From Bacteroidales bacterium (GTDB lineage Bacteria; Bacteroidota; Bacteroidia; Bacteroidales; B18-G4): a DNA stretch of 64,000 nt. Location: positions 1 through 64,000 of the forward strand of contig JAGYLD010000002.1 in NCBI GenBank assembly GCA_018401355.1. The letters run 5' to 3'. Below the pieces are notes generated by a model. It made no database searches. It was not told the DNA's origin and saw only the letters and a list, made by a program, of their open reading frames with translations. Each line of letters starts with the position of its first letter. Position 1 is the stretch's first letter. A program made the translations under genes and the position numbers. Below, piece after piece: positions 1 through 64,000 of this stretch.

Positions 1-723
1 ATTAACACGGAAATTTACAGAAAAGACTACAAGAAAGATGGCTGGATGTTTGGCCTCGATGGACTGTTTTCTTACAGCAGCGGAAACACCGAAGAATTGT
101 CGGCCGAAGGAGGACTGAGGGTCGATTTTAATGGTAAAAAGCAGGATTATTTTGCTGTCATTAACTACGAGTTTGAGTCTGCCAATGATGAAAAGATCGA
201 CGATAATGCTTTCATTCATTTACGGACCATCAGGGACATCAATAAATGGCTTTATTGGGAGGTCTTCCTGCAGTCACAATACGATCAATTCATATTGTTA
301 AATCACCGGCACCTTGCAGGAACCGGTGCGCGAATTGATGTTTCAAAAATTGTTTTTCCTGGTAAAGAGAGAAGTTCAAGGAAATTGGATCTTTATTACG
401 GACTTGGTGCCATGTGGGAAACCGAAGATTATGAGCTTGAAACCCGTGATACGATATTCAACCTGGTCAGGGTAACTACATATCTTACACTGAATTACAA
501 GCCAAATGAAATGATGCGGATGTCCCTGGTAAATTATTTCCAGCCCGTTATGGATAAATGGAGTAATTTCAGGAACAAGCTGGTTTTTGAGCTTGAAATC
601 ATAATTACACGACGGCTATCCTTTATTTCTTCAGTGGATTTTTTGCACAGAAGCGTTCCCATTGGCGGAACCAACCGCAATGATATCAAACTCAAGAATG
701 GCCTGCGGGTGAGGTTGCCATAG
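1..723 (+). CDS. DUF481-like outer-membrane beta-barrel protein (5' end outside window)
   Basis: The frame is open from base 1, and the residues before the first internal Met at base 46 read naturally into the protein, so the gene starts upstream of the window. The visible part has alternating polar/hydrophobic strands, aromatic strand ends and a terminal NGLRVRLP-like strand, as expected of a beta-barrel. The pattern FSYSSGNTEEL followed by later strands describing structural intactness resembles the DUF481 (YdiY-like, salt-stress-induced outer membrane) family. Its cell location would be the outer membrane; substrate or partner is unknown. It lies on the same strand as the secreted-protein cluster that follows but is separated by 174 bases. 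The DUF481 assignment is by recall of family pattern; another outer-membrane barrel family is possible. Confidence 0.65.
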   Translation: MNTEIYRKDYKKDGWMFGLDGLFSYSSGNTEELSAEGGLRVDFNGKKQDYFAVINYEFESANDEKIDDNAFIHLRTIRDINKWLYWEVFLQSQYDQFILLNHRHLAGTGARIDVSKIVFPGKERSSRKLDLYYGLGAMWETEDYELETRDTIFNLVRVTTYLTLNYKPNEMMRMSLVNYFQPVMDKWSNFRNKLVFELEIIITRRLSFISSVDFLHRSVPIGGTNRNDIKLKNGLRVRLP

Positions 724-839
724 CCTGCTATTACAAGGAATATCCAAAGGAAGTAACAATGCCATAATCCTCCTCATTATACTATAAAAAAGGTATAAAA
801 AAGGATTTCATAAGGGATTGGATTTCTTTAAGTTTTATT

Positions 840-854
840 CGTATATTGTATACG
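840..854. promoter_or_regulatory. Perfect 6-3-6 inverted repeat upstream of the secreted-protein cluster
   Basis: CGTATA-TTG-TATACG is a perfect dyad 43 bases before the GTG start at 898. It could be a regulator operator or part of the 5' leader. No clear TAnnTTTG promoter was found next to it. The rest of the 724-897 gap is A/T rich with no other structure I can support. Confidence 0.3.
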
Positions 855-897
855 GTAAAATAACCCTTTAACCCAAAGGCAAGTACAAGCATTTTTT

Positions 898-2631
898 GTG
901 AAAAACAAACCAATAGCCATTTTCTTATATAATACAGAAAAATACGCATTTTTTCTGTGCTTGATGTTCCTGTTTATATCTCCCTGGAAGACTTTTTCAC
1001 AGGATCTTGAAAATATCAGCCAAAAGGATGCCATTGAAATAAAGGGTTCCATTAAGGCAGAAACGGTTTTTTATAATGTCAGCGGAAGGGAAGCCAACCG
1101 TAAACCTTTTTCCTGGATGATATCCGGTGATCCCACTCTTTCAATATACGGCATCGACATTCCGTTGAACTTCTTCTTTACCGAGCAGCAAAGGAATTTC
1201 AGACAACCTTTAAACAGGTTCGGCATCAGTCCTAAATACAAATGGGCACAGGTATACCTTGGTTACAATTCCATAAGCTATTCGAAATACACCCTGGCAG
1301 GTCACCGGTTTAATGGCGTGGGAGTGGAGCTGAATCCCGGGAAGGTAAGGTTTGGTTTCATCTATGGAAAGTTTAAAAGAGCAGTAAAGGAAGAAGATAA
1401 AGATGATAATGACCTCCCGGAGTTTCAAAGTATCTCATTTCGCAGGATGGGTTACAGCATGAAGATCGGATATGGTACAAAAGATAATTTTATTGACCTC
1501 GTCCTGCTGAAAGCAAAAGATGATGCGGGTTCATTGGATAGTGTGCCTGTCAGTCAAAATATTACCCCTGCAGAAAACCTTGTCATTGCCATTGTCACAA
1601 AACAAAAGTTTGCTGAATACTGGCATTTTGAGTTGGAAGCGGCACAAAGTATATATACGCCGGATACCAGATTTGGAGAGGCTGATGAACATAACAACGG
1701 CTGGACAAAGACATTTAACTTTCTCGTAAAGGAAAGGTCCAACACTTATTCCAGTTCTGCTTTTGATGCAGCAGTTCAATACAAGCGCAGGAAATGGGGT
1801 ACACGGATACGTTATAATCGGCTTTCTCCGGGTTATCAATCCATGGGGGCTTATTATTTTCTTTCAGATGTCAGGAAGATCACCATAGAACCTTCTGTCA
1901 AGTTTTGGAAGAATAAGATCAACCTTAACATGAGCCTTGGATTTCAACGGGATAACCTTGATGATAAGAAATCGTTACAGACCAACCGGACCATTGGCTC
2001 TCTCAATATTACGGCCATGCCCATAAGCAACTATCAGATCAATGCCTATTATTCCAATTACAGCCTGGGCCAGAAATCCGGTGTTGCCGAACTCGACAGC
2101 CTTGCAGAATCAGAAATTAGGCAAACGACCCACAATGCCGGAGTGAACCAGACATACACCATCATGGGAACAAGCAGGATCCATAATATTATTCTTGGCC
2201 TGAACTATCAGAAGCTCAATGACAGGAATTCATTTACATCAAAGTTTACAGATTATCATTCAATGGTTATCAACGCGAATTATGTGCTTACCTTCATCCC
2301 ATGGACCATGAACATTATGGCAGGGTTCAATTCAAGCACATATGATGTTGGTGACATCAATACCTCTGTCTGGGGTCCCGTGATCAACATAAGCAAAGGT
2401 TTCCTGAAGAACTCTTTAAATGTGAGCCTGACAGAAGCCTTGACACAAACACGGATGGATGGAGAGGCATTTTTGTTGACGAACAGGTTGTCCATCAGGG
2501 CATCATATAAAGTAAAAAAGAAACATCAGTTCTCATTAAGACTTTCGATTCATGGCAACAAAGGCCTCGCACCAGGAGCTGACACATATACAGAAACCAT
2601 AGGAAAAATAGGATATGCGTATAAATTATAG
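898..2631 (+). CDS. Predicted outer-membrane beta-barrel protein of a secreted-protein cluster
   Basis: A 577-aa protein with an N-terminal signal peptide: a hydrophobic core follows a basic start, with likely cleavage after the TFSQ motif near residue 35. The rest is dominated by amphipathic strands with aromatic ends (for example KWAQVYLGYNSISYS) and ends in a short strand, IGKIGYAYKL, typical of an outer-membrane barrel. I do not recognise a named family. The chosen start is GTG at 898; an in-frame ATG at 964 would leave only a very short signal sequence. Its 3' end overlaps the next gene by 17 bases, so the two are probably translated together, and the barrel may anchor or transport its neighbour. 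That partnership is inferred from gene order only. Confidence 0.75.
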   Translation: MKNKPIAIFLYNTEKYAFFLCLMFLFISPWKTFSQDLENISQKDAIEIKGSIKAETVFYNVSGREANRKPFSWMISGDPTLSIYGIDIPLNFFFTEQQRNFRQPLNRFGISPKYKWAQVYLGYNSISYSKYTLAGHRFNGVGVELNPGKVRFGFIYGKFKRAVKEEDKDDNDLPEFQSISFRRMGYSMKIGYGTKDNFIDLVLLKAKDDAGSLDSVPVSQNITPAENLVIAIVTKQKFAEYWHFELEAAQSIYTPDTRFGEADEHNNGWTKTFNFLVKERSNTYSSSAFDAAVQYKRRKWGTRIRYNRLSPGYQSMGAYYFLSDVRKITIEPSVKFWKNKINLNMSLGFQRDNLDDKKSLQTNRTIGSLNITAMPISNYQINAYYSNYSLGQKSGVAELDSLAESEIRQTTHNAGVNQTYTIMGTSRIHNIILGLNYQKLNDRNSFTSKFTDYHSMVINANYVLTFIPWTMNIMAGFNSSTYDVGDINTSVWGPVINISKGFLKNSLNVSLTEALTQTRMDGEAFLLTNRLSIRASYKVKKKHQFSLRLSIHGNKGLAPGADTYTETIGKIGYAYKL

Positions 2632-5600
2632 TAGAGAATGGTTCAGAACAGGGATCTTCCTCGTTCTCATGGCATTGATCATGTCATTTAAACCTGCCTA
2701 TTCGCAGGTGACCATCACAACAGTTATAAGTCCTCCTTATGAAAAACCCCTCAACCAACTGCCGGACCAGATTGTCCTTACCCTGCTTGCCATGGATTAT
2801 CTTGGCAATACCTACCTGACCGTGAAAATAGAAGGTGATAATGGCATCCTGATTCAAACCCCGGAGGGAACTCAAACACAGTATTTTGAGATGGAAAACG
2901 CCATTCCATTGAACCTGACGGGTTCCGACCTTGAAGATGTCTTTAGTTCAGGCAAACTTAGTTTTTCAGGAATCACTGAGAATGAGGCTTATACAGAAGG
3001 TCTTCCTGCAGGAAGCTACAGCATTTGTTTCAGGGCCTGGAGTGCATTCGGCAGCCCGGTTTCAAATCCCGAGCCATCAGGATGTGCGTATTTCAGCATT
3101 GTTCCCCCACCAGTCAATGTGACTCTGGCTACCCAGGTTACACCTCCTTATCCTTTCACACTGGATGAATTACCGGATAAAACCATGGTGACCATGCTTT
3201 CTTCTGCCGGTCAGTCTGTTAAATTGTTCATGCAGATCATTGGAGATAATGGCATTACCATTAGGAACAAACCGGGATTTAGTCCAGGTGAATATATAGA
3301 CCTGCAGGCAAATGTGCCTTATATGGCAACAGGATTGGACCTGTCATCCAATTTCGAGGCAGGAAACCTTATTTTTTCAGGAATTCCGGGAAAAGAAGTT
3401 ATGGCAAACGGATTGCCTGAGGGGAGATACAGGGTTTGCTTCCAGGCCTTCACTCCTGATGGTGTAGAGTTGACACCCCAGGAACCTTCCGGTTGTAGTC
3501 AGTTCTTTGAGATCAGGAACCTCGATCCTCCTGTGGTGATAAACCCACAATGCGGGGTAACCATCAAATATGCTGATATTCCGAGCATCTTGTTTTCCTG
3601 GACCCCGTCACCGGGGGCCCCGGTATGGTCCGAGTACATCCTGAAGATCGTTGAGATGCCGGATCCTGATATGAACCCTGCAGAGGCCATGGCAGGCGCA
3701 ACGGAACCTGCATTTTTCGAGGAGGTTGTCAATGCCAATTCGTTTTTCTATGGACCCGGACAGCCTATGCTTGACCAGGGCCAGAGCTATGCTTTTGTTG
3801 TCATTGCCAGGGATGAAGAAACCGGAACAAGGTTTAAGAACAATGGCGCCAGCGAAGTATGTTCCTTCACTTTTGGTGATGAAGACCCCGGATTCGTCCT
3901 TCCGGGAATAAGTCCGGTAGGCGGAACTGTAAGTCTGATTGAGCCCACGGTTTTTCCCGGATTGATGTTTGCCCCTGCAAGAATATCCGGAACAATAAAA
4001 TACCTTTTCCATAATATGATAGGTGCGGCTATTCCTCTCAAGAATACCAATATTACCTTCACGATCCAGTATGTTGTTGAAGAAAATAGCAACAGCCAAA
4101 AGCATATCCTATCGCAGGAAGAGATCAATCAAAGCAATATACCCCAGGAATATTTATCTATGCAACCCGGCAGGGTGCTTTCAACCACCATGACCGACGA
4201 TCAGGGAAGGTTTGAAACAGTGTTTCTGCTTCCCGATTCCCTTGGAGTTGTGGCTGAAGACCTGAATATCAGGATTGGATATGGAGATGTTGGAATCAGG
4301 ACCTACAATGGTAATCTTTCAAGGGTTGTACGGGTGATTGTTGAAAGCCCATATTTTCTTAGTCCGTCGAAAGACCTCATTGTTGATCCGAACGATGCCC
4401 TTGAAAATATAGTCCTGATCACGCATGCGCGTGATTATGGAATAAATGTTTCCCTTGACTACACAGCTCCCTCTCCTGAGATGGAAAAGTTCATACAGGG
4501 TCTGGGTGGTGATCTTTCCGGCATGAATGTTTTCTTGTATAAAAGCCTACCAGAGCCTCCCGGAAAACCGGAAAATGAATGCTTTCCGGACCAGAACCTG
4601 CCGGCACCGGAATTTATGTTTAAGAAGGTGGTTGCAGCTGGGACCACAGACAGTCAGGGGCGATGCAATTTCATGGGATTGGTTAAGGCTAAAGGCAATT
4701 TTCCAGGAAGCTACTACCTGTTTGCACAGTCGGATCCAAATTCAACGGTGTTTTATGAAAGCTTCCTGAAAATCACTGGAATTAAAGAGATACTGTCAGC
4801 CAATAACACCATGTACATTGGAGATAATCAGGTTTGGGACCAGGGTTATGAATACAATGAATATCCTGTTAAGCTTGACATCATGTCAAGGCCGCCACGT
4901 GTTTATGGGAAAGTTGTTAAGGGCGATAAAAACCTTCAGCCAGTGGAAGACGCTGAAGTTAAATTATATAACCTTGCCGTATTGTTTCCAATCCTGGAAC
5001 AGGAAATGCTGACCGACAGCAAAGGAGATTATTCCTTTGATGAACTGAATGTTGCGGTTGATGCCAACGGAAACCTGAAACCAATGCCCCGGGTTGTTAA
5101 GGCAACCATGGAGGGATATGAGGAAGACAAAGAAGATGTATTGAATGGGGCAACCTTAAAACTGGGTCAGCAGGCCAAAATGCGGGATCTTGTCCTGGAG
5201 TTGCCAGGCATTGTTAAAGGCAGCATTGTGAATGAAGATGGCGAAGGGGTTAGCGCACAGGTGTATTTTTTAAACGGGGAGAGCACACAGGCAAACCCTA
5301 TGTTCATCAATATGCAGACGAACCAATGGAATCCGGCACAGTTTAAGTTACATTCTCCTCTGGGTTTTCAGTTCCTTATTGCCGATGGTGGGGAAAACTA
5401 TTTCATGGAAGGAATGGGCATGCAGGTTCAGAAAGGGGAGCAAACAGTAAACCCCAATCCAATAGTCCTGAAAAAGAAACAACACCGGGTGGAGGTGATT
5501 GTCAGGGAAGGTCCGGAACCTGCTCCGGGAATGTTTTTCAATCCCTCCGGACATCCTGTGGTAGCTGGCGCTACTGTGAGGATAAAGAACAGAACAGAGG

Positions 5601-8524
5601 ATAAGCAAACAAACACGCAGGGAATTGCACGCTTTGAGTTTGGAGGGAATCCCTCGAATGACCAGTTCGTTATTGAAGTGGAAAGCCCGGAAGGAAAATA
5701 TTACAAACCCCTTTCCCAGCCAGTGCATAATGCCCAGTTCTCGAAAGAATACAATGCCATAACGGTGTATATCGAAAAAGCTTCCTTTGTTTCAGGATAT
5801 GTGCGTTTTGACAACCAACCTGTTAAGGGAGCATCTGTGAGGCTGGACCAGTCTGGTGGCAAACCACTGTTAACCAAAACGAATAAAAATGGTTTTTATA
5901 AACTTGAAGATGTGCCCATAGGGGATGGATTTGTTTTTGTAGCATCAAAACCGGGATATTTGAGCCATACACGCAACAACATAAATGTTCCTGCATCAGG
6001 GAATAGTTCGCTGGACTTTGTCCTGGGTATGGAACAAACCATGGATATTTCCACATTGTTGGGATTTACTGTGGAAGTGGATACTTTGATAAAGCAGGGT
6101 TCAAATGCCAGGATCAGCGGCAGGGTTGTTGAAGTGCCATCAAACAACCATTTCCGGGTAGCTCAGCCTGGTAATTCATTTCCTTTTTATGATGTCATGA
6201 TAACACCCGACACTGAAAATACAGGATCCTCAGGTAAGCCATTGATGAAACCACTTAATTTGCCCATTGCTCTGCCGGGCAAGTTTGAAATAATTGTTAA
6301 CGGGGAGTTTGCTGCCATCTCCAGAAACTTGACATTGACTGGATCGGGATCACCGGATGCGGGTATTATTTCTGCAAAAGTTGTATTACTCCATGGAGAT
6401 TGTTTCATGGATAATGCCGTATCTTTTGAGCAGGATTCTGTTTATCTCGCCGATGGATCCGGTAAGGCTGGAAAAATTCAGATATTCAGTGCTGATGGCA
6501 GCAATGTTGCCGAAAGTGAAATACCTGTCTGCAATCAGAACGGACTTGATATCAGGTATAAGCTTCATTCTTTCGATGCTGATGGAATGGAAGCCAATTC
6601 CTGGATAAAGGATAAGGATATTTTTATAAGGACAACTTTACATACAAACCTGCAGAATGCTATACCCGGTGACCTGAAAATTGACCTGGGCCAGGTGAAA
6701 ATTGGCAAAGAAAAGGCCTATCCCGTTTATGGAAACAAAAACCTTGAAATTAACCTTGAAAAATGGATACTCAAAACCGGTGAATGGGCCTTGAATTCCA
6801 GTGGTTTTTATTTTAAATCAGGAAATATTGAAACCCATATGGTTACAGTACCTTTTAATTTGCTCAGTATCAAACCAGGATTATACGGGCAAAAGGACAG
6901 GTTCAGTGGGGGCAATTTCTTATTGGAAAAAATTAACATGGAAGGAATAACGGATATCTTCCTGGAGGGAAATACAAACTTTTATTATGAGAATGCCAGT
7001 GGCCACTGGAAACTGATAGCCACCCCATCTTCAGGGGAGAATTATTGCGGATATATTCCGGCATTGCCTATGATGGAAGGGACAGACAGACTTTTGATAG
7101 GAACCATCATCCTTAGCAGTGACGGTTTGGGGGATATAAATTTATTGGAAAATGAGGTCACCTTATCGGGAGCAGTTAAGTTTAAACCCTCCAGCATCCT
7201 GGTTTCAAACAACAAATTGGGGTTTCCTGGTACCATCGATGTCCGGATCCCCAAAATTCCTATTCAAAGCATTACCCTGAACTACTCTTTGATGAATAAC
7301 CTGGTAACACTTAGCAATACTCCTTTCACATTGGGATTTTTTACCAATGGCGTTAACGTCAGCTTGAATTCGGGCAATGACGCTTTCAATCAGGATGGAC
7401 TTAAAGCTTCGGGAACCCTTTCGGAACCAAATAAATACTCCATCAATGTAGAGATGAACCACAATCAATCTAAGACAGAGGTCGTGATGAAAGACAATGA
7501 ATTCAGGATCGATGCGGCAGGGAATACCAGACTGGTAAACGCTTCCGGAGAAATGCATGTGGACGGAAACCAATGGACCAATTTCAAGTTTTCGGGAGAC
7601 CTTGAAGGCACGAATGGACTCACTGGCAGGATAAATCTGGAGATCATTGGTGATATCATTGCCGATAATGAAACGGTGAATGTTAACAACATCCCATCGC
7701 CGTTTGGAAACCTCTCGCTGACTTATGATTTCCAGCATAAGCGCCTCCTGGGTAATCTGACCATCAACAATAAACTTGGGGAATCCACCGACAGGGTTAT
7801 CTCCGAAGGTCTGGCTGAAGTGTTGATAGATGGAGATGGATGGTATTTCGTGTCAGGGGGTAATCTGGATATCTCAGATAGTCCGCTTATTAAAGGAGGC
7901 AAAATGGCAATCCTTTTTGGCTCATATCCGAACATTCATGCTACATCTTCTATATCAACGGTTTTTAACAACTATTCTTTTCATCAGAAAGTACCTTCTT
8001 CAATACAAAATGGCATCGAAGGGTTTTACACAGATGGAAGGATTGCCATAGGTTTACCCATTCCTGATATCAACATAGATATGCTTGTATGCCATGGAAA
8101 GCTGAAAATCAGGGCCTATGCGGGAATGAATATGGGCATAAATCTCACCGGTCCTGCCAACCACTATCACATCGGTTCCAATCTTACATTTGATGCTTCA
8201 GCAAAAGCCGGGGCTTCTGCCTTGTTTGGCTGTGTTGCCGGATCTTTGTATTTGAACAATACTTATTCTGTAGATGGGGACTATTATTCTAATGGAGAAT
8301 GGAGCCTCACAGGAAAGCAAAAATTCACAATGAAAGGCAAGATAAAAGTTGGTGGTGGAGTATGTTGCAAATCAGATTGTTCTTCCTGCAAATGTTGTTG
8401 CGGGGTATGTTCCTGTGGTTCTCATTCGGAATCAGCCAGTGCGGGGTTTAACCTTTCAGTGACCATCAACAGGGCAGGACTGGAAGTGTGTGCGGATACA
8501 CCATTGGGTGATGCATGTTATTAA
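2615..8524 (+). CDS. Giant secreted multidomain protein with TANFOR-like repeats and cysteine-dense tail
   Basis: A 1969-aa protein with a signal peptide (about residues 1-30, ending AYSQ). Two related repeats of about 135 residues follow (about 32-165 and 167-305); both carry a P-P-Y motif near the start, IxGDNGI in the middle and a GxYxxCFxA strand near the end. They resemble the Bacteroidetes TANFOR repeat. Next come an FN3-like segment (about 307-425) and several carboxypeptidase-regulatory-like beta-sandwiches (for example SGYVRFDNQPVKGASVRL). A long beta-rich region follows, and a tail has nine cysteines within residues 1917-1934. There is no T9SS sorting domain. It is the middle gene of a three-gene cluster, overlapping the upstream barrel gene by 17 bases with the FN3 gene 12 bases downstream. 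Its role is unknown; an extracellular or surface structural or adhesive role is an inference. Confidence 0.8.
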   Translation: MRINYSREWFRTGIFLVLMALIMSFKPAYSQVTITTVISPPYEKPLNQLPDQIVLTLLAMDYLGNTYLTVKIEGDNGILIQTPEGTQTQYFEMENAIPLNLTGSDLEDVFSSGKLSFSGITENEAYTEGLPAGSYSICFRAWSAFGSPVSNPEPSGCAYFSIVPPPVNVTLATQVTPPYPFTLDELPDKTMVTMLSSAGQSVKLFMQIIGDNGITIRNKPGFSPGEYIDLQANVPYMATGLDLSSNFEAGNLIFSGIPGKEVMANGLPEGRYRVCFQAFTPDGVELTPQEPSGCSQFFEIRNLDPPVVINPQCGVTIKYADIPSILFSWTPSPGAPVWSEYILKIVEMPDPDMNPAEAMAGATEPAFFEEVVNANSFFYGPGQPMLDQGQSYAFVVIARDEETGTRFKNNGASEVCSFTFGDEDPGFVLPGISPVGGTVSLIEPTVFPGLMFAPARISGTIKYLFHNMIGAAIPLKNTNITFTIQYVVEENSNSQKHILSQEEINQSNIPQEYLSMQPGRVLSTTMTDDQGRFETVFLLPDSLGVVAEDLNIRIGYGDVGIRTYNGNLSRVVRVIVESPYFLSPSKDLIVDPNDALENIVLITHARDYGINVSLDYTAPSPEMEKFIQGLGGDLSGMNVFLYKSLPEPPGKPENECFPDQNLPAPEFMFKKVVAAGTTDSQGRCNFMGLVKAKGNFPGSYYLFAQSDPNSTVFYESFLKITGIKEILSANNTMYIGDNQVWDQGYEYNEYPVKLDIMSRPPRVYGKVVKGDKNLQPVEDAEVKLYNLAVLFPILEQEMLTDSKGDYSFDELNVAVDANGNLKPMPRVVKATMEGYEEDKEDVLNGATLKLGQQAKMRDLVLELPGIVKGSIVNEDGEGVSAQVYFLNGESTQANPMFINMQTNQWNPAQFKLHSPLGFQFLIADGGENYFMEGMGMQVQKGEQTVNPNPIVLKKKQHRVEVIVREGPEPAPGMFFNPSGHPVVAGATVRIKNRTEDKQTNTQGIARFEFGGNPSNDQFVIEVESPEGKYYKPLSQPVHNAQFSKEYNAITVYIEKASFVSGYVRFDNQPVKGASVRLDQSGGKPLLTKTNKNGFYKLEDVPIGDGFVFVASKPGYLSHTRNNINVPASGNSSLDFVLGMEQTMDISTLLGFTVEVDTLIKQGSNARISGRVVEVPSNNHFRVAQPGNSFPFYDVMITPDTENTGSSGKPLMKPLNLPIALPGKFEIIVNGEFAAISRNLTLTGSGSPDAGIISAKVVLLHGDCFMDNAVSFEQDSVYLADGSGKAGKIQIFSADGSNVAESEIPVCNQNGLDIRYKLHSFDADGMEANSWIKDKDIFIRTTLHTNLQNAIPGDLKIDLGQVKIGKEKAYPVYGNKNLEINLEKWILKTGEWALNSSGFYFKSGNIETHMVTVPFNLLSIKPGLYGQKDRFSGGNFLLEKINMEGITDIFLEGNTNFYYENASGHWKLIATPSSGENYCGYIPALPMMEGTDRLLIGTIILSSDGLGDINLLENEVTLSGAVKFKPSSILVSNNKLGFPGTIDVRIPKIPIQSITLNYSLMNNLVTLSNTPFTLGFFTNGVNVSLNSGNDAFNQDGLKASGTLSEPNKYSINVEMNHNQSKTEVVMKDNEFRIDAAGNTRLVNASGEMHVDGNQWTNFKFSGDLEGTNGLTGRINLEIIGDIIADNETVNVNNIPSPFGNLSLTYDFQHKRLLGNLTINNKLGESTDRVISEGLAEVLIDGDGWYFVSGGNLDISDSPLIKGGKMAILFGSYPNIHATSSISTVFNNYSFHQKVPSSIQNGIEGFYTDGRIAIGLPIPDINIDMLVCHGKLKIRAYAGMNMGINLTGPANHYHIGSNLTFDASAKAGASALFGCVAGSLYLNNTYSVDGDYYSNGEWSLTGKQKFTMKGKIKVGGGVCCKSDCSSCKCCCGVCSCGSHSESASAGFNLSVTINRAGLEVCADTPLGDACY

Positions 8525-8536
8525 TATATTTCAATT

Positions 8537-10564
8537 ATGAAAAAAGTAATAATACAATTGTTGTTTGTGCCTTTGTTTTTATTTGCATTACAGGCCTATG
8601 CACAGTTACCCGGCGAAGACGGTGCTTTTGCAAGCCGGGAAGGTATATTCGTTTACCTTGGACCTGCCATGGTAAATCCGGAGAAAACCTGGAATAATAT
8701 AAAATCATACAGCCTATTTAGAAAAGAAGCCAATGGCAATCAATGGGTTATGCTCAATGAAATAGAGTCACCGGTTACGCAAACAGAATTCGGGAAACGA
8801 TTAAAACAGGCACTGGAAATAATGCCTTATCCTGTTGACCCTGACTTACTGCCTCCGTCGCAAATCTGGAGCGACCTGATGGACGCCGACAGCCTGGCTG
8901 AGGCATGGGAATGGACAACATGGCTGCCTGTTAGGCTGGCAATCGGCATTTACTATTATGATGCTTCTGCAAAAAGAGATACAAAGTATATTTACAGGAT
9001 ACAGTATAATGGCCTCGATAATACCATTGTTGATGAATTTGAATATTCACCATCGTTTTATCCCAGGGAAGCTGATTTTCCTGCTATCATTCCGGAAGAC
9101 CAGTTGTATACAGATAACAGGCTTCAGCTTTCCTGGAAAATGGAAGGCTTTGCAGGCATTGCCTGGGCTGAATTGCAACGAAAAGATAATATTGCCGGAA
9201 CCTTTTCAGAGGTCAAAGCCGACATTTCCTTCTTTGAATCCGAAGAAAATGTTATGATATACACTTATGTTGATGAGGCTGAAAAAGACCGTTTCTTTGC
9301 CTATCGAATCATTCCGGTCGACTATTTTGGCAATAGAGGAAAAGCATCGGAAGAAGTTAAAACAGGCAATTTTGATTATTTTATGGATGTCCGCCTCCCT
9401 GATTCCATAAAGGCGGCTTCTTCCCAGGAACCCCCCGGAATAATGATAAGCTGGGAAAAAATATCAAACCCTCTCGTCAATAGTGTGTCTGTTTTCAGGT
9501 CGGAATCCCTTGATGGAGATTACGAAGAGATCGTTACATTGAACCCGGGTTTTTCCAACTACGTTGATGCTTCTGTAATACCCATGACAAAATATTTTTA
9601 TTACTTGCAACTCAATGGTTATGCTGGTGGATGTTCTCCCCGTTCTTCCAGGTTTTTTGGCATATTTCGCTCAGAGAATGCCATTCCTCCCCCGGTTGTC
9701 TACATTGCTGAGGGTGAAAATGGTAATCCGGAGATAAACATCAGGTCAACAGACATCCGAACAGCCGGATTCAGGGTTTACAGAAGGAGCCGACCGGATC
9801 CGGATTGGAAGCTTGTTTCAGGGTTTATTCCAGCAAATGATTCAGTGGTCGTTTACCTCGATGAAAATATAAATCTGCGGCCAGGAAGGTTTTATGACTA
9901 TGCAGCCGTTTCAGAAAGCCATAGTAATGTTGAAAGCACCCGGTCTGACTACGTTACTTTGAAACACGGAACGGATGTTAACGTTGCCTCACCACTGAAT
10001 TTGTTGATATCCGAAGGAGACGGGATAGTAAGACTTTCCTGGAATCATGTCAGCGATGATAACATGCAGGGATTTCTTGTGTACCGGAAAGAAATACCGG
10101 AAGGATATTCGAAAGACAAAAACCTTGACCGGGAGTTGATAACCGCGGCTCTCCTGCCGGATTATGCTACTTTTTTTATTGACTCTTCCGCTTCTGTGAA
10201 TACCAGATATGAATATTCTGTGGAAGCAGTGGATGTGTTTGGGAACAGGAGCAATGCCGCAAGCATAGTTTATTCAGGATATGCCATTAATAATTTTATT
10301 GCACCGGTGATACAGGCCGTTCGAAAAACGGACGGGATCATGCTTAGCTGGAAACCGTGTTTTCAGGAAGGTATCCTGAACACAATCATCAAAAGGAAAA
10401 CAAGTGAGGGAAAGTATACAACGATGGCCGAAATTTTACACGGTGAGTCCTGTATGTACAATGATAACGAGGTTTTTAAAGGAACCAGATATACTTACTA
10501 TTTACTGCTGGAAACAGACGATGGTCAACAGATTAATAGCAATAAACTGATAGTCAGTTTTTAA
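8537..10564 (+). CDS. Secreted fibronectin type III repeat protein
   Basis: A 675-aa protein with a clear signal peptide (about residues 1-22, ending AYAQ). At least four FN3-like modules are visible from repeated strand patterns: IMISWEKISNPLVNSVSVFRS, then GFRVYRRS, then VRLSWNHVSDDNMQGFLVYR, then IMLSWKPCFQEGILNTIIKR. Each is followed by a Y-x-Y strand of the type ending an FN3 domain. No catalytic motif, lipobox or T9SS sorting domain is seen. It starts 12 bases after the giant gene and is probably co-transcribed with it and the barrel gene. The likely role is protein-protein contact outside the cell; the partner may be the giant protein, by proximity only. Confidence 0.8.
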   Translation: MKKVIIQLLFVPLFLFALQAYAQLPGEDGAFASREGIFVYLGPAMVNPEKTWNNIKSYSLFRKEANGNQWVMLNEIESPVTQTEFGKRLKQALEIMPYPVDPDLLPPSQIWSDLMDADSLAEAWEWTTWLPVRLAIGIYYYDASAKRDTKYIYRIQYNGLDNTIVDEFEYSPSFYPREADFPAIIPEDQLYTDNRLQLSWKMEGFAGIAWAELQRKDNIAGTFSEVKADISFFESEENVMIYTYVDEAEKDRFFAYRIIPVDYFGNRGKASEEVKTGNFDYFMDVRLPDSIKAASSQEPPGIMISWEKISNPLVNSVSVFRSESLDGDYEEIVTLNPGFSNYVDASVIPMTKYFYYLQLNGYAGGCSPRSSRFFGIFRSENAIPPPVVYIAEGENGNPEINIRSTDIRTAGFRVYRRSRPDPDWKLVSGFIPANDSVVVYLDENINLRPGRFYDYAAVSESHSNVESTRSDYVTLKHGTDVNVASPLNLLISEGDGIVRLSWNHVSDDNMQGFLVYRKEIPEGYSKDKNLDRELITAALLPDYATFFIDSSASVNTRYEYSVEAVDVFGNRSNAASIVYSGYAINNFIAPVIQAVRKTDGIMLSWKPCFQEGILNTIIKRKTSEGKYTTMAEILHGESCMYNDNEVFKGTRYTYYLLLETDDGQQINSNKLIVSF

Positions 10565-10602
10565 ACATGATATATTTCGAACAATCCGGCACCAAATTTG
10601 TT

Positions 10603-10635
10603 TTTGTTGTTAACACGAAATATTTATTACATTTG
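10603..10635 (+). promoter_or_regulatory. Bacteroidetes-type promoter of the acyl-CoA synthetase gene
   Basis: A TTTG -33 element (10603-10606), a 21-base spacer and a TACATTTG -7 element (10628-10635) match the TTTG-N19-21-TAnnTTTG consensus of Bacteroidetes primary-sigma promoters. It ends 35 bases before the ATG at 10671, which fits a short leader. Confidence 0.5.
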
Positions 10636-10670
10636 TGAGCTGGTTTTTATAAATACATATACGTATCTAA

Positions 10671-12341
10671 ATGACTCCATTAATTATAAGAGATGCGGTA
10701 AAAGAAAGTGCTTTAAAGCATGCCAACAGGCCCGCTCTTTCGTTTGTTGATAAAGAACCTGTACTTTATGGGGATATGCTGCAACGGATTCTGACTCTTT
10801 CTTTATATCTCAGGAAACTGGGAATAAAGAAAAGTGACAAAGTAGCCATCTTCAGCAAGAATAGCCCGAATTGGGGTATTGCTTATCTTTCCGTTGCTTT
10901 TTGTGGCGGTGTTGTTGTGCCAATACTTCCTGATTTCAACAAAAATGAAGTCACAAACATTCTAAAGCATTCAGAATCACAAATAATTTTTGATTCTGAT
11001 GCTCTTTCTTCCAATGTTGATTTTGATAATATAAACAGCCTGGAATATGAAATCAGCATCCATGATTTTGGTATTAGAAACCATAAGCCGGGATGTTCCT
11101 TTCCTTCTTTCTCTGCTTCCGGGAAAGTCAATTCTACCCTGGACATGGAGCTTATTTTCGGTGATGTTCAGGAAGACGATCTTGCTTCTATAATATACAC
11201 TTCCGGAACGACTGGATCCTCCAAAGGAGTGATGCTTTCTCAAAAAAACATTATGTCAAATGTAATTGCTTCAGGCTTTGTTCAGGATATTAATTCTGAT
11301 GACAGGTTTCTGTCGCTGTTACCTCTGTCCCATACATACGAATTTACCATTGGCTTCATGCTGCCTTTGGTTAATGGTGCTGCAGTAAATTATATTGATG
11401 GTCCGCCGGTTGCCTCCGTACTTTTGCCCGCATTGGAAAAAGTGCGGCCAACGATAATACTGAGCGTTCCATTGATTATTGAGAAAATATACCGATCAAA
11501 GATTGAACCTAAATTCTCCAAAGGATTTTTGAGTTATGCGAAAAAGTTTGGCCCGGCAAGAAAACTCTTTTACAGGATGGCCGGAAGAAAACTCATGAAG
11601 ACTTTTGGAGGGAAATTGCATTTTTTTGGTATTGGCGGTGCACTTCTTGAGGCAGAGACCGAAAAGTTCCTTCACGAGGCGCGGTTTCCCTATGCCATAG
11701 GCTATGGATTAACAGAAACAGCTCCTCTCCTGGCAGGGTGCAATCCAAAGGAAACGAAATTCCGTTCAACGGGAAAAGCCCTCAGGGGGCAACAACTTAA
11801 ACTTGATAATATTCATCCGGAAACTGGCATCGGAGAGGTACTGGCCAAGGGCGATAATGTGATGATGGGTTATTATAAAGACCCGGTACTTACCAGGCAA
11901 AGCTTTACTGAAGACGGTTGGTTTAAAACAGGTGACCTTGCTTTTGTTGACAGTAAAGGGTACTTTTATATTAAAGGCAGAAGAAAGAATGTAATCCTTG
12001 GTGCAAGTGGTGAGAATATCTATCCTGAAGATATTGAATCTGTGATCAACAGACACAAGCTTGTAATGGAATCTATTGTTTATGAACTAAAAGGAAAGCT
12101 GGTGGCTAAAATCCATTTGAATTATGAAGAGGTTGAGAAAACATATAGAGACCTTAAAGTTTCGGCCCGGCATATGCATCACGATGCAAAAGTATACGCC
12201 AACGAAGTCCTGGAAGAAATAAAACTTTATGTCAACAGTGAGGTTAACAAATTATCAAAGATTGCTATTGTTATAGAACAACCGGTGCCTTTTGATAAAA
12301 CACCTACCATGAAGATCAAGAAATATTTGTATACGCGTTAG
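10671..12341 (+). CDS. Long-chain fatty-acid--CoA ligase (AMP-forming)
   Basis: A 556-aa member of the adenylate-forming (ANL) superfamily. The P-loop-like motif IYTSGTTGSSKGVMLS lies near residue 175, the YGLTETAPL motif follows, then GWFKTGDL with KGRRKNVI (hinge and C-terminal domain), and the late lysine region TPTMKIKKY. It would activate a fatty acid to acyl-AMP and then to acyl-CoA at the cytoplasmic membrane, for beta-oxidation or lipid synthesis. The length is typical of bacterial FadD-like enzymes. It has its own promoter and faces a convergent gene 27 bases downstream. Acyl chain specificity cannot be read from the sequence; an acyl-ACP synthetase is an alternative. Confidence 0.9.
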   Translation: MTPLIIRDAVKESALKHANRPALSFVDKEPVLYGDMLQRILTLSLYLRKLGIKKSDKVAIFSKNSPNWGIAYLSVAFCGGVVVPILPDFNKNEVTNILKHSESQIIFDSDALSSNVDFDNINSLEYEISIHDFGIRNHKPGCSFPSFSASGKVNSTLDMELIFGDVQEDDLASIIYTSGTTGSSKGVMLSQKNIMSNVIASGFVQDINSDDRFLSLLPLSHTYEFTIGFMLPLVNGAAVNYIDGPPVASVLLPALEKVRPTIILSVPLIIEKIYRSKIEPKFSKGFLSYAKKFGPARKLFYRMAGRKLMKTFGGKLHFFGIGGALLEAETEKFLHEARFPYAIGYGLTETAPLLAGCNPKETKFRSTGKALRGQQLKLDNIHPETGIGEVLAKGDNVMMGYYKDPVLTRQSFTEDGWFKTGDLAFVDSKGYFYIKGRRKNVILGASGENIYPEDIESVINRHKLVMESIVYELKGKLVAKIHLNYEEVEKTYRDLKVSARHMHHDAKVYANEVLEEIKLYVNSEVNKLSKIAIVIEQPVPFDKTPTMKIKKYLYTR

Positions 12342-12368
12342 GTAAACTGAATGGCCTGAATTAACGCC

Positions 12369-13553
12369 TCAACCCACCTTTTTCATTCTTTTTACAGGAA
12401 TAGTTCTGTCAAACATATACCGGTATGTATGGTGGACTTTATATATTTTACCACCGATCTGTTCAACATTTTTGATCATGGTCGGGTTGAAATCGCCAAT
12501 CCAGTTCATTTCCAAATCTGTATATGGAAAGCCTGGTTTCTGGACTTCATTTTCAAAGGCCATAATCAGTCCGGCTTCCACCCCTTTTCCATGAAACCTT
12601 GGAATTACCCCGAAAATCCTTCCGATGACCCGGGTGATCTTTTTTCCAAATTTTAACAGGAGTATAAAACGAAGCTTGTTCAACAAGTGGAATTTGCCGT
12701 TGAATTTCTTGAAGATCATTGAAATATCAGGTATCATGATGAAGAAGGCAATGGGTTCTTCTTTGTGGTAGCCAAAGTAAACCAACCTTTGATCGACAAT
12801 GGGTTTTATTTGTTTCATCAGGGCCATTGCCTGTGCCTTTCTCATTTTTGTCACCCCGGGAAAACGTCCCCAGGCCTGGTTATATATTTCCAGGAAGTCG
12901 ATGGCATATTTTTCAGGTTTTCTCTTATCGATCATTTCAAAAGAGTATTCAGGATTGCTGTGCACTCTTTTGCCTTTTTCAATCACGATGTCACTAATTC
13001 CTTTGCGTTCAAGTTTTTTATGGTATGTGAGTTGCCTGAAAAACAGTTCAAAACCGTAGTTTTCAAAAAGATCCTGATAATAAGGGAAATTATATGGCAT
13101 ATTGTATAAAGGCTCGGTAAAGCCTTCAACAAGGCAGCCCCAGAAGCTATCCCGTTCTCCAAAGTTTATGGGTCCATCCATGGCTTCCATACCTTTTGAT
13201 TTTAACCAATCCCTGCTTGCATCAAACAGCATATTGGCAGCATCCTGGTTGTTGATGCAATCAAAGAATCCCATTCCGCCAGTTGGTTGGTCATGTTTTC
13301 CAGACCTGTCATCAAGAAAAGCAGCCACCTTGCCAATGGTATTTCCATGTTTGTCAACCATAATCCAGCGAATGGCTTCTCCCTTTCTAAACTTTCTATT
13401 CTTCTTTGGATCGAAGATGGCTTCAATGTCCTGGTTCAGTGGCCTTGACCAATTTTTATCGTGGCTATAGAGTTTGGTGGGAAAGTCCAGGAATTCCTTT
13501 TTTGATTTCTTGTCTTTTACTTCAATGAGTTTGAAGGGTTTGTTGTAATCCAT
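12369..13553 (-). CDS. GNAT-like N-acetyltransferase-fold protein, function unknown
   Basis: A 394-aa soluble protein without signal or membrane segments. The segment FRKGEAIRWIMVDKHGNTIGKVAAFLDDR and the later VEAGLIMAFENEVQ part have the strand-helix pattern of GNAT-fold acyltransferases, and a fairly conserved block around MDGPINFGERDSFWGCLVEGF is characteristic of a family widespread in Bacteroidetes. Substrate and pathway are unknown. It is monocistronic, convergent with the acyl-CoA synthetase gene and divergent from the PdeM-like gene. The ATG at 13553 gives a compact start directly followed by conserved residues. The family assignment is by pattern and recall. Confidence 0.65.
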   Translation of the reverse strand: MDYNKPFKLIEVKDKKSKKEFLDFPTKLYSHDKNWSRPLNQDIEAIFDPKKNRKFRKGEAIRWIMVDKHGNTIGKVAAFLDDRSGKHDQPTGGMGFFDCINNQDAANMLFDASRDWLKSKGMEAMDGPINFGERDSFWGCLVEGFTEPLYNMPYNFPYYQDLFENYGFELFFRQLTYHKKLERKGISDIVIEKGKRVHSNPEYSFEMIDKRKPEKYAIDFLEIYNQAWGRFPGVTKMRKAQAMALMKQIKPIVDQRLVYFGYHKEEPIAFFIMIPDISMIFKKFNGKFHLLNKLRFILLLKFGKKITRVIGRIFGVIPRFHGKGVEAGLIMAFENEVQKPGFPYTDLEMNWIGDFNPTMIKNVEQIGGKIYKVHHTYRYMFDRTIPVKRMKKVG

Positions 13554-13681
13554 GAATAAAAGATTTCAGTAAATATATAAAACTCATGGAACATTTATAC
13601 CACAAAAATCAATTTTCAGATTCATGATCATATATAATTATGATATTCATCAGGATACTGTAATTTGTCCGGATTAAAGAG

Positions 13682-13689
13682 TATTTTTG
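13682..13689 (+). promoter_or_regulatory. Candidate -7 element (TATTTTTG) of the PdeM-like gene
   Basis: TATTTTTG matches TAnnTTTG and lies 35 bases before the ATG at 13725. The nearest TTTG upstream (13664-13667) leaves only 14 bases of spacer, so the -33 part is weak. Confidence 0.3.
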
Positions 13690-13724
13690 CCTTTTAGCAG
13701 GGTTTTATTCCTTTTAATTCTAAT

Positions 13725-14378
13725 ATGAGGAGATCAAAAATATATCTGGGGGATCAGGATTTTGAAATGCATCCTTCCAAGACATTATTCTGGAAGAATG
13801 AAAAAACACTTATAATTTCTGATCTAAAAACCGAGGTAAACGGAAAAAACGGTATATGGTCTGATGTAAAGAGAAAAGCCATAGAAAGCAATTTTCAACA
13901 GCTTTATGATCTTGTTCATTTTTATGAACCTGAAAGCATTTATTTCATTGGAAATCTTTTTAAGGTCGAAGATCAATACGAGTGGGTAAGGATGAATATT
14001 CTCATGGAGCGTTTTCGAAATATCGAATATCATCTCATAAACGATGATGAGCCAGGTAAAATGATGATGGGATCTTTTAATAAAATCAGGATCAATGAAT
14101 TGATCGTTAAGGGAAACATTGTCATATCGCATAAACCCTTGACAGAGCTGAATGGCAGTATTAATATCTGTGGTTATATAAATCCGTGTTTTCGTTATAA
14201 AAGGCGAAGGCTCACTTCTGCAAGATGTTCCTGTTTTGTATTTTCCCATAATCATTTTTTCCTTCCTTCTTTCAATAAGTCACCTGCAATGAATTATTTT
14301 GAACCCGGAAATGATCAAAGAATATATTGCATAAAAGGAAATAAAATCAAAAGCATAAAAAACAACCACTCATTTTGA
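13725..14378 (+). CDS. Degenerate PdeM-like metallophosphoesterase, probably without catalytic metals
   Basis: The 217-aa protein follows the layout of the PdeM/COG1407 metallophosphoesterases: a KTLFW-x5-LIISDL block (residues 19-34), a YFIGNLF block (73-79), a SHKP block (135-138), a GYINP block (150-154) and a late CFVF...FFLPSF block. The residues that bind metals in active members are replaced. DLH is DLK (33-35), GDLF is GNLF (76-79), GNHD is INDD (105-108) and GHxHP is GYINP; only the histidine of the HEP-like motif (136) is kept. It is therefore probably a non-catalytic homologue, perhaps with a binding role. The DNA ligase and exonuclease genes that often accompany PdeM are not in the window. 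The open frame and promoter argue against a simple pseudogene. Confidence 0.7.
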   Translation: MRRSKIYLGDQDFEMHPSKTLFWKNEKTLIISDLKTEVNGKNGIWSDVKRKAIESNFQQLYDLVHFYEPESIYFIGNLFKVEDQYEWVRMNILMERFRNIEYHLINDDEPGKMMMGSFNKIRINELIVKGNIVISHKPLTELNGSINICGYINPCFRYKRRRLTSARCSCFVFSHNHFFLPSFNKSPAMNYFEPGNDQRIYCIKGNKIKSIKNNHSF

Positions 14379-14429
14379 TAATATTTAATTTCTATGTATC
14401 TTTATATGGAAAACCAAAAATAAATTATC

Positions 14430-14642
14430 ATGACAGGTATTGCAAAGCTTGTATCCTGGATTGCCGGAACTGTGGGAGGCATACTGATTTTTGCCGGGAT
14501 CATCGGCTTTTTTATTGATGGGAATTTTCTTGGAGTTGCAAATTACTTTAATTGGTTCTATTTTGCCAATAGTTTTCTATTGCTGGCAATATGCAGCCAG
14601 CTGTTTGTAATGTCTGCAAATCTTAAGAACAGGAATAGTTAA
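14430..14642 (+). CDS. Small two-helix membrane protein
   Basis: A 70-aa hydrophobic protein with two predicted membrane helices (about residues 8-29 and 40-62) separated by a short loop with Asn and aromatic residues, and a short basic tail. I do not recognise the family. It stands alone on the + strand between the PdeM-like gene (51 bases upstream) and the Asp-box protein gene. A TATCTTTA sequence just upstream is one base off the -7 consensus, so it may be transcribed separately. No function can be assigned from sequence. Confidence 0.55.
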   Translation: MTGIAKLVSWIAGTVGGILIFAGIIGFFIDGNFLGVANYFNWFYFANSFLLLAICSQLFVMSANLKNRNS

Positions 14643-14709
14643 TAACATACTTGTTTTCTTGTTTCCTGCTTTGCTTTCTTCTGTTTTTTAGAAGAGACAA
14701 TGATTTCGT

Positions 14710-14738
14710 ATTGGTCAACGTTTTATCTTTTACTTTTG
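14710..14738 (+). promoter_or_regulatory. Candidate promoter of the Asp-box T9SS protein gene
   Basis: TACTTTTG at 14731-14738 matches the TAnnTTTG -7 consensus, with ATTG at 14710-14713 as a possible -33 element at a slightly short 17-base spacing. It lies just upstream of the ATG at 14765 and supports that start over an upstream in-frame Met at 14651. Confidence 0.35.
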
Positions 14739-14764
14739 TCATATTATTACTAATTATTTTTCCC

Positions 14765-17485
14765 ATGAAAAAAATTGTACTATTTGCTGGAACCGCAATT
14801 ATTCTTCTAACACTAACTTTATTAATTTATTTTCACAACAATGATCCCAGGGCTGCTTATGAAAAGCATCTGATGAATGAATATTCCAGGGTTCCCGATC
14901 TTTCTGAAGAAGAAATGAAGTCAATAAAAAAGCCGGATCGCCCCGATCTTGCTGCGTTACAAAACTATTTTATGCTTGCTGATCCGGAACTTGGCTACGT
15001 GCCTGTTGAAAGATTGAAAGAAGGCTATTATGCGGCCGGACGGATCAGGAATGAAAGCATACTTCGTTCCAACCGTTCCTCCATCCAGTGGCAGGCAACC
15101 GGGGCCAATATGGGTGGCCGTACACGAGCCATCATGTATGATCCCAATGCTGCTGGTGGAAATAAAGTTTGGGCTGGAAGTGTTACTGGTGGACTGTGGT
15201 ATAATAATGACATTACAAATGATTTATATCCATGGCTTCCGGTCGATGATTTCTGGGATAACCTTGCAATATCCTCTATAACATACGATCCCAATGATCC
15301 CATGACATTTTATGTTGGTACCGGTGAAGCCGAAACAGCAGTCACCATTTACCGAGAATCCTCCGGTGTGGGTATGGGCATCATGAAATCTACCGATGGC
15401 GGGGAGACATGGGAATTATTGCCCTCCACATCTGATTTTAAATATGTTACAGATGTTGTAGTGCGTGATGAAGGAGGAACAAGTGTTATTTATGCAGGTG
15501 TGGTTTCCGGTATTTATAAAGGAATCATTCACCAAAGCGAACCCAATGATGGACTTTACCGGTCTGATGATGGCGGTTTGACCTGGACTCAGGTACTTCC
15601 TGATATGAGCGGTTTTGATTCCCCATATCCGGTTTCCGATGTGGAAATTGCAGCAGATAACCGGCTTTATGTTGGTACTATGCAGAATCCTGATCTTGAG
15701 GGTGGTGGTGTTATTTTGTACTCCGATGAAGGCACTTCCGGTTCCTGGACCGTATATGACAACCAGGCTATTCTGATCCAGCAACAGTCCTATTATAATA
15801 TTCCGGGAAGAGTGGTTCTGGCATCTGCACCTTCAGATGCTTCAAGGGTTTATGCCCTCTTTGCTGTTGGATATACGGATGGCTTCGTTTATTACCGTGG
15901 CCGGTATATATTGAGAACAGATAACGGCGGACAATTTTGGATCAATCTTCCGCTTCCGGATAATGATTTTGCTACACTTGCATGGCATGCTCTTACAGCA
16001 GGTGTTGACCCGAATGATCCGGATCATATTTACGTTGGTGGTTTGGATGTGTGGAAAAGCGATGATGGCGGATTGCATTGGAGCCATTTATCAGACTGGG
16101 CTTTAATGTATTATGGTGGGGGCGATGACTATGTTCATGCTGACCAGCACGTCTCTCTTTTCAAACCGGGCTCTTCCGATGAAATGCTCTATGGATCCGA
16201 TGGTGGTGTGTTTTATACGGATGAAGCCACTTCTGGTAATCCTGCTTTCCAGGAAAAAAACAAAAGCTATAACAGCCTTCAGTTTTATTCCTGTGCTATT
16301 TCTCCGCTTGCCGGTGAAAATCGATTTATTGGGGGTCTACAGGACAATGGTACGCTTTTTTATGATGATGCCCCCCTTGACATCAATGATATGATAGATG
16401 GCGGTGACGGGGCTTATTGCTTCTGGGACAAGGATGAGCCATTGATTTTTATTACTTCGGTTTACTACAACCGGTATTCAATATTCTATAATGGTTCCTA
16501 TATTAACGATGCAGGGGAATACAGTGGCACATTCATTTGTCCTGCGGATTATGACTATAAGGAAAATATCCTATATGCCAATGCCTGCAGCTTCTTTGGG
16601 TGGAGTGCTGACAGGCTGCTGCGTGTTTCAAATATTCCTTCCAGTCCGTCAAATGCTTATATATCATTAAATACAGGGTCTATTGTACCATTCTCACACG
16701 TAAAATATTCACCTTATTCCCCTGAAGGCAAGTCTACCCTGTTTGTGGGCAGCCAGTCAGGAAGGCTCTTCAGGGTTGAGAATGCTGAATCAAATCCTGT
16801 TGCTGAGGATATAACAGGAAGCAATTTCCCGGTAGCAAATATTTCCTGTGTTGCCATTGGTGCTTCGGAAAATGAACTATTGGTAACTTTTTCCAATTAT
16901 GGTGTTACACAAGTGTTTCAGTCTTCTGACGGCGGACAAACATGGGAAGAAAAGCAGGGCAATTTCCCCGATATACCTGTAAGATGGGCTATTTACCATC
17001 CTGAAAACTCTGAACAGGCTTTACTTGCAACAGAAATTGGAGTATGGTCTACCAACTCCCTTCACCTTGAAGAACCTTTCTGGGAGCCGGCAACAGATGG
17101 ACTCGCCAACGTCAGAACAGACATGATCAAGCTGAGGGAAGCTGATAATACAGTTCTTGCTGCTACACATGGAAGAGGCTTCTTTACTGGAGTATTTGAA
17201 CTGGATCCTTATGTAGGTTTGAACGATCTTACGGAAGAAGAAATAAAAATATTTCCTAACCCTTCAAACGGAGTTTTCAGAATGCAGTTTGATATAAAAA
17301 GCAATGAGCAGATAAATATTGAAGTTTCTGATATTTCCGGGAAACTTTTATACAGGGAACAAGTATCAAATGATCAGGGGCAGTATGATAATACCATTGA
17401 TTTGACAGCCTATCCGAAAGGGATGTATGTGCTGAATGTTGGCAATGGTAAAAATGTCATACATAAAAAAATATTGGTTCAATAA
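14765..17485 (+). CDS. T9SS-secreted Asp-box (BNR/VPS10-like) beta-propeller protein
   Basis: From the ATG at 14765 the protein is about 906 aa. The Met at 14651 would add 38 residues in front of an obvious signal anchor, MKKIVLFAGTAIILLTL. At least five Asp-box motifs of SxDGGxTW type are seen (STDGGETW, SDDGGLTW, TDNGGQFW, SDDGGLHW, SSDGGQTW), which mark one or two sialidase/VPS10-like beta-propellers. The C-terminal 80 residues, starting at IKIFPNPSNG and ending KKILVQ, form a type A sorting domain of the type IX secretion system. It should be exported across the outer membrane and surface-attached or released. Catalytic residues of sialidases are not evident, so a binding or structural role is as likely as hydrolysis. 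Confidence 0.85.
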   Translation: MKKIVLFAGTAIILLTLTLLIYFHNNDPRAAYEKHLMNEYSRVPDLSEEEMKSIKKPDRPDLAALQNYFMLADPELGYVPVERLKEGYYAAGRIRNESILRSNRSSIQWQATGANMGGRTRAIMYDPNAAGGNKVWAGSVTGGLWYNNDITNDLYPWLPVDDFWDNLAISSITYDPNDPMTFYVGTGEAETAVTIYRESSGVGMGIMKSTDGGETWELLPSTSDFKYVTDVVVRDEGGTSVIYAGVVSGIYKGIIHQSEPNDGLYRSDDGGLTWTQVLPDMSGFDSPYPVSDVEIAADNRLYVGTMQNPDLEGGGVILYSDEGTSGSWTVYDNQAILIQQQSYYNIPGRVVLASAPSDASRVYALFAVGYTDGFVYYRGRYILRTDNGGQFWINLPLPDNDFATLAWHALTAGVDPNDPDHIYVGGLDVWKSDDGGLHWSHLSDWALMYYGGGDDYVHADQHVSLFKPGSSDEMLYGSDGGVFYTDEATSGNPAFQEKNKSYNSLQFYSCAISPLAGENRFIGGLQDNGTLFYDDAPLDINDMIDGGDGAYCFWDKDEPLIFITSVYYNRYSIFYNGSYINDAGEYSGTFICPADYDYKENILYANACSFFGWSADRLLRVSNIPSSPSNAYISLNTGSIVPFSHVKYSPYSPEGKSTLFVGSQSGRLFRVENAESNPVAEDITGSNFPVANISCVAIGASENELLVTFSNYGVTQVFQSSDGGQTWEEKQGNFPDIPVRWAIYHPENSEQALLATEIGVWSTNSLHLEEPFWEPATDGLANVRTDMIKLREADNTVLAATHGRGFFTGVFELDPYVGLNDLTEEEIKIFPNPSNGVFRMQFDIKSNEQINIEVSDISGKLLYREQVSNDQGQYDNTIDLTAYPKGMYVLNVGNGKNVIHKKILVQ

Positions 17486-17489
17486 TTTT

Positions 17490-17497
17490 TACATTTG
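17490..17497 (+). promoter_or_regulatory. Candidate -7 element (TACATTTG) of the two-domain acyltransferase gene
   Basis: TACATTTG matches TAnnTTTG and is placed 25 bases before the ATG at 17523, just after the stop codon of the preceding gene. No good -33 TTTG is present at the usual distance. Its position supports 17523 as the start. Confidence 0.3.
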
Positions 17498-17522
17498 TCC
17501 TTATTTACCTGATCATTCAAAC

Positions 17523-19301
17523 ATGGACCTTATTACTGCAAAAGACCTTTTGTCTGCAAATAGGAATTTGAAATACCTTGGAGGAGAGTCTTTTGCAAGG
17601 TTGGTGATGAGGTTGCTCAAGCTGAATGAGCTCAACAGGAATTATAGTCCCCTTTCGGAATTGGAACCCAGGGAGTTCCTGGAAAAGGTTATCGAAAAAC
17701 TGGGTTTTAATTATGAGATCACACAGGAAGACCTGGATAATATACCTAAGGAAGGAGCATTTATTTCTATTCATAATCACCCTTATGGTGGTTTGGATGG
17801 CCTCCTGCTAATGAAATTTCTTGGAGAAGCAAGGCCTGATTTTAAGGTTCTGGTTAACTTTCTTTTAACAAAAATTGCTCCGGTAAAGGATTATTTCCTT
17901 CCGGTCAATCCTTTTGAAACCCATAAAGATGTCAGATCTTCTTTTTCAGGTTTGAAAGATGCTTTTAATCATCTGTCCATAGGTTCACCATTAGGAATTT
18001 ATCCAGCAGGTGAAGTTTCTTCATATCAATTTGATAAAAAGGATATTACTGACAGGAAGTGGCAGGTTTCAGTAATCAAGTTCATAAAAAAGGCACAGGT
18101 TCCTATCATTCCCATTTACTTTGAAGGCAATAACAGCTGTATGTTTCAGCTGTTGGGCATGATTCACCCTACACTCAGGACTGTAAAGCTGCCCTCGGAA
18201 TTATTCAATAAACAGGGCAAGACTGTTAGGGTTAGAATCGGGGCCCCCATCCCGGTTAAGGATCAGGAAATATTTAGTGATATCAATGATTTTAAGAAGT
18301 TTTTGAGGTCCAGGACCTATTCTCTTGGATTGAAATATGAGATACAGAAACAAAAAAAGGTGATTATCCCTCCTTCCGCTCCTGTTATAGATCCGTCTGA
18401 TGAAAGCATGATCAATGATGAGGTAGAATCCATCAGAGAGGAGTTCCTCCTTTTCAGTTTGCAAAATATGAGTGTTTTCTGTGTTCCATCTGCAAGGATT
18501 CCTAACATCTTAAAGGAAATAGGCCGCTTAAGGGAAATAACATACCGGGATGTTGGGGAAGGAACAAACAAAAACATTGATCTGGATCAATTTGATGAAT
18601 ATTACGAGCAGTTGTTTATCTGGGATGATGAAAATAAAAAGATCGTTGGAGGGTACCGTGCAGGTAAAGGCAAAGAGATCTTACCAAAATATGGTATAAA
18701 AGGTTTTTATGTGAATACATTATTCAGGATGAATCCGCAAATGATCCCTGTTCTGGATGAAACCATTGAACTTGGAAGGTCATTTGTAACTAAAGAGTAC
18801 CAGAAAAAAACCTATTCCCTGTTCATGCTGTGGAAAGGGATTCTGTATCTTTTATTAAAGCATCCTGAATACCGCTATCTGATTGGACCTGTTAGTATCA
18901 GCAATGCTTATTCGGACATATCAAAGTCACTGCTTGTTGAATTCATGAAAGCCAATTACTACAATTTTGAACTGGCCGGGCACATTCGTCCAAAAAGGGT
19001 TTTTCGAAAGAAAATCGATCCTGTTATTGACAGGGCTGTGTTTTTGAAACATACAGAAAATGACATCGGAAAACTGGACCGTTTTATTCAGGATTTTGAG
19101 CCCATTTTCAGGACCCCCGTTTTGTTGAAAAAATACATCAACCTGAATGCAGAGATCATTGGATTCAATGTAGATCCCAAATTCAATTACTGCCTGGACG
19201 GTTTAATGATCCTGGACCTATTGGATGTTCCAATGAGTACCATTGAATCGCTCTCGAAAGAACTGGAGGACAAATCCATCCTGGAGAGGTTTAAGAAATA
19301 A
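17523..19301 (+). CDS. Two-domain acyltransferase (PlsC-like plus OlsB-like), candidate amino-acid lipid synthase
   Basis: A 592-aa protein when started at the ATG at 17523; an upstream in-frame Met at 17436 lies inside the previous gene. The N-terminal half is a lysophospholipid-acyltransferase domain with the NHx4D motif (NHPYGGLD, residues 85-92) and a YPAGE motif. The C-terminal half (from about residue 330) has the GGYRAGKG...ELGRSFV pattern of OlsB/hemolysin-type N-acyltransferases of the GNAT superfamily. Fusions of this order (OlsF-type) make ornithine or related amino-acid lipids: the C-terminal part N-acylates the amino acid and the N-terminal part adds the second acyl chain by O-acylation. 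The amino acid used here (ornithine, glycine, serine) is not determined. Confidence 0.75.
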   Translation: MDLITAKDLLSANRNLKYLGGESFARLVMRLLKLNELNRNYSPLSELEPREFLEKVIEKLGFNYEITQEDLDNIPKEGAFISIHNHPYGGLDGLLLMKFLGEARPDFKVLVNFLLTKIAPVKDYFLPVNPFETHKDVRSSFSGLKDAFNHLSIGSPLGIYPAGEVSSYQFDKKDITDRKWQVSVIKFIKKAQVPIIPIYFEGNNSCMFQLLGMIHPTLRTVKLPSELFNKQGKTVRVRIGAPIPVKDQEIFSDINDFKKFLRSRTYSLGLKYEIQKQKKVIIPPSAPVIDPSDESMINDEVESIREEFLLFSLQNMSVFCVPSARIPNILKEIGRLREITYRDVGEGTNKNIDLDQFDEYYEQLFIWDDENKKIVGGYRAGKGKEILPKYGIKGFYVNTLFRMNPQMIPVLDETIELGRSFVTKEYQKKTYSLFMLWKGILYLLLKHPEYRYLIGPVSISNAYSDISKSLLVEFMKANYYNFELAGHIRPKRVFRKKIDPVIDRAVFLKHTENDIGKLDRFIQDFEPIFRTPVLLKKYINLNAEIIGFNVDPKFNYCLDGLMILDLLDVPMSTIESLSKELEDKSILERFKK

Positions 19302-19341
19302 AACGACCGTTTCCTCCAAAGAGGAAACAGCCGTTTTAAGT
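19300..19341. terminator. Bidirectional intrinsic terminator between convergent genes
   Basis: A 17-base arm at 19300-19316 pairs with 19321-19337 around a 4-base loop. On the + strand two positions are A-C mismatches; on the - strand both become G-U wobbles, so the stem is continuous in that direction. T-rich runs follow on both sides. It lies between the acyltransferase gene (+) and the S46 peptidase gene (-). Confidence 0.75.
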
Positions 19342-19365
19342 AAAAATTTATACAATTTTGTTGTT

Positions 19366-21627
19366 TTATTGAGCTGTTTCTGGTTCTTCAACCTCTTCGC
19401 TTACTTCCACCATTTCCGCTGCCGGTTTAACCTTTTTATCCACAATGGTTAACTCATCGATAAGGTTTTGGGCGCCGGCGAATTTATCTATGATAAACAG
19501 AACATAACGGATATCCACGCTGATTGTCCGCTGAAGTTCCGGTTCAAAAGCAATGTCACCACTCATGGCTTCCCAGTTACCGTCGAAGGCAATACCGATC
19601 AGTTCACCATTACCATTCATGACCGGGCTGCCGGAATTACCTCCGGTAATGTCATGGGTTGTCAGGAAACAAGTGATCAATCGTTTTTCGCCATTGATTT
19701 TCTCACCGTATTTTCCATAATCTTTTTCCTGGTAGAGTTTTTTCAGCTTTTCATCGACAATAAACTCATCATTGTTGGGATCTTCTTTTTCCATGACCCC
19801 TCGAAGGGTAGTAAAGTAGTTATAATAAACAGCATCGGCCGGATAATAGTCGAGCACCATTCCGTATGACAACCTCATTGTTGAGTTTGCATCGGGATAG
19901 TAAACTTTATCCGGGTTCATCTCACGCAATCCTGCAATGAACAGCCTGTCGTATTTGCTCATATTGCTTTGAGCCTGCTGGTATGCGCCACGGGCTTCCA
20001 TCATTTTTTGCATGAATGATCCGGCCAGAATATATGCCGGGTCTTTTTCAATGGTCTTTGCTTTGGGCTTATCCAGGAACTCATTCACCTTTTCCATGTT
20101 TGAGAAAACTGATTTTTCAAAAACATATTCAGCCAATGCTTTGAAATCGCCTTTATTTTTGTCGAGCATTTCTTTAAATTGTTCAGGGATAAAGTCTTCC
20201 TCAACTTTTTCATAATACAATTTGAACAGTCCTGCCATGACATCCTGGTCGAGTTTTTCGTTGTAATCTTTAAAATGGTTTTTGGCTGCTTCTCTCATTT
20301 CTGCGACAGTTTCTTCAACAATAGCTTCATTGGTCTTTTTTTCCAGGAGGTCGTATAATTGTCCGAAGCCCTGAGCATAGCCAAGAATTTCCGGTCCGTT
20401 CAAACCAGATAGGACAGTATAAAGGAATTTTTCATAGTCGCCACCCATGGCTTTATATGTTTCCTCATAATTATTCAGGACATCACCGTATTTTTCCTTT
20501 GTTTCAGTATTTGAATCCGCCCATTTCCGGAAGCCTTTTTCAATATCCTGTTTCTTGTCGATTACTTTCAGCCTTTTCAGTCCGCGTTCCTGTCCGATCA
20601 TATATTTCCAGGTATTTGAAGCACCGGCATATTTGGAAGCATATTGGATTTTAGTCTTGCGGTCCTTGTCCATATACTTTTTCCAAATTTCCAGCTTTTT
20701 ACCGAAAATGTTTATCAGGCTGGGATAGAGGTAGTTCATGTTGAATTCCACGCCGTAGGAGGTAAGATATCTTTGAGTGCTTCCCGGGTAGCCCCAGATC
20801 ATGGAAAAGTCACCTTTGTCATATCCGGCAATAGAAACCGGGAGATGATGTTTGGGTTTCATCGGTATATTTTCCTCTGAATATTCGGCAGATGATCCAT
20901 CGGGAGCAGTATATACCCTGAAGATGCAGAAATCGCCTGTATGTCTTGGCCACATCCAATTGTCGGTATCACCACCAAATTTTCCTACAGAAGAGGGTGG
21001 GCAACCTACCAGGCGGACATCTGTATACACCTCATAAACAAAAAGGTAGTATTCATTTCCTCCAAAGAAGCCTTTGGTTACGACATGGTATTTACCATCT
21101 TCGCTTGCTCTTTTCTTAAGCCTGCTGGTGATCTCTTTTACTTTGCCCGAACGTTCGGCTTCCGTCATGGTGTCGCTTAGGAAAGGAATAATACTATCCG
21201 TAATGTTGGCCATGCTACGGAAAAATGTTGCAGAGAGGCCTGGGTTGGCAAGTTCTTCTTCTTTGCTCATGGCCCAGAATCCATCAGCCAGGTAGTCATT
21301 TTCTATGGAACTATGTTCCTGGATATAACTAAAACCGCAGTGATGATTTGTAAATAGCAATCCCTCTTCAGATACAACTTCTGCAGTGCAGAAAAACCCT
21401 GAGGGCGTACTACCTCTTGAGAGTCCTACAATAGCGTCTTTAATGCTGGATGAATTAATAGAATAGATCTCTTCAGCGGTAAGCTGTAGCCCCATCTCCT
21501 GCATATCTACATAATTCAAACGCTCAACAAAGATGGGCAACCACATACCCTCATCAGGTGGTGTGGATGCAAAAGAACCCAAACCCAGGGTCAATGCTGC
21601 AAATACAATTAATAGTAACTTTTTCAT
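19366..21627 (-). CDS. S46 family dipeptidyl peptidase, DPP7-like
   Basis: A 753-aa exported peptidase with a signal peptide (about residues 1-20). The S46 motifs are present: the catalytic histidine block NHHCG at 94-98, and the serine block GGNSGSP with Ser near 665, in a trypsin-like fold. The S1-pocket position is Gly (AFDGNWE, about 683), as in DPP7, rather than the Arg that gives DPP11 its acidic preference. It should therefore release dipeptides with hydrophobic P1 residues, in the periplasm or at the cell surface. The C-terminus is an acidic low-complexity tail. It follows the M49-like lipoprotein gene by 28 bases and is probably co-transcribed with it. Confidence 0.92.
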   Translation of the reverse strand: MKKLLLIVFAALTLGLGSFASTPPDEGMWLPIFVERLNYVDMQEMGLQLTAEEIYSINSSSIKDAIVGLSRGSTPSGFFCTAEVVSEEGLLFTNHHCGFSYIQEHSSIENDYLADGFWAMSKEEELANPGLSATFFRSMANITDSIIPFLSDTMTEAERSGKVKEITSRLKKRASEDGKYHVVTKGFFGGNEYYLFVYEVYTDVRLVGCPPSSVGKFGGDTDNWMWPRHTGDFCIFRVYTAPDGSSAEYSEENIPMKPKHHLPVSIAGYDKGDFSMIWGYPGSTQRYLTSYGVEFNMNYLYPSLINIFGKKLEIWKKYMDKDRKTKIQYASKYAGASNTWKYMIGQERGLKRLKVIDKKQDIEKGFRKWADSNTETKEKYGDVLNNYEETYKAMGGDYEKFLYTVLSGLNGPEILGYAQGFGQLYDLLEKKTNEAIVEETVAEMREAAKNHFKDYNEKLDQDVMAGLFKLYYEKVEEDFIPEQFKEMLDKNKGDFKALAEYVFEKSVFSNMEKVNEFLDKPKAKTIEKDPAYILAGSFMQKMMEARGAYQQAQSNMSKYDRLFIAGLREMNPDKVYYPDANSTMRLSYGMVLDYYPADAVYYNYFTTLRGVMEKEDPNNDEFIVDEKLKKLYQEKDYGKYGEKINGEKRLITCFLTTHDITGGNSGSPVMNGNGELIGIAFDGNWEAMSGDIAFEPELQRTISVDIRYVLFIIDKFAGAQNLIDELTIVDKKVKPAAEMVEVSEEVEEPETAQ

Positions 21628-21655
21628 GGTTATAAAATTAATTTTAGTTTGATGA

Positions 21656-23353
21656 TTACAATCCGATTACGTCTACTCCTTGTTCAAAAACTATATCAAC
21701 AGGAATGTCTGAGGCATTAAGCCTGTCCAGGTCTTCCTGAAGTTGGGTGCTGACCGTTGCCTTGGCCTCAACCCATGCCCTGGCTGCTTCATAATCACCA
21801 TCTCCCTGGATATAGAGGATTTTCTTCATGAGGCTAACCATGGCTTTCTGCATTTTATCAAAATTGATGGTATAAATACCTTCTGCATTTCTTGTGAAGG
21901 CTTCATTTTCCCTGAAGTATTTAAAGCGCATCATATTGGCTTTTCCATGGGCACTTGCCGCACCAAAACGGCTTGACCGGAAAATACCTGCAAAAAATGT
22001 AACGTAGTTGTCCATCACTTCTCCCTCGGTCAATTCCCCCATTTCATACAATTTCGTAACAAGATACAGGCCCATAATATCAGCTTTGCTTTCTTCAATT
22101 GCAGAATATTGTTCTTTAAGTGCTTCCCTTGCTGTTCCCTTGTCGTTGATGGTATTTTTAATGCCCATAGCGTGACCTACTTCATGAAACATGGTATTTT
22201 CAAAGAAAGCATTGAAGGTTATATGCTTGCGTTGGTCTGGATTGATAAGTATATCGGAGATCGGAACAAGGATCTTGTCGAATTTCGCTTTCATAGCATT
22301 CTTAAGCTGCAGTTTCCTGGAACCGATCTTAATGTGAACTTCTTCATCGTTCGGCAGGTTAATGGCGATGGTTTTGCTTGCTGCATTGCAATCGCCTGCG
22401 TAATAAATAACATCATAAGCATTGATGTCGGCATCTGATCCCGGGACATCTTTTTTGTATTCATCTTCTACCGGAAGTCCTGCCTGCAAATCTGGCAACA
22501 TTGCGGAAAATTTGGCCAGTTTCTTGCTCCAGTCAATGTCTTTAAGAAGAATAAACGATTCATAGGCAGTTTTATATCCGAACATTTGATCTTCGTAGTT
22601 TTCTATCGGACCCACTACAAAATCAATATCTGATGATTTCATTTCCATCCATGCGAAGTCACTTGGCTGGAAATCATCAGTAAGGAGCGCATCTGCTCTT
22701 ATTTCCAGATACTTCTTAAAGTAAGGATCTTCGGCCAATGCCGCGGCTTCCTTCATCAGACCGGCAGCTTTTTGCAGATGGCTTTGGTAGGCTTCGTGGT
22801 ACCATACTGTTTTTAGAGATCCGTTTTCATCCCTTCTGATCAAAGTATACAGGCTCGTTTTATCAGGATTGTTGAAGGCTTCAAATTCTTCCGTTGTCAT
22901 ATCAGCCGGATAGAAATTGGCTCCTTTGGGCTTCGGTCCAACTTCCTTAATAAACGGTTTATTATTGTTGAGCCTGTCCCATGGTCCGTAATTGATTTTT
23001 GCAAAATCTTTGGAAGGCACATCTGTGATCCTTTGCAGAAAGCTTTCCTTGTTTCCGATGGCCTGTTTCCAGAACAGTTCATCCATGATGTCGGCCACTT
23101 CAAAGAGCTTTACCAATAATTGTTTTTGTTTGTCTGTAAGATGACTCACATCCGCAGTAAGCTCAAACGGAGCATAAATATTCAGCCGTTGTTCAACTTC
23201 TGCCTGGGATACCGGGTTAAGAGCTGTTCCCTGGGGGACAATGCCGGGATAATTGTTTTCCATTTCTTCAGCAGTTTGCTGCCTGGGTTCGCACCCATTG
23301 ATGATGATCATTCCTGTTATAAAAAGGATGAAAAAAATATTTTTCCTTGCCAT
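21656..23353 (-). CDS. M49-like (dipeptidyl peptidase III family) zinc peptidase, lipoprotein
   Basis: A 565-aa protein with a lipoprotein signal ending IINGC (Cys21). A zinc site HEVGH near residue 390 is followed about 30 residues later by EESKAD, the arrangement of the M49/dipeptidyl peptidase III family. Here it is a plain HExxH instead of the family's usual HExxGH with one extra residue. The expected action is release of N-terminal dipeptides at a membrane face. It stands between the export adaptor gene (82 bases upstream) and the S46 peptidase gene (28 bases downstream). Such pairing fits peptide utilisation. Proteins of this subgroup are often named Zn-dependent hydrolase or dipeptidyl-peptidase 3 family; activity is inferred. 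Confidence 0.78.
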   Translation of the reverse strand: MARKNIFFILFITGMIIINGCEPRQQTAEEMENNYPGIVPQGTALNPVSQAEVEQRLNIYAPFELTADVSHLTDKQKQLLVKLFEVADIMDELFWKQAIGNKESFLQRITDVPSKDFAKINYGPWDRLNNNKPFIKEVGPKPKGANFYPADMTTEEFEAFNNPDKTSLYTLIRRDENGSLKTVWYHEAYQSHLQKAAGLMKEAAALAEDPYFKKYLEIRADALLTDDFQPSDFAWMEMKSSDIDFVVGPIENYEDQMFGYKTAYESFILLKDIDWSKKLAKFSAMLPDLQAGLPVEDEYKKDVPGSDADINAYDVIYYAGDCNAASKTIAINLPNDEEVHIKIGSRKLQLKNAMKAKFDKILVPISDILINPDQRKHITFNAFFENTMFHEVGHAMGIKNTINDKGTAREALKEQYSAIEESKADIMGLYLVTKLYEMGELTEGEVMDNYVTFFAGIFRSSRFGAASAHGKANMMRFKYFRENEAFTRNAEGIYTINFDKMQKAMVSLMKKILYIQGDGDYEAARAWVEAKATVSTQLQEDLDRLNASDIPVDIVFEQGVDVIGL

Positions 23354-23435
23354 GTTGTTGGATTTAATGGTTCTAGGTGCGAAATTAAGAATATTATTTC
23401 AGAATGACTGATTATTTGGTGGTTTTCAGGATGAG

Positions 23436-24524
23436 CTACCATGAACTGTTGGGAACTTTGATCCTTTCTTCTTTTTTTATGCCGGATTTTACTTCAATGA
23501 AGATGCCATCAGACAATCCGAGTTTGACATTACGCTTTTCAAAGATCTGAGGCTGAGTTTCTATTTCAACAAATGCGGTATCATTTTCAAACTGAATGAG
23601 GCTTTCTGAAACCGACAACACACTGTCGATCCTGTCGAGTACAATATCTGCATTGGCACTATAACCTGCCCGTATAAAGAAATCGGTCCGGAGTTTTACA
23701 TCAGCTTTTATTTCAAACTGAATAGCTCCGTTTTCTTCCACTCCTTTTGGAGATATATGTTCGAGGGTGGCGTCGAATTTTGCATCTTCGATGGCCCCGA
23801 TAGACAGTATCAGCGGCATACCTTCTTTAATTTTTCCAACTTCTGTTTCATCTATTTTACCTTCAAACACCATTTCCCCCATATCTGCAACTGTAGCAAT
23901 GGTTGTCCCATCATTAAATGTGTTGCTTTCAATCACGGAGTTTCCTTCTTCTACAGGAACATCCAGGACCATACCATCGATGGTGGATCTGACAAGGGTG
24001 TTGGTGGTTTCTCCCGAGTCTTTGGTTTGCCCTTCTTTGATCAGCTGCAGGTTGTTTTCTGCAGCCGTGAGTTCTTCTTTGGCACTGTTATAGGCTACCT
24101 CGTAGTTTTCAAAATCTGCTCTGGGAATAACACCCTGTTCAAATAGGTCTTTCTGTCGCAGGTAATTTCTTTCGGCATCGCTGAGGTTGATCTCAGCCTG
24201 GTTTACCCTGGTTTCTGCGTTGTTGAGATTTACCATGTTGGGTATAATAGAAATTCTTGCAACAATATTTCCCTTTTCGATTTTATCACCAGGTTCAACA
24301 AATATCTCATCTATGATACCAGAAACTTTAGGTTTGATCTCAATTTCTTTTCGTGGAACCACAGAGCCTGTGGCCACGGTCTTTTTAATGATATTCCTGG
24401 TTTCAGCTGCGGTTGTTTCATAAATCACCGGTTTGTCTTTAGATTTGCCGTACAGATAAAAAATGGTATAACCAAATACGCCCAGGATAAGCAATCCAAT
24501 AAATATTTTCAAAAAGGTTTTCAT
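23436..24524 (-). CDS. HlyD/MacA-type periplasmic adaptor of ABC exporter
   Basis: A 362-aa membrane-fusion protein with one N-terminal membrane helix (about residues 5-24). A barrel-sandwich/lipoyl half follows (GSVVPRKEIEIKPKVSGIIDEI), then a coiled-coil hairpin (about 95-165) and the second lipoyl half with beta-barrel (VPVEEGNSVIES). This is the MacA-like layout linking inner-membrane MacB-type permeases to an outer-membrane TolC channel. It is the last gene of the export operon, 19 bases after the second permease. No TolC-like gene is in the window. The transported substrate is unknown. Confidence 0.88.
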   Translation of the reverse strand: MKTFLKIFIGLLILGVFGYTIFYLYGKSKDKPVIYETTAAETRNIIKKTVATGSVVPRKEIEIKPKVSGIIDEIFVEPGDKIEKGNIVARISIIPNMVNLNNAETRVNQAEINLSDAERNYLRQKDLFEQGVIPRADFENYEVAYNSAKEELTAAENNLQLIKEGQTKDSGETTNTLVRSTIDGMVLDVPVEEGNSVIESNTFNDGTTIATVADMGEMVFEGKIDETEVGKIKEGMPLILSIGAIEDAKFDATLEHISPKGVEENGAIQFEIKADVKLRTDFFIRAGYSANADIVLDRIDSVLSVSESLIQFENDTAFVEIETQPQIFEKRNVKLGLSDGIFIEVKSGIKKEERIKVPNSSW

Positions 24525-24543
24525 GATATCATTCGATTAATTG

Positions 24544-25815
24544 TTATTCATCTCTTAAAGCATCTATGGGTTTTATGCTGACAGCCCTCCTTGCCGGGAT
24601 AAAACCAGCGAATATGCCTGATATTACCAGGATTACCAGGGCCCTCATTGCCATATAAAAATCAACTTCCGGGTTGGTAAACATTTCATTCGCACCATTG
24701 GATCTTTCCAGGAAGAAATCAACAAGTTCTATGACTCCTACACCAAGTACAAGCCCCACATATCCAGCGATGGCAGTCAGAACGACTGATTCAATTATGA
24801 CTTGTGAAATGATGCTGGCCGGAGTGGCTCCTATGGCCCGTTGAATGCCTATTTCTTTTGTTCTTTCTTTCACGATGATAAGCATGATATTGCTGACGCC
24901 AATGATTCCTGCCAGCAAGGTTCCGATTCCCACAATCCAGATCAGGCCATTTATGCCACTGAAGAGCCTTCTCATTTTCATATATTCTTCTTCGACATTA
25001 AAGGAACCGATGGCCCTGTTATCTTCCGGAGCAATATTGTGCCTTGCTTTGAGAATTTCTTTGGCTTTTTGTTCTACCAGGGAAACGGGGTAATCTTCTT
25101 TCGAAGTGATGGAATACCACCCTACGACATCACCATAATTATATGTCTTTTGCAAGGTCGTAAAAGGAATATGAATGACCTGGTTTTCCCATTCTGCCCG
25201 CTGATCCCCTTTTTTGCTTTCAAAGACTCCAACCACCTGGAAATATACACCCTGGATACGAAGGTATTCTCCAATAACCTTTTCTTCGGGTGTAAACATT
25301 TCCTCCCTGATCCTGTTGCCGATGACAGCGACTTTTCTGTTTTCCTGAATGTCGAAATTGTTAATATATCTGCCATCCAGGATATTCACGGGGTCGATGA
25401 GGTTAAAATCCGGGTAGTTGCCTTCGATGGTGAAGGCTCCGGTTCTTTCTCCCCGGACGACGTTGTTGTTCCCCTCACGGCTCCAGCCCCTGATCTTTGG
25501 AGCAATATATTGAATTTCAGGGATGTTATCCAGCAAGGCTTGTGTATCGTTATTTTTAAAATTGTACCGGCGGCCTTGTGGAAAACCTTTGTAGGGTATG
25601 GTTGTCTGTTGTGTCCACATGAACATGCTGTTGGTGGCCATGTCTCCCCAGCCCTGGTTAACGGCATTGTGCAATCCTTTGCCGGAACCAAGCATGATCA
25701 CCAGCATAAATATGCCCCAGAATACTCCAAATGCAGTGAAGAATGTACGGAGTTTATTTTTTTGCAACGCACTGAATATTTCCTGCCACTTATCTATGTC
25801 GAATATTCTGATCAT
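24544..25815 (-). CDS. MacB/FtsX-type ABC permease, second of pair
   Basis: A 423-aa protein with one N-terminal membrane helix, a large periplasmic MacB-type domain (about residues 50-270) and three C-terminal helices carrying the FtsX signature (KERTKEIGIQRAIGATP near 325). The end, SIKPIDALRDE, is typical of the family. The N-terminus (DKWQEIFSALQKNKLRTFFTAFGVFWGIFM) is clearly related to that of the neighbouring permease, so the two are paralogues. It lies 8 bases from permease one and 19 bases from the adaptor. The two probably form a heterodimer, since the single ATPase is a separate protein. Confidence 0.9.
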   Translation of the reverse strand: MIRIFDIDKWQEIFSALQKNKLRTFFTAFGVFWGIFMLVIMLGSGKGLHNAVNQGWGDMATNSMFMWTQQTTIPYKGFPQGRRYNFKNNDTQALLDNIPEIQYIAPKIRGWSREGNNNVVRGERTGAFTIEGNYPDFNLIDPVNILDGRYINNFDIQENRKVAVIGNRIREEMFTPEEKVIGEYLRIQGVYFQVVGVFESKKGDQRAEWENQVIHIPFTTLQKTYNYGDVVGWYSITSKEDYPVSLVEQKAKEILKARHNIAPEDNRAIGSFNVEEEYMKMRRLFSGINGLIWIVGIGTLLAGIIGVSNIMLIIVKERTKEIGIQRAIGATPASIISQVIIESVVLTAIAGYVGLVLGVGVIELVDFFLERSNGANEMFTNPEVDFYMAMRALVILVISGIFAGFIPARRAVSIKPIDALRDE

Positions 25816-25823
25816 CCTGAATG

Positions 25824-27053
25824 TTATTCATCTCGTAGTGCAACAATGGGTTTAATGCTCGCTGCTTTACGTGCCGGGACAAAGCCTGCAAGTGCCCCGG
25901 AAACGATCAATATGATGGTGGCAATAATGGCCACCTGAATGTTCACTTCCGGATTGGCGAAATAATCGGCCGGAGGCAATAGGCTGGAAACAAGTTCCAA
26001 CACAGCTACACCAAGGACCAAACCAACATATCCTGCAAAGGCTGTGATGAGTATCGACTCCTGTAGTATCAGGCTGATGATAGACCAGGGCGTCGCTCCC
26101 ATGGATTTCCGAATGCCTATTTCTTTGGTTCTTTCCTTAACAACGATCATCATGATATTGCTGACACCTACAATTCCTGCTATAATGGTGCCAACGCCTA
26201 TTATCCAGATAAAAAGTCGTATTCCGGCGAAAAGGTTCATAAACTGTTGAAAATTCTCTATGGTGTTGAAAATGTTCATAGCTCGACGGTCGTTTACATC
26301 AAACTTGTATTTTGAAGCCAGCTTTTGCTTAACGAACTCCTCCATCTGTTTGCTTTCTTCAGCGGTGGCATCTTCCATGATCAATGTAAAATTCTGGATC
26401 CTGTTGCCCATATTGAAAAGCCTTTGAGCAGTGCTTACCGGGATGTACACCCTTCTCATGTCTCTTTCACCTCCGGGGTCATCAAATGTTCCGACTACTT
26501 TGAAAGGTACCCCGCTTACATTGATATATTTACCCAGTGGGTCTTCATCTTTGAACAGGGCATCCTGAACAATGGTACCAATGACAGCATTTTTTCTGTA
26601 TTTACTTATATCAAAAGGATTAAGGAATCTTCCACCAGTCATGGTCAGACGTTCCAGGTCACTGTAATCCGGGTGAATACCGATAATGTCATAATTGCCA
26701 TATTCAGATTTGTACTGAATGGTGTTGTTTTGCCATATGTTAATCCTGGCGGAGCTTTTATCAATTCCTTCAACGACTTTGAACATCTCATGGTCTTCAT
26801 TGGTAAACCGGATAAACCGCCCGGGTTTCATCCCCTTGTAGGGCATGCTTGTAATTCCTGGGTTGACCCATAAATAGTTGACCGCATCTCCCTCAAATTC
26901 TTTTTTAACGCCATTTTCGAGTCCATAGCCTGAACCAAGCAAAATGATAAGCATAAAAATCCCCCATGCGACAGAAAATCCTGTCAAAAAGGTTCTCATT
27001 TTGTTCTTCTTGATGGTGCTGAAGATCTCCTGCCATTTGTCCAGATCAAACAT
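25824..27053 (-). CDS. MacB/FtsX-type ABC permease, first of pair
   Basis: A 409-aa protein with the same layout as the next gene: an N-terminal helix, a periplasmic MacB-like domain and a C-terminal FtsX module with KERTKEIGIRKSMGATP and the ending SIKPIVALRDE. The ATPase domain found fused in classical MacB is absent and supplied by the gene upstream (10 bases away). These permeases work as mechanotransmitters, moving a substrate from the periplasm through the adaptor and TolC rather than across the inner membrane. The substrate (peptide, lipid or antimicrobial) cannot be inferred. Confidence 0.9.
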   Translation of the reverse strand: MFDLDKWQEIFSTIKKNKMRTFLTGFSVAWGIFMLIILLGSGYGLENGVKKEFEGDAVNYLWVNPGITSMPYKGMKPGRFIRFTNEDHEMFKVVEGIDKSSARINIWQNNTIQYKSEYGNYDIIGIHPDYSDLERLTMTGGRFLNPFDISKYRKNAVIGTIVQDALFKDEDPLGKYINVSGVPFKVVGTFDDPGGERDMRRVYIPVSTAQRLFNMGNRIQNFTLIMEDATAEESKQMEEFVKQKLASKYKFDVNDRRAMNIFNTIENFQQFMNLFAGIRLFIWIIGVGTIIAGIVGVSNIMMIVVKERTKEIGIRKSMGATPWSIISLILQESILITAFAGYVGLVLGVAVLELVSSLLPPADYFANPEVNIQVAIIATIILIVSGALAGFVPARKAASIKPIVALRDE

Positions 27054-27063
27054 GAAGGTGAGA

Positions 27064-27777
27064 TTATGCTGTTACCAATGATTTTTTGTAATTCTTTAGT
27101 TTGCCGTTGCTGATATTTGTTTCAATATCGCCATCTTTTAATCGTATGATTCGCTTCGTCATCAGGGAGATGTCCTGCTCATGGGTGACAATGATGACGG
27201 TAATGCCATCATCATTGATTTCTCTGAAAAGCGACATCATTTCCATTGAAGTAGTCGAGTCCAATGCTCCTGTGGGTTCGTCAGCAAGGATGACTTTAGG
27301 TTTCGAGATCAATGCCCTTGCTATTGCGATACGCTGCTTTTGTCCACCTGACAATTCGTTGGGAAGATGTTCAGCCCATTCGGAAAGTCCCATTTTTTCA
27401 AGGTATTCCATTGCAAGCCTGTTTCTTTTTTTCCTGCTGATTCCTTTATAATAAAGAGGCATGGCAACATTTTCCTTGGCATTTTTAAATGCTATGAGAT
27501 TAAACGACTGAAATACAAAACCGATGGAGTCATTTCTGAGCCTGGCAGCTTTTGTTTCGCTCAGGTTAGCCATCAACTGCCCGTCAAGATAGTATTCTCC
27601 GGTATCGTAATTGTCAAGCAATCCTATAATGTTCAGTAATGTGGATTTACCGGAACCTGATGAGCCCATGATGGAAACAAGATCCCCTTTCTCTATTTCC
27701 AAATTTATTCCTTTCAGGACATGCAATTTATTGCTGCCTGTGATATATGATTTATTAAGATCTTTTAATTTTATCAT
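27064..27777 (-). CDS. ABC transporter ATPase (MacB/LolD type)
   Basis: A 237-aa nucleotide-binding subunit with all motifs intact: Walker A GSSGSGKSTLLN, a Q-loop in GFVFQSFNL, signature LSGGQKQRIAIARAL, Walker B VILADEPTGALD and H-loop VTHEQ. The order and sequence are typical of the MacB/LolD/FtsE group. It is the first gene of the export operon ATPase-permease-permease-adaptor. The 413-base gap upstream holds a pair of BlaI-type operators, so BlaI-like control of this operon is possible. Confidence 0.95.
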   Translation of the reverse strand: MIKLKDLNKSYITGSNKLHVLKGINLEIEKGDLVSIMGSSGSGKSTLLNIIGLLDNYDTGEYYLDGQLMANLSETKAARLRNDSIGFVFQSFNLIAFKNAKENVAMPLYYKGISRKKRNRLAMEYLEKMGLSEWAEHLPNELSGGQKQRIAIARALISKPKVILADEPTGALDSTTSMEMMSLFREINDDGITVIIVTHEQDISLMTKRIIRLKDGDIETNISNGKLKNYKKSLVTA

Positions 27778-27947
27778 AGTATACCATGTTATTTAGGCGA
27801 AAACTAAAAACATGCCATTTTTTTAATCGGCAGAAATACAATAACATATATAAGTGTTTGTTGGAAAAGAAAAGCTTAAAAGTGTTCAGTTTGCCTCCTC
27901 TGTGTCCAGTAATGAACAGTGGTAAAAGGAATCGCATCACGGTAATT

Positions 27948-27955
27948 CAAAATTA
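27948..27955 (-). promoter_or_regulatory. Candidate -7 element (TAATTTTG on - strand) upstream of export operon
   Basis: Read on the minus strand the sequence is TAATTTTG, matching TAnnTTTG, about 170 bases before the ATPase start. No TTTG is found at the -33 distance, so this is a weak candidate. Apart from this site, the small open frame at 27953-28087 and the operator pair, I see nothing further in the 27778-28190 gap. Confidence 0.22.
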
Positions 27956-28087
27956 ATAACGAATTAATTGGAGAATTATTGTATTAATCTTCGAAAGTAT
28001 TTTCTTATTAAAAAGCAAGGCTTCTGCATTCAAACCAAATAATGTTATTGTGAGGAGGGTGATAAATATTTGAAAATATCTGTTCAT
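27953..28087 (-). CDS. Possible small exported peptide (44 aa) downstream of operator pair
   Basis: Starting at the ATG at 28087 the frame encodes 44 aa: a short basic start, a hydrophobic core (FQIFITLLTITLFGL) and an AEA-type cleavage site, then a basic tail of about 20 residues (FNKKILSKINTIILQL). It lies 50 bases downstream of the AACTA-N6-TAGTT pair in the direction of transcription. No homologue is recognised and the frame is short enough to arise by chance. A longer reading from 28138 would start inside the operator and is less likely. Confidence 0.25.
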   Translation of the reverse strand: MNRYFQIFITLLTITLFGLNAEALLFNKKILSKINTIILQLIRY

Positions 28088-28136
28088 GAAGTTATTTTCC
28101 AAATGATTAACAGTATTCTCATGAATCAGTTTATAC

Positions 28137-28152
28137 AACTAATCTGCTAGTT
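28137..28152. promoter_or_regulatory. BlaI-type operator copy 1 (AACTA-N6-TAGTT)
   Basis: A 16-base dyad AACTAATCTGCTAGTT with half-sites AACTA/TAGTT. Its centre is 20 bases (two helical turns) from copy 2. The same dyad occurs twice at the blaI promoter. It lies in the gap upstream of the export operon and could bind the BlaI-family repressor encoded at 29528-29905. Confidence 0.55.
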
Positions 28153-28156
28153 TTAT

Positions 28157-28172
28157 AACTAACAGATTAGTT
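28157..28172. promoter_or_regulatory. BlaI-type operator copy 2 (AACTA-N6-TAGTT)
   Basis: A 16-base dyad AACTAACAGATTAGTT. Together with copy 1 it also forms a long hairpin (28136-28173: an 11-bp stem, one mismatch, 5 more bp and a TTAT loop), so a role as RNA structure after the BlaR-like gene cannot be excluded, although no U-run follows. Confidence 0.55.
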
Positions 28173-28190
28173 GATTTGGTCAAAAAAAGA

Positions 28191-29525
28191 TTATTTTTCC
28201 TTTTCAGAACCACCATCCAAATTAAATCTTACAGGAAGAGCCATTTCTACCTTAACTGCTTTACCATCATTGTATCCAGGTTTCCAGTCAGGCATCATAT
28301 GAATAACCCTCATGCTTTCTTTAATAAGTGCTTCTTCAGCTTCTTTGTTGTTTTTCGGATTATCGACTTTTGCCTTGACAAGTTTTGCATCTTTAACCTG
28401 GCCTGACTTATTTACGATAAATCCAATAAAAATAGTTCCTGAAACATTTGCTTTATGGGCAATATCCGGGTATTTCATGTTTTCGACAAAGAACTTTTGC
28501 AAACCTTTCATACCACCCGGAAATTCAGGCATTATTTCTGCTTTCTCATAAACTTTTTCATCTTTAGATGTTTTGGGTGGCGGAGGCGGAACTTTTCCAT
28601 CATTAGGATATTCCTTTACAAGGGTTTCCTTGGATGTTTCTTTTTCCACCTGGGCCAGAGAATTCGTGTTCGACATTAACACAAATACCATAGCCAGTGC
28701 CATTGGCAAAATCATGAGCAATTTCAGACGTTCCCATGATCTTGAACGTGATTTAGTCATCATAATAAACCTCCTTTTAATAAGTGAATGATTGAAATTA
28801 TTTGTCAGATTATTGATGTTAACGCCGAAAGTTTGACTTAGCAACAATTCCTGATACATTTTTTTTCTGACCCCCTGTTGTATCACACCTTGATCGGCAA
28901 GGTATTCATGGATGCTTCTGAGTGATCTATGATAAAGCCATATAAACGGGTTAAACCATAGAACGATGCATACAATTTCAGCAAATATGATGTCCAGGGA
29001 ATGTCTTTGCCTTATATGAATGAGTTCGTGTTTCAAAACTTCTGCAATGTCCTTGTCCTTATAATGTTTTTCCTGGATAAAGACCATGTTCAAAAATGAA
29101 AAGGGTGTAATATTTTTCTTTACCAGGATGAGGGTGGCATTCTCCTCCTGAAGCACTTTGCTTCGTGTCCTGATGATAAATATCTGGATCATTTGGAATA
29201 TGAACCTTGCAGTAAACAGGCCAACCCCGGTGAAGTAGATCACCAGTAGGGTCTGATAGGTACTGAGGTTGTTTTGAATGCTGCCATTGATCTCTGATGC
29301 AGTGATGGTTATTGGATCGAGAATAAAAAGATAATTTGCCTGATTTTGATTGATCAGGAAGGAAAAATCAATGAGAGGTATGCCGGTTGAAAGGATAAGT
29401 GACCCGAGTAAATAAAACCTGTTTACCGCAAAAAAGGTATCTTTTCTCAGGAAGAACCAGTAAAGAATATAAAATACAGCCAGAGAAATGGAGGCTTGAA
29501 GCAAATATGACAACATTTCGTCCAT
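28191..29525 (-). CDS. BlaR1/MecR1-like M56 peptidase sensor with C-terminal TonB domain
   Basis: A 444-aa membrane protein with N-terminal helices (about residues 5-26, 35-57 and 92-118), a cytoplasmic M56 zinc-peptidase domain with HELIH at 166-170, and a further helix near 265-290. A proline-rich linker (PPPPPKTSKDEK) leads to a TonB C-terminal domain (about 335-440). Sensors of this family cleave their partner repressor on signal; in Bacteroidetes the beta-lactam sensor domain is often replaced by a TonB domain, as here. The gene follows the blaI-like gene by 2 bases. The signal sensed is unknown; cell-envelope stress is the usual suggestion. Confidence 0.88.
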   Translation of the reverse strand: MDEMLSYLLQASISLAVFYILYWFFLRKDTFFAVNRFYLLGSLILSTGIPLIDFSFLINQNQANYLFILDPITITASEINGSIQNNLSTYQTLLVIYFTGVGLFTARFIFQMIQIFIIRTRSKVLQEENATLILVKKNITPFSFLNMVFIQEKHYKDKDIAEVLKHELIHIRQRHSLDIIFAEIVCIVLWFNPFIWLYHRSLRSIHEYLADQGVIQQGVRKKMYQELLLSQTFGVNINNLTNNFNHSLIKRRFIMMTKSRSRSWERLKLLMILPMALAMVFVLMSNTNSLAQVEKETSKETLVKEYPNDGKVPPPPPKTSKDEKVYEKAEIMPEFPGGMKGLQKFFVENMKYPDIAHKANVSGTIFIGFIVNKSGQVKDAKLVKAKVDNPKNNKEAEEALIKESMRVIHMMPDWKPGYNDGKAVKVEMALPVRFNLDGGSEKEK

Positions 29526-29527
29526 TC

Positions 29528-29905
29528 TTAACCTTTCTTTTGTTTTTTAATTTCTTCTGACATCAATTTTTTAATTTCTTCCATCTCCTTAATATCAAGG
29601 CTATTATTTTTGGTGAAAAAGGATACGAGTTCTTTGTGGGAATTACTGAAATAATTTTTTAAGAAAGACTTGAAATAATTCCTGGTATATTCTTTCCTGG
29701 AAACCACAGGGTAATATTCATGGGACTTTCCATATGCATTGTGCTCAACAAAGCCTTTCTTTTCCAGGATACGAACGATGGTTGAAACCGTATTGTAAGC
29801 CGGTTTAGGTTCGTTCATCTGATCCAGGATATCATGGACGAATCCTTTTTCAATTTTCCACAGGATATGCATGATCTGTTCTTCAGCCTTTGTGAGTTCT
29901 TTCAT
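29528..29905 (-). CDS. BlaI/MecI-family transcriptional repressor
   Basis: A 125-aa protein with the winged-helix pattern of BlaI/MecI: LTKAEEQIMHILW at the start, AYNTVSTIVRILEKKGFVEH as recognition helix and wing, and a helical C-terminal half for dimerisation. It would repress its own operon and be inactivated by cleavage by the adjacent M56 protein. Two copies of an AACTA-N6-TAGTT dyad lie upstream, one of them filling the spacer of the predicted promoter. Two more copies near 28.15 kb mark the export operon as a likely second target. Confidence 0.93.
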   Translation of the reverse strand: MKELTKAEEQIMHILWKIEKGFVHDILDQMNEPKPAYNTVSTIVRILEKKGFVEHNAYGKSHEYYPVVSRKEYTRNYFKSFLKNYFSNSHKELVSFFTKNNSLDIKEMEEIKKLMSEEIKKQKKG

Positions 29906-29913
29906 ACTTTTAT

Positions 29914-29929
29914 AACTAATGATTTAGTT
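29914..29929. promoter_or_regulatory. BlaI-type operator copy 3 at blaI leader
   Basis: AACTAATGATTTAGTT, half-sites AACTA and TAGTT with 6 bases between, 9 bases upstream of the blaI-like ATG. Its centre is 41 bases (about four helical turns) from copy 4. Confidence 0.6.
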
Positions 29930-29939
29930 TATTATTGTG

Positions 29940-29974
29940 CAAATATAAACAATCAACTATAAATTTAGTTCAAA
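29940..29974 (-). promoter_or_regulatory. Promoter of blaI-blaR operon with operator in spacer
   Basis: On the minus strand a -7 element TATATTTG (29940-29947) is preceded by a TTTG -33 element (29971-29974) at a 23-base spacing, slightly longer than usual. The spacer contains operator copy 4, so a bound repressor would block RNA polymerase. Confidence 0.5.
29955..29970. promoter_or_regulatory. BlaI-type operator copy 4 in blaI promoter
   Basis: AACTATAAATTTAGTT, half-sites AACTA and TAGTT with 6 bases between, located between the -33 and -7 elements of the blaI-like gene. Confidence 0.6.
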
Positions 29975-29982
29975 AAAACATT

Positions 29983-30013
29983 AAAAAGGTGGTTTTAACA
30001 ACCACCTTTTTAT
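29983..30013. terminator. Strong bidirectional terminator hairpin
   Basis: A perfect 12-bp stem (AAAAAGGTGGTT pairing with AACCACCTTTTT) with a 5-base loop and T-runs on both sides. It lies downstream of the S9 peptidase gene (-) and upstream of the blaI promoter, insulating the two. Confidence 0.85.
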
Positions 30014-30054
30014 TAGACTTTACAATTGGTATATATGACTTAACAAATAACCTA

Positions 30055-31968
30055 TTATTCTTCTTTTAAATATCCTGACAGGAATTCTTCCATGGCCCGG
30101 TAAAAGTCGAAGCGGTTTTCTTCATTTCGGAATCCATGGCCTTCGTTATCTTTCACCAGATATTGAACTTCTATTCCCCTTTCCTTTAAGGCTTCTACCA
30201 TCTGGTCTGATTCGGCTTTATTAACCCTTGGGTCATTAGCACCCTGGGCAATAAAAAGTGGAGTCATTATTTTATCAGCGTTCAATGCAGGTGATGTTGC
30301 AGCCAGTTGCAGGCTATCTTCCTTTGGATGTCCAACCATCTCGTACATCATATTCAGCATTGGTTCCCAATATGGAGGAATGGTTTTCATAAATGTAAAG
30401 AGGTTTGATACGCCTACATAATCTACTGCAGCTGCATACAATTCAGGTGTCACGACCAAACCTTGCAATGTTGCATATCCACCGTAGCTACCGCCATAAA
30501 TAGCAATTCTCTCAGGATCTGCAATTCCCTGGTCGATTAGCCAATTGACTCCATCGGTAATGTCGTCCTGCATAGTCAATCCCCATTGCTTGAAAGAAGC
30601 TTCCCAGAATTTCTTTCCATAGCCGGTAGAACCGCGGAAATTCATTTGCAGAATAGCATAGCCACGGTTGGCAAGAAACTGTATTTCGGGGTTAAATCCC
30701 CAATTATCGCGTGCCCATGGACCACCGTGAGGATTAACTACCACCGGCAGGTTTTGTGCTGTTTCCATTGTGTATCCTTTGGGAAGTGTGAGATAACCGG
30801 CAATCTTCAGCCCATCGCGTGCTTCATATTCAATCGGAGTGACATTTGCCATGTCGTTTTCATCAATCCATGGGCTTACATCTGCAATCTTGCTTAGCTG
30901 GTCTGTGGTTTTGTCATAAATATAATAAGCTCCCAGGGAACGGTCACTGTAAGTTCTGACAATGAATTTATCTTCATCTTTTGTGGCATCGGATATCCCA
31001 AGTTCATATTCTCCCAGCTCACTGTTTAAACGGTCAAACAGTTGTTTGGTCTGTTCGTCAAAGAAGTGTCTTTCACGTTTCCAGGATGTATATGAGGCAG
31101 AAGTCAGAACCTTTCTTTTTTCTGAATAAAACACGGAAGAAACATCATAATCTGGATTTTCGTATAAGACTTCTTTTTCTTCGCCATTGGCAATATCAAA
31201 TATTACTACGGCTGTTTTATCCCTGTTCAGGTTAGAAACAGCATAAACGTCTTTGTTGTCGAAAGTAAAGAACATTGGGCTTACGGTTTCTTTGAAGTTT
31301 GTTGTGAGGACTGGTTGAAATTCATCGTTTTCGGTTTCCCTGTAAAGCAGTTGGGTGTTTACACCATCGACTATGGCTGATGCTGCGCGCAATTTACCAT
31401 CATGATCGAATAGCCATCCCATGATATTACCCGGATTTTCATAAAGCATGGTAAGTTCCCCCGTAACAATATTCAGGCGGTAAGGATCAAAAACCTGGGG
31501 ATTTCTTTTGTTCATGCCAATGATAACCTCTTCAGGTATTTCATCAAGTTCATCTATAATTTGCGTCCTGACTCCTTCAAAGTCTGTAAAACAAACCAGG
31601 TTTGAACCATCTATATTTACAGCATAAAGGCGATAGTTTTCATCACCTCCCTGATCTTTTACAAAAAGGATCTGTTCATTATTGGGCCAGAAATATCCTG
31701 CTATATCCCTGTCTGTTTCACTGGTAAGCCTGATGGCAGAATCCTGACCAACGGCCTGTACAAAAATGTTCATCCTGTCCTCGTAAGGTGCCATAAATGA
31801 ATAATATTTACCATCTGGTGAGATTTGATACGCTGTTTTCTCCGGATTTTTGAAAAAATCTTCTAATGGATACTGTTTGGCTTTCATAATTTTTTCGTTG
31901 TTACATCCTGTAAAACAAAAACTAAGGCCAATCACAAGGATCAGCAGGATGAATAATTGCTTTTTCAT
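30055..31968 (-). CDS. S9 family prolyl-oligopeptidase-type peptidase, lipoprotein
   Basis: A 637-aa protein with a lipoprotein signal ending CFTGC (Cys22). The N-terminal half is a beta-propeller of repeated strands (for example SPDGKYYSFMAP). The C-terminal alpha/beta-hydrolase has the nucleophile motif GGSYGGYA, the acid residue in GANDPRV and the catalytic His in EGHGF. It should cleave short peptides, perhaps as an acyl-aminoacyl or dipeptidyl peptidase of the S9C type, at the periplasmic membrane face or cell surface. It is monocistronic, with a terminator hairpin 42 bases downstream. The exact cleavage preference is not readable. Confidence 0.92.
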   Translation of the reverse strand: MKKQLFILLILVIGLSFCFTGCNNEKIMKAKQYPLEDFFKNPEKTAYQISPDGKYYSFMAPYEDRMNIFVQAVGQDSAIRLTSETDRDIAGYFWPNNEQILFVKDQGGDENYRLYAVNIDGSNLVCFTDFEGVRTQIIDELDEIPEEVIIGMNKRNPQVFDPYRLNIVTGELTMLYENPGNIMGWLFDHDGKLRAASAIVDGVNTQLLYRETENDEFQPVLTTNFKETVSPMFFTFDNKDVYAVSNLNRDKTAVVIFDIANGEEKEVLYENPDYDVSSVFYSEKRKVLTSASYTSWKRERHFFDEQTKQLFDRLNSELGEYELGISDATKDEDKFIVRTYSDRSLGAYYIYDKTTDQLSKIADVSPWIDENDMANVTPIEYEARDGLKIAGYLTLPKGYTMETAQNLPVVVNPHGGPWARDNWGFNPEIQFLANRGYAILQMNFRGSTGYGKKFWEASFKQWGLTMQDDITDGVNWLIDQGIADPERIAIYGGSYGGYATLQGLVVTPELYAAAVDYVGVSNLFTFMKTIPPYWEPMLNMMYEMVGHPKEDSLQLAATSPALNADKIMTPLFIAQGANDPRVNKAESDQMVEALKERGIEVQYLVKDNEGHGFRNEENRFDFYRAMEEFLSGYLKEE

Positions 31969-32018
31969 ATTTAACTGGGGTTTAAGTTAAAAATTTTCGA
32001 TATGAGAATTTTATGTTA

Positions 32019-32026
32019 CAAAAATA
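32019..32026 (-). promoter_or_regulatory. Candidate -7 element (TATTTTTG) of the S9 peptidase gene
   Basis: On the minus strand the sequence is TATTTTTG, matching TAnnTTTG, 50 bases before the ATG at 31968. A -33 TTTG is not found at the usual distance. Confidence 0.3.
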
Positions 32027-32122
32027 ACTAAATATGATTGTTGTTTTGAAATAAACTTGATATTTTTAGATTAAATATTCTTAATATTCAATAACTTCAT
32101 ACACTCAACAACCAATTGAATT

Positions 32123-33019
32123 ATGATTAAATATGAAAAGCTATTAGAAATTATGAAGTTTCCCTCCGATCAAAGCATGGTTTTGAAAGATTTTGATCCT
32201 GGTTACACGAAATTTTTTGAAGGAAAAAAGGAAGGAAAAGCTTATCTTGAGTACAGCGTTGAGCGGTTGGCGGAGCTGCAGGAAGTTTTATATGCTTATA
32301 ACAGGAATTCCATGCTAATAATTTTTCAGGCCATGGACGCTGCCGGTAAAGATGGGACCATCAAACATGTTATGTCGGGAGTCAATCCTCAGGGCTGCAT
32401 GGTTAAGAGTTTTAAGAAGCCTTCAGAGGAGGAATTGGATCACACGTACATGTGGAGATGTTATAAAGCACTCCCGGAGAGAGGTAAAATCGGGATTTTC
32501 AACAGGTCGTATTATGAGGAGGTTCTTGTAACAAGGGTACACCAGGAGGTTTTAAAAAGCCAGAAATTGCCGAAAATGCCAAGTGATCCTGAAAACAATA
32601 ATTCATTCTGGGAAACCAGGTATAATGATATCAATGCATTTGAACAGTATCTTGTCAATAATGGTATGACTGTCTTGAAGTTTTTCCTGAACATCAGTAA
32701 AGAAGAACAGAAACGAAGGTTTCTTAAAAGAATAGAAAATCCTGCAAAGCATTGGAAAATTTCCCTGAGTGATTTTCAGGAAAGACAACATTGGGATGAT
32801 TATATGCAAGCATACGAACAGATGTTATTGCACACATCAACTGATAACGCGCCCTGGTATGTTATACCCGCAGATAATAAATGGTTTATGCGCTCGGCAG
32901 TAAGTGGTATTATCATTTCACAATTGATGTCAATGAATTTACATTATCCTGGCATTTCTGAGGAAAAGAAAAAGGAAATAGAGAAAGCGGAGGAATGGCT
33001 TCTTAAGGAATCCTCATGA
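32123..33019 (+). CDS. Polyphosphate kinase 2 (PPK2) family protein
   Basis: A 298-aa soluble enzyme of the PPK2 family. The Walker A-like motif MDAAGKDGTIKH is near residue 73, the Walker B-like block IFNRSYYEEVL is near 133, and the lid arginines and lysines lie in EEQKRRFLKRIENP. It would phosphorylate nucleoside mono- or diphosphates with polyphosphate as donor, or run the reverse reaction. The length fits the short single-domain classes; I cannot separate class I from class III by eye. It is divergent from the S9 gene and 63 bases upstream of a histidine kinase gene on the same strand. Confidence 0.92.
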   Translation: MIKYEKLLEIMKFPSDQSMVLKDFDPGYTKFFEGKKEGKAYLEYSVERLAELQEVLYAYNRNSMLIIFQAMDAAGKDGTIKHVMSGVNPQGCMVKSFKKPSEEELDHTYMWRCYKALPERGKIGIFNRSYYEEVLVTRVHQEVLKSQKLPKMPSDPENNNSFWETRYNDINAFEQYLVNNGMTVLKFFLNISKEEQKRRFLKRIENPAKHWKISLSDFQERQHWDDYMQAYEQMLLHTSTDNAPWYVIPADNKWFMRSAVSGIIISQLMSMNLHYPGISEEKKKEIEKAEEWLLKESS

Positions 33020-33082
33020 CAGGTTGCTACTGGAATAAAAGATGTTTAATTTCGTTTTATTGAAAATCATTATTTTCATTAA

Positions 33083-34621
33083 ATGAACATATATACCAAG
33101 AAGAGACGCTGGAAGCTAATACTATTAATAGTTGCAGTTTTCATTGTGATCACATCCTTGTGGTTTTCCAACATCCTGGTAAATAAAATTGCCAGAGAGG
33201 AGCGGATAAACATTGAGATATGGGCGAATGCCATTCAACGCAAAGCCGACCTTGTGTCCTATACGGAAAAATTTTTCGAGCAAATACAAGCAGAAGAAAG
33301 AAAAAGAGCAGAAATTCTTGCAGATGCTTTTGCCAACATCAAATATGCAGAGGATTCTAAATCCCTGGATTTTTATCTTAAAATAATAACCTACAATACA
33401 ACCATTCCGGTGATCCTTACGGATAAATATGATAGTATTACCAATGCAAGGAATGTTGATGACATTGATTTTGATGGACTTTACAGGCTTAAAGGAAAGC
33501 TGAAAAGGGAATTTTCCCGTTTCGAACCCATCAGGTTGAATTATTACGGAGATGAATACGTAAAGTTGTATTTCAAGGAATCAAGGATATTTACTGAATT
33601 AAGGCAGGTTTTAGATGATCTGATAGAATCGTTTTTTTCAGAGGTAGTAAGAAATGCTGCCTCCGTGCCGGTTATTATCACCGATAGTTCAAAAAGGCAT
33701 ATTCTCGAATATGGCAATATGGATACTATCAATCTTACCGATACGGTTTTTATTAAAAAAGTAATACAGAAAATGGAGGAGGAAAATCCTCCCATTGAGA
33801 TTGATCTTGCCGGTCAGGGAATACAATACATTTTCTATAAGGATTCTCCATTGCTTACCAATTTAAGGTATTACCCATACATCCAGTTCGGAATTGTAGG
33901 TTTGTTTATCATTTTTGCATACCTGATGTTTGATACGGCCAGGAAATCGGAACAAAACCAGGTTTGGGTTGGAATGTCGAAAGAAACGGCTCATCAATTA
34001 GGCACACCTTTATCATCGATGATGGCCTGGCTTGAATTGCTTGACATGAAAGGAATTAGGGATGAAAGTCTTATTGAAATAAGGAAAGACATTGGAAGGT
34101 TGCAAAACATTACAGAGCGTTTCTCAAAAATCGGTTCACCCCCGAAACTTGAACCAGTTAATGTTGTGGGTGTCATTTATGATTCTGTCAATTATATAAA
34201 ATCACGTACATCAAATAAGATCAATTATAAAATCAATCTATCGAATGATAAGGAAGTAATCGTACCCTTGAATGAAAATCTTTTTGAATGGGTGATAGAA
34301 AATCTTTGCAAGAATGCCATTGATGCAATGAATGGGCAAGGCATTTTAAAAATTGATATCCTGGAGGAAGAAAAATATGTCCATATTGATTTAAGCGATA
34401 CAGGAAAGGGAATACCCAAATCACTGTACAAAACTATATTTAATCCCGGATATACAAGCAAGAAGCGGGGATGGGGTCTGGGATTGTCTCTTTCAAAACG
34501 CATCATTCAAAATTATCATAAAGGAAAGATCTTCGTTAAGCAATCAATATATGCACGGCCGGGTAATATTGAACCAGGAACAGGTACGGTTTTCAGAATC
34601 AGCTTGCGCAAGCATGTTTAG
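33083..34621 (+). CDS. Sensor histidine kinase (orphan)
   Basis: A 512-aa membrane kinase with an N-terminal helix (about residues 12-33), an extracytoplasmic helical/mixed domain and a second helix near 271-288. The kinase core follows: H-box SKETAHQLGTPLSS, N-box NLCKNAIDAM, G1 DTGKGIP and G2 GWGLGLSLSKRII. A classical HAMP domain is not apparent. No response regulator gene is nearby, so its partner is elsewhere. Its last bases overlap the convergent polyferredoxin gene by 4. The signal is unknown. Confidence 0.92.
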   Translation: MNIYTKKRRWKLILLIVAVFIVITSLWFSNILVNKIAREERINIEIWANAIQRKADLVSYTEKFFEQIQAEERKRAEILADAFANIKYAEDSKSLDFYLKIITYNTTIPVILTDKYDSITNARNVDDIDFDGLYRLKGKLKREFSRFEPIRLNYYGDEYVKLYFKESRIFTELRQVLDDLIESFFSEVVRNAASVPVIITDSSKRHILEYGNMDTINLTDTVFIKKVIQKMEEENPPIEIDLAGQGIQYIFYKDSPLLTNLRYYPYIQFGIVGLFIIFAYLMFDTARKSEQNQVWVGMSKETAHQLGTPLSSMMAWLELLDMKGIRDESLIEIRKDIGRLQNITERFSKIGSPPKLEPVNVVGVIYDSVNYIKSRTSNKINYKINLSNDKEVIVPLNENLFEWVIENLCKNAIDAMNGQGILKIDILEEEKYVHIDLSDTGKGIPKSLYKTIFNPGYTSKKRGWGLGLSLSKRIIQNYHKGKIFVKQSIYARPGNIEPGTGTVFRISLRKHV

Positions 34622-36186
34622 AAGGGGAAATCATCCGATGATTCTGCTTTTATTTCTTCTACGACAGGTTTTTCGGCTTTTTCATGCACCGGATTTCCTT
34701 CAACATAAATAGATTTTGGATCAGTTGGGCAGGCATATTCACATGCCCCGCAACCAACACATAATTCCTCTGTTACATGTGGCAATAGCAATCCGTTTTT
34801 GTGAGGGCGCATATCCACAGCTTTGGTGGGACAATGCTCAGAGCATGCACCACAATCAGTGCCGTCTGTTATGACAATACAATTTCTTTGAATAAATTTT
34901 GCTATCCCTATCTGGGTAATTTTTTTCTCCTCTATGCTTAGGGGGAGAATGGCTCCTGTCGGACATACTTCACCACATCGCGTACAATCAAAATTGCAAA
35001 AACTGGTTTTGTAATCCATATGAGGTTGAAGTATGCCATTTAACCCATATGTCAGTAAGCTGGGTTGCAATACCTGGGTGGGGCAAGCGCTTACACAAAG
35101 ATAACATGATGTACACAGGTTGTTAAAGTGATTAATATTTACAGATCCGGGAGGTGCTGTCGGATGCTGCCTGTTGACAGGAACAGGTGGTTTGTTTTGT
35201 CCTTGTCTCCTTCTTCTTTGGGCAAATAATGTATTATCAACCAAAAAGAATGATGACAGCAGGGCTGCAGATATGCCCAGAAACTTTCTTCTGCCATTAC
35301 CGTCGGAATCCGCCCGGGGGAATGTCTTTTGCTTTTTTCTGATGGAATACCTTACACCATTCTGAAGGCAGGAACTGAGGCAATTAAAGCAAACAACGCA
35401 GCGTGTATGATCAACTTTTTTGTTCAGAACATCAATACATCCGGCTTTGCAAACGGCTGAGCACAATCCGCAGTTTGTGCATTGGTTCTTATCCAGGCTG
35501 ATCCTGAACAAAGAGATGGCCGATGGGATACCAAGTAAAGTACCCACAGGACAAATAAGGTTACAATACAACCTGGAAAACTTTAGAGTTAACCAAACAA
35601 GGAATATAAAAAATACCAGGGAAAAAATGAAAGCAGGAATTTTAATTGTCCTGATCTCTACCGGATAAAGCGAATAAATGTCAAATGAAGATAAAATTCT
35701 TGAAAGCAGATTATTACCCAGTGCCAAAACAGGTTTAAAAAGCATTGTATTGATCTTTCCAAACAAACTGTAGGGGTCAAGGAAAGAAAATATGATTGCT
35801 GAACCACCAAACAAGACGACCAGGCTTAAAATCAGGATACCGTAACGAACAATGTTCTCTGGTTTTCTGTATTTGAATGTCTTTTTCCTGGAAAATTTTC
35901 TTTGGAAGAAAATCAGTACATCCTGTAAAATACCAAGCGGACAGAAAAATGAGCAATAAATTCTGCCAAATAAAAATGTAAGGATAAGGATTAGGATGAA
36001 TCCCGCAAAAGCCCAGCCAATGGAGTTAATAAAGCCAATTAATGATGGAACAAATTGAGTATAAGTTACATATCCTATCAGCAGGGTGGATAAATTGCTA
36101 CTGATATCAAGGAAAATGATAAAACTAAGGGCCAGAAATACTATTGCTAATGAGACCCTGAGTGTTTTCAGGATTTTGAACAACAT
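34618..36186 (-). CDS. NapH-like membrane polyferredoxin with multiple [4Fe-4S] sites
   Basis: A 522-aa protein. The N-terminal membrane part (about four to five helices) carries two CxxxCP motifs (YCSFFCPLG and YCNLICPVG), as in NapH/YccM-like electron-transfer proteins. It is followed by ferredoxin-type cysteine groups: CTNCGLCSAVC, CVVCFNCLSSC, CTSCYLCVSACP, CTRCGEVCP, CGACSEHCP and CVGCGACEYACP. It would pass electrons from the quinone pool or a soluble donor through several [4Fe-4S] clusters; the final acceptor is unknown. It follows the Tat-exported DUF362 gene by 3 bases, so they form one operon and probably one redox complex at the outer face of the inner membrane. Confidence 0.88.
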   Translation of the reverse strand: MLFKILKTLRVSLAIVFLALSFIIFLDISSNLSTLLIGYVTYTQFVPSLIGFINSIGWAFAGFILILILTFLFGRIYCSFFCPLGILQDVLIFFQRKFSRKKTFKYRKPENIVRYGILILSLVVLFGGSAIIFSFLDPYSLFGKINTMLFKPVLALGNNLLSRILSSFDIYSLYPVEIRTIKIPAFIFSLVFFIFLVWLTLKFSRLYCNLICPVGTLLGIPSAISLFRISLDKNQCTNCGLCSAVCKAGCIDVLNKKVDHTRCVVCFNCLSSCLQNGVRYSIRKKQKTFPRADSDGNGRRKFLGISAALLSSFFLVDNTLFAQRRRRQGQNKPPVPVNRQHPTAPPGSVNINHFNNLCTSCYLCVSACPTQVLQPSLLTYGLNGILQPHMDYKTSFCNFDCTRCGEVCPTGAILPLSIEEKKITQIGIAKFIQRNCIVITDGTDCGACSEHCPTKAVDMRPHKNGLLLPHVTEELCVGCGACEYACPTDPKSIYVEGNPVHEKAEKPVVEEIKAESSDDFPF

Positions 36187-36189
36187 CTC

Positions 36190-37113
36190 TTAAATCTTTA
36201 TCCTTTTGATGTTCAACTCATCAAGATTTTTGTTGCCCAGTTTCATATCGTGTGCAATCTGAATATAAGGAATATCTTCAGGTTCAAGTCCAAAAACCTT
36301 TGTGGCTGCGGCATCGATGGCCACAATATCGGAAGAAATAAGCTGTGTATTAAGTTGTACCACATCTTCATCAGATACGCCACGAGGCCCGTTTCGCTTC
36401 ATAACCCTGTAAGCATCGACAATATTCAGATCAGGTTTTCTATGATACACATAATCTGCGATACATTGATGCAAATCATTGCTGTGCCAGTACCTTCTGT
36501 CCCAGACTACACCCATCAGGTTTTTCATGGCTATGGTTATTTTAGCCGAACTGTGGTGTTTAAGGACAGGAACGTTGATGAAGACATCTGCGTTAAGAAT
36601 TAACTCATGCACCTTGGCTTCTTTGAGGCTTTTTCCCTTAGGTATGCTTACTGGTTTATAGTAACTTTCGTCATTGCCAGGAACAACTTTTGCGCCTGCT
36701 TCCTTTACTGCAGATTCAATGCCACTGTTGATATAGCATTTGTTCCAGTTGTTACAGGTATTGTCAAAAACATATACATCACTTGCTCCAGCTTCAAAAC
36801 AATGTTCCACAATCCGTTTTACGAGATCAGGATTGGTATTCGCTGCTCTTGCCGGTGTAGCATCCCAACCAATATTTGGTTTAACAACAACGGTTTGTCC
36901 TTCTTTAACATAATGGCTCATGCCGCCAAGGGCTTTGATCCCTTCGTCAAACATTTTTACAGGGTCATCACCCTTAATTGCAACAAGGTCATACAGGTCT
37001 TTTTTATCCTGAGGGTTAGAGGCATTTGCTTTGGTCAGATTTCCAAAAAGCAATGATGAACCCGCTATAAATGATGCACCTGCTCCTTTTTTTAAAAAGT
37101 CCCTTCTTTTCAT
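36190..37113 (-). CDS. DUF362 domain protein with Tat signal
   Basis: A 307-aa protein with a twin-arginine signal (KRRDFLKKG followed by a hydrophobic stretch), which implies export of a folded, often cofactor-bearing protein. The body matches DUF362 by its TVVVKPNIGWDATPARAANTNP block and the late MKNLMGVVWDRRYWH block. DUF362 proteins are frequently found fused or adjacent to [4Fe-4S] ferredoxins, as here: the polyferredoxin gene starts 3 bases after this stop. The biochemical role is unknown. Confidence 0.87.
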   Translation of the reverse strand: MKRRDFLKKGAGASFIAGSSLLFGNLTKANASNPQDKKDLYDLVAIKGDDPVKMFDEGIKALGGMSHYVKEGQTVVVKPNIGWDATPARAANTNPDLVKRIVEHCFEAGASDVYVFDNTCNNWNKCYINSGIESAVKEAGAKVVPGNDESYYKPVSIPKGKSLKEAKVHELILNADVFINVPVLKHHSSAKITIAMKNLMGVVWDRRYWHSNDLHQCIADYVYHRKPDLNIVDAYRVMKRNGPRGVSDEDVVQLNTQLISSDIVAIDAAATKVFGLEPEDIPYIQIAHDMKLGNKNLDELNIKRIKI

Positions 37114-37218
37114 AGTTAAAATTATTTATGAATGATGGGTCAATTATAATGGAATTGCGGAAATTTATTCCTGCTGTAAAAATACGATGAATTTCTGACA
37201 ATATTGTTGATCTTTTTC

Positions 37219-37250
37219 TCTGACAACTATTTGGAATTGTTATAATTTTG
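37219..37250 (+). promoter_or_regulatory. Candidate promoter of hemW
   Basis: A -7 element TAATTTTG (37243-37250) has an imperfect -33 TCTG (37219-37222) at a 20-base spacing. It ends 13 bases before the ATG at 37264. Confidence 0.35.
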
Positions 37251-37263
37251 AGACCACAAAAGG

Positions 37264-38385
37264 ATGGGTGGCGTTTATATCCATATACCATTTTGCAGAC
37301 AAAAATGTAATTACTGCAATTTTTTTTCTGTCGCATCAAAAAGGCTCAGGAAAGGATTTTCTCATGCTTTATTGAGAGAAATAAACCAACGTAAAGATTA
37401 TCTTAAAGAAGAGGTGGTCAACAGCATTTATTTTGGTGGTGGAACCCCTTCTGTTTTGAGTATCCAGGAATTGCAAAACATAATGGATGGCATTGCCAGT
37501 TGCTTTCAGATATCGAAAAAGGTTGAAATAACGATTGAATTGAATCCTGAAGATGTTGCAGAAAAATATATCCAGGGTTTGCTGAAGATGAATTTCAACA
37601 GGTTTAGCATAGGTGTACAGTCTTTCCACGATGATGATCTTCAAAGATTGAGCCGGAACCATGATGCAAAAAGGGCTATTGAATCAGTAAGGACAATCAA
37701 AGAATCGGGGTCTGACAATATTTCGCTTGACCTGATTTATGGAATACCAGGGTCTGATGATAACAGGTGGAAAAGAAACATAGATCACTTTTTAGAACTT
37801 GAAATCCCTCATTTGTCTGCATATGCATTAACGGTTGAAGAAAACACTCCATTGCATTGGATGATAAGTAAAAAGAAATTTCCAGTGGTTGCCGAGAGCA
37901 CAGTGGTAAAACAGTATGACATCCTGGTAGATAAAATGGCACGGGAAGGCTATATGCATTATGAGATTTCCAATTTTGCGAAAGTGGGTTTTTATTCAAG
38001 GCATAACAGTATTTACTGGCTGGGGGGAAACTATGCGGGATTTGGTCCGTCTGCCCATTCATATAATGGAATGTCAAGGGAGTGGAATGCAAAAAGCATA
38101 TCTGGATATATTACAGGAAGTAAGGGGAAAATTGTTGAGGAAAGGGAGATCTTAAGTGAGCAGGAAAAATATAATGAATATCTACTTACATCTTTGAGGA
38201 CAATTTGGGGATGTGATGCTGAGCACATTGAAAATGTCTTTGGCAGGCAAAGATCGGATAATATTAGAAACAAGATGGTTAAATATATAGATAATGAGCT
38301 GGTTAAACGAAAACAGAATACCTATTTTCTAACAGAAAAAGGTATGTTGTTATCTGATGGAATTTTGTCCGATCTTTTTGAATAA
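37264..38385 (+). CDS. hemW: HemW-type radical SAM heme chaperone
   Basis: A 373-aa radical SAM enzyme with the CxxxCxxC cluster motif (CRQKCNYC, near residue 12) right after YIHIPF, followed by YFGGGTPS and the ELNPEDV and RFSIGVQSF blocks typical of HemW (formerly called HemN-like coproporphyrinogen oxidase). HemW binds heme and delivers it to respiratory proteins. True HemN starts differently and has extra N-terminal residues, which are absent here. It is monocistronic and convergent with the DUF2892 gene 16 bases downstream. Confidence 0.93.
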   Translation: MGGVYIHIPFCRQKCNYCNFFSVASKRLRKGFSHALLREINQRKDYLKEEVVNSIYFGGGTPSVLSIQELQNIMDGIASCFQISKKVEITIELNPEDVAEKYIQGLLKMNFNRFSIGVQSFHDDDLQRLSRNHDAKRAIESVRTIKESGSDNISLDLIYGIPGSDDNRWKRNIDHFLELEIPHLSAYALTVEENTPLHWMISKKKFPVVAESTVVKQYDILVDKMAREGYMHYEISNFAKVGFYSRHNSIYWLGGNYAGFGPSAHSYNGMSREWNAKSISGYITGSKGKIVEEREILSEQEKYNEYLLTSLRTIWGCDAEHIENVFGRQRSDNIRNKMVKYIDNELVKRKQNTYFLTEKGMLLSDGILSDLFE

Positions 38386-38401
38386 ATCTGTAGTTGGTTA
38401 T

Positions 38402-38614
38402 TTACTTCTTTTTCTTTACAGCACAAGTGTTGATCCCAAGCACTTTGTAGAAACCACAAAACCCTGTGATACTGGTTATTAGAAAAATAATGACTACAAT
38501 GCCAAGGATAATGGCCAAGGTGCCCGAAATGACATTTGTAAAGTAAAGTGCAGCGATTAAGATAACCAACACAATTCTGACCACGCGGTCAGCGACACCC
38601 ATATTTGTTTTCAT
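38402..38614 (-). CDS. DUF2892 small inner-membrane protein
   Basis: A 70-aa protein with the N-terminal NMGVADRVVRIVLV block, two membrane helices and the GFCGFYKVLGINTC ending that define DUF2892 (the YgaP membrane-domain family). Two conserved cysteines flank the last segment. In other bacteria this module is linked to rhodanese or sulfur handling, but here it stands alone. Function is unknown. The gap up to the GH3 gene (38615-38802) contains no structure I can support. Confidence 0.85.
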   Translation of the reverse strand: MKTNMGVADRVVRIVLVILIAALYFTNVISGTLAIILGIVVIIFLITSITGFCGFYKVLGINTCAVKKKK

Positions 38615-38802
38615 AGCAAATATTTTTTCTTATAAACAACCGGCACGCGGATTTGTTTTTGATCTCCGGCTGTCTGATGGCCTCTAAATTGGCATATACT
38701 TATATCCTAGCACAATCCATCAATTTAATCAGCAGGTTATATATGCGATATTTCCCTTTGCCAAAAATGTATTAATTTTATCGCAATTTAAACAATCAAA
38801 AT

Positions 38803-40338
38803 ATGGCAATTCTGGGTTCAATAATAAAGAGAGCATATGCTTTACGTAGTATCCCCATTGAAAAGAAGAGGCGTTTTGATGGCTATGCTGCTCAGTTAAA
38901 AGTACTCCGGAAATTGTTGAAGAAAGCTGAATTAAGTGCTTTTGGAGAGAGATATAAGTTCCATGAAATCCTGAAGGAAAAGGATATTGTCAGGGCTTTT
39001 CAGGAACGGGTTCCAACTCATGATTACCAATCAATGTTTCAGCAATGGTGGTATCGTTCTTTAAATGGTGAGGGATTTGTTACGTGGCCAGGTCGGGTAA
39101 AGTATTTTGCCTTGACCTCGGGAACATCCGAATCATCAAGTAAACATATTCCTGTAACAGGCGATATGATCAGGGCTATCAGAAAAGCAAGTATCAGACA
39201 GCTCGTTAGTACTATAAAATATGATTTTCCTCTTGAATTTTATGAAAAGGGAATTTTAATGATCGGAGGGAGTACACACCTCAACTTCAATGGTGCTTAT
39301 TATGAAGGTGATTTATCCGGTATTTCTGCCGGCAACCTGCCATTTTGGTTCCAGCATTTTTACAAGCCGGGAAAGCGAATATCAAGAGAAAGGGAATGGG
39401 AGATCAAGCTTGAGGAGATAGTAAAAAAGGCCAAAAACTGGGATATAGGGATCATTGTTGGTGTTCCTGCCTGGATCCAGATCATTCTTGAGCGCATAAT
39501 AGAGCATTATAATGTAAAAACCATCCACGATATCTGGCCAAATCTTTCAGTTTATGTTCATAGCGGTGTTGCTTTTGAACCCTATGAAAAGAGTTTTTCC
39601 AGGCTTTTTTCAAAGCCGGTGATATACAATGAATCATATCTTGCCTCCGAAGGTTATATTGCTTATCAAAACAGAGTAGACACCAGGGGGATGCAAATGA
39701 TTCTCGATAATGGTTTGTTTTATGAGTTTGTGCCTTTCAACGAGGATAATTTCGATGCAGAAGGCAATTTGTTGCCAAACCATAAAGCGATAACCCTGAG
39801 GGATGTGCAGGAAAACAAAGAGTATGCATTGTTGCTTTCAACATGTTCCGGTGCATGGCGATATCTTATTGGGGATACCATTAAGTTTATTTCAAAGCCC
39901 AGGAATGAAATCCTTATCACAGGCAGGACAAAACATTTTATAAGTATATGTGGTGAGCATTTGTCACAGGATAATATGAACAGGGCCATTAGTAAACTTC
40001 AGAATGAGTTTAATGTAGAGATTCGTGAATGGACGGTAACAGGAATACGTTATGATACTATGTTTGCACATAAATGGTACCTTGGGACTGATGATCCGCT
40101 GGATCCGGAGGCTGCACGTGAAAAGATAGATGAATACCTGAAGATCCTGAATGATGATTACAGGGTAGAGCGAATAGCTGCCATAAAAGACGTTTTTGTT
40201 GAAGTCCTTCCGACAGCAGTTTTCGCCAAATGGATGAAAGATCACGGCAAAGAAGGTGGAGCCAATAAATTTCCAAGGGTATTGAAGAATAAGCAGTTTG
40301 AGGAATGGGAAAAATTTATTAAGGAATTAAATAAATAG
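38803..40338 (+). CDS. GH3 family acyl acid-amido synthetase
   Basis: A 511-aa member of the GH3 (auxin-responsive promoter) branch of adenylate-forming enzymes. The ATP motif FALTSGTSESSSKHIPV lies near residue 105, the NESYLASEG block is in the middle, and the C-terminal GRTKHFISICGEHLS motif carries the catalytic hinge. Plant GH3 enzymes join an acyl acid to an amino acid by an amide bond; the substrates of bacterial members are mostly unknown. It is the first gene of a tight operon with a LysE-type exporter 10 bases downstream and two HdeD-like proteins, which suggests that its product is exported. That link is inference. Confidence 0.9.
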   Translation: MAILGSIIKRAYALRSIPIEKKRRFDGYAAQLKVLRKLLKKAELSAFGERYKFHEILKEKDIVRAFQERVPTHDYQSMFQQWWYRSLNGEGFVTWPGRVKYFALTSGTSESSSKHIPVTGDMIRAIRKASIRQLVSTIKYDFPLEFYEKGILMIGGSTHLNFNGAYYEGDLSGISAGNLPFWFQHFYKPGKRISREREWEIKLEEIVKKAKNWDIGIIVGVPAWIQIILERIIEHYNVKTIHDIWPNLSVYVHSGVAFEPYEKSFSRLFSKPVIYNESYLASEGYIAYQNRVDTRGMQMILDNGLFYEFVPFNEDNFDAEGNLLPNHKAITLRDVQENKEYALLLSTCSGAWRYLIGDTIKFISKPRNEILITGRTKHFISICGEHLSQDNMNRAISKLQNEFNVEIREWTVTGIRYDTMFAHKWYLGTDDPLDPEAAREKIDEYLKILNDDYRVERIAAIKDVFVEVLPTAVFAKWMKDHGKEGGANKFPRVLKNKQFEEWEKFIKELNK

Positions 40339-40348
40339 CAGTTTTTCA

Positions 40349-40972
40349 ATGACACCTGTTTGGGAAGGAGTAATTCTAGGAATCACACTGGCATTTTTTT
40401 TTAGTTTTGGGCCTGCTTTATTTGCCATAATACAGACCAGTATTCACCGAGGATTATGGTCTGGATTTCAACTGGCATTTGGGATTTTCCTCAGTGATGT
40501 GGCTTTTGTGGCTCTTTGTTTCCTTGGAGCAATAAATATTATAAATTCCCAGGAAAGTCTTTTCGGTATCGGTAGTGGGATCATTTTGGTTGTTTTTGGC
40601 TTCGTGACATTTACCAGAAAAGCCCATATGGAAACGGATAAAGATGAAAACAATTCAAGCGCTCCCGGTCCGCTTACATTTATTCTGAAAGGTTTTTTTC
40701 TGAATATAGCCAATCCATTCGTATGGTTTTTCTGGATGGGAGTAGTAGTTACAGTAACTGCCAATTACAAAGGTGATACGCAATCACTGCTTTTGTTTTT
40801 TGCGGGTACCCTCCTGACTGTCCTCGTAACAGATTTGTTAAAATGTTTTGGTTCTTTTCAAATAAAGAAGTATCTTACACCAAAATTTATCCAGTGGATC
40901 AATAAGATTGCTGGAATTGGGCTGGTTTTGTTTGGAATATATCTTATTATTAGAACCATTATAGAATTTTAG
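40349..40972 (+). CDS. LysE family exporter
   Basis: A 207-aa inner-membrane protein with six predicted helices and the LysE/RhtB start pattern (GVILGITLAFFFSFGPALFAIIQTSIHRG, where the GP motif is characteristic). The family exports amino acids and small derivatives. It lies 10 bases after GH3 and 2 bases before an HdeD-like gene, so all four are likely co-transcribed. The substrate here may be a GH3-made conjugate or the amino acid itself; neither is shown. Confidence 0.88.
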   Translation: MTPVWEGVILGITLAFFFSFGPALFAIIQTSIHRGLWSGFQLAFGIFLSDVAFVALCFLGAINIINSQESLFGIGSGIILVVFGFVTFTRKAHMETDKDENNSSAPGPLTFILKGFFLNIANPFVWFFWMGVVVTVTANYKGDTQSLLLFFAGTLLTVLVTDLLKCFGSFQIKKYLTPKFIQWINKIAGIGLVLFGIYLIIRTIIEF

Positions 40973-40974
40973 TT

Positions 40975-41523
40975 ATGTTACAAGAATTCAGCAAAAATTG
41001 GTGGTTAATGACCATTAATGGTATACTTGCCATCATATTGGGTGTCTTTGCAATAATCATACCCAATGAAACCATAGTAGTTATTGCCAGGTACTTCGGA
41101 TTAATTGTAATGATAGGGGGTATAATACTTCTTATCGGAGCTGTTAACAACCTTCAAAAAAAGCGGCCATATGCGGTCTTGTTGACTGAGGCCATAGTCA
41201 GCATTATTATTGGGATCATCATTCTTATTTTTACAAAGCAAACACTTGAATTGTTCGTTATTTTGCTTGGAATTTGGGCCATCATCCTTGGGATATTGCA
41301 ACTTGCATTGCTGGCCAGTATTAAGGATGAGATCACTGGTAAGACAATGCTATTGATAAATGGACTTATTACATTAGTTTTTGGGATACTCATATTTTTT
41401 AATCCATTTACCGCAGTAAAGGCATTTACAATTATAATTGGATTGATTGCTTTGCTTTTTGGCATTGTAATGATTTATTATTCTGTTATACTAAAGAAAT
41501 ATGTTAACCAAAATAATCCATAA
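40975..41523 (+). CDS. HdeD family (DUF308) membrane protein, first copy
   Basis: A 182-aa protein with six predicted helices arranged as three related pairs, the DUF308/HdeD pattern (KNWWLMTINGILAIILGVFA then GIWAIILGILQL). HdeD is linked to acid resistance in enterobacteria, but the family's biochemical role is unclear. It is a paralogue of the next gene, 3 bases downstream, and belongs to the GH3-LysE operon. Confidence 0.87.
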   Translation: MLQEFSKNWWLMTINGILAIILGVFAIIIPNETIVVIARYFGLIVMIGGIILLIGAVNNLQKKRPYAVLLTEAIVSIIIGIIILIFTKQTLELFVILLGIWAIILGILQLALLASIKDEITGKTMLLINGLITLVFGILIFFNPFTAVKAFTIIIGLIALLFGIVMIYYSVILKKYVNQNNP

Positions 41524-41526
41524 GTT

Positions 41527-42057
41527 ATGGCAGGAAAAAAATATAAGAATTGGTGGCTTTTAACGCTTAAAGGTCTATTTGCAATCATCTTTGGAATTTT
41601 TGCATTGTTTGTACCCAATGTTACGCTGACTGTTTTGATGGAATATTTTGGTATTCTGGTATTGTTGAGTGGATTGTTCCTTATCATTGGATCATTCACC
41701 CACATGAAAAGCAACAGGCATTGGACAAGCTGGCTTTTTGAAGGTATCCTGGATATTATTGTTGGTGCTGTGATCATGCTTTATCCCACACTGACAATTG
41801 ATCTTTTTATCATCCTCATGGGTATATGGGCCATTACTGTTGGTTTTACTCAATTGTTTAATACTTTTAATGCGCATAAGGCCGGGCGTGCCAAGTGGTT
41901 AATGCTGCTTAACGCCCTGGTGGTTATTGTTTTTGGCCTGGTATTGTTTATCAATCCAACTGAATCCCAAATGGCCCTTACATATCTTGTTGGAGCGTTT
42001 TCATTGGTTTTCGGGCTTCTGATCACCATTTATTCATTTCAGTTGCAAAAACTGTAA
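41527..42057 (+). CDS. HdeD family (DUF308) membrane protein, second copy
   Basis: A 176-aa protein aligning along its whole length with the preceding one (KNWWLLTLKGLFAIIFGIFA and GIWAITVGFTQL at equivalent positions). The pair is therefore a tandem duplication that has diverged considerably. It has six predicted helices and is the last gene of the operon. The two may form a heteromeric membrane complex; this is inference. Confidence 0.87.
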   Translation: MAGKKYKNWWLLTLKGLFAIIFGIFALFVPNVTLTVLMEYFGILVLLSGLFLIIGSFTHMKSNRHWTSWLFEGILDIIVGAVIMLYPTLTIDLFIILMGIWAITVGFTQLFNTFNAHKAGRAKWLMLLNALVVIVFGLVLFINPTESQMALTYLVGAFSLVFGLLITIYSFQLQKL

Positions 42058-42083
42058 TATCTGAAGGGTAGCGGAATTTTTTT

Positions 42084-42110
42084 AAAAAACCCGAATCAAA
42101 GATCTTCGGG
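42084..42110 (-). terminator. Intrinsic terminator overlapping the recJ stop codon
   Basis: On the minus strand CCCGAA-N9-TTCGGG is followed at once by six Ts. The stop codon of recJ lies inside the 9-base loop, so the hairpin uses the last codons of the gene. Confidence 0.7.
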
Positions 42111-43847
42111 AAAGATTATATCTTTAATATTGAGTTGAAGGTATCTTTTAGCATTCCATTCATTTTCTTCGATGTGGTAACAAATGCTGAATGGCTTACC
42201 GGAAACAATCTTATCAAAATGATATCCCTGTTGAAAGGCGATGGCTGAGTATGGAAAGCCAGAAATATCCGGATGGACAACTTCTAGTTTTAAATGATTT
42301 TTGCCTACCACCCTGGAATTACCGGTATCGATAACCCTGTCGGTTTGAAATACCGGCGGCATATTTCCTGGACCGAAAGGTGCCAATTGTTTTAAGATCC
42401 TGAAAAACTTTGTATTGATTTCTTTCAGGATGATGTTGGCATCTATTTCAATTTCCGGAACAAACATTGACTCTGTGGTGTGTTCTTTAACATACTCTTC
42501 AAATCTATCCTTGAATGTTTGAAGGTTTTCAGGCTTCAGGGAAAGGCCAGCTGCATATTTATGTCCGCCAAAGTGCTCCAGAAGTTCACTGCAAGAGTCG
42601 ATGGCATCATATACATCAAAGTCTTTTATTGACCTGGCAGATCCGGTTACTAATCCATTGGATTGTGTCAGGACAATGGTAGGCCGGTAATAATAATCTG
42701 TTAGCCTGGAAGCAACGATTCCAATAACACCTTTATGCCAATCTTTATTGAATACAACAGTACTTTTGCTGTTTTTAAGAGAGGGTTCTGATTGAATAAA
42801 TTCCAAAGCTGCCTGAGTGGCATTGAGATCCAGGCTTTTTCTCTCAATATTCAGGTCATTGATCTGATCTGCAAGTTCTAATGCTTTAGCAAAATCCGTA
42901 GTGATCAGCAATTCTACCGAGTTTTTTGCATTTTCTATTCGTCCGGCAGCATTGATGCGAGGTCCGACAAGAAAAACAAGGTCACTTATAGAAATTTCCC
43001 TGTTGAACTGAAAGGGCCCTTTGGCACCTGCAATACGTTTGATCCCTGAATATTGGAATATGGCTTCAAATCCTGGCCTAGGTTTTTTATTGATGAGTTT
43101 TAATCCATAATAGGCCAAAATCCGGTTCTCTCCGATGATGGGGACAATATCTGCAGCAATGCTGACTACAACTAAATCGAGGTAGGAATTTAATTTATCA
43201 GCGGAAATGTTATATTTTAAAGAATAAGCCTGTATCAGCTTAAACCCAACACCGCAGCCGGATAATTCTTTAAAGGGATAGTTGCAATCGGGTCTTTTGG
43301 GATCTAAAACTGCACAGGCATCAGGAATTTTGTCACTGGGCCTGTGATGATCACAAATAATAAAATCTACTCCATTTTCCTTTGCATAAGATATTTTTTC
43401 TACGGCCTTAATGCCGCAATCAAGGACTATAATCAAGGAAAAATTATTCTCAATGGAAAAATCTATCCCTTTGTAAGATATGCCATATCCTTCAGCATAC
43501 CTGTCAGGAATATAGAAATCGATGTTCGGGTAAATGGATCTTAAAAAAGTATATACCAGTGCAACAGCTGTGGTGCCATCAACATCATAGTCGCCGTATA
43601 CAAGAATCTTTTCCTCTTTGTCGATGGCTGATTTGATCCTGTCAACGGCCAGGTTCATATCTTTCATCAGAAAAGGGTCGTGTAAATCACTTAAGGAAGG
43701 CCTGAAAAACGATTTTGCCTCCTCGAAGGTTGAAACCCCCCTCTGAACAAGTAAGTTGGCTAATTGACGATCAATGTTCAACGAAAGGGCCAGATTCTCA
43801 ACCGTAGCATTATCGCCTTGTTTCTTTAGGACCCATCGTTTTTTCAT
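42096..43847 (-). CDS. recJ: Single-stranded-DNA-specific exonuclease RecJ
   Basis: A 583-aa protein of the DHH phosphoesterase family. Motif I is YGDYDVDGTTA (near residue 83), the DHH motif is ICDHHRPSD (near 165), and the C-terminal DHHA1 block is FGGHKYAAGLS, followed by an OB-fold. RecJ degrades single-stranded DNA 5' to 3' in recombination and mismatch or base-excision repair. All catalytic motifs are present and the length is normal. It is the last gene of the long minus-strand stretch, with its terminator at the stop codon. Confidence 0.96.
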   Translation of the reverse strand: MKKRWVLKKQGDNATVENLALSLNIDRQLANLLVQRGVSTFEEAKSFFRPSLSDLHDPFLMKDMNLAVDRIKSAIDKEEKILVYGDYDVDGTTAVALVYTFLRSIYPNIDFYIPDRYAEGYGISYKGIDFSIENNFSLIIVLDCGIKAVEKISYAKENGVDFIICDHHRPSDKIPDACAVLDPKRPDCNYPFKELSGCGVGFKLIQAYSLKYNISADKLNSYLDLVVVSIAADIVPIIGENRILAYYGLKLINKKPRPGFEAIFQYSGIKRIAGAKGPFQFNREISISDLVFLVGPRINAAGRIENAKNSVELLITTDFAKALELADQINDLNIERKSLDLNATQAALEFIQSEPSLKNSKSTVVFNKDWHKGVIGIVASRLTDYYYRPTIVLTQSNGLVTGSARSIKDFDVYDAIDSCSELLEHFGGHKYAAGLSLKPENLQTFKDRFEEYVKEHTTESMFVPEIEIDANIILKEINTKFFRILKQLAPFGPGNMPPVFQTDRVIDTGNSRVVGKNHLKLEVVHPDISGFPYSAIAFQQGYHFDKIVSGKPFSICYHIEENEWNAKRYLQLNIKDIIFPEDL

Positions 43848-43921
43848 GATAATCTATTCTGATGTAAAGATAGTGATATTTTGTCATACTGATTTCAATA
43901 TTGCAGGCTGACAGTTATTCT

Positions 43922-45952
43922 TTATATATCTACAAATGCTTTGTAATTAATAATTTCAGCAACTGCTGTTTCCGCATCATAAATTGGTAATCCGCATACC
44001 CGATCACGGCACAAAGTAACATTTGTTTTCTGCTCCGTTTTTGCAAATTCATTTATCCTATGGCCATGCCAGGAGTATATTGCATTTGGCAAATATTTTT
44101 TTTGCATTGTTTTTATTATCTCATCTGAATGAATGCCTGTGATATCTATTTCCACAGGGGAGGAATAGAAATGCAGAAACAGCGTTCCCCAATTTGCAAA
44201 AAATGCCGGGTTTCGTATTGCATCAGGAAAAATTGAATTTGTCATTTCTCTTGCCTTTATTATATAGTCCCTTTTATCCAGAAATATTCCCAAAAAAAAT
44301 AGATTTTTTGCCATAACTGAATTCGAAGAAGGCATCACATTATCAGAAGTTTCTGTATTCCTGGCAATTATGGGAGCAGATTGGTTTGTAGTGAATGATA
44401 ATAAAGTACTGTTTTCTATAGAGAATTCGTTCATCACATGTTCAGCTAATTTGTTGGCCTGGGATAAATATGACTGATTTTGTGAAACCTGGAATAGCTC
44501 TATCAAAGCGCTGATATAATAAGCGTAGTCATCCAGGAAAGCCTTAATGGTTTTTTTACCATCATTGATTCTGTATAATTCCACTTCGCCTGCCAACATA
44601 TTGTCTTTTATGTAGCTGGCATTTTTCCTGGCCAATTTCAAATATTTTTCAACGCCGGATGCTTTGAACAAAGCAATAAAGGCTTTAATAGCCAAAGCAT
44701 TCAACGAAACGATCACTTTATTATCCAGTGAAGGTCTAACACGTGAATTCCGGGCACTGAGCAGGTTTTTTTTCCAGTAACGCAATAATTCCTCCATATA
44801 TCCGGGGCTTATTTCGTATTTGGATATAGTATTTTGGAGGTTTTTCTTTTTGTAAAGAATATTGTTGCCATCCATCCAATTGCCATGCTCTTCAATTTGA
44901 AATACTTCACAAAATATTTCAAAGTCTTTTTTAATCAAATGTTGAAGTTCTTTGTATGACCATACGTAGAATTTTCCTTCAATGCCTTCACTGTCGGCAT
45001 CAAGGGCTGTAAAAAATTCATTATCGGCAGAGAGTAACTCCCTAATGACAAATTCACCTGATTGAATTGCTATATTCAGAAAATGATCTATTTCAAAATG
45101 CTGGTAAGCTTTTGAATAGAGGTCTATCAGCAATGCATTATCGTACAGCATTTTTTCGAAATGTGGCAGGAACCATTTATGATCTGTTGAGTATCTAAAA
45201 AACCCACCTCCCGGGTGGTCGTAGATTCCACCCGAAGCCATATTCAGTAAGGTTGATAACAGTACCTCTTTTACATCTTTACTCTTGGAATGGAAATGAT
45301 AATGAAGGAGATAATCATACACCAGAGGCATCGGAAATTTCGGTGCCCCTCTCATACCTCCGTTAATTTTGTCGGAGGCAGAAATGATTCTATTGGTAAA
45401 ATTGTGAATATTTGACTGGGTAATCTCTGTTTTCGTCTTAGCCGATGGAATCCGTATGATATTCTTCAGACTTTTTACAATATCCTCTGACTGCGAATAA
45501 AGTAAAGATGGGTTATTATTTTTTATACTGATCATATATTCGAGAAACTCCATCCATTTTTCAGGGGGGAAATAGGTTCCTCCGTAAACAGGCTTTTTGT
45601 CTGACAGCACTACTATGTTCAGTGGCCATCCACCACTTCCTGTAAGTGCCTGAACGAAGTTCATATATTCAGCATCTACATCCGGCCTTTCTTCACGGTC
45701 CACTTTGATACAAATAAAATGCTGATTCATAAATTCAGAGATTTTTTCATCTGTGAAGCTTTCCTTTTCCATGACATGGCACCAATGGCATGTTGAATAG
45801 CCTATGCTTACAATTATCAGCTTGTTATCTTTGTAAGCCAGTGAAAAGGCCTCTTCTGACCATGGATACCAGTTTACCGGATTATGGGCATGCTGAAGCA
45901 AATAGGGACTCGTTTCATTAATGAGGGCGTTAGTGGCTTGGTGGTCAGGCAT
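43922..45952 (-). CDS. Thioredoxin-domain protein of YyaL/DUF255 family
   Basis: A 676-aa protein. The N-terminal thioredoxin-like domain begins [20 protein letters not shown] and carries the STCHWCHVM motif (near residue 54-62). It is followed by an alpha/alpha-barrel domain resembling glycosidase toroids (for example [12 protein letters not shown] and [15 protein letters not shown]). This architecture is the conserved YyaL/SSP411 family found from bacteria to man. Its precise activity is unknown; the first domain is DUF255. No signal peptide is seen, so it is probably cytoplasmic. It is separated by about 100 bases from rodA and by 74 bases from recJ. Confidence 0.92.
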
Positions 45953-46059
45953 AGCACAGCTGTTAAGTATTAAAAAAAGGTTTGATTATTTGTAAGCTAT
46001 CAACAATGATGATTGTGAATTGTTTCAGGAATTTTGCGTAAGGTTTGGATACAATGTTA

Positions 46060-47319
46060 CTATAATAGTTGTGAACGGAAAGAATCAAGGCGCAAAAAGA
46101 TAAACAACAGGATGGTAAAAGCCCATAAGGAGGATCCTCCATAACTAAAAAATGGCAGCGGGATGCCTATGACGGGTATTATTCCGATGGTCATTCCAAT
46201 ATTTACAGTAAAATGAAAGAGAATTAGAGATATAACACCATAACCGTATATCCTGGAAAATCTTGATTTTTGTCTTTCTGCAAGCTGTACCAAACGAAGC
46301 AATAACAACATAAACAAGCCGATGACGGTCAGGCTGCCAACAAATCCAAATTCTTCACCTACTGTGCAGAAGATGAAATCAGTATCTTGTTCAGGTACAA
46401 AATCATATTTGGTTTGCGTTCCACTCAGATATCCTTTACCCCAAAATCCACCACTTCCAATAGCAATTTTTGACTGATGGACATTATAGCCTGCACCACG
46501 GATGTCTATATCTTTTCCAATAAGTACGTTGATCCTCTTTTGCTGGTAGGGAGACAAAAAATGATTGAAAGAGTAATTAATGGCATACACCAGTGATGCG
46601 CTGATTAATAGCAACAAAAAAAGTTTTGAGATATTAGAAAAATTTCTTTTTATGAAGAAGAGGAGTATGAAAAAAACCAAAACCAATCCACCCCAAATGT
46701 AAAACTTATTTAATAATAAAGTAAGTACCAGCAATGTAAGTATTGTTATACCAGCGACAACAAGTTTTGCGGACAAACCCTCCCTGTAAAGGACCAGGAA
46801 GAAAGCAAAATATACCAAAGCTGATCCTGTATCATTTTGTAAAAGGATTAAAAGAGCAGGTAATAAAATGATTATCAAAGTATTAAAAAGCACCTTTAAA
46901 TTTTGAAGGTTAATATTATAAGAGCTTAGATATTTTGCAAGTGCGAGTGCTGTAACAAACTTTGTAAACTCAGATGGTTGGATTCCAAAAGATCCGATAT
47001 GAAACCATGATTTTGATCCGGAAATTTCTTTTCCAAAAAACAGTACCATGATCAAAACGATAATACCGGCTGCATAAAATATGTAGGAGAAGGCATTAAT
47101 AAATTTAACATCCAGGAATAGAATGATAAAAATCAGAAAGACTGATGCTGAGATCCAGATCAACTGTTTCCCGTATCTCTGGGTAACATCAAATATACTT
47201 TGATGTTCTTCATTATAAACGGCAGAATATATGTTTAGCCAGCCCAGGAAAACCAGGGTAAAATAAAGGATAATGGTTATCCAGTCCAGGTTTGCTAATA
47301 TATTACTTCTTCTCCTCAT
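46060..47319 (-). CDS. rodA: Rod-shape-determining peptidoglycan glycosyltransferase RodA
   Basis: A 419-aa SEDS-family membrane protein with about ten helices and the conserved C-terminal block PVIGIPLPFFSYGGSS. The central GSKSWFHIGSFGIQPSEFTK loop is also typical. RodA polymerises glycan strands during elongation together with PBP2. Its start overlaps the end of mrdA by 17 bases, indicating translational coupling. FtsW is the alternative SEDS member, but the PBP2 neighbour favours RodA. Confidence 0.94.
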   Translation of the reverse strand: MRRRSNILANLDWITIILYFTLVFLGWLNIYSAVYNEEHQSIFDVTQRYGKQLIWISASVFLIFIILFLDVKFINAFSYIFYAAGIIVLIMVLFFGKEISGSKSWFHIGSFGIQPSEFTKFVTALALAKYLSSYNINLQNLKVLFNTLIIILLPALLILLQNDTGSALVYFAFFLVLYREGLSAKLVVAGITILTLLVLTLLLNKFYIWGGLVLVFFILLFFIKRNFSNISKLFLLLLISASLVYAINYSFNHFLSPYQQKRINVLIGKDIDIRGAGYNVHQSKIAIGSGGFWGKGYLSGTQTKYDFVPEQDTDFIFCTVGEEFGFVGSLTVIGLFMLLLLRLVQLAERQKSRFSRIYGYGVISLILFHFTVNIGMTIGIIPVIGIPLPFFSYGGSSLWAFTILLFIFLRLDSFRSQLL

Positions 47320-49132
47320 TCCTGTTCAGTAAATTGGCATTGGCAATGCGGTCTTCCATCCATTTTCGGTTTATTTCTTTTGTGATATATTTTTCGATCA
47401 TGAGGCTGGCAATAGGAGCTGCCCATGTAGAACCATAACCGGCATTTTCAACAACAACAGCAATGGCTATTTGGGGTTCATCTTTGGGGGCAAATGCAAT
47501 GAATGTTGAATGATCTTTACCATGCGGATTTTCAACTGTACCGGTTTTACCACATACTGGAATATCCGGGATCCTTACCCAATAAGCAGTCCCATGAGGC
47601 ATATCCACTACATCGTTCATAGCTTTAACGATCAGAGAAAAGTATTTTTTATTGATGGTGGTTTGTTTTTGTCGGTAGTTATTGTTGCTTTCTTTTTGAT
47701 CTATTATAGATTTAAGCAGATGCGGGGGGTAATAATATCCATAATTGGCTACAATGGCGGTAAAGTTTGCCATTTGCAAAGGTGTAACCAGAATTTCACC
47801 CTGACCTATGGCAAGGGAACGAATTGTCAATGAATTCCACCGGCCTTCACCATATATCCTGTTGTAAAAATCAGATGCAGGAATGTTTCCACGTAATTCA
47901 AAAGGTATATCTGTATGGAATTTTAGTCCAAAACCTAAGCTGTTTGCGTGATTTTTCCAGTTATTATATGCGGCTTCTGTATTTTCAAATGTGGGTTTGT
48001 TTATAATGCTTCGAAATACTTTCCAGAAATATGGATTGCAGGAGTGCATAATGGCACCCTGAAGTTCCAGTGGTGTTGTATGAAAGTGCGTGCATTTGAT
48101 AGGCCTGGAATTAGGACCCTGACAGTCATATTTTGTATCCGGATAAAGTACCTGTTCCTGGAGGCCAATAAGTGCATTCACGATTTTAAATGTTGAGCCT
48201 GGTGAGTATGTACCCATTATAGCTCTGTGCATAAGTGGCTTAAGACTATCTTTTGAAAGAATGGTATAGTTTTTACTTCGAATTCTGCCGACTAAAAGAT
48301 TGGGATCATAGGTAGGACTTGTTACAAAAGCCAGTATTTCTCCGCTAGCAGGTTCAATGGCGACAATACTACCGATTTTATTTTGCATCAGATACTCACC
48401 ATACTTCTGAAGGTCAGCATCAAGCGTTATCTGAATGCTTTTTCCTGCAATTGCTGCTGTATCATATATACCTTCTCTAAAGGCCCCTTTTTCACGGTTG
48501 TAAACATCAACAATTTTTATTGAAAGACCCTTTTCACCCCTCAATGCTTTTTCGTAAAACTTTTCTATTCCACTTTTACCTATGTAATCACCTGATTGAT
48601 AGTATACATCACTTTCAACTTCATTTTTGGTGACCTCCCCTATGTAACCAAGTGTATGCGCAGCGGTATTGTAAGGATATTTCCTTAATGATCTGGCCTG
48701 GACGTAAAATCCTGGATATTTATACAGTTTTTCCGCAAGAAAAGCATGGTCTTCCTGCGATATTTGCTCAAGAAAGATAGATGGCTTATAATTGGAGTAT
48801 TTCTTTGCTTTAGAGAGCTTATCGGAAAAATCTAGAGGATCAATATTTAATAATCCACAAAGCTCTGTTGTATCGAAATCAGATAGTTGTCCGGGAACAA
48901 CCAGTAAATCATATGCCGGCTCATTGTAAACGAGAAGCTTTCCTGTTCTGTCAAATATCAGGCCTCTTGTGGGATATTCGGTAATGTATCTTAAGATGTT
49001 GTTTTCTGCAGAAAGCTTATAGGAATTTTTCGGGACTTGCAGTAAAAACAAACGCGTAAGATAAACCAGGCCAATCAGAACGATTATACCTATTATTCCA
49101 TATTTTCTTGATGAATATGTCTGGCTTATCAT
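47303..49132 (-). CDS. mrdA: Penicillin-binding protein 2 (elongasome transpeptidase)
   Basis: A 609-aa class B PBP with one N-terminal membrane helix (about residues 13-30), a pedestal/dimerisation domain, and transpeptidase motifs SPGSTFKI (SxxK serine), SCN (HSCNPYFWK) and KTG (GKTGTVENP). It crosslinks peptidoglycan during cylindrical growth with RodA, encoded immediately downstream. mreBCD, often upstream of this pair, are not in the window; dut lies 57 bases upstream. A candidate promoter is at 49159-49166. Confidence 0.95.
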   Translation of the reverse strand: MISQTYSSRKYGIIGIIVLIGLVYLTRLFLLQVPKNSYKLSAENNILRYITEYPTRGLIFDRTGKLLVYNEPAYDLLVVPGQLSDFDTTELCGLLNIDPLDFSDKLSKAKKYSNYKPSIFLEQISQEDHAFLAEKLYKYPGFYVQARSLRKYPYNTAAHTLGYIGEVTKNEVESDVYYQSGDYIGKSGIEKFYEKALRGEKGLSIKIVDVYNREKGAFREGIYDTAAIAGKSIQITLDADLQKYGEYLMQNKIGSIVAIEPASGEILAFVTSPTYDPNLLVGRIRSKNYTILSKDSLKPLMHRAIMGTYSPGSTFKIVNALIGLQEQVLYPDTKYDCQGPNSRPIKCTHFHTTPLELQGAIMHSCNPYFWKVFRSIINKPTFENTEAAYNNWKNHANSLGFGLKFHTDIPFELRGNIPASDFYNRIYGEGRWNSLTIRSLAIGQGEILVTPLQMANFTAIVANYGYYYPPHLLKSIIDQKESNNNYRQKQTTINKKYFSLIVKAMNDVVDMPHGTAYWVRIPDIPVCGKTGTVENPHGKDHSTFIAFAPKDEPQIAIAVVVENAGYGSTWAAPIASLMIEKYITKEINRKWMEDRIANANLLNRNEEKK

Positions 49133-49158
49133 ACAGAAATTATATAACGAAACGGTAA

Positions 49159-49166
49159 CAAAGATA
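49159..49166 (-). promoter_or_regulatory. Candidate -7 element (TATCTTTG) upstream of mrdA
   Basis: On the minus strand TATCTTTG matches TAnnTTTG and lies 26 bases before the mrdA start. No TTTG is found at the -33 distance. Confidence 0.33.
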
Positions 49167-49189
49167 GTTTGAACAAAATGGTTTTTATA

Positions 49190-49624
49190 TTATTTAATAC
49201 CTGAATGGCCAAACCCGCCTGTGCCACGATTTGTTTCATTGAGCACATTTACCGTTATCCATTTGGCCCGGGCATGTGCTGAAATAACCATTTGAGCAAT
49301 TCGATCTCCATCCTGTATGGTATATGGTTGTGATGCGAGGTTTATCAGGATGATTTTTATTTCACCACGGTAGTCAGCATCAATCGTCCCGGGAGCATTT
49401 ACAAGGCTGATACCATGTTTTATTGCAAGACCGCTTCTTGGTCTGATTTGAGCTTCAAATCCAGGAGGAAGTTCCATGAAAAGTGATGTGGGGATCAATT
49501 TTCTTTCCATTGGTTTTAATTCGATGGGTTCATTGATATCTGCCCTGAGATCCATTCCTGCAGACAATTCAGTCTCATAAGAAGGCAGGGGATGTTTCGA
49601 GTTGTTGACGATCTTAATTTCCAT
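49190..49624 (-). CDS. dut: dUTP diphosphatase
   Basis: A 144-aa trimeric dUTPase with its five motifs: [26 protein letters not shown] with the catalytic Asp, DRIAQMVI, and the C-terminal [10 protein letters not shown] arm. It hydrolyses dUTP to dUMP and pyrophosphate, keeping uracil out of DNA and feeding thymidylate synthesis. It starts 2 bases after the flippase gene ends, so the two are probably co-transcribed. Confidence 0.97.
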
Positions 49625-49626
49625 TT

Positions 49627-51120
49627 TCAGGTTATACTTTTAATAATGAATTTTCTTTCAAAAATAAAAACGATTGAAATAAATGTTGCGAAGAGAAAGA
49701 AATTTAATACGAGTTGAGCAATTTGGGTTGATGCAGGAATTATCCTGTTGATGAAAAATACAAGGAGGGCGAGAGAGATGTACAGGAATATCATTTTCAT
49801 GTTATAGGGAATTTTAAAAAACTTCCTGCTTAGATAATAAGAAATTGAAACCATGGTAAGGTTGCAGAAAAAATGCGCCCAGGCTGCACCGGTATACCCG
49901 TATGGAGGCACCAGGATGATATTTAGGGAAATGGTTACAATTCCGCCGGTAATGGCTATGATGGCACCAAATCTTGTTTTATCTGTAAGCTTATACCAGA
50001 CAGACAGATTGAACAAAACACCCAGCAATAGGTTGGAAAATAGGACAACGGGAACAATATGCAGCCCTACACGGTATTCTACATCTATAAAATGCTTGAA
50101 GACATCTATGAATAAGGTAACCATCAGAAAAATTGTCAGACAAAAGACCACAAAATATTTCATGATCATAGCATAAAGTTCTTTGGAGTTTTTGTCTTTG
50201 GCATGTGAGAAAAAGAATGGTTCAGCGGCATATCTGAACATCTGGATAAAAATTGTCATCAAAACAGCAAGTTTATAGTTGGCGCCATAAATTCCCAATT
50301 GATCAAGAATATAAATATGATCATTTTTAATATTTTCTGGAACCGAAACAAGGTATTTAAAAAGTAACTTGTCAGAAACTTCATTGATCATTCCTGCCAG
50401 GCCTACAATAAGTAATGGGAAAGAATAACTGACTATTTTTCCGAGTAAATTGAGATCAATTTTGAGTTTAGCCTTAAAGATTTCCGGAAGCAGCAGAATA
50501 AGAGTTGCAATCGTTGCTATAAGATTTGATAGAAAAGCATAACCCACTCCAAAGTCTTTAAAATAAATATATTGTATGAAAGAGTCAGGATGGGACTCCA
50601 GGAATTTGGGGCAGAATATCAGGAAAAAGAAATTGAAAAGAATGTTGATCGCTATGTTGATGATTTTGATAATGGCAAAACGGAAGGCCTTTCGCTGGAG
50701 GCGTAGATAAGAAAATGGTATGGCAAGAAAAGCATCTATACCAATAATGGATGCCATGATCAGTATATATTCCGGATGTTCTGAATACCTGAGCCACTCA
50801 GATACTGGGGACAAAAATAGAAAGACCAATAAAATAAATAGAGATGATGAAGAAAGCAGCATCGTAATGGATGTGGAATACACCCTGGATTTGTTCTGCT
50901 CATTTTCAGCGAATCTGAAATAGGTTGTTTCCATTCCATATGTTAGCAATACAAAAAGAAATGCTGAATAAGCATATAATTCTGTTATAATTCCATATTC
51001 ACTGGTAATAAATATTCTGGTATAAAATGGAGTCAGGAGAAGGTAGTTTAAAAGCCTGGGAACGATCGTACCAAGACCGTATATCATGGTTTGTTCTACA
51101 AGGCTTTTAAGTGGTTTCAC
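49627..51120 (-). CDS. Oligosaccharide/lipid flippase (MOP superfamily, Wzx-like)
   Basis: A 497-aa membrane protein with 12 to 14 predicted helices. The N-terminus ([23 protein letters not shown]) and the repeated helix pattern fit the polysaccharide-transporter branch of the MOP superfamily. It probably moves undecaprenyl-linked oligosaccharides across the inner membrane. No glycosyltransferase cluster surrounds it, which leaves its substrate open. A candidate -7 element (TACCTTTG on the minus strand) lies just upstream. Confidence 0.85.
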
Positions 51121-51137
51121 AGCTTGTTTGTTTGAAA

Positions 51138-51145
51138 CAAAGGTA
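51138..51145 (-). promoter_or_regulatory. Candidate -7 element (TACCTTTG) upstream of the flippase gene
   Basis: The minus-strand sequence TACCTTTG matches TAnnTTTG 18 bases before the ATG. It is in the 46-base gap between the kinase and flippase genes. There is no clear -33 TTTG. Confidence 0.28.
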
Positions 51146-51166
51146 TGTAAATTAAATCAGGGAGAA

Positions 51167-54100
51167 TTACGATTTGTTTAGGGGCAGTTTAATTTTAAAG
51201 GTTGTACCTATGCCTTCCTGAGAATGATATTGTATTGAACCGGAGTATGAATCCACAATATTTTTTACCATGGCCAGTCCCAGGCCCATTCCACCTGATT
51301 TCGTTGTAAAATTTGGTGAGAATATTTTATGTGTTATTTCTTTTGATATTCCCGGGCCATCATCTGAGATAATAATCTCTATAAATTCAGTTGTTTTTAT
51401 AAGAGATACGTGTATATGGCCCTCATCCTTGCATTCAAGGGCCTGAACAGAGTTTTTAATTAAGTTTGAAAATGCCCTGGAAATTAATTTTTTATCTGCT
51501 TTAACCGGATATTCCTGTTGTTTATCATAAGAAAGTTCAAATTTAATATTTGCAGAATGCTTGTAAAGGTCAATTACAGATTTAACAGAATCCAGAACAT
51601 CGAATTCTACGACTTTTGGCAGAGGCATCTTTGCAAAATCTGAAAATTCTGAAGCAATGGCTGAAAGTTCGTCAATTTGATCAACGATTGTTTTGGTAAA
51701 TCGTTTGAGCCGATACGAAAACTCAGGAGAATTGTCATCCCATGATTTTTGAAGCGACTGAACGCTTAATTTCATTGGTGTTAGCGGGTTTTTTATTTCA
51801 TGAGCCACCTGTTTGGCCATTTCTCTCCAGGCGCTTTCTCTTTCAGATTGCGCAAGCAATAAGGCACTGCTTTCAAGTTCTTCAACCATCCTGTTGTATT
51901 CTTCAACCAGCTTTCCGATTTCGTCTTTTGATTTCCAGCTTATCTTTTCGTTGGTTTTTAAAAGCGTCAGTTGTGCTATCTTGGTTTGTAATATTTTCAG
52001 TGGTTGTAAGGTATACTTTGATATTATGAATGAGAGTATGATGGATAGAACAATAAATAAGATGTATATATTGAGGAAAGTGGTTAGGAATGTTGCAATT
52101 TCTTCTCTGAGTTCTGATTGCTTGGAGAAATATGGGAGGTTTAGATAAGCGGATATCTCGTTATCGCTGTTCCTGAAAGGCATGTATGCTGAAAGATAGA
52201 GGTGGCTACCAATTTTTTCTTCATGGATAAAAAGCAGTTGGTTTTCATTATGGAGTTTATCATAAGCCGATGGGTTCATAAGAATGGAAGTCAGACCTTC
52301 ATTGAATATTTCCGGTCGTGATGTTGCAAGAAGCCTGCCAGATAGATCATAGAGGTTTATATCTGAAAAAAATACAAGAGAAAACTTATAGAGCAAATCA
52401 GATAGATATTCCTGGAGGTCTTCGTTAAGGACTTTTTCGTTTGATAGTTTATGTTCAAGTTCTATTAGTACAGAATGTGTTTTTTCTTTCAGGATATCAA
52501 TATTTTTATCCGCATTTATTTGTTTTATATAGTAAATAGATAAAATGCCTTCGAAGATAAATATGAATATGACAATTGAGATTATTATGAGTTGCAATCT
52601 ATTACTGAAATTCAAAGAAGCGCTTTTAAAAAACTGTTTGGAAAAGAAGAACATTAGGATGAGGATGGTTAAAATTGTAAAAGAAATGAAAAGGTAGGAA
52701 AAAGATGCGAGAAAATTGAGGGCACCTTGCACAGGCATACTGATAATCAAGGTGTTAAATTGATTGATTGGGTAGTAGAAATGATTATAACCTGCTTCAT
52801 TAATAAAGTAGGATTTTGTAAGAGCCGAGTCGATTTTCATACAGTAGTCAAAATCGCCATACTTGTAAAAAAGTTTTCCATGGTTATATCGGGAATATGA
52901 GTAAGAAGACAAATCTGGAAATAAGTTTGCATTTTGGTCCACCAATAATTCCGGGTATCCAAGGCCTTCGTCTGGAAGATTTTTATAATAGAATTCTGAG
53001 AAAAGTGTTAAAGGCTTTGAATCAAATTTTTGTGATCCGGGAAGCCTTATTTTAGAGATATAGCTGAAGGCGTCACTAAAATTGTATCTGAATAAATTCG
53101 ATGAAAATGTTGAGTCACAGTAAGTATTTATTTGATTATCAAAATAATCATAACAATTTGTTAAGATGTCATCTGGTTGAATAATTAACAATTGATCATC
53201 AGTACATAAGGTATGGACTTTGGAATAACCCCTGAAAATATCGTCAAAATACTTCTTGTTGAGGTATAGTGATATAGAGTCTAAAAATTCGGGGTTTGAC
53301 ATAGAGTTTGAAGAGAGATGGTTTAAAACAGAATCTTCAGTAATATATTTCACCTTTTGATTAAATAGATATTCTGATAAAGGATCTGCTGAATTAGAGA
53401 TCTTAACAGCGAGCAATTGTCTGTTTTGCTTTTCTTTTAACTGGTTATTGTGAAAGAATTTGTATGCTGATACCATTGAAAAGAAAAATATCAACGAAAT
53501 GAAAGTGAAGTTGTTAAAGAAGTTTTTAAAGTAGAGCTTTTGGAATGTAAGAATAAGTATAAACAGCAGTGGAATAATAGAATTAATGATGTTGTGGTTT
53601 CTCAGGAAAAGAAAAGTTATAGAAACGGAAAAAGCCAGTAAGAGCGAAATATAAAACAACTTTTTTTGATTGATGAGGTAGGGAAATACTGAGTCGAAGA
53701 GCTTAATACCTACGATGACATAAGAAATCAGGATCAGGAAAAGAGAAAGAATTGAGAAATAACTTGGTATACTAAGCGCAAAGATATTTGATAATTCAAG
53801 TGAAAAATTGGAATCAAATATTAGAAATTTAAAAAGGGCATCTATAAGTTTGAAGAATATGAAGAAGTGGAATAATATGGAGAAAACCTTAAAATATCCG
53901 GAAAAGGTGTTTAATGGTTGTTTTGTAGGAGTTTGAAAATGTTTCAGAAATACAAGGCTGATAGCAAAAATTGAAATTGCGTTAAGAAGAAGGTCTCCAA
54001 GAGAATTTAAAAATATTGTTGAAGCGAAATATGTTGGATTAAAGAACGATGTATTCTGAAGATTGTATGGAATATTGAAATAATATATGATCAGCCGTAT

Positions 54101-54826
54101 AATAATTACATCGACAGAAAAGAGAATGATAAACCATAAAAATTTGTTTTTGAAATACGTGAATGATCTGTATAGCTTATACAATGATAATAATATCAAG
54201 GCATAGATGACTACAAAAATGATGAAGAACAATATGGCCGGCTTTTCAGAAACATCATTTGATTGATGATGTGAAATGATTCGGGGGATATCAGATTCAA
54301 TGTCAGGAGTATTAATTTTTATTTCTGCTTTAATACCACCGGGAATTTGATATGCAGGATTAAAACTATTTAACAAGTGTTCATTTGAAATAGGATAATC
54401 ATACTTGATGAGATTCAAACCGATAAGGGTTATTTCATCTTTTGATCTTTGGATAATTTGGTAGATTCCATTGTCAAGTTTTGTGACGAAAAATGTATCA
54501 TGCACAGAAGTGTCAGGGGTCAATAAAACGGTGTTGCTCGACCATGAAATTATTGAATCGTTTATAAATGCCTGAAACGATAAATAGTCGTTGGATATAT
54601 TTTTAAATATGAGTTGTGCATTTGTTTCATCAATTTGATTGTATTGTTTGATGAATTCGTTCTCAAGCAGATCTTTTTGTTTCAGGAATCCGGTTTTAAA
54701 ATTTTCCTGAATTTTTTTATCTGAATATTTTTTTTCATTTAATACTGACAATAGCAAATATGAAACGACCAATAATCCAAGTATCGTGAAAATAATATTA
54801 GTTTTCTTACTAAAACCTGACTTCAT
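51167..54826 (-). CDS. Large NtrY-like sensor histidine kinase
   Basis: A 1219-aa kinase, much longer than usual. The N-terminus has one helix, a periplasmic segment (about residues 31-190) and a block of about eight to nine helices (about 195-465). A second extracytoplasmic segment, two more helices, another sensor segment and a helix near 925 follow, then a HAMP-like linker. The kinase core has H-box AKQVAHEIKNPLTPMKLS, N-box NLIKNSVQALE, and G boxes SDDGPGISKE and GGMGLGLAMVKNI. The H-box with NPLTP resembles NtrY. No response regulator is adjacent. The many helices may sense a membrane or envelope signal; this is not established. Confidence 0.9.
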   Translation of the reverse strand: MKSGFSKKTNIIFTILGLLVVSYLLLSVLNEKKYSDKKIQENFKTGFLKQKDLLENEFIKQYNQIDETNAQLIFKNISNDYLSFQAFINDSIISWSSNTVLLTPDTSVHDTFFVTKLDNGIYQIIQRSKDEITLIGLNLIKYDYPISNEHLLNSFNPAYQIPGGIKAEIKINTPDIESDIPRIISHHQSNDVSEKPAILFFIIFVVIYALILLSLYKLYRSFTYFKNKFLWFIILFSVDVIIIRLIIYYFNIPYNLQNTSFFNPTYFASTIFLNSLGDLLLNAISIFAISLVFLKHFQTPTKQPLNTFSGYFKVFSILFHFFIFFKLIDALFKFLIFDSNFSLELSNIFALSIPSYFSILSLFLILISYVIVGIKLFDSVFPYLINQKKLFYISLLLAFSVSITFLFLRNHNIINSIIPLLFILILTFQKLYFKNFFNNFTFISLIFFFSMVSAYKFFHNNQLKEKQNRQLLAVKISNSADPLSEYLFNQKVKYITEDSVLNHLSSNSMSNPEFLDSISLYLNKKYFDDIFRGYSKVHTLCTDDQLLIIQPDDILTNCYDYFDNQINTYCDSTFSSNLFRYNFSDAFSYISKIRLPGSQKFDSKPLTLFSEFYYKNLPDEGLGYPELLVDQNANLFPDLSSYSYSRYNHGKLFYKYGDFDYCMKIDSALTKSYFINEAGYNHFYYPINQFNTLIISMPVQGALNFLASFSYLFISFTILTILILMFFFSKQFFKSASLNFSNRLQLIIISIVIFIFIFEGILSIYYIKQINADKNIDILKEKTHSVLIELEHKLSNEKVLNEDLQEYLSDLLYKFSLVFFSDINLYDLSGRLLATSRPEIFNEGLTSILMNPSAYDKLHNENQLLFIHEEKIGSHLYLSAYMPFRNSDNEISAYLNLPYFSKQSELREEIATFLTTFLNIYILFIVLSIILSFIISKYTLQPLKILQTKIAQLTLLKTNEKISWKSKDEIGKLVEEYNRMVEELESSALLLAQSERESAWREMAKQVAHEIKNPLTPMKLSVQSLQKSWDDNSPEFSYRLKRFTKTIVDQIDELSAIASEFSDFAKMPLPKVVEFDVLDSVKSVIDLYKHSANIKFELSYDKQQEYPVKADKKLISRAFSNLIKNSVQALECKDEGHIHVSLIKTTEFIEIIISDDGPGISKEITHKIFSPNFTTKSGGMGLGLAMVKNIVDSYSGSIQYHSQEGIGTTFKIKLPLNKS

Positions 54827-54953
54827 AACCTAAAACATTGACATACAACAACCTAAAACCATGCCAGAATTATCGCCTTTACTGAACGATCGCAATAAAG
54901 ATAGGGTAAATTATTAAGGAAGGGGTATCGTTAATTGAGGAGGCTTAAAATGA

Positions 54954-55856
54954 TTAATTCTTCATTTTTATCACATATAGGCAAGATGAATATTTATTTC
55001 CCTTGAAAAAACCTAAAATATTAGACAGGAGGCCAATAAATGGAGCTCTTATATATTTGATTTTAGAGTTTAAATAATTTTCACTTAAAAGGCTTATATA
55101 ATATGAATCGAATATCAGTGGTTTTATTTTATCGATTTCAAGATTGTGATGGCTCAGTAGAATTGATAGTGTTGAATTGGTGAAATGGTGAATATGTCTA
55201 GGCAGGTCAAGAGCTGCCCAATGGTTTTTATAAAATTTAGAATCAAAGGATTCAAAATTTGGAACAGCTATAAAGATTCTTCCGTTCTTTTTTAGGAGCC
55301 GTGTAAATTTGTCTAATAGTTGAGAAGGATCATGGATGTGTTCAAGTACGTGCCACATAGTTATGACGTCAAGACTTCGTTCAGGGATTTTATCCAGATG
55401 GGTTTCGTCAAATAAATCGACAGCGAAATTTTCCTTACAATGTTTTCTTGCATTATCTGAGGGTTCAATTCCTGTTGTATTGAATCCTTTTCTATTCATA
55501 AAAGAAATGAAGTGGCCTGAGCCAGCACCAAAATCAAGCAAAGATGTTCCCTTGCCATATTTTTTTATCCAGGAATATTTCCTTTTTAGTGTATGGTTGC
55601 GAATTGTGAGGTAAAGTTTATTAACCAGTCCCTTGTTTGTGCTGGTATGGGAAATATATTCTTCCGACTGGTAGTATTTTTTAATTTCATCTTGATTTGG
55701 CAGCGGATAGGTTCGTTTAAGTCCGCATTCAATACACTGAGCGACCGAAAAATGTTCATGCGTAAGAAAGTGGTCTTCTGATTTAAGAAGGATACTGAAT
55801 TTTTTACTATCGCAAGATACGCATGGTTCCTGGCAAAAAATTTCTGTCTGTTTCAC
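54954..55856 (-). CDS. Class I SAM-dependent methyltransferase with N-terminal zinc-ribbon
   Basis: A 300-aa protein. An N-terminal zinc-ribbon-like CVSC...CIEC pair (residues about 12-40) precedes a Rossmann methyltransferase domain with the motif SLLDFGAGSGHF and the post-motif DVITMWHVLEHIHDP typical of the Methyltransf_23 group. The substrate is unknown; related proteins act on sugars or lipids. The start is GTG at 55854-55856, chosen because the first cysteine pair is needed and no ATG precedes it. That codon lies inside a parS-like site. Confidence 0.87.
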   Translation of the reverse strand: MKQTEIFCQEPCVSCDSKKFSILLKSEDHFLTHEHFSVAQCIECGLKRTYPLPNQDEIKKYYQSEEYISHTSTNKGLVNKLYLTIRNHTLKRKYSWIKKYGKGTSLLDFGAGSGHFISFMNRKGFNTTGIEPSDNARKHCKENFAVDLFDETHLDKIPERSLDVITMWHVLEHIHDPSQLLDKFTRLLKKNGRIFIAVPNFESFDSKFYKNHWAALDLPRHIHHFTNSTLSILLSHHNLEIDKIKPLIFDSYYISLLSENYLNSKIKYIRAPFIGLLSNILGFFKGNKYSSCLYVIKMKN

Positions 55857-55864
55857 GTGGAACG
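55849..55864. promoter_or_regulatory. parS-like ParB-binding site 1
   Basis: TGTTTCACGTGGAACG differs by only the last base from the classical chromosomal parS consensus TGTTTCACGTGGAACA. An identical copy is at 57748-57763. It covers the GTG start codon of the methyltransferase and lies just after the mnmG stop. No parA or parB gene is in the window. Confidence 0.75.
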
Positions 55865-55867
55865 TTT

Positions 55868-57742
55868 TTATCTGCCCAAATGTACTAACAAAACAGAAAT
55901 ATCAGCAGGAGACACCCCACTTATGCGAGATGCTTGTCCAATCGTTCCAGGTTTAAGTTTAGACAATTTTTCCCTGGCTTCATAAGAAAGGGATTCCAAT
56001 TTATAATAATCAAAATCTGGTTTGAGTTCTATTGCATCAAGTTTAAGTAGTTTATCTGCCATATCCTGCTCTTTTCGGATGTACGTATCATATTTAATCA
56101 GGATTTCTGATTCCTGGATAATGTCATAATTGTCGTTGATTTTTTCGGAGAGGAATTTGTTTAAAGGGGGAGAGTATTTTCTAAGAGTTGAAAATCCTAT
56201 TCCGGGACGTACGAGCATTTGGTTGAGTTTGACTTTTTGTTTTAGAACCGGGTCATTATTATCACTCAGGTATGAATTTATTGATTCCGGGTCGATGCTT
56301 GTTTTTTTGGAAAAATCTATGATATCTTCGATGGCTTCAATTTTATAATTAACCATTTCTTGCCGTTCAGTGGAAGCAAGTCCCAATTTATATGCCAGAG
56401 GGGTTAACCTGATGTCAGCATTATCCTGGCGCAACAATATGCGGTATTCTGCTCGAGAAGTAAACATCCTGTATGGCTCATCGACTCCTTTTGTGATAAG
56501 GTCATCGATGAGGACGCCAATGTATGCATCGGATCTTTTGAGAACAAATGGGTTCTTATTGTTCAATTTGAGGTGGGCATTGATGCCGGCAATCATCCCC
56601 TGGGCTGCAGCCTCTTCATAACCAGTTGTACCATTGATCTGTCCGGAGAAATACAAATTTTCAACCAGTTTGGTTTCGAGGGTATATTTTAATTGTTCAG
56701 GTGGGAAGAAATCATATTCTATTGCATAACCAGGCCTGAAGATCTTTGCATTTTCAAATCCTTCTATTTGTCTGAGGGCTTTTAGTTGAATATGGTCAGG
56801 AAGTGAAGAAGAAAAGCCATTAAGGTAGTATTCGATGGTATTCCATCCCTCTGGTTCAACAAAAAGCTGATGGCTGTCTTTTTGCCAGAAACGGTCTATT
56901 TTGTCTTCGATGGATGGGCAATATCTGGGGCCTATTCCTGATATTCTTCCTGTAAACATTGGAGAATCTTCAAAACCGGTTCTCAGGATATCATGTACCT
57001 TGCTGCTTGTATAAGCCAGGTAGCAGCTGCGTTGTTTTGTAAGATGAGGTGTGTTTATGAAGGAAAATTTTCCAGGATCCTCATCACCAGGTTGTTCTGT
57101 TAATTTTGAAAATTCGATGGTTCTGCCATCAATTCTGACTGGTGTACCGGTCTTCATTCTTGAAACCTGGAATCCCAATTCAATAAGTTGTTCTGTGATT
57201 CCTCCCGAAGGCAATTCTCCTATTCTGCCACCAGAGATTTTTTTTTGCCCTATATGAATGATACCATTCAGGAATGTGCCGTTGGTAAGGATGACTGATT
57301 TTGCAGGAATTTGATGTCCCAGTGATGTATAAACTCCTTTAATATTATTTTTTTCAAGCCAGATCCCTGTAACCATATCCTGATAGAAATCCAATCCGGG
57401 TATTTGCTCAAGTTGGTTTCTCCATTCCATAGAGAACAGCATACGGTCGTTTTGAGCTCTTGGGCTCCACATGGCGGGTCCTTTAGAACGGTTAAGCATT
57501 CGAAACTGTATCATTGTTTTATCAGTAACAATGGCCGACAAACCGCCCAGCGCATCAATTTCCCTGATGATCTGACCTTTGGCAATACCTCCCATGGCAG
57601 GATTACATGACATTTGTGCCATGTTTGCCATGTTCATGGTGATGAGCAAAACCCTGGAACCCAAATTGGCAGCTGATGCTGCCGCTTCACATCCTGCATG
57701 GCCGGCACCAACAACAATAATATCATATTCCTGGAACATCAT
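55868..57742 (-). CDS. mnmG: tRNA uridine-5-carboxymethylaminomethyl enzyme MnmG
   Basis: A 624-aa FAD protein (GidA). The N-terminal dinucleotide motif VVGAGHAGCEAA, the CNPAMGGIAKG block, the GTFLNG block and the C-terminal helical domain ending SRISGVSPADISVLLVHL are diagnostic. With MnmE it modifies U34 of several tRNAs. Two tandem ATGs are present; the first is used here. Both ends are flanked by identical parS-like sites, in line with the origin-proximal gidA location common in bacteria. Confidence 0.97.
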   Translation of the reverse strand: MMFQEYDIIVVGAGHAGCEAAASAANLGSRVLLITMNMANMAQMSCNPAMGGIAKGQIIREIDALGGLSAIVTDKTMIQFRMLNRSKGPAMWSPRAQNDRMLFSMEWRNQLEQIPGLDFYQDMVTGIWLEKNNIKGVYTSLGHQIPAKSVILTNGTFLNGIIHIGQKKISGGRIGELPSGGITEQLIELGFQVSRMKTGTPVRIDGRTIEFSKLTEQPGDEDPGKFSFINTPHLTKQRSCYLAYTSSKVHDILRTGFEDSPMFTGRISGIGPRYCPSIEDKIDRFWQKDSHQLFVEPEGWNTIEYYLNGFSSSLPDHIQLKALRQIEGFENAKIFRPGYAIEYDFFPPEQLKYTLETKLVENLYFSGQINGTTGYEEAAAQGMIAGINAHLKLNNKNPFVLKRSDAYIGVLIDDLITKGVDEPYRMFTSRAEYRILLRQDNADIRLTPLAYKLGLASTERQEMVNYKIEAIEDIIDFSKKTSIDPESINSYLSDNNDPVLKQKVKLNQMLVRPGIGFSTLRKYSPPLNKFLSEKINDNYDIIQESEILIKYDTYIRKEQDMADKLLKLDAIELKPDFDYYKLESLSYEAREKLSKLKPGTIGQASRISGVSPADISVLLVHLGR

Positions 57743-57747
57743 GGTTG

Positions 57748-57763
57748 TGTTTCACGTGGAACG
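57748..57763. promoter_or_regulatory. parS-like ParB-binding site 2
   Basis: TGTTTCACGTGGAACG, identical to site 1, in the 28-base gap between ybeY and mnmG. The two sites are about 1.9 kb apart. Confidence 0.78.
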
Positions 57764-57770
57764 TTATAAA

Positions 57771-58217
57771 TCATTCGGGGAGCAAAGATAGATAATAATC
57801 CTCTTTGGAAGTCATCAGGGTTTTTTCATCCGCCGATTGATCGTCATATCCGGAAAGATGTAATATACCGTGAACAATCAGCCTGGAAACTTCTTCCTGC
57901 AATTTGGTTTTATATTTAAAGGCATTTTCACGTGCTCTGTCTATGCTAATAAAAACATCACCCGAGATTTTATATTCATCCTCGGACAGGTCAAATGTGA
58001 TGATATCGGTATAGGTATCGTGACCAAGGTATTTTTGGTTCATTTCCAATAAATAATCATCATCACAAAAAATGAAATTGATGTTTCCGGATATTTTGTT
58101 TTCGTTGGTAATACAATCTTTTATCCAGGAACGGATGCCCTTTTTATTATTTAAGCGAAATGAAATGTTTTCAGTAAAAAAAAGAATTGTTGGAGTTGCA
58201 TTACCCATATGGATCAT
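57771..58217 (-). CDS. ybeY: Endoribonuclease / rRNA maturation factor YbeY
   Basis: A 148-aa protein with the UPF0054 core: DTYTDIITFDL followed by GDVFISIDRARENA and the metal motif HGILHLSGYDD. The first two histidines are present; the third ligand is Asp where many bacteria have His, a change I recall as common in Bacteroidetes. It acts in 16S rRNA 3'-end processing and ribosome quality control. It lies between the anti-sigma-type gene (14 bases) and mnmG (28 bases). Confidence 0.95.
   Translation of the reverse strand: MIHMGNATPTILFFTENISFRLNNKKGIRSWIKDCITNENKISGNINFIFCDDDYLLEMNQKYLGHDTYTDIITFDLSEDEYKISGDVFISIDRARENAFKYKTKLQEEVSRLIVHGILHLSGYDDQSADEKTLMTSKEDYYLSLLPE
57783..57790 (-). promoter_or_regulatory. 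Candidate -7 element (TATCTTTG) upstream of mnmG
   Basis: The minus-strand sequence TATCTTTG matches TAnnTTTG. It lies at the end of the ybeY coding region, 40 bases before the mnmG ATG, which would place the parS-like site in the mnmG leader. No -33 TTTG is seen. Confidence 0.28.
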
Positions 58218-58231
58218 AGAAAGTACCTTCT

Positions 58232-58693
58232 TCAGGCTTTATGTTTGATCTTATTAAAATATATGTTGAAGTGCTTTTTTCTTTCATCCATAACTTTTTT
58301 GCCAATGCCTTCAATATCGAAGATCATTTCAATGGTTTTTCCCTTATCAATAAAATTTACTTCATCGGTCAGGGTTCGGATAAGATAAATTCCCCGTCCT
58401 TTTTCTTCATTGGTTTCAACCGGACTGGGTATGGCATCAGGATTAAAACCCGATCCTTCATCGGAAATGGTAAACGACAATCCTCTTTGGACTGGATCGA
58501 ATGTTAATGTCACCTTTTTTTCAGGATCATTGTTGTTTCCGTGGACGACTGCATTACGAAAAGCTTCTGTAAGTGATACCAGGATATTACCAAAATGGGT
58601 TTGATCAAGGTTATATTTTTCACTTATTTCCTCTACAAATCCTTCTATGATCGTAATGTTACTGAGATTTGAGTTAATTTTTAATTTTTCCAT
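58232..58693 (-). CDS. Anti-sigma-factor-type serine kinase/ATP-binding protein (RsbW-like)
   Basis: A 153-aa single-domain GHKL ATPase with N-box LTEAFRNAVVHGNN, G1 ISDEGSGFNPDAIP and G2 KGRGIYLIRTL, the arrangement of RsbW/SpoIIAB-like HATPase_c_2 proteins. It has no histidine-acceptor domain. In other phyla these kinases control alternative sigma factors through an anti-sigma antagonist; no antagonist or sigma gene is in the window, so its targets are unknown. It lies between the DUF4175 gene and ybeY. Confidence 0.9.
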   Translation of the reverse strand: MEKLKINSNLSNITIIEGFVEEISEKYNLDQTHFGNILVSLTEAFRNAVVHGNNNDPEKKVTLTFDPVQRGLSFTISDEGSGFNPDAIPSPVETNEEKGRGIYLIRTLTDEVNFIDKGKTIEMIFDIEGIGKKVMDERKKHFNIYFNKIKHKA

Positions 58694-58711
58694 ATGGGTA
58701 AAGTGCTAACT

Positions 58712-61700
58712 TCAGTCCATAAATTTATAAAAATATTGGGTCACTTTCAATTTATAATATGGTCTAAGTTTCGGTGGAATCGTTTTTAATAATTCTGCCT
58801 CCTTTAATTTCATCTGATTATACTCAAAAAGCGTGTCCGGGTTACTAATTTTTGCATTTTTTGCTTCAGTAGATTCTCTTCTTTCTTCTTTTTCTCTTTC
58901 CCTTTCGGCTTTGTCATGCTGTAACAGCCTGGTTACAATATCCTTTTGCCTTTTCATGGTCTCGTCCGTGATAATTTTATTCACCAGTTCCATTTCAGTC
59001 CGTTCCATTTCTTCCATGATTTTCTTCAAACCGGCATCTCCCGATCCGGTTTCACTTTTGAGCTGCTCCATGTATTGCTGTAACTGTCTTCTTAATGCTT
59101 CCTGCTGAGCTGCCATACGTGCAAGTTGCTCGCTCATGGATTGCTTCCCCTGGGATTGATTCTGGTTCTTGCCCTGCTTTAGTTGCTGCAAACTTTGATT
59201 TAATTGCTGTTGGAGTTCGCTCATGGACTTGGGGCTTGGTTTTCCCTTCCCCGGCTTCGGTTTCCCGCTGTTTTTACAGCTGGAGGTAGACATAGACATG
59301 TTTTGCTGCATTTGTTGCATAGCCTCAGACAACAACAAAGCAAGGTTATTGATCGATGTCATTACGTATTGCTGCCTTGAAGTGGCCTGAGGTTTCCTTC
59401 TTTCATTCAAAAATGAAATGGCCTCACCAACATTTTTGTTGATGTCATCAATTTCACGTGTCACAAAAGGCTGAATGGACATTTGACGCTTACTTAAAGC
59501 ATATAATGAGTCTTTTACAATTTCAAGATCATCTTTTAACCTATTCTGGTTTTGAATGAGCTCAGGATAACCCGGATCATTCTTGTCTATGCTGGAAACA
59601 CGATTCATGATCTCTTCCTGGTCAAAAGATAATTGAACAAGATTGTCCAGTATCTGCCTGAGTGCTGCAATATCTTCACCAAGGGATTCCTGGGTCATCA
59701 TTTGCTGCATGCTGAATAAAAAATCAGAAAGTTCCTGCATCTGTTGCGATGCATTTCTCTGAGATTGTGAAGCCTTTTTTCGCTGATTTTTGTCAAGAGA
59801 ATTCATACTGTTTTGCATGTCCTCCTGGATGGCTTCCTCAGATTTATCTGTGTTAATTAAAGGATTGGGTTCCTCAAGTGCCTGGTTCTTTTCATGGAGA
59901 TCATCCAGGTCCTTCCTGAGTTGTTCAAACTTCTTATTCAATTCATCTTGTCGGGAAAGCAATGAATCAGATTTTTCGGCCCTGGAATCAGATTTTTTGG
60001 CCAGCTCTTCCTGTTCTTTGGCCAATTCATTTAGTTTTTCAATGGTTTCAGTTAGCTTTTTGTCAAATTCAAGTTGTTTAAACCACTCAAGGCTACGATC
60101 AAGATCCTCTGATAATTGCTCTGCGTTTTTCTCCATTTTTTCAAGCATCTGATTGACCTTGTCTTTGTCCACCTGATCAAGCATTTCCTGGATATCTTCG
60201 ATCAACTCAATGATATCATCAGTTAAAACCTCGTCCATGAGTTCTTCTAACTGTTTCTGTTTTTCAAGTAACTCTTCGTTCATTTCCCTGAATTGCTTTT
60301 CCCTCTGGTTTTTCTCGAGGTTTTCTTCTTTTACTTTATCAATCTTTTCCTGAAGGCTTTTATGCTGATTGAGTAAATCCTGGATCTGTTGCCGGTCTTC
60401 CCAGGTCAAGGTTTCTTCATTGACCAGTTTTTCCTGCATGCGGTTTATCTGCATTTGCAGTTTCATGGCCTCAGAAATTGATTGCTCCAGGTTTTTCCTG
60501 ATCATTTTATCAGCCTCTTCGGTTGCTTCTTCTATCTCTTCCAGAGACGGCACTTTATAGTACATCACATCGGATCGCGTCATTTTACTGCCGTTTATGC
60601 CATCATTGTCCCAGACCTCAAAATAGTATTCTATCTCCTGGCCAGGTTTCAAATCAAGTAAAGACAAATCAAACTGATGAAAAAATTGATACTGAAGGTT
60701 ATTATTGTCAATTGAAATGGGGTTGTAAACGGCCTCTTCTTTACCAACAAAGGCATAAACAAAATTAAGCTTGTTGAAGCCATAGTCATCCTTTATTAAT
60801 CCCCTGAAATAAAGATTTTTAGTAAATACAGTGTCGTTGAATTTTTCGATGTAAATGCTGGGATAAAGGTCAGGCACTGTATTGATAAAATAGCTTAAGC
60901 TGTCGGGATTTATAAAGTGTTCATTAAAGACGGAAATTGAGTAATTCTGTGGCTTAAAGAGTGACCGGGAATGTTCAAGCACATTGGAGCCCGCTGATCC
61001 TAGAGTGTCGGTCATATCAGGAAACCGGATAATGATGCCACTGGCATCGCGTGTATAAAAATTCCATCTGGCTTTTGTTCCTTCAGGGATCGAAAGATCA
61101 CCGTTATTTTTAAAGGTTTTATCTTGTTTTTTAGTGTAATCAGGGTAATCAAGGGACAATTCAAAATTTAGTATGATGGGTTTAGGCAATACCTTTAATG
61201 CATGTTTTTCAGATAAATAGTCAATGGTTGATAAATGAAATTCAATATCATTTTGCAGGTTTATAAACTCATAACTGAAATTGTTTAAATCGCTTCTGCT
61301 TAACCTGTACCTGGCATTCTGAAATTCAATATAAATATCAGTTGGTATCTCGTCTCCATGCACGTTAACATTCAAAGTAAAGTTTTCCTGCTGAATGGCC
61401 TCAAGCTTCTCATTTGTAATCCTGATCTCATATGGCAAAGCTTTTTCAAAATGCTTATTATAATGGATGATCCTGTATGATGGTTCAGTTAGAAGAGCTG
61501 GTGAAATGAGGAGTATGATGATGGCAATAAGAAGCGGTATTATTGCGTACCTTACATACTTCAAATTGGTCTTAAAGCTTATGGCATTTGAAAATGGCAC
61601 TGGAATAAGACCTGCTGTCCTTTGATCAATGCTCGCATTTATTATTTCATTGCTGACATTATCCTTTGCCAGAATTCTAAGTTGCAGTGTATTAAGAAGT

Positions 61701-62023
61701 TTGTCACTAACTTCAGGGAAATGTTTACCAATGATCAGAGAGGCTTCTTCATTGCTTATTGTTTTCCCTATGCGCAATAACCTAAGCATAGGAAAAACAA
61801 CATAATAGATTAAAATGCAAGCATTTAGCAGTAAATATGAGAAAAAAAGCACAGTTCGTGTACTCTGACCGAAATATCCAAAATATTCTATCAGGGCAGA
61901 AAGCATAGTAAAAACCAGAAATAAAGCCAGAAAAAGAATTACTCCTTTCAGCATCTGATTTTTATAATACTTTGTGATAAATCTTGTTAATTTTTTCTTT
62001 AATATATTGTAATTGCCTGTCAT
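58712..62023 (-). CDS. DUF4175-like large membrane protein with glutamine-rich coiled coils
   Basis: An 1103-aa protein. Three membrane helices lie near the N-terminus (about residues 22-45, 55-80 and 155-180). A beta-rich periplasmic part (about 190-480) follows, then a long coiled coil rich in Glu, Gln and Lys (about 490-760) and a second helical, Met/Gln-rich part (about 770-1050) including KPKPGKGKPSPK. The layout fits the DUF4175 family, common in Bacteroidetes; its role is unknown. The coiled coil suggests an envelope-spanning or scaffolding role. It heads the operon with the anti-sigma-type kinase, ybeY and mnmG. Confidence 0.82.
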   Translation of the reverse strand: MTGNYNILKKKLTRFITKYYKNQMLKGVILFLALFLVFTMLSALIEYFGYFGQSTRTVLFFSYLLLNACILIYYVVFPMLRLLRIGKTISNEEASLIIGKHFPEVSDKLLNTLQLRILAKDNVSNEIINASIDQRTAGLIPVPFSNAISFKTNLKYVRYAIIPLLIAIIILLISPALLTEPSYRIIHYNKHFEKALPYEIRITNEKLEAIQQENFTLNVNVHGDEIPTDIYIEFQNARYRLSRSDLNNFSYEFINLQNDIEFHLSTIDYLSEKHALKVLPKPIILNFELSLDYPDYTKKQDKTFKNNGDLSIPEGTKARWNFYTRDASGIIIRFPDMTDTLGSAGSNVLEHSRSLFKPQNYSISVFNEHFINPDSLSYFINTVPDLYPSIYIEKFNDTVFTKNLYFRGLIKDDYGFNKLNFVYAFVGKEEAVYNPISIDNNNLQYQFFHQFDLSLLDLKPGQEIEYYFEVWDNDGINGSKMTRSDVMYYKVPSLEEIEEATEEADKMIRKNLEQSISEAMKLQMQINRMQEKLVNEETLTWEDRQQIQDLLNQHKSLQEKIDKVKEENLEKNQREKQFREMNEELLEKQKQLEELMDEVLTDDIIELIEDIQEMLDQVDKDKVNQMLEKMEKNAEQLSEDLDRSLEWFKQLEFDKKLTETIEKLNELAKEQEELAKKSDSRAEKSDSLLSRQDELNKKFEQLRKDLDDLHEKNQALEEPNPLINTDKSEEAIQEDMQNSMNSLDKNQRKKASQSQRNASQQMQELSDFLFSMQQMMTQESLGEDIAALRQILDNLVQLSFDQEEIMNRVSSIDKNDPGYPELIQNQNRLKDDLEIVKDSLYALSKRQMSIQPFVTREIDDINKNVGEAISFLNERRKPQATSRQQYVMTSINNLALLLSEAMQQMQQNMSMSTSSCKNSGKPKPGKGKPSPKSMSELQQQLNQSLQQLKQGKNQNQSQGKQSMSEQLARMAAQQEALRRQLQQYMEQLKSETGSGDAGLKKIMEEMERTEMELVNKIITDETMKRQKDIVTRLLQHDKAEREREKEERRESTEAKNAKISNPDTLFEYNQMKLKEAELLKTIPPKLRPYYKLKVTQYFYKFMD

Positions 62024-62100
62024 TCAACTAACCAAAATTAAAACTTACACGTTATTAAGAAACTAACGATGGATAAATCTTGTTATTTCTATATAAGTAA

Positions 62101-62108
62101 CAAATATA
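62101..62108 (-). promoter_or_regulatory. Candidate -7 element (TATATTTG) upstream of the DUF4175 gene
   Basis: The minus-strand sequence TATATTTG matches TAnnTTTG, 78 bases before the ATG at 62023. A -33 TTTG is not found at the normal distance. Confidence 0.32.
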
Positions 62109-62146
62109 CAGGATAATATTCTTTGCACTCATTAATAAACATTCCA

Positions 62147-62276
62147 ATGAAGAACTTTCTTACCCTCGCATTTTCCCTTTTATTTTTTTCATCTGTTTAA
62201 TGCCCAATATGCTGTACATGATCAAGATCATCAATACAGAAGACATTTATCCAAGAAAACTGTGATTAAAAGATAG
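62147..62276 (+). pseudogene. Frameshifted remnant of a small exported protein
   Basis: The ATG at 62147 opens with MKNFLTLAFSLLFF and meets a stop after 17 codons. Removing one T from the seven-T run at 62183-62189 joins it to a frame reading HLFNAQYA-VHDQDHQYRRHL and ending at 62276. The joined product is a near-perfect signal peptide with an NAQYA cleavage region plus about 20 residues. It looks like the 5' remnant of a secreted-protein gene, or a sequencing slip in the homopolymer. No homologue is recognised. Confidence 0.35.
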
Positions 62277-62292
62277 GTCAGGATAATCCTTT

Positions 62293-64000
62293 TTATCTGA
62301 CAAGAATTTTCGCCGACTCTGTATAATTACCCTGAGTTGATTTTATCATGTATAATCCCGGTTCATAATTACTCATGTCAACTTCAATGTAATCCTTCTC
62401 AGAACTAAAGGATTGCACTTCTCTTCCGATGTTGTCAATAATACTGATTTGTGCAGTAATATCTTCCAGGGGAAAAAGAGACAATCTGGTAATTCCTTTT
62501 GTGGGATTTGGGTATGCCAGGAGCCTGTTACCATAATTGTTTTCCTCTGTGCTGTTATAGTTAATTGCTCCTATCACTGCGTTGTAAGCACTTATTTTCC
62601 CTGCGCCCCAGTAGTTTGATCCTGATGAAGGAATGGAACCAGTGTACCCGTCTGTTCTGGATGTTGAATTAAATATTGCTTTTACGGAAGATGCTGTAAG
62701 GGTTGGCTTTGCTTGTAGCATCAGCGCAGTCAGGCCTGTGATAAATGGAGTAGCCATAGAAGTTCCCTGCATGGATGCAAAAAACCAGGAATTGTTGCCA
62801 TTGCTCAGTTCGTAAACAACTTCTTCATTATAAGGCCCGTATGCGTCATGGAATGAATTAACAGATGAAACGATGACATTTCCGGGAGCGGTTATTTCAG
62901 GTTTCACACGACCATCTAGTGTAGGGCCATGGCTGGAAAAAGGAGCCAAAGCTCCATTATCGACATAAAATGGGATAATTTGGTTCTGACCATTCATATT
63001 TGTGTAATTGTTTTTGGTAGTATAGGCTCCGACAGTTACAACATAGGGAGATGTGCCTCCAATTTCTCCCACAGTATAATCTGAATTGCCAGCCATCCAA
63101 TCACTGATAATGCCGATGTTGGGAAAGTCGTTGGACAGCGGTGCACCATTTCCGAGGCCATGGTTCCAGATATGAATGGTATTGTTGACACCATAGTCAT
63201 CCTGAAGTTCAATCGTTGGGAAAAGGCCGTTATTGTAGTTTTCGATGTAAACAATGAAATGAGGCCGGTTATTAAAGTAATTTGCTCCTTCACCCTGTAA
63301 TTCAACACCCACTCCACTCAGGTTCAATGTTGTGTTGGGATTGCTGGCAGATTGATAATAATCCGTGAAATCAACATAGTTGCCATAAGAGTCTATAACA
63401 TTAATAGCCAAAGTAATGGAAGTATTTGGTGCACCCCAAATCTCGATAATTCCATTACCTGTATTTGCTTGTGATTCTTCAAAATATACGAGTGTTTCAG
63501 GGTTTTTTTGTGCATTCAGATCCGGAAATGTTTTAGATGCATGCATGGGTGTTCCTCCTTCATTTCCAGCTGCACCAACCAGTATTTTCCCTGGCCCTGA
63601 CAAATTGCTGAATGCCTGATCATTGAGCGATGTTCCGTCATGTGGTCCAATATGTGTACCGAGGCTCATATTAATTACTGCAGGCTTTCCTGCTGCCATA
63701 GCATAGGAAAAGATATAATTGACTGCATTTATGACATCAGATTCTCCTCCACCCATTTGTACAAATACAAGTTCACTGGCAGGGGCAACGCCTGTATAAA
63801 CACCTTGTGTACCATAGCCTGAGCCACCTGCAATCCCTGCAACATGTGTACCGTGTGACCCCTCTGTAGATGAGCAATTGGCATTATAAATGATCTGTGA
63901 ACCATTAAGTTCTGATCCATATGAAAATCCTGAAGGAGGGATTCCTGAATTGTCTGTCATATTCCAGACCCTCGAAATACGAATGTCATCACCTTGTAAG
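62293..64000 (-). CDS. T9SS-secreted S8 subtilisin-like protease (5' end outside window)
   Basis: The frame is open to the window edge; residues before the Met at 63960 (DDIRISRVWNMTDNSG) belong to the protein, so the gene starts beyond base 64000. The visible S8 motifs are the catalytic His block GSHGTHVAGIAG, the oxyanion Asn in GAAGNEGG and the catalytic Ser in GTSMATPFITG. The catalytic Asp would lie upstream, outside the window. A long insert between His and Ser resembles Bacteroidetes subtilases. The C-terminus is a T9SS type A sorting domain (LLAYPNPTKGITRLSLF to KILVR). The protease should be exported to the cell surface or medium. Confidence 0.92.
   Translation of the reverse strand, partial: LQGDDIRISRVWNMTDNSGIPPSGFSYGSELNGSQIIYNANCSSTEGSHGTHVAGIAGGSGYGTQGVYTGVAPASELVFVQMGGGESDVINAVNYIFSYAMAAGKPAVINMSLGTHIGPHDGTSLNDQAFSNLSGPGKILVGAAGNEGGTPMHASKTFPDLNAQKNPETLVYFEESQANTGNGIIEIWGAPNTSITLAINVIDSYGNYVDFTDYYQSASNPNTTLNLSGVGVELQGEGANYFNNRPHFIVYIENYNNGLFPTIELQDDYGVNNTIHIWNHGLGNGAPLSNDFPNIGIISDWMAGNSDYTVGEIGGTSPYVVTVGAYTTKNNYTNMNGQNQIIPFYVDNGALAPFSSHGPTLDGRVKPEITAPGNVIVSSVNSFHDAYGPYNEEVVYELSNGNNSWFFASMQGTSMATPFITGLTALMLQAKPTLTASSVKAIFNSTSRTDGYTGSIPSSGSNYWGAGKISAYNAVIGAINYNSTEENNYGNRLLAYPNPTKGITRLSLFPLEDITAQISIIDNIGREVQSFSSEKDYIEVDMSNYEPGLYMIKSTQGNYTESAKILVR

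What the first reader, a model, noticed from the sequence alone, without database searches (positions are those of the whole stretch)
38803..42057. GH3 amido synthetase, LysE exporter and two HdeD paralogues in one operon
The four genes are separated by 10, 2 and 3 bases. GH3 enzymes form acyl-amino acid conjugates and LysE proteins export amino acids or derivatives. The arrangement suggests production and export of an N-acyl amino acid or a similar signal or toxin, with the DUF308 pair as membrane accessories. I know of no described system of this composition.
Basis: partly seen in the sequence, partly recalled or inferred. Interest (0 to 1): 0.62.

Follow-up and report, generated by a model that had tools for sequence, protein, structure and literature searches.

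The report
GH3 acyl-amino-acid synthetase with LysE exporter
A conserved two-gene unit in uncultured Bacteroidales pairs an enzyme that probably joins a fatty acid to an amino acid with a small membrane exporter, and its distribution suggests that it stands in for the known ornithine-lipid pathway and that the exporter may move such lipids across the membrane.

Summary
The four genes are real and at the stated coordinates, with gaps of 10, 2 and 3 bases. The four-gene composition is a local elaboration. The conserved unit is GH3-LysE: LysE lies within 500 nt downstream of GH3 in 76 of 77 related MAG loci, but one or two DUF308 genes in only 18 of 66. The GH3 has the plant GH3 fold and all three nucleotide-binding motifs, including the serine shown to be essential in OlsH, a 2025 planctomycete GH3-type N-acyl-ornithine synthetase. 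It falls well below the OlsH cut-off, so it is a distinct clade.

Three results bear on function. (1) A second, divergent LysE subfamily (LysE2) lies beside OlsF, the unrelated ornithine-lipid synthase, in 23 of 82 OlsF-bearing genomes of the order. (2) The LysE-linked GH3 and OlsF rarely co-occur: 7 of 247 genomes against 22 expected. (3) Only 3 of 66 such GH3 genomes carry LysE2, and in those three no LysE is found beside the GH3.

My reading: GH3 makes an N-acyl amino acid, most likely an aminolipid or its lyso form, and LysE translocates it. A secreted signal or toxin is not supported. Substrates, product and transport are inferred, and the window's own genome also carries OlsF.

The parts
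38803..40338 (+). GH3-fold acyl acid amido synthetase ('GH3A1' here); nucleotide-binding motifs T105SGTSESSSK114, S282-E283, G350AWRYLIGD358
   Evidence: motif comparison with OlsH motifs in PMC12493201
40349..40972 (+). LysE/RhtB-type translocator ('LysE1'); the only LysE gene found in the genome bin
40975..41523 (+). DUF308 membrane protein a; optional accessory
41527..42057 (+). DUF308 membrane protein b, paralogue of a; optional accessory
17436..19301 (+). OlsF-like bifunctional aminolipid synthase; not in the operon, but the enzyme that GH3A1 appears to replace in related genomes
   Evidence: (NF052615 418 bits, cut-off 620)

Best explanation
The core is a two-gene aminolipid module. GH3A1 uses ATP to adenylate a free carboxylic acid, most likely a fatty acid, and transfers the acyl group to the alpha-amine of an amino acid, giving an N-acyl amino acid (a lyso-aminolipid of the ornithine-lipid type). 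LysE1 translocates this product, or its O-acylated form, across the inner membrane. DUF308 proteins are lineage-specific membrane accessories. Shown here: gene content, fold, motifs, conservation of the pair, the separate OlsF-LysE2 pairing, and the near-exclusive distributions of GH3A1 with OlsF and with LysE2. Inferred: substrates, product, direction of transport and the role of DUF308.
For: GH3 fold: the nearest solved structures are all plant GH3 enzymes (JAR1 4epl, E 1e-19). Motif residues are invariant or nearly so in 26 homologues, including S106, which corresponds to S115 of OlsH, shown to be essential; OlsH makes N-acyl ornithine from fatty acid, ATP and ornithine (PMC12493201). LysE follows GH3 in 76 of 77 MAG loci, median gap 10 nt and often overlapping. 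In the tree, LysE adjacency marks one GH3 clade (36 of 46 rows, 37) and is absent from its sister clade (0 of 17) and from GH3B. A divergent LysE subfamily lies next to OlsF in 23 of 82 OlsF genomes in 15 families, downstream in 16 and upstream in 7. Over 247 genomes GH3A1 and OlsF co-occur in 7 against 22 expected (p 1.5e-6; by family p 0.005). GH3A1 and LysE2 co-occur in 3 against 35 expected; in those three no LysE is found beside the GH3. The LysE superfamily includes the GAP family, assigned to peptidoglycolipid transport (PMC4608589).
Against: The window's own genome carries both GH3A1 and an OlsF-like protein, so replacement is not strict. The paralogue GH3B, not GH3A1, is closer to OlsH (405 against 322 bits). 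No O-acyltransferase (OlsI-like) is in the operon. LysE2 also occurs in many genomes with neither OlsF nor GH3A1. RhtB-type LysE proteins with known substrates export free amino acids. Co-occurrence counts are not corrected for phylogeny; the family-level test only softens this. One relative (G005, L213) keeps LysE and DUF308 with no GH3 beside them.
Confidence: 0.5

Rival explanations
1. Conjugation and disposal: GH3A1 joins small carboxylic acids (such as phenylacetate, indoleacetate or benzoate) to an amino acid, as plant GH3 enzymes do, and LysE exports the soluble conjugate.
For: The nearest solved structures are plant hormone-conjugating GH3s and then PaaK phenylacetate-CoA ligases. RhtB-type LysE proteins carry small amino acids, so an amino acid conjugate is a plausible cargo.
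Against: It does not explain the LysE2-OlsF pairing or the near exclusion of OlsF and LysE2 by GH3A1. No obvious aromatic-acid catabolic genes were seen among the recurrent neighbours. The only characterised bacterial GH3 found in the held literature uses long fatty acids (PMC12493201).
Confidence: 0.2
2. LysE is a plain amino acid exporter (ornithine, lysine or similar) that balances the pool of the amino acid used by the adjacent N-acyl synthase; no lipid is transported.
For: The best NCBIfam model is the RhtB homoserine/threonine efflux subfamily, below cut-off (62 of 184 bits). It would fit both GH3 and OlsF neighbourhoods through a shared amino acid. LysE persisting without GH3 at one locus (L213) is compatible with it.
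Against: Exporting the substrate of the adjacent biosynthetic enzyme is counter-intuitive, and it gives no reason for the tight 76-of-77 coupling to the synthase.
Confidence: 0.2
3. A secreted N-acyl amino acid signal or toxin.
For: Synthetase plus exporter is compatible with it.
Against: No regulator, receptor, immunity or modification gene was recognised as recurrent at the locus; the distribution tracks aminolipid synthase and LysE content; no match to defence-system models.
Confidence: 0.08

Closest known systems
OlsH-OlsI ornithine lipid pathway of Singulisphaera acidiphila (PMC12493201)
   Same: GH3-fold enzyme with the same three motifs and the essential motif-1 serine; proposed ATP-dependent N-acylation of an amino acid
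   Different: Scores 322 against the 620-bit OlsH cut-off; no OlsI or OlsG in the operon; LysE and DUF308 instead
Plant GH3 acyl acid amido synthetases (JAR1/AtGH3.11 and others)
   Same: Fold and nucleotide-binding motifs
   Different: About 14% identity in the structural alignment; substrate probably not a phytohormone
OlsF ornithine lipid synthase with an adjacent LysE in Bacteroidales (seen here)
   Same: N-acyl amino acid synthase next to a LysE-family gene; near-exclusive distribution with GH3A1
   Different: Unrelated acyltransferase enzyme; LysE2 is a different subfamily from LysE1 (23% identity to the window protein for the member compared)
LysE/RhtB amino acid exporters and the GAP peptidoglycolipid family of the LysE superfamily (PMC4608589)
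   Same: PF01810 translocator of 207 aa
   Different: Substrate unknown; below the RhtB subfamily cut-off; not shown to be GAP

Membership tests
GH3 acyl acid amido synthetase | GH3 N-terminal, middle and C-terminal domains over Pfam cut-off | tested here: met
GH3 acyl acid amido synthetase | GH3 fold | tested here: met
   AF2 model (mean pLDDT 75), best 25 PDB matches all plant GH3; TM about 0.5-0.6
GH3 acyl acid amido synthetase | three nucleotide-binding motifs | tested here: met
   T105SGTSESSSK, S282-E283, G350AWRYLIGD; core residues conserved in 26 rows against motifs quoted
GH3 acyl acid amido synthetase | ATP-dependent amide formation | not testable with these tools
   needs an enzyme assay
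OlsH (lyso-ornithine lipid synthetase) | NCBIfam NF052613 equivalog cut-off, 620 bits | tested here: not met
   322 bits
OlsH (lyso-ornithine lipid synthetase) | operon with OlsI alpha/beta-hydrolase (as in all planctomycete cases) | tested here: not met
   no such gene in the window operon
LysE-type translocator | PF01810 over cut-off | tested here: met
   89 bits, cut-off 25.6
RhtB homoserine/threonine exporter | TIGR00949 cut-off, 184 bits | tested here: not met
   62 bits
HdeD acid-resistance protein | NF007577 cut-off, 189 bits | tested here: not met
   25 and 31 bits; only DUF308 membership is met
OlsF (window 17436-19301) | NF052615 cut-off, 620 bits, full-length match | tested here: inconclusive
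   full-length match but 418 bits

The most novel reading that the evidence does not exclude
LysE-family proteins are the inner-membrane translocators of N-acyl amino acid lipids in Bacteroidales, paired with two unrelated synthases (GH3A1 and OlsF), and GH3A1-LysE1 is an alternative to the OlsF route across the order.
Probability: 0.28. Interest if true: 0.78.

Novelty: new variant of a known kind. Interest (0 to 1): 0.55.

Why it matters
Aminolipids are important phosphorus-free membrane lipids, and my search of the held literature turned up no described protein that moves them across the inner membrane. A conserved synthase-LysE pairing, seen with two unrelated synthases, gives a testable candidate. 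It would also assign a function to a GH3 clade found across Bacteroidales and beyond, and show that OlsF presence alone underestimates aminolipid capacity.

Tried and rejected
DUF308 as core component: rejected (18 of 66 loci). Membership in OlsH, RhtB or HdeD: cut-offs not met. Defence system: no PADLOC match. Promoter and terminator scan of the operon: no more hits than shuffles, uninformative. LysE structure against PDB: no match at E <= 0.001; best is CcdA (5vkv, E 0.04), whose placement in the DsbD family of the LysE superfamily is from my own knowledge. LysE profile against PDB sequences: nothing. Literature for GH3 with LysE, OlsF with LysE, and ornithine lipid with flippase: no paper whose title or listed abstract describes such a link; the individual hits were not all read. 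A recurrent EEP-family gene divergent from GH3 in 31 of 65 loci was considered as a component; not detected in the window's genome by protein search (no positive control). First alignment and family calls failed on strand and coordinate errors and were repeated.

Full report
Observation. Domain assignments hold. The following gene, RecJ-like at 42096-43847, is convergent. The genome is an 83% complete bin of 205 contigs. The named records that share this GH3 clade are nearly all Bacteroidales or Bacteroidetes MAGs. The operon holds the only LysE gene and the only DUF308 genes found in the bin.

What is conserved. In 30 of 99 genomes (the window's own and its relatives) the LysE-linked type of GH3 (GH3A1) is present (list). 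LysE is the next gene in most of their loci (one apparent exception, L048, was an ORF-calling artefact corrected). In 80 MAG loci from the named genome collection, LysE starts within 500 nt downstream in 76 of the 77 with room, median gap 10 nt; in the one exception (L133) it starts slightly further on. DUF308 follows in 18 of 66, RecJ in 25 of 66, HemW lies upstream in 11 of 65, and a divergent EEP-family gene in 31 of 65. The two collections overlap in part, so searches are not fully independent. The unit is therefore GH3-LysE, with DUF308 as an optional addition.

Phylogeny. A maximum-likelihood tree of 80 GH3 proteins separates GH3B (beside IspE in the window's genome and its relatives), a small further clade, and GH3A. 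GH3A splits into A1 (36 of 46 rows LysE-adjacent, 37 after correction) and A2 (0 of 17), which often has a convergent gene for a GHELGH metalloprotease-like protein. This was a quick tree with some long branches; one LysE-adjacent row (L184) falls outside A1 on such a branch. A1 reaches beyond the order within the class, where LysE adjacency is less complete.

Enzyme. The GH3A1 model matches plant GH3 structures best. The motifs correspond to those of OlsH; S106 corresponds to the essential S115. NCBIfam's nearest model is OlsH, but at 322 bits against a 620 cut-off; GH3B scores 405. I file GH3A1 as a GH3 enzyme, not as OlsH.

Link to aminolipids. PF13444 marks OlsF-like (about 600 aa) and GlsB-like (about 320 aa) proteins. 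Comparing coordinates showed LysE genes beside OlsF, confirmed by gene maps. With a profile of that LysE subfamily (A4), 23 of 82 OlsF genomes in 15 families have it adjacent on the same strand; by the listed distances LysE is downstream in 16 and upstream in 7. LysE2 is present in 131 of 247 genomes and adjacent to OlsF in a minority, so OlsF is not its only context. 'OlsF' here rests on domain and length; the window's copy matches the OlsF model full-length but below its cut-off.

Exclusion. In the same 247 genomes GH3A1 (66) and OlsF (82) co-occur in 7, expected 22 (p 1.5e-6); counted by family, 7 of 109 (p 0.005). GH3A1 and LysE2 co-occur in 3, expected 35 (p 1e-22). In these three (G073, G443, G460) no LysE was found beside the GH3 (L059, L222, L223; the L223 GH3 is cut at its start by a contig end, its downstream side is visible). 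The near-universal paralogue GH3B does not appear to exclude OlsF, judged by eye from the lists and not by a scripted test. These p-values assume independent genomes, which they are not. The sets were transcribed from tool output with score cut-offs I chose after seeing the gap in scores.

Interpretation. Two unrelated N-acyl amino acid synthase types each neighbour LysE-family genes, and their genomes tend to hold one combination or the other. The simplest account is a shared need to move an N-acyl amino acid lipid. The LysE superfamily includes a family assigned to peptidoglycolipid transport (PMC4608589). Against strict replacement, the window's own genome has an OlsF-like gene at 17436-19301, as do six others of the 66. 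Rivals are amino acid export by LysE and conjugation of small acids.

Order of analysis. The OlsF link was noticed while testing whether GH3A1 complements OlsF in 99 genomes, where the exclusion was only suggestive (one-sided p 0.054; 0.01 without the window's family). It was then tested on 247 genomes that include many of the same ones, so the larger test is an extension and not an independent replication.

Noticed in passing
window 17436-19301: OlsF-like bifunctional aminolipid synthase about 20 kb from the operon; a GlsB-like gene is on contig C13 of the same genome.
   Followed up: partly
L202-L208: OlsF with an adjacent LysE-family gene in seven Bacteroidales genomes, in both gene orders.
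   Followed up: yes
L213 (G005): Same-family locus with EEP, LysE1 and DUF308 but no GH3 between EEP and LysE: apparent loss of GH3 alone.
   Followed up: partly
L035, L037, L041, L044 and others: A probably membrane-anchored endonuclease/exonuclease/phosphatase-family protein is divergent from GH3 in 31 of 65 loci; role unknown.
   Followed up: partly
L172, L175-L183: The A2 clade of GH3, without LysE, often has a convergent gene for a protein with a GHELGH metalloprotease-like motif and no Pfam match (L177 tested).
   Followed up: partly
G046:C29 and G522:C141: LysE2 beside OlsF carries one in-frame stop in two genomes of family f39; possible decay or sequencing error.
   Followed up: no
L230, L231 (family f165): OlsF is followed by a second short OlsF-like ORF, perhaps a split gene.
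   Followed up: no
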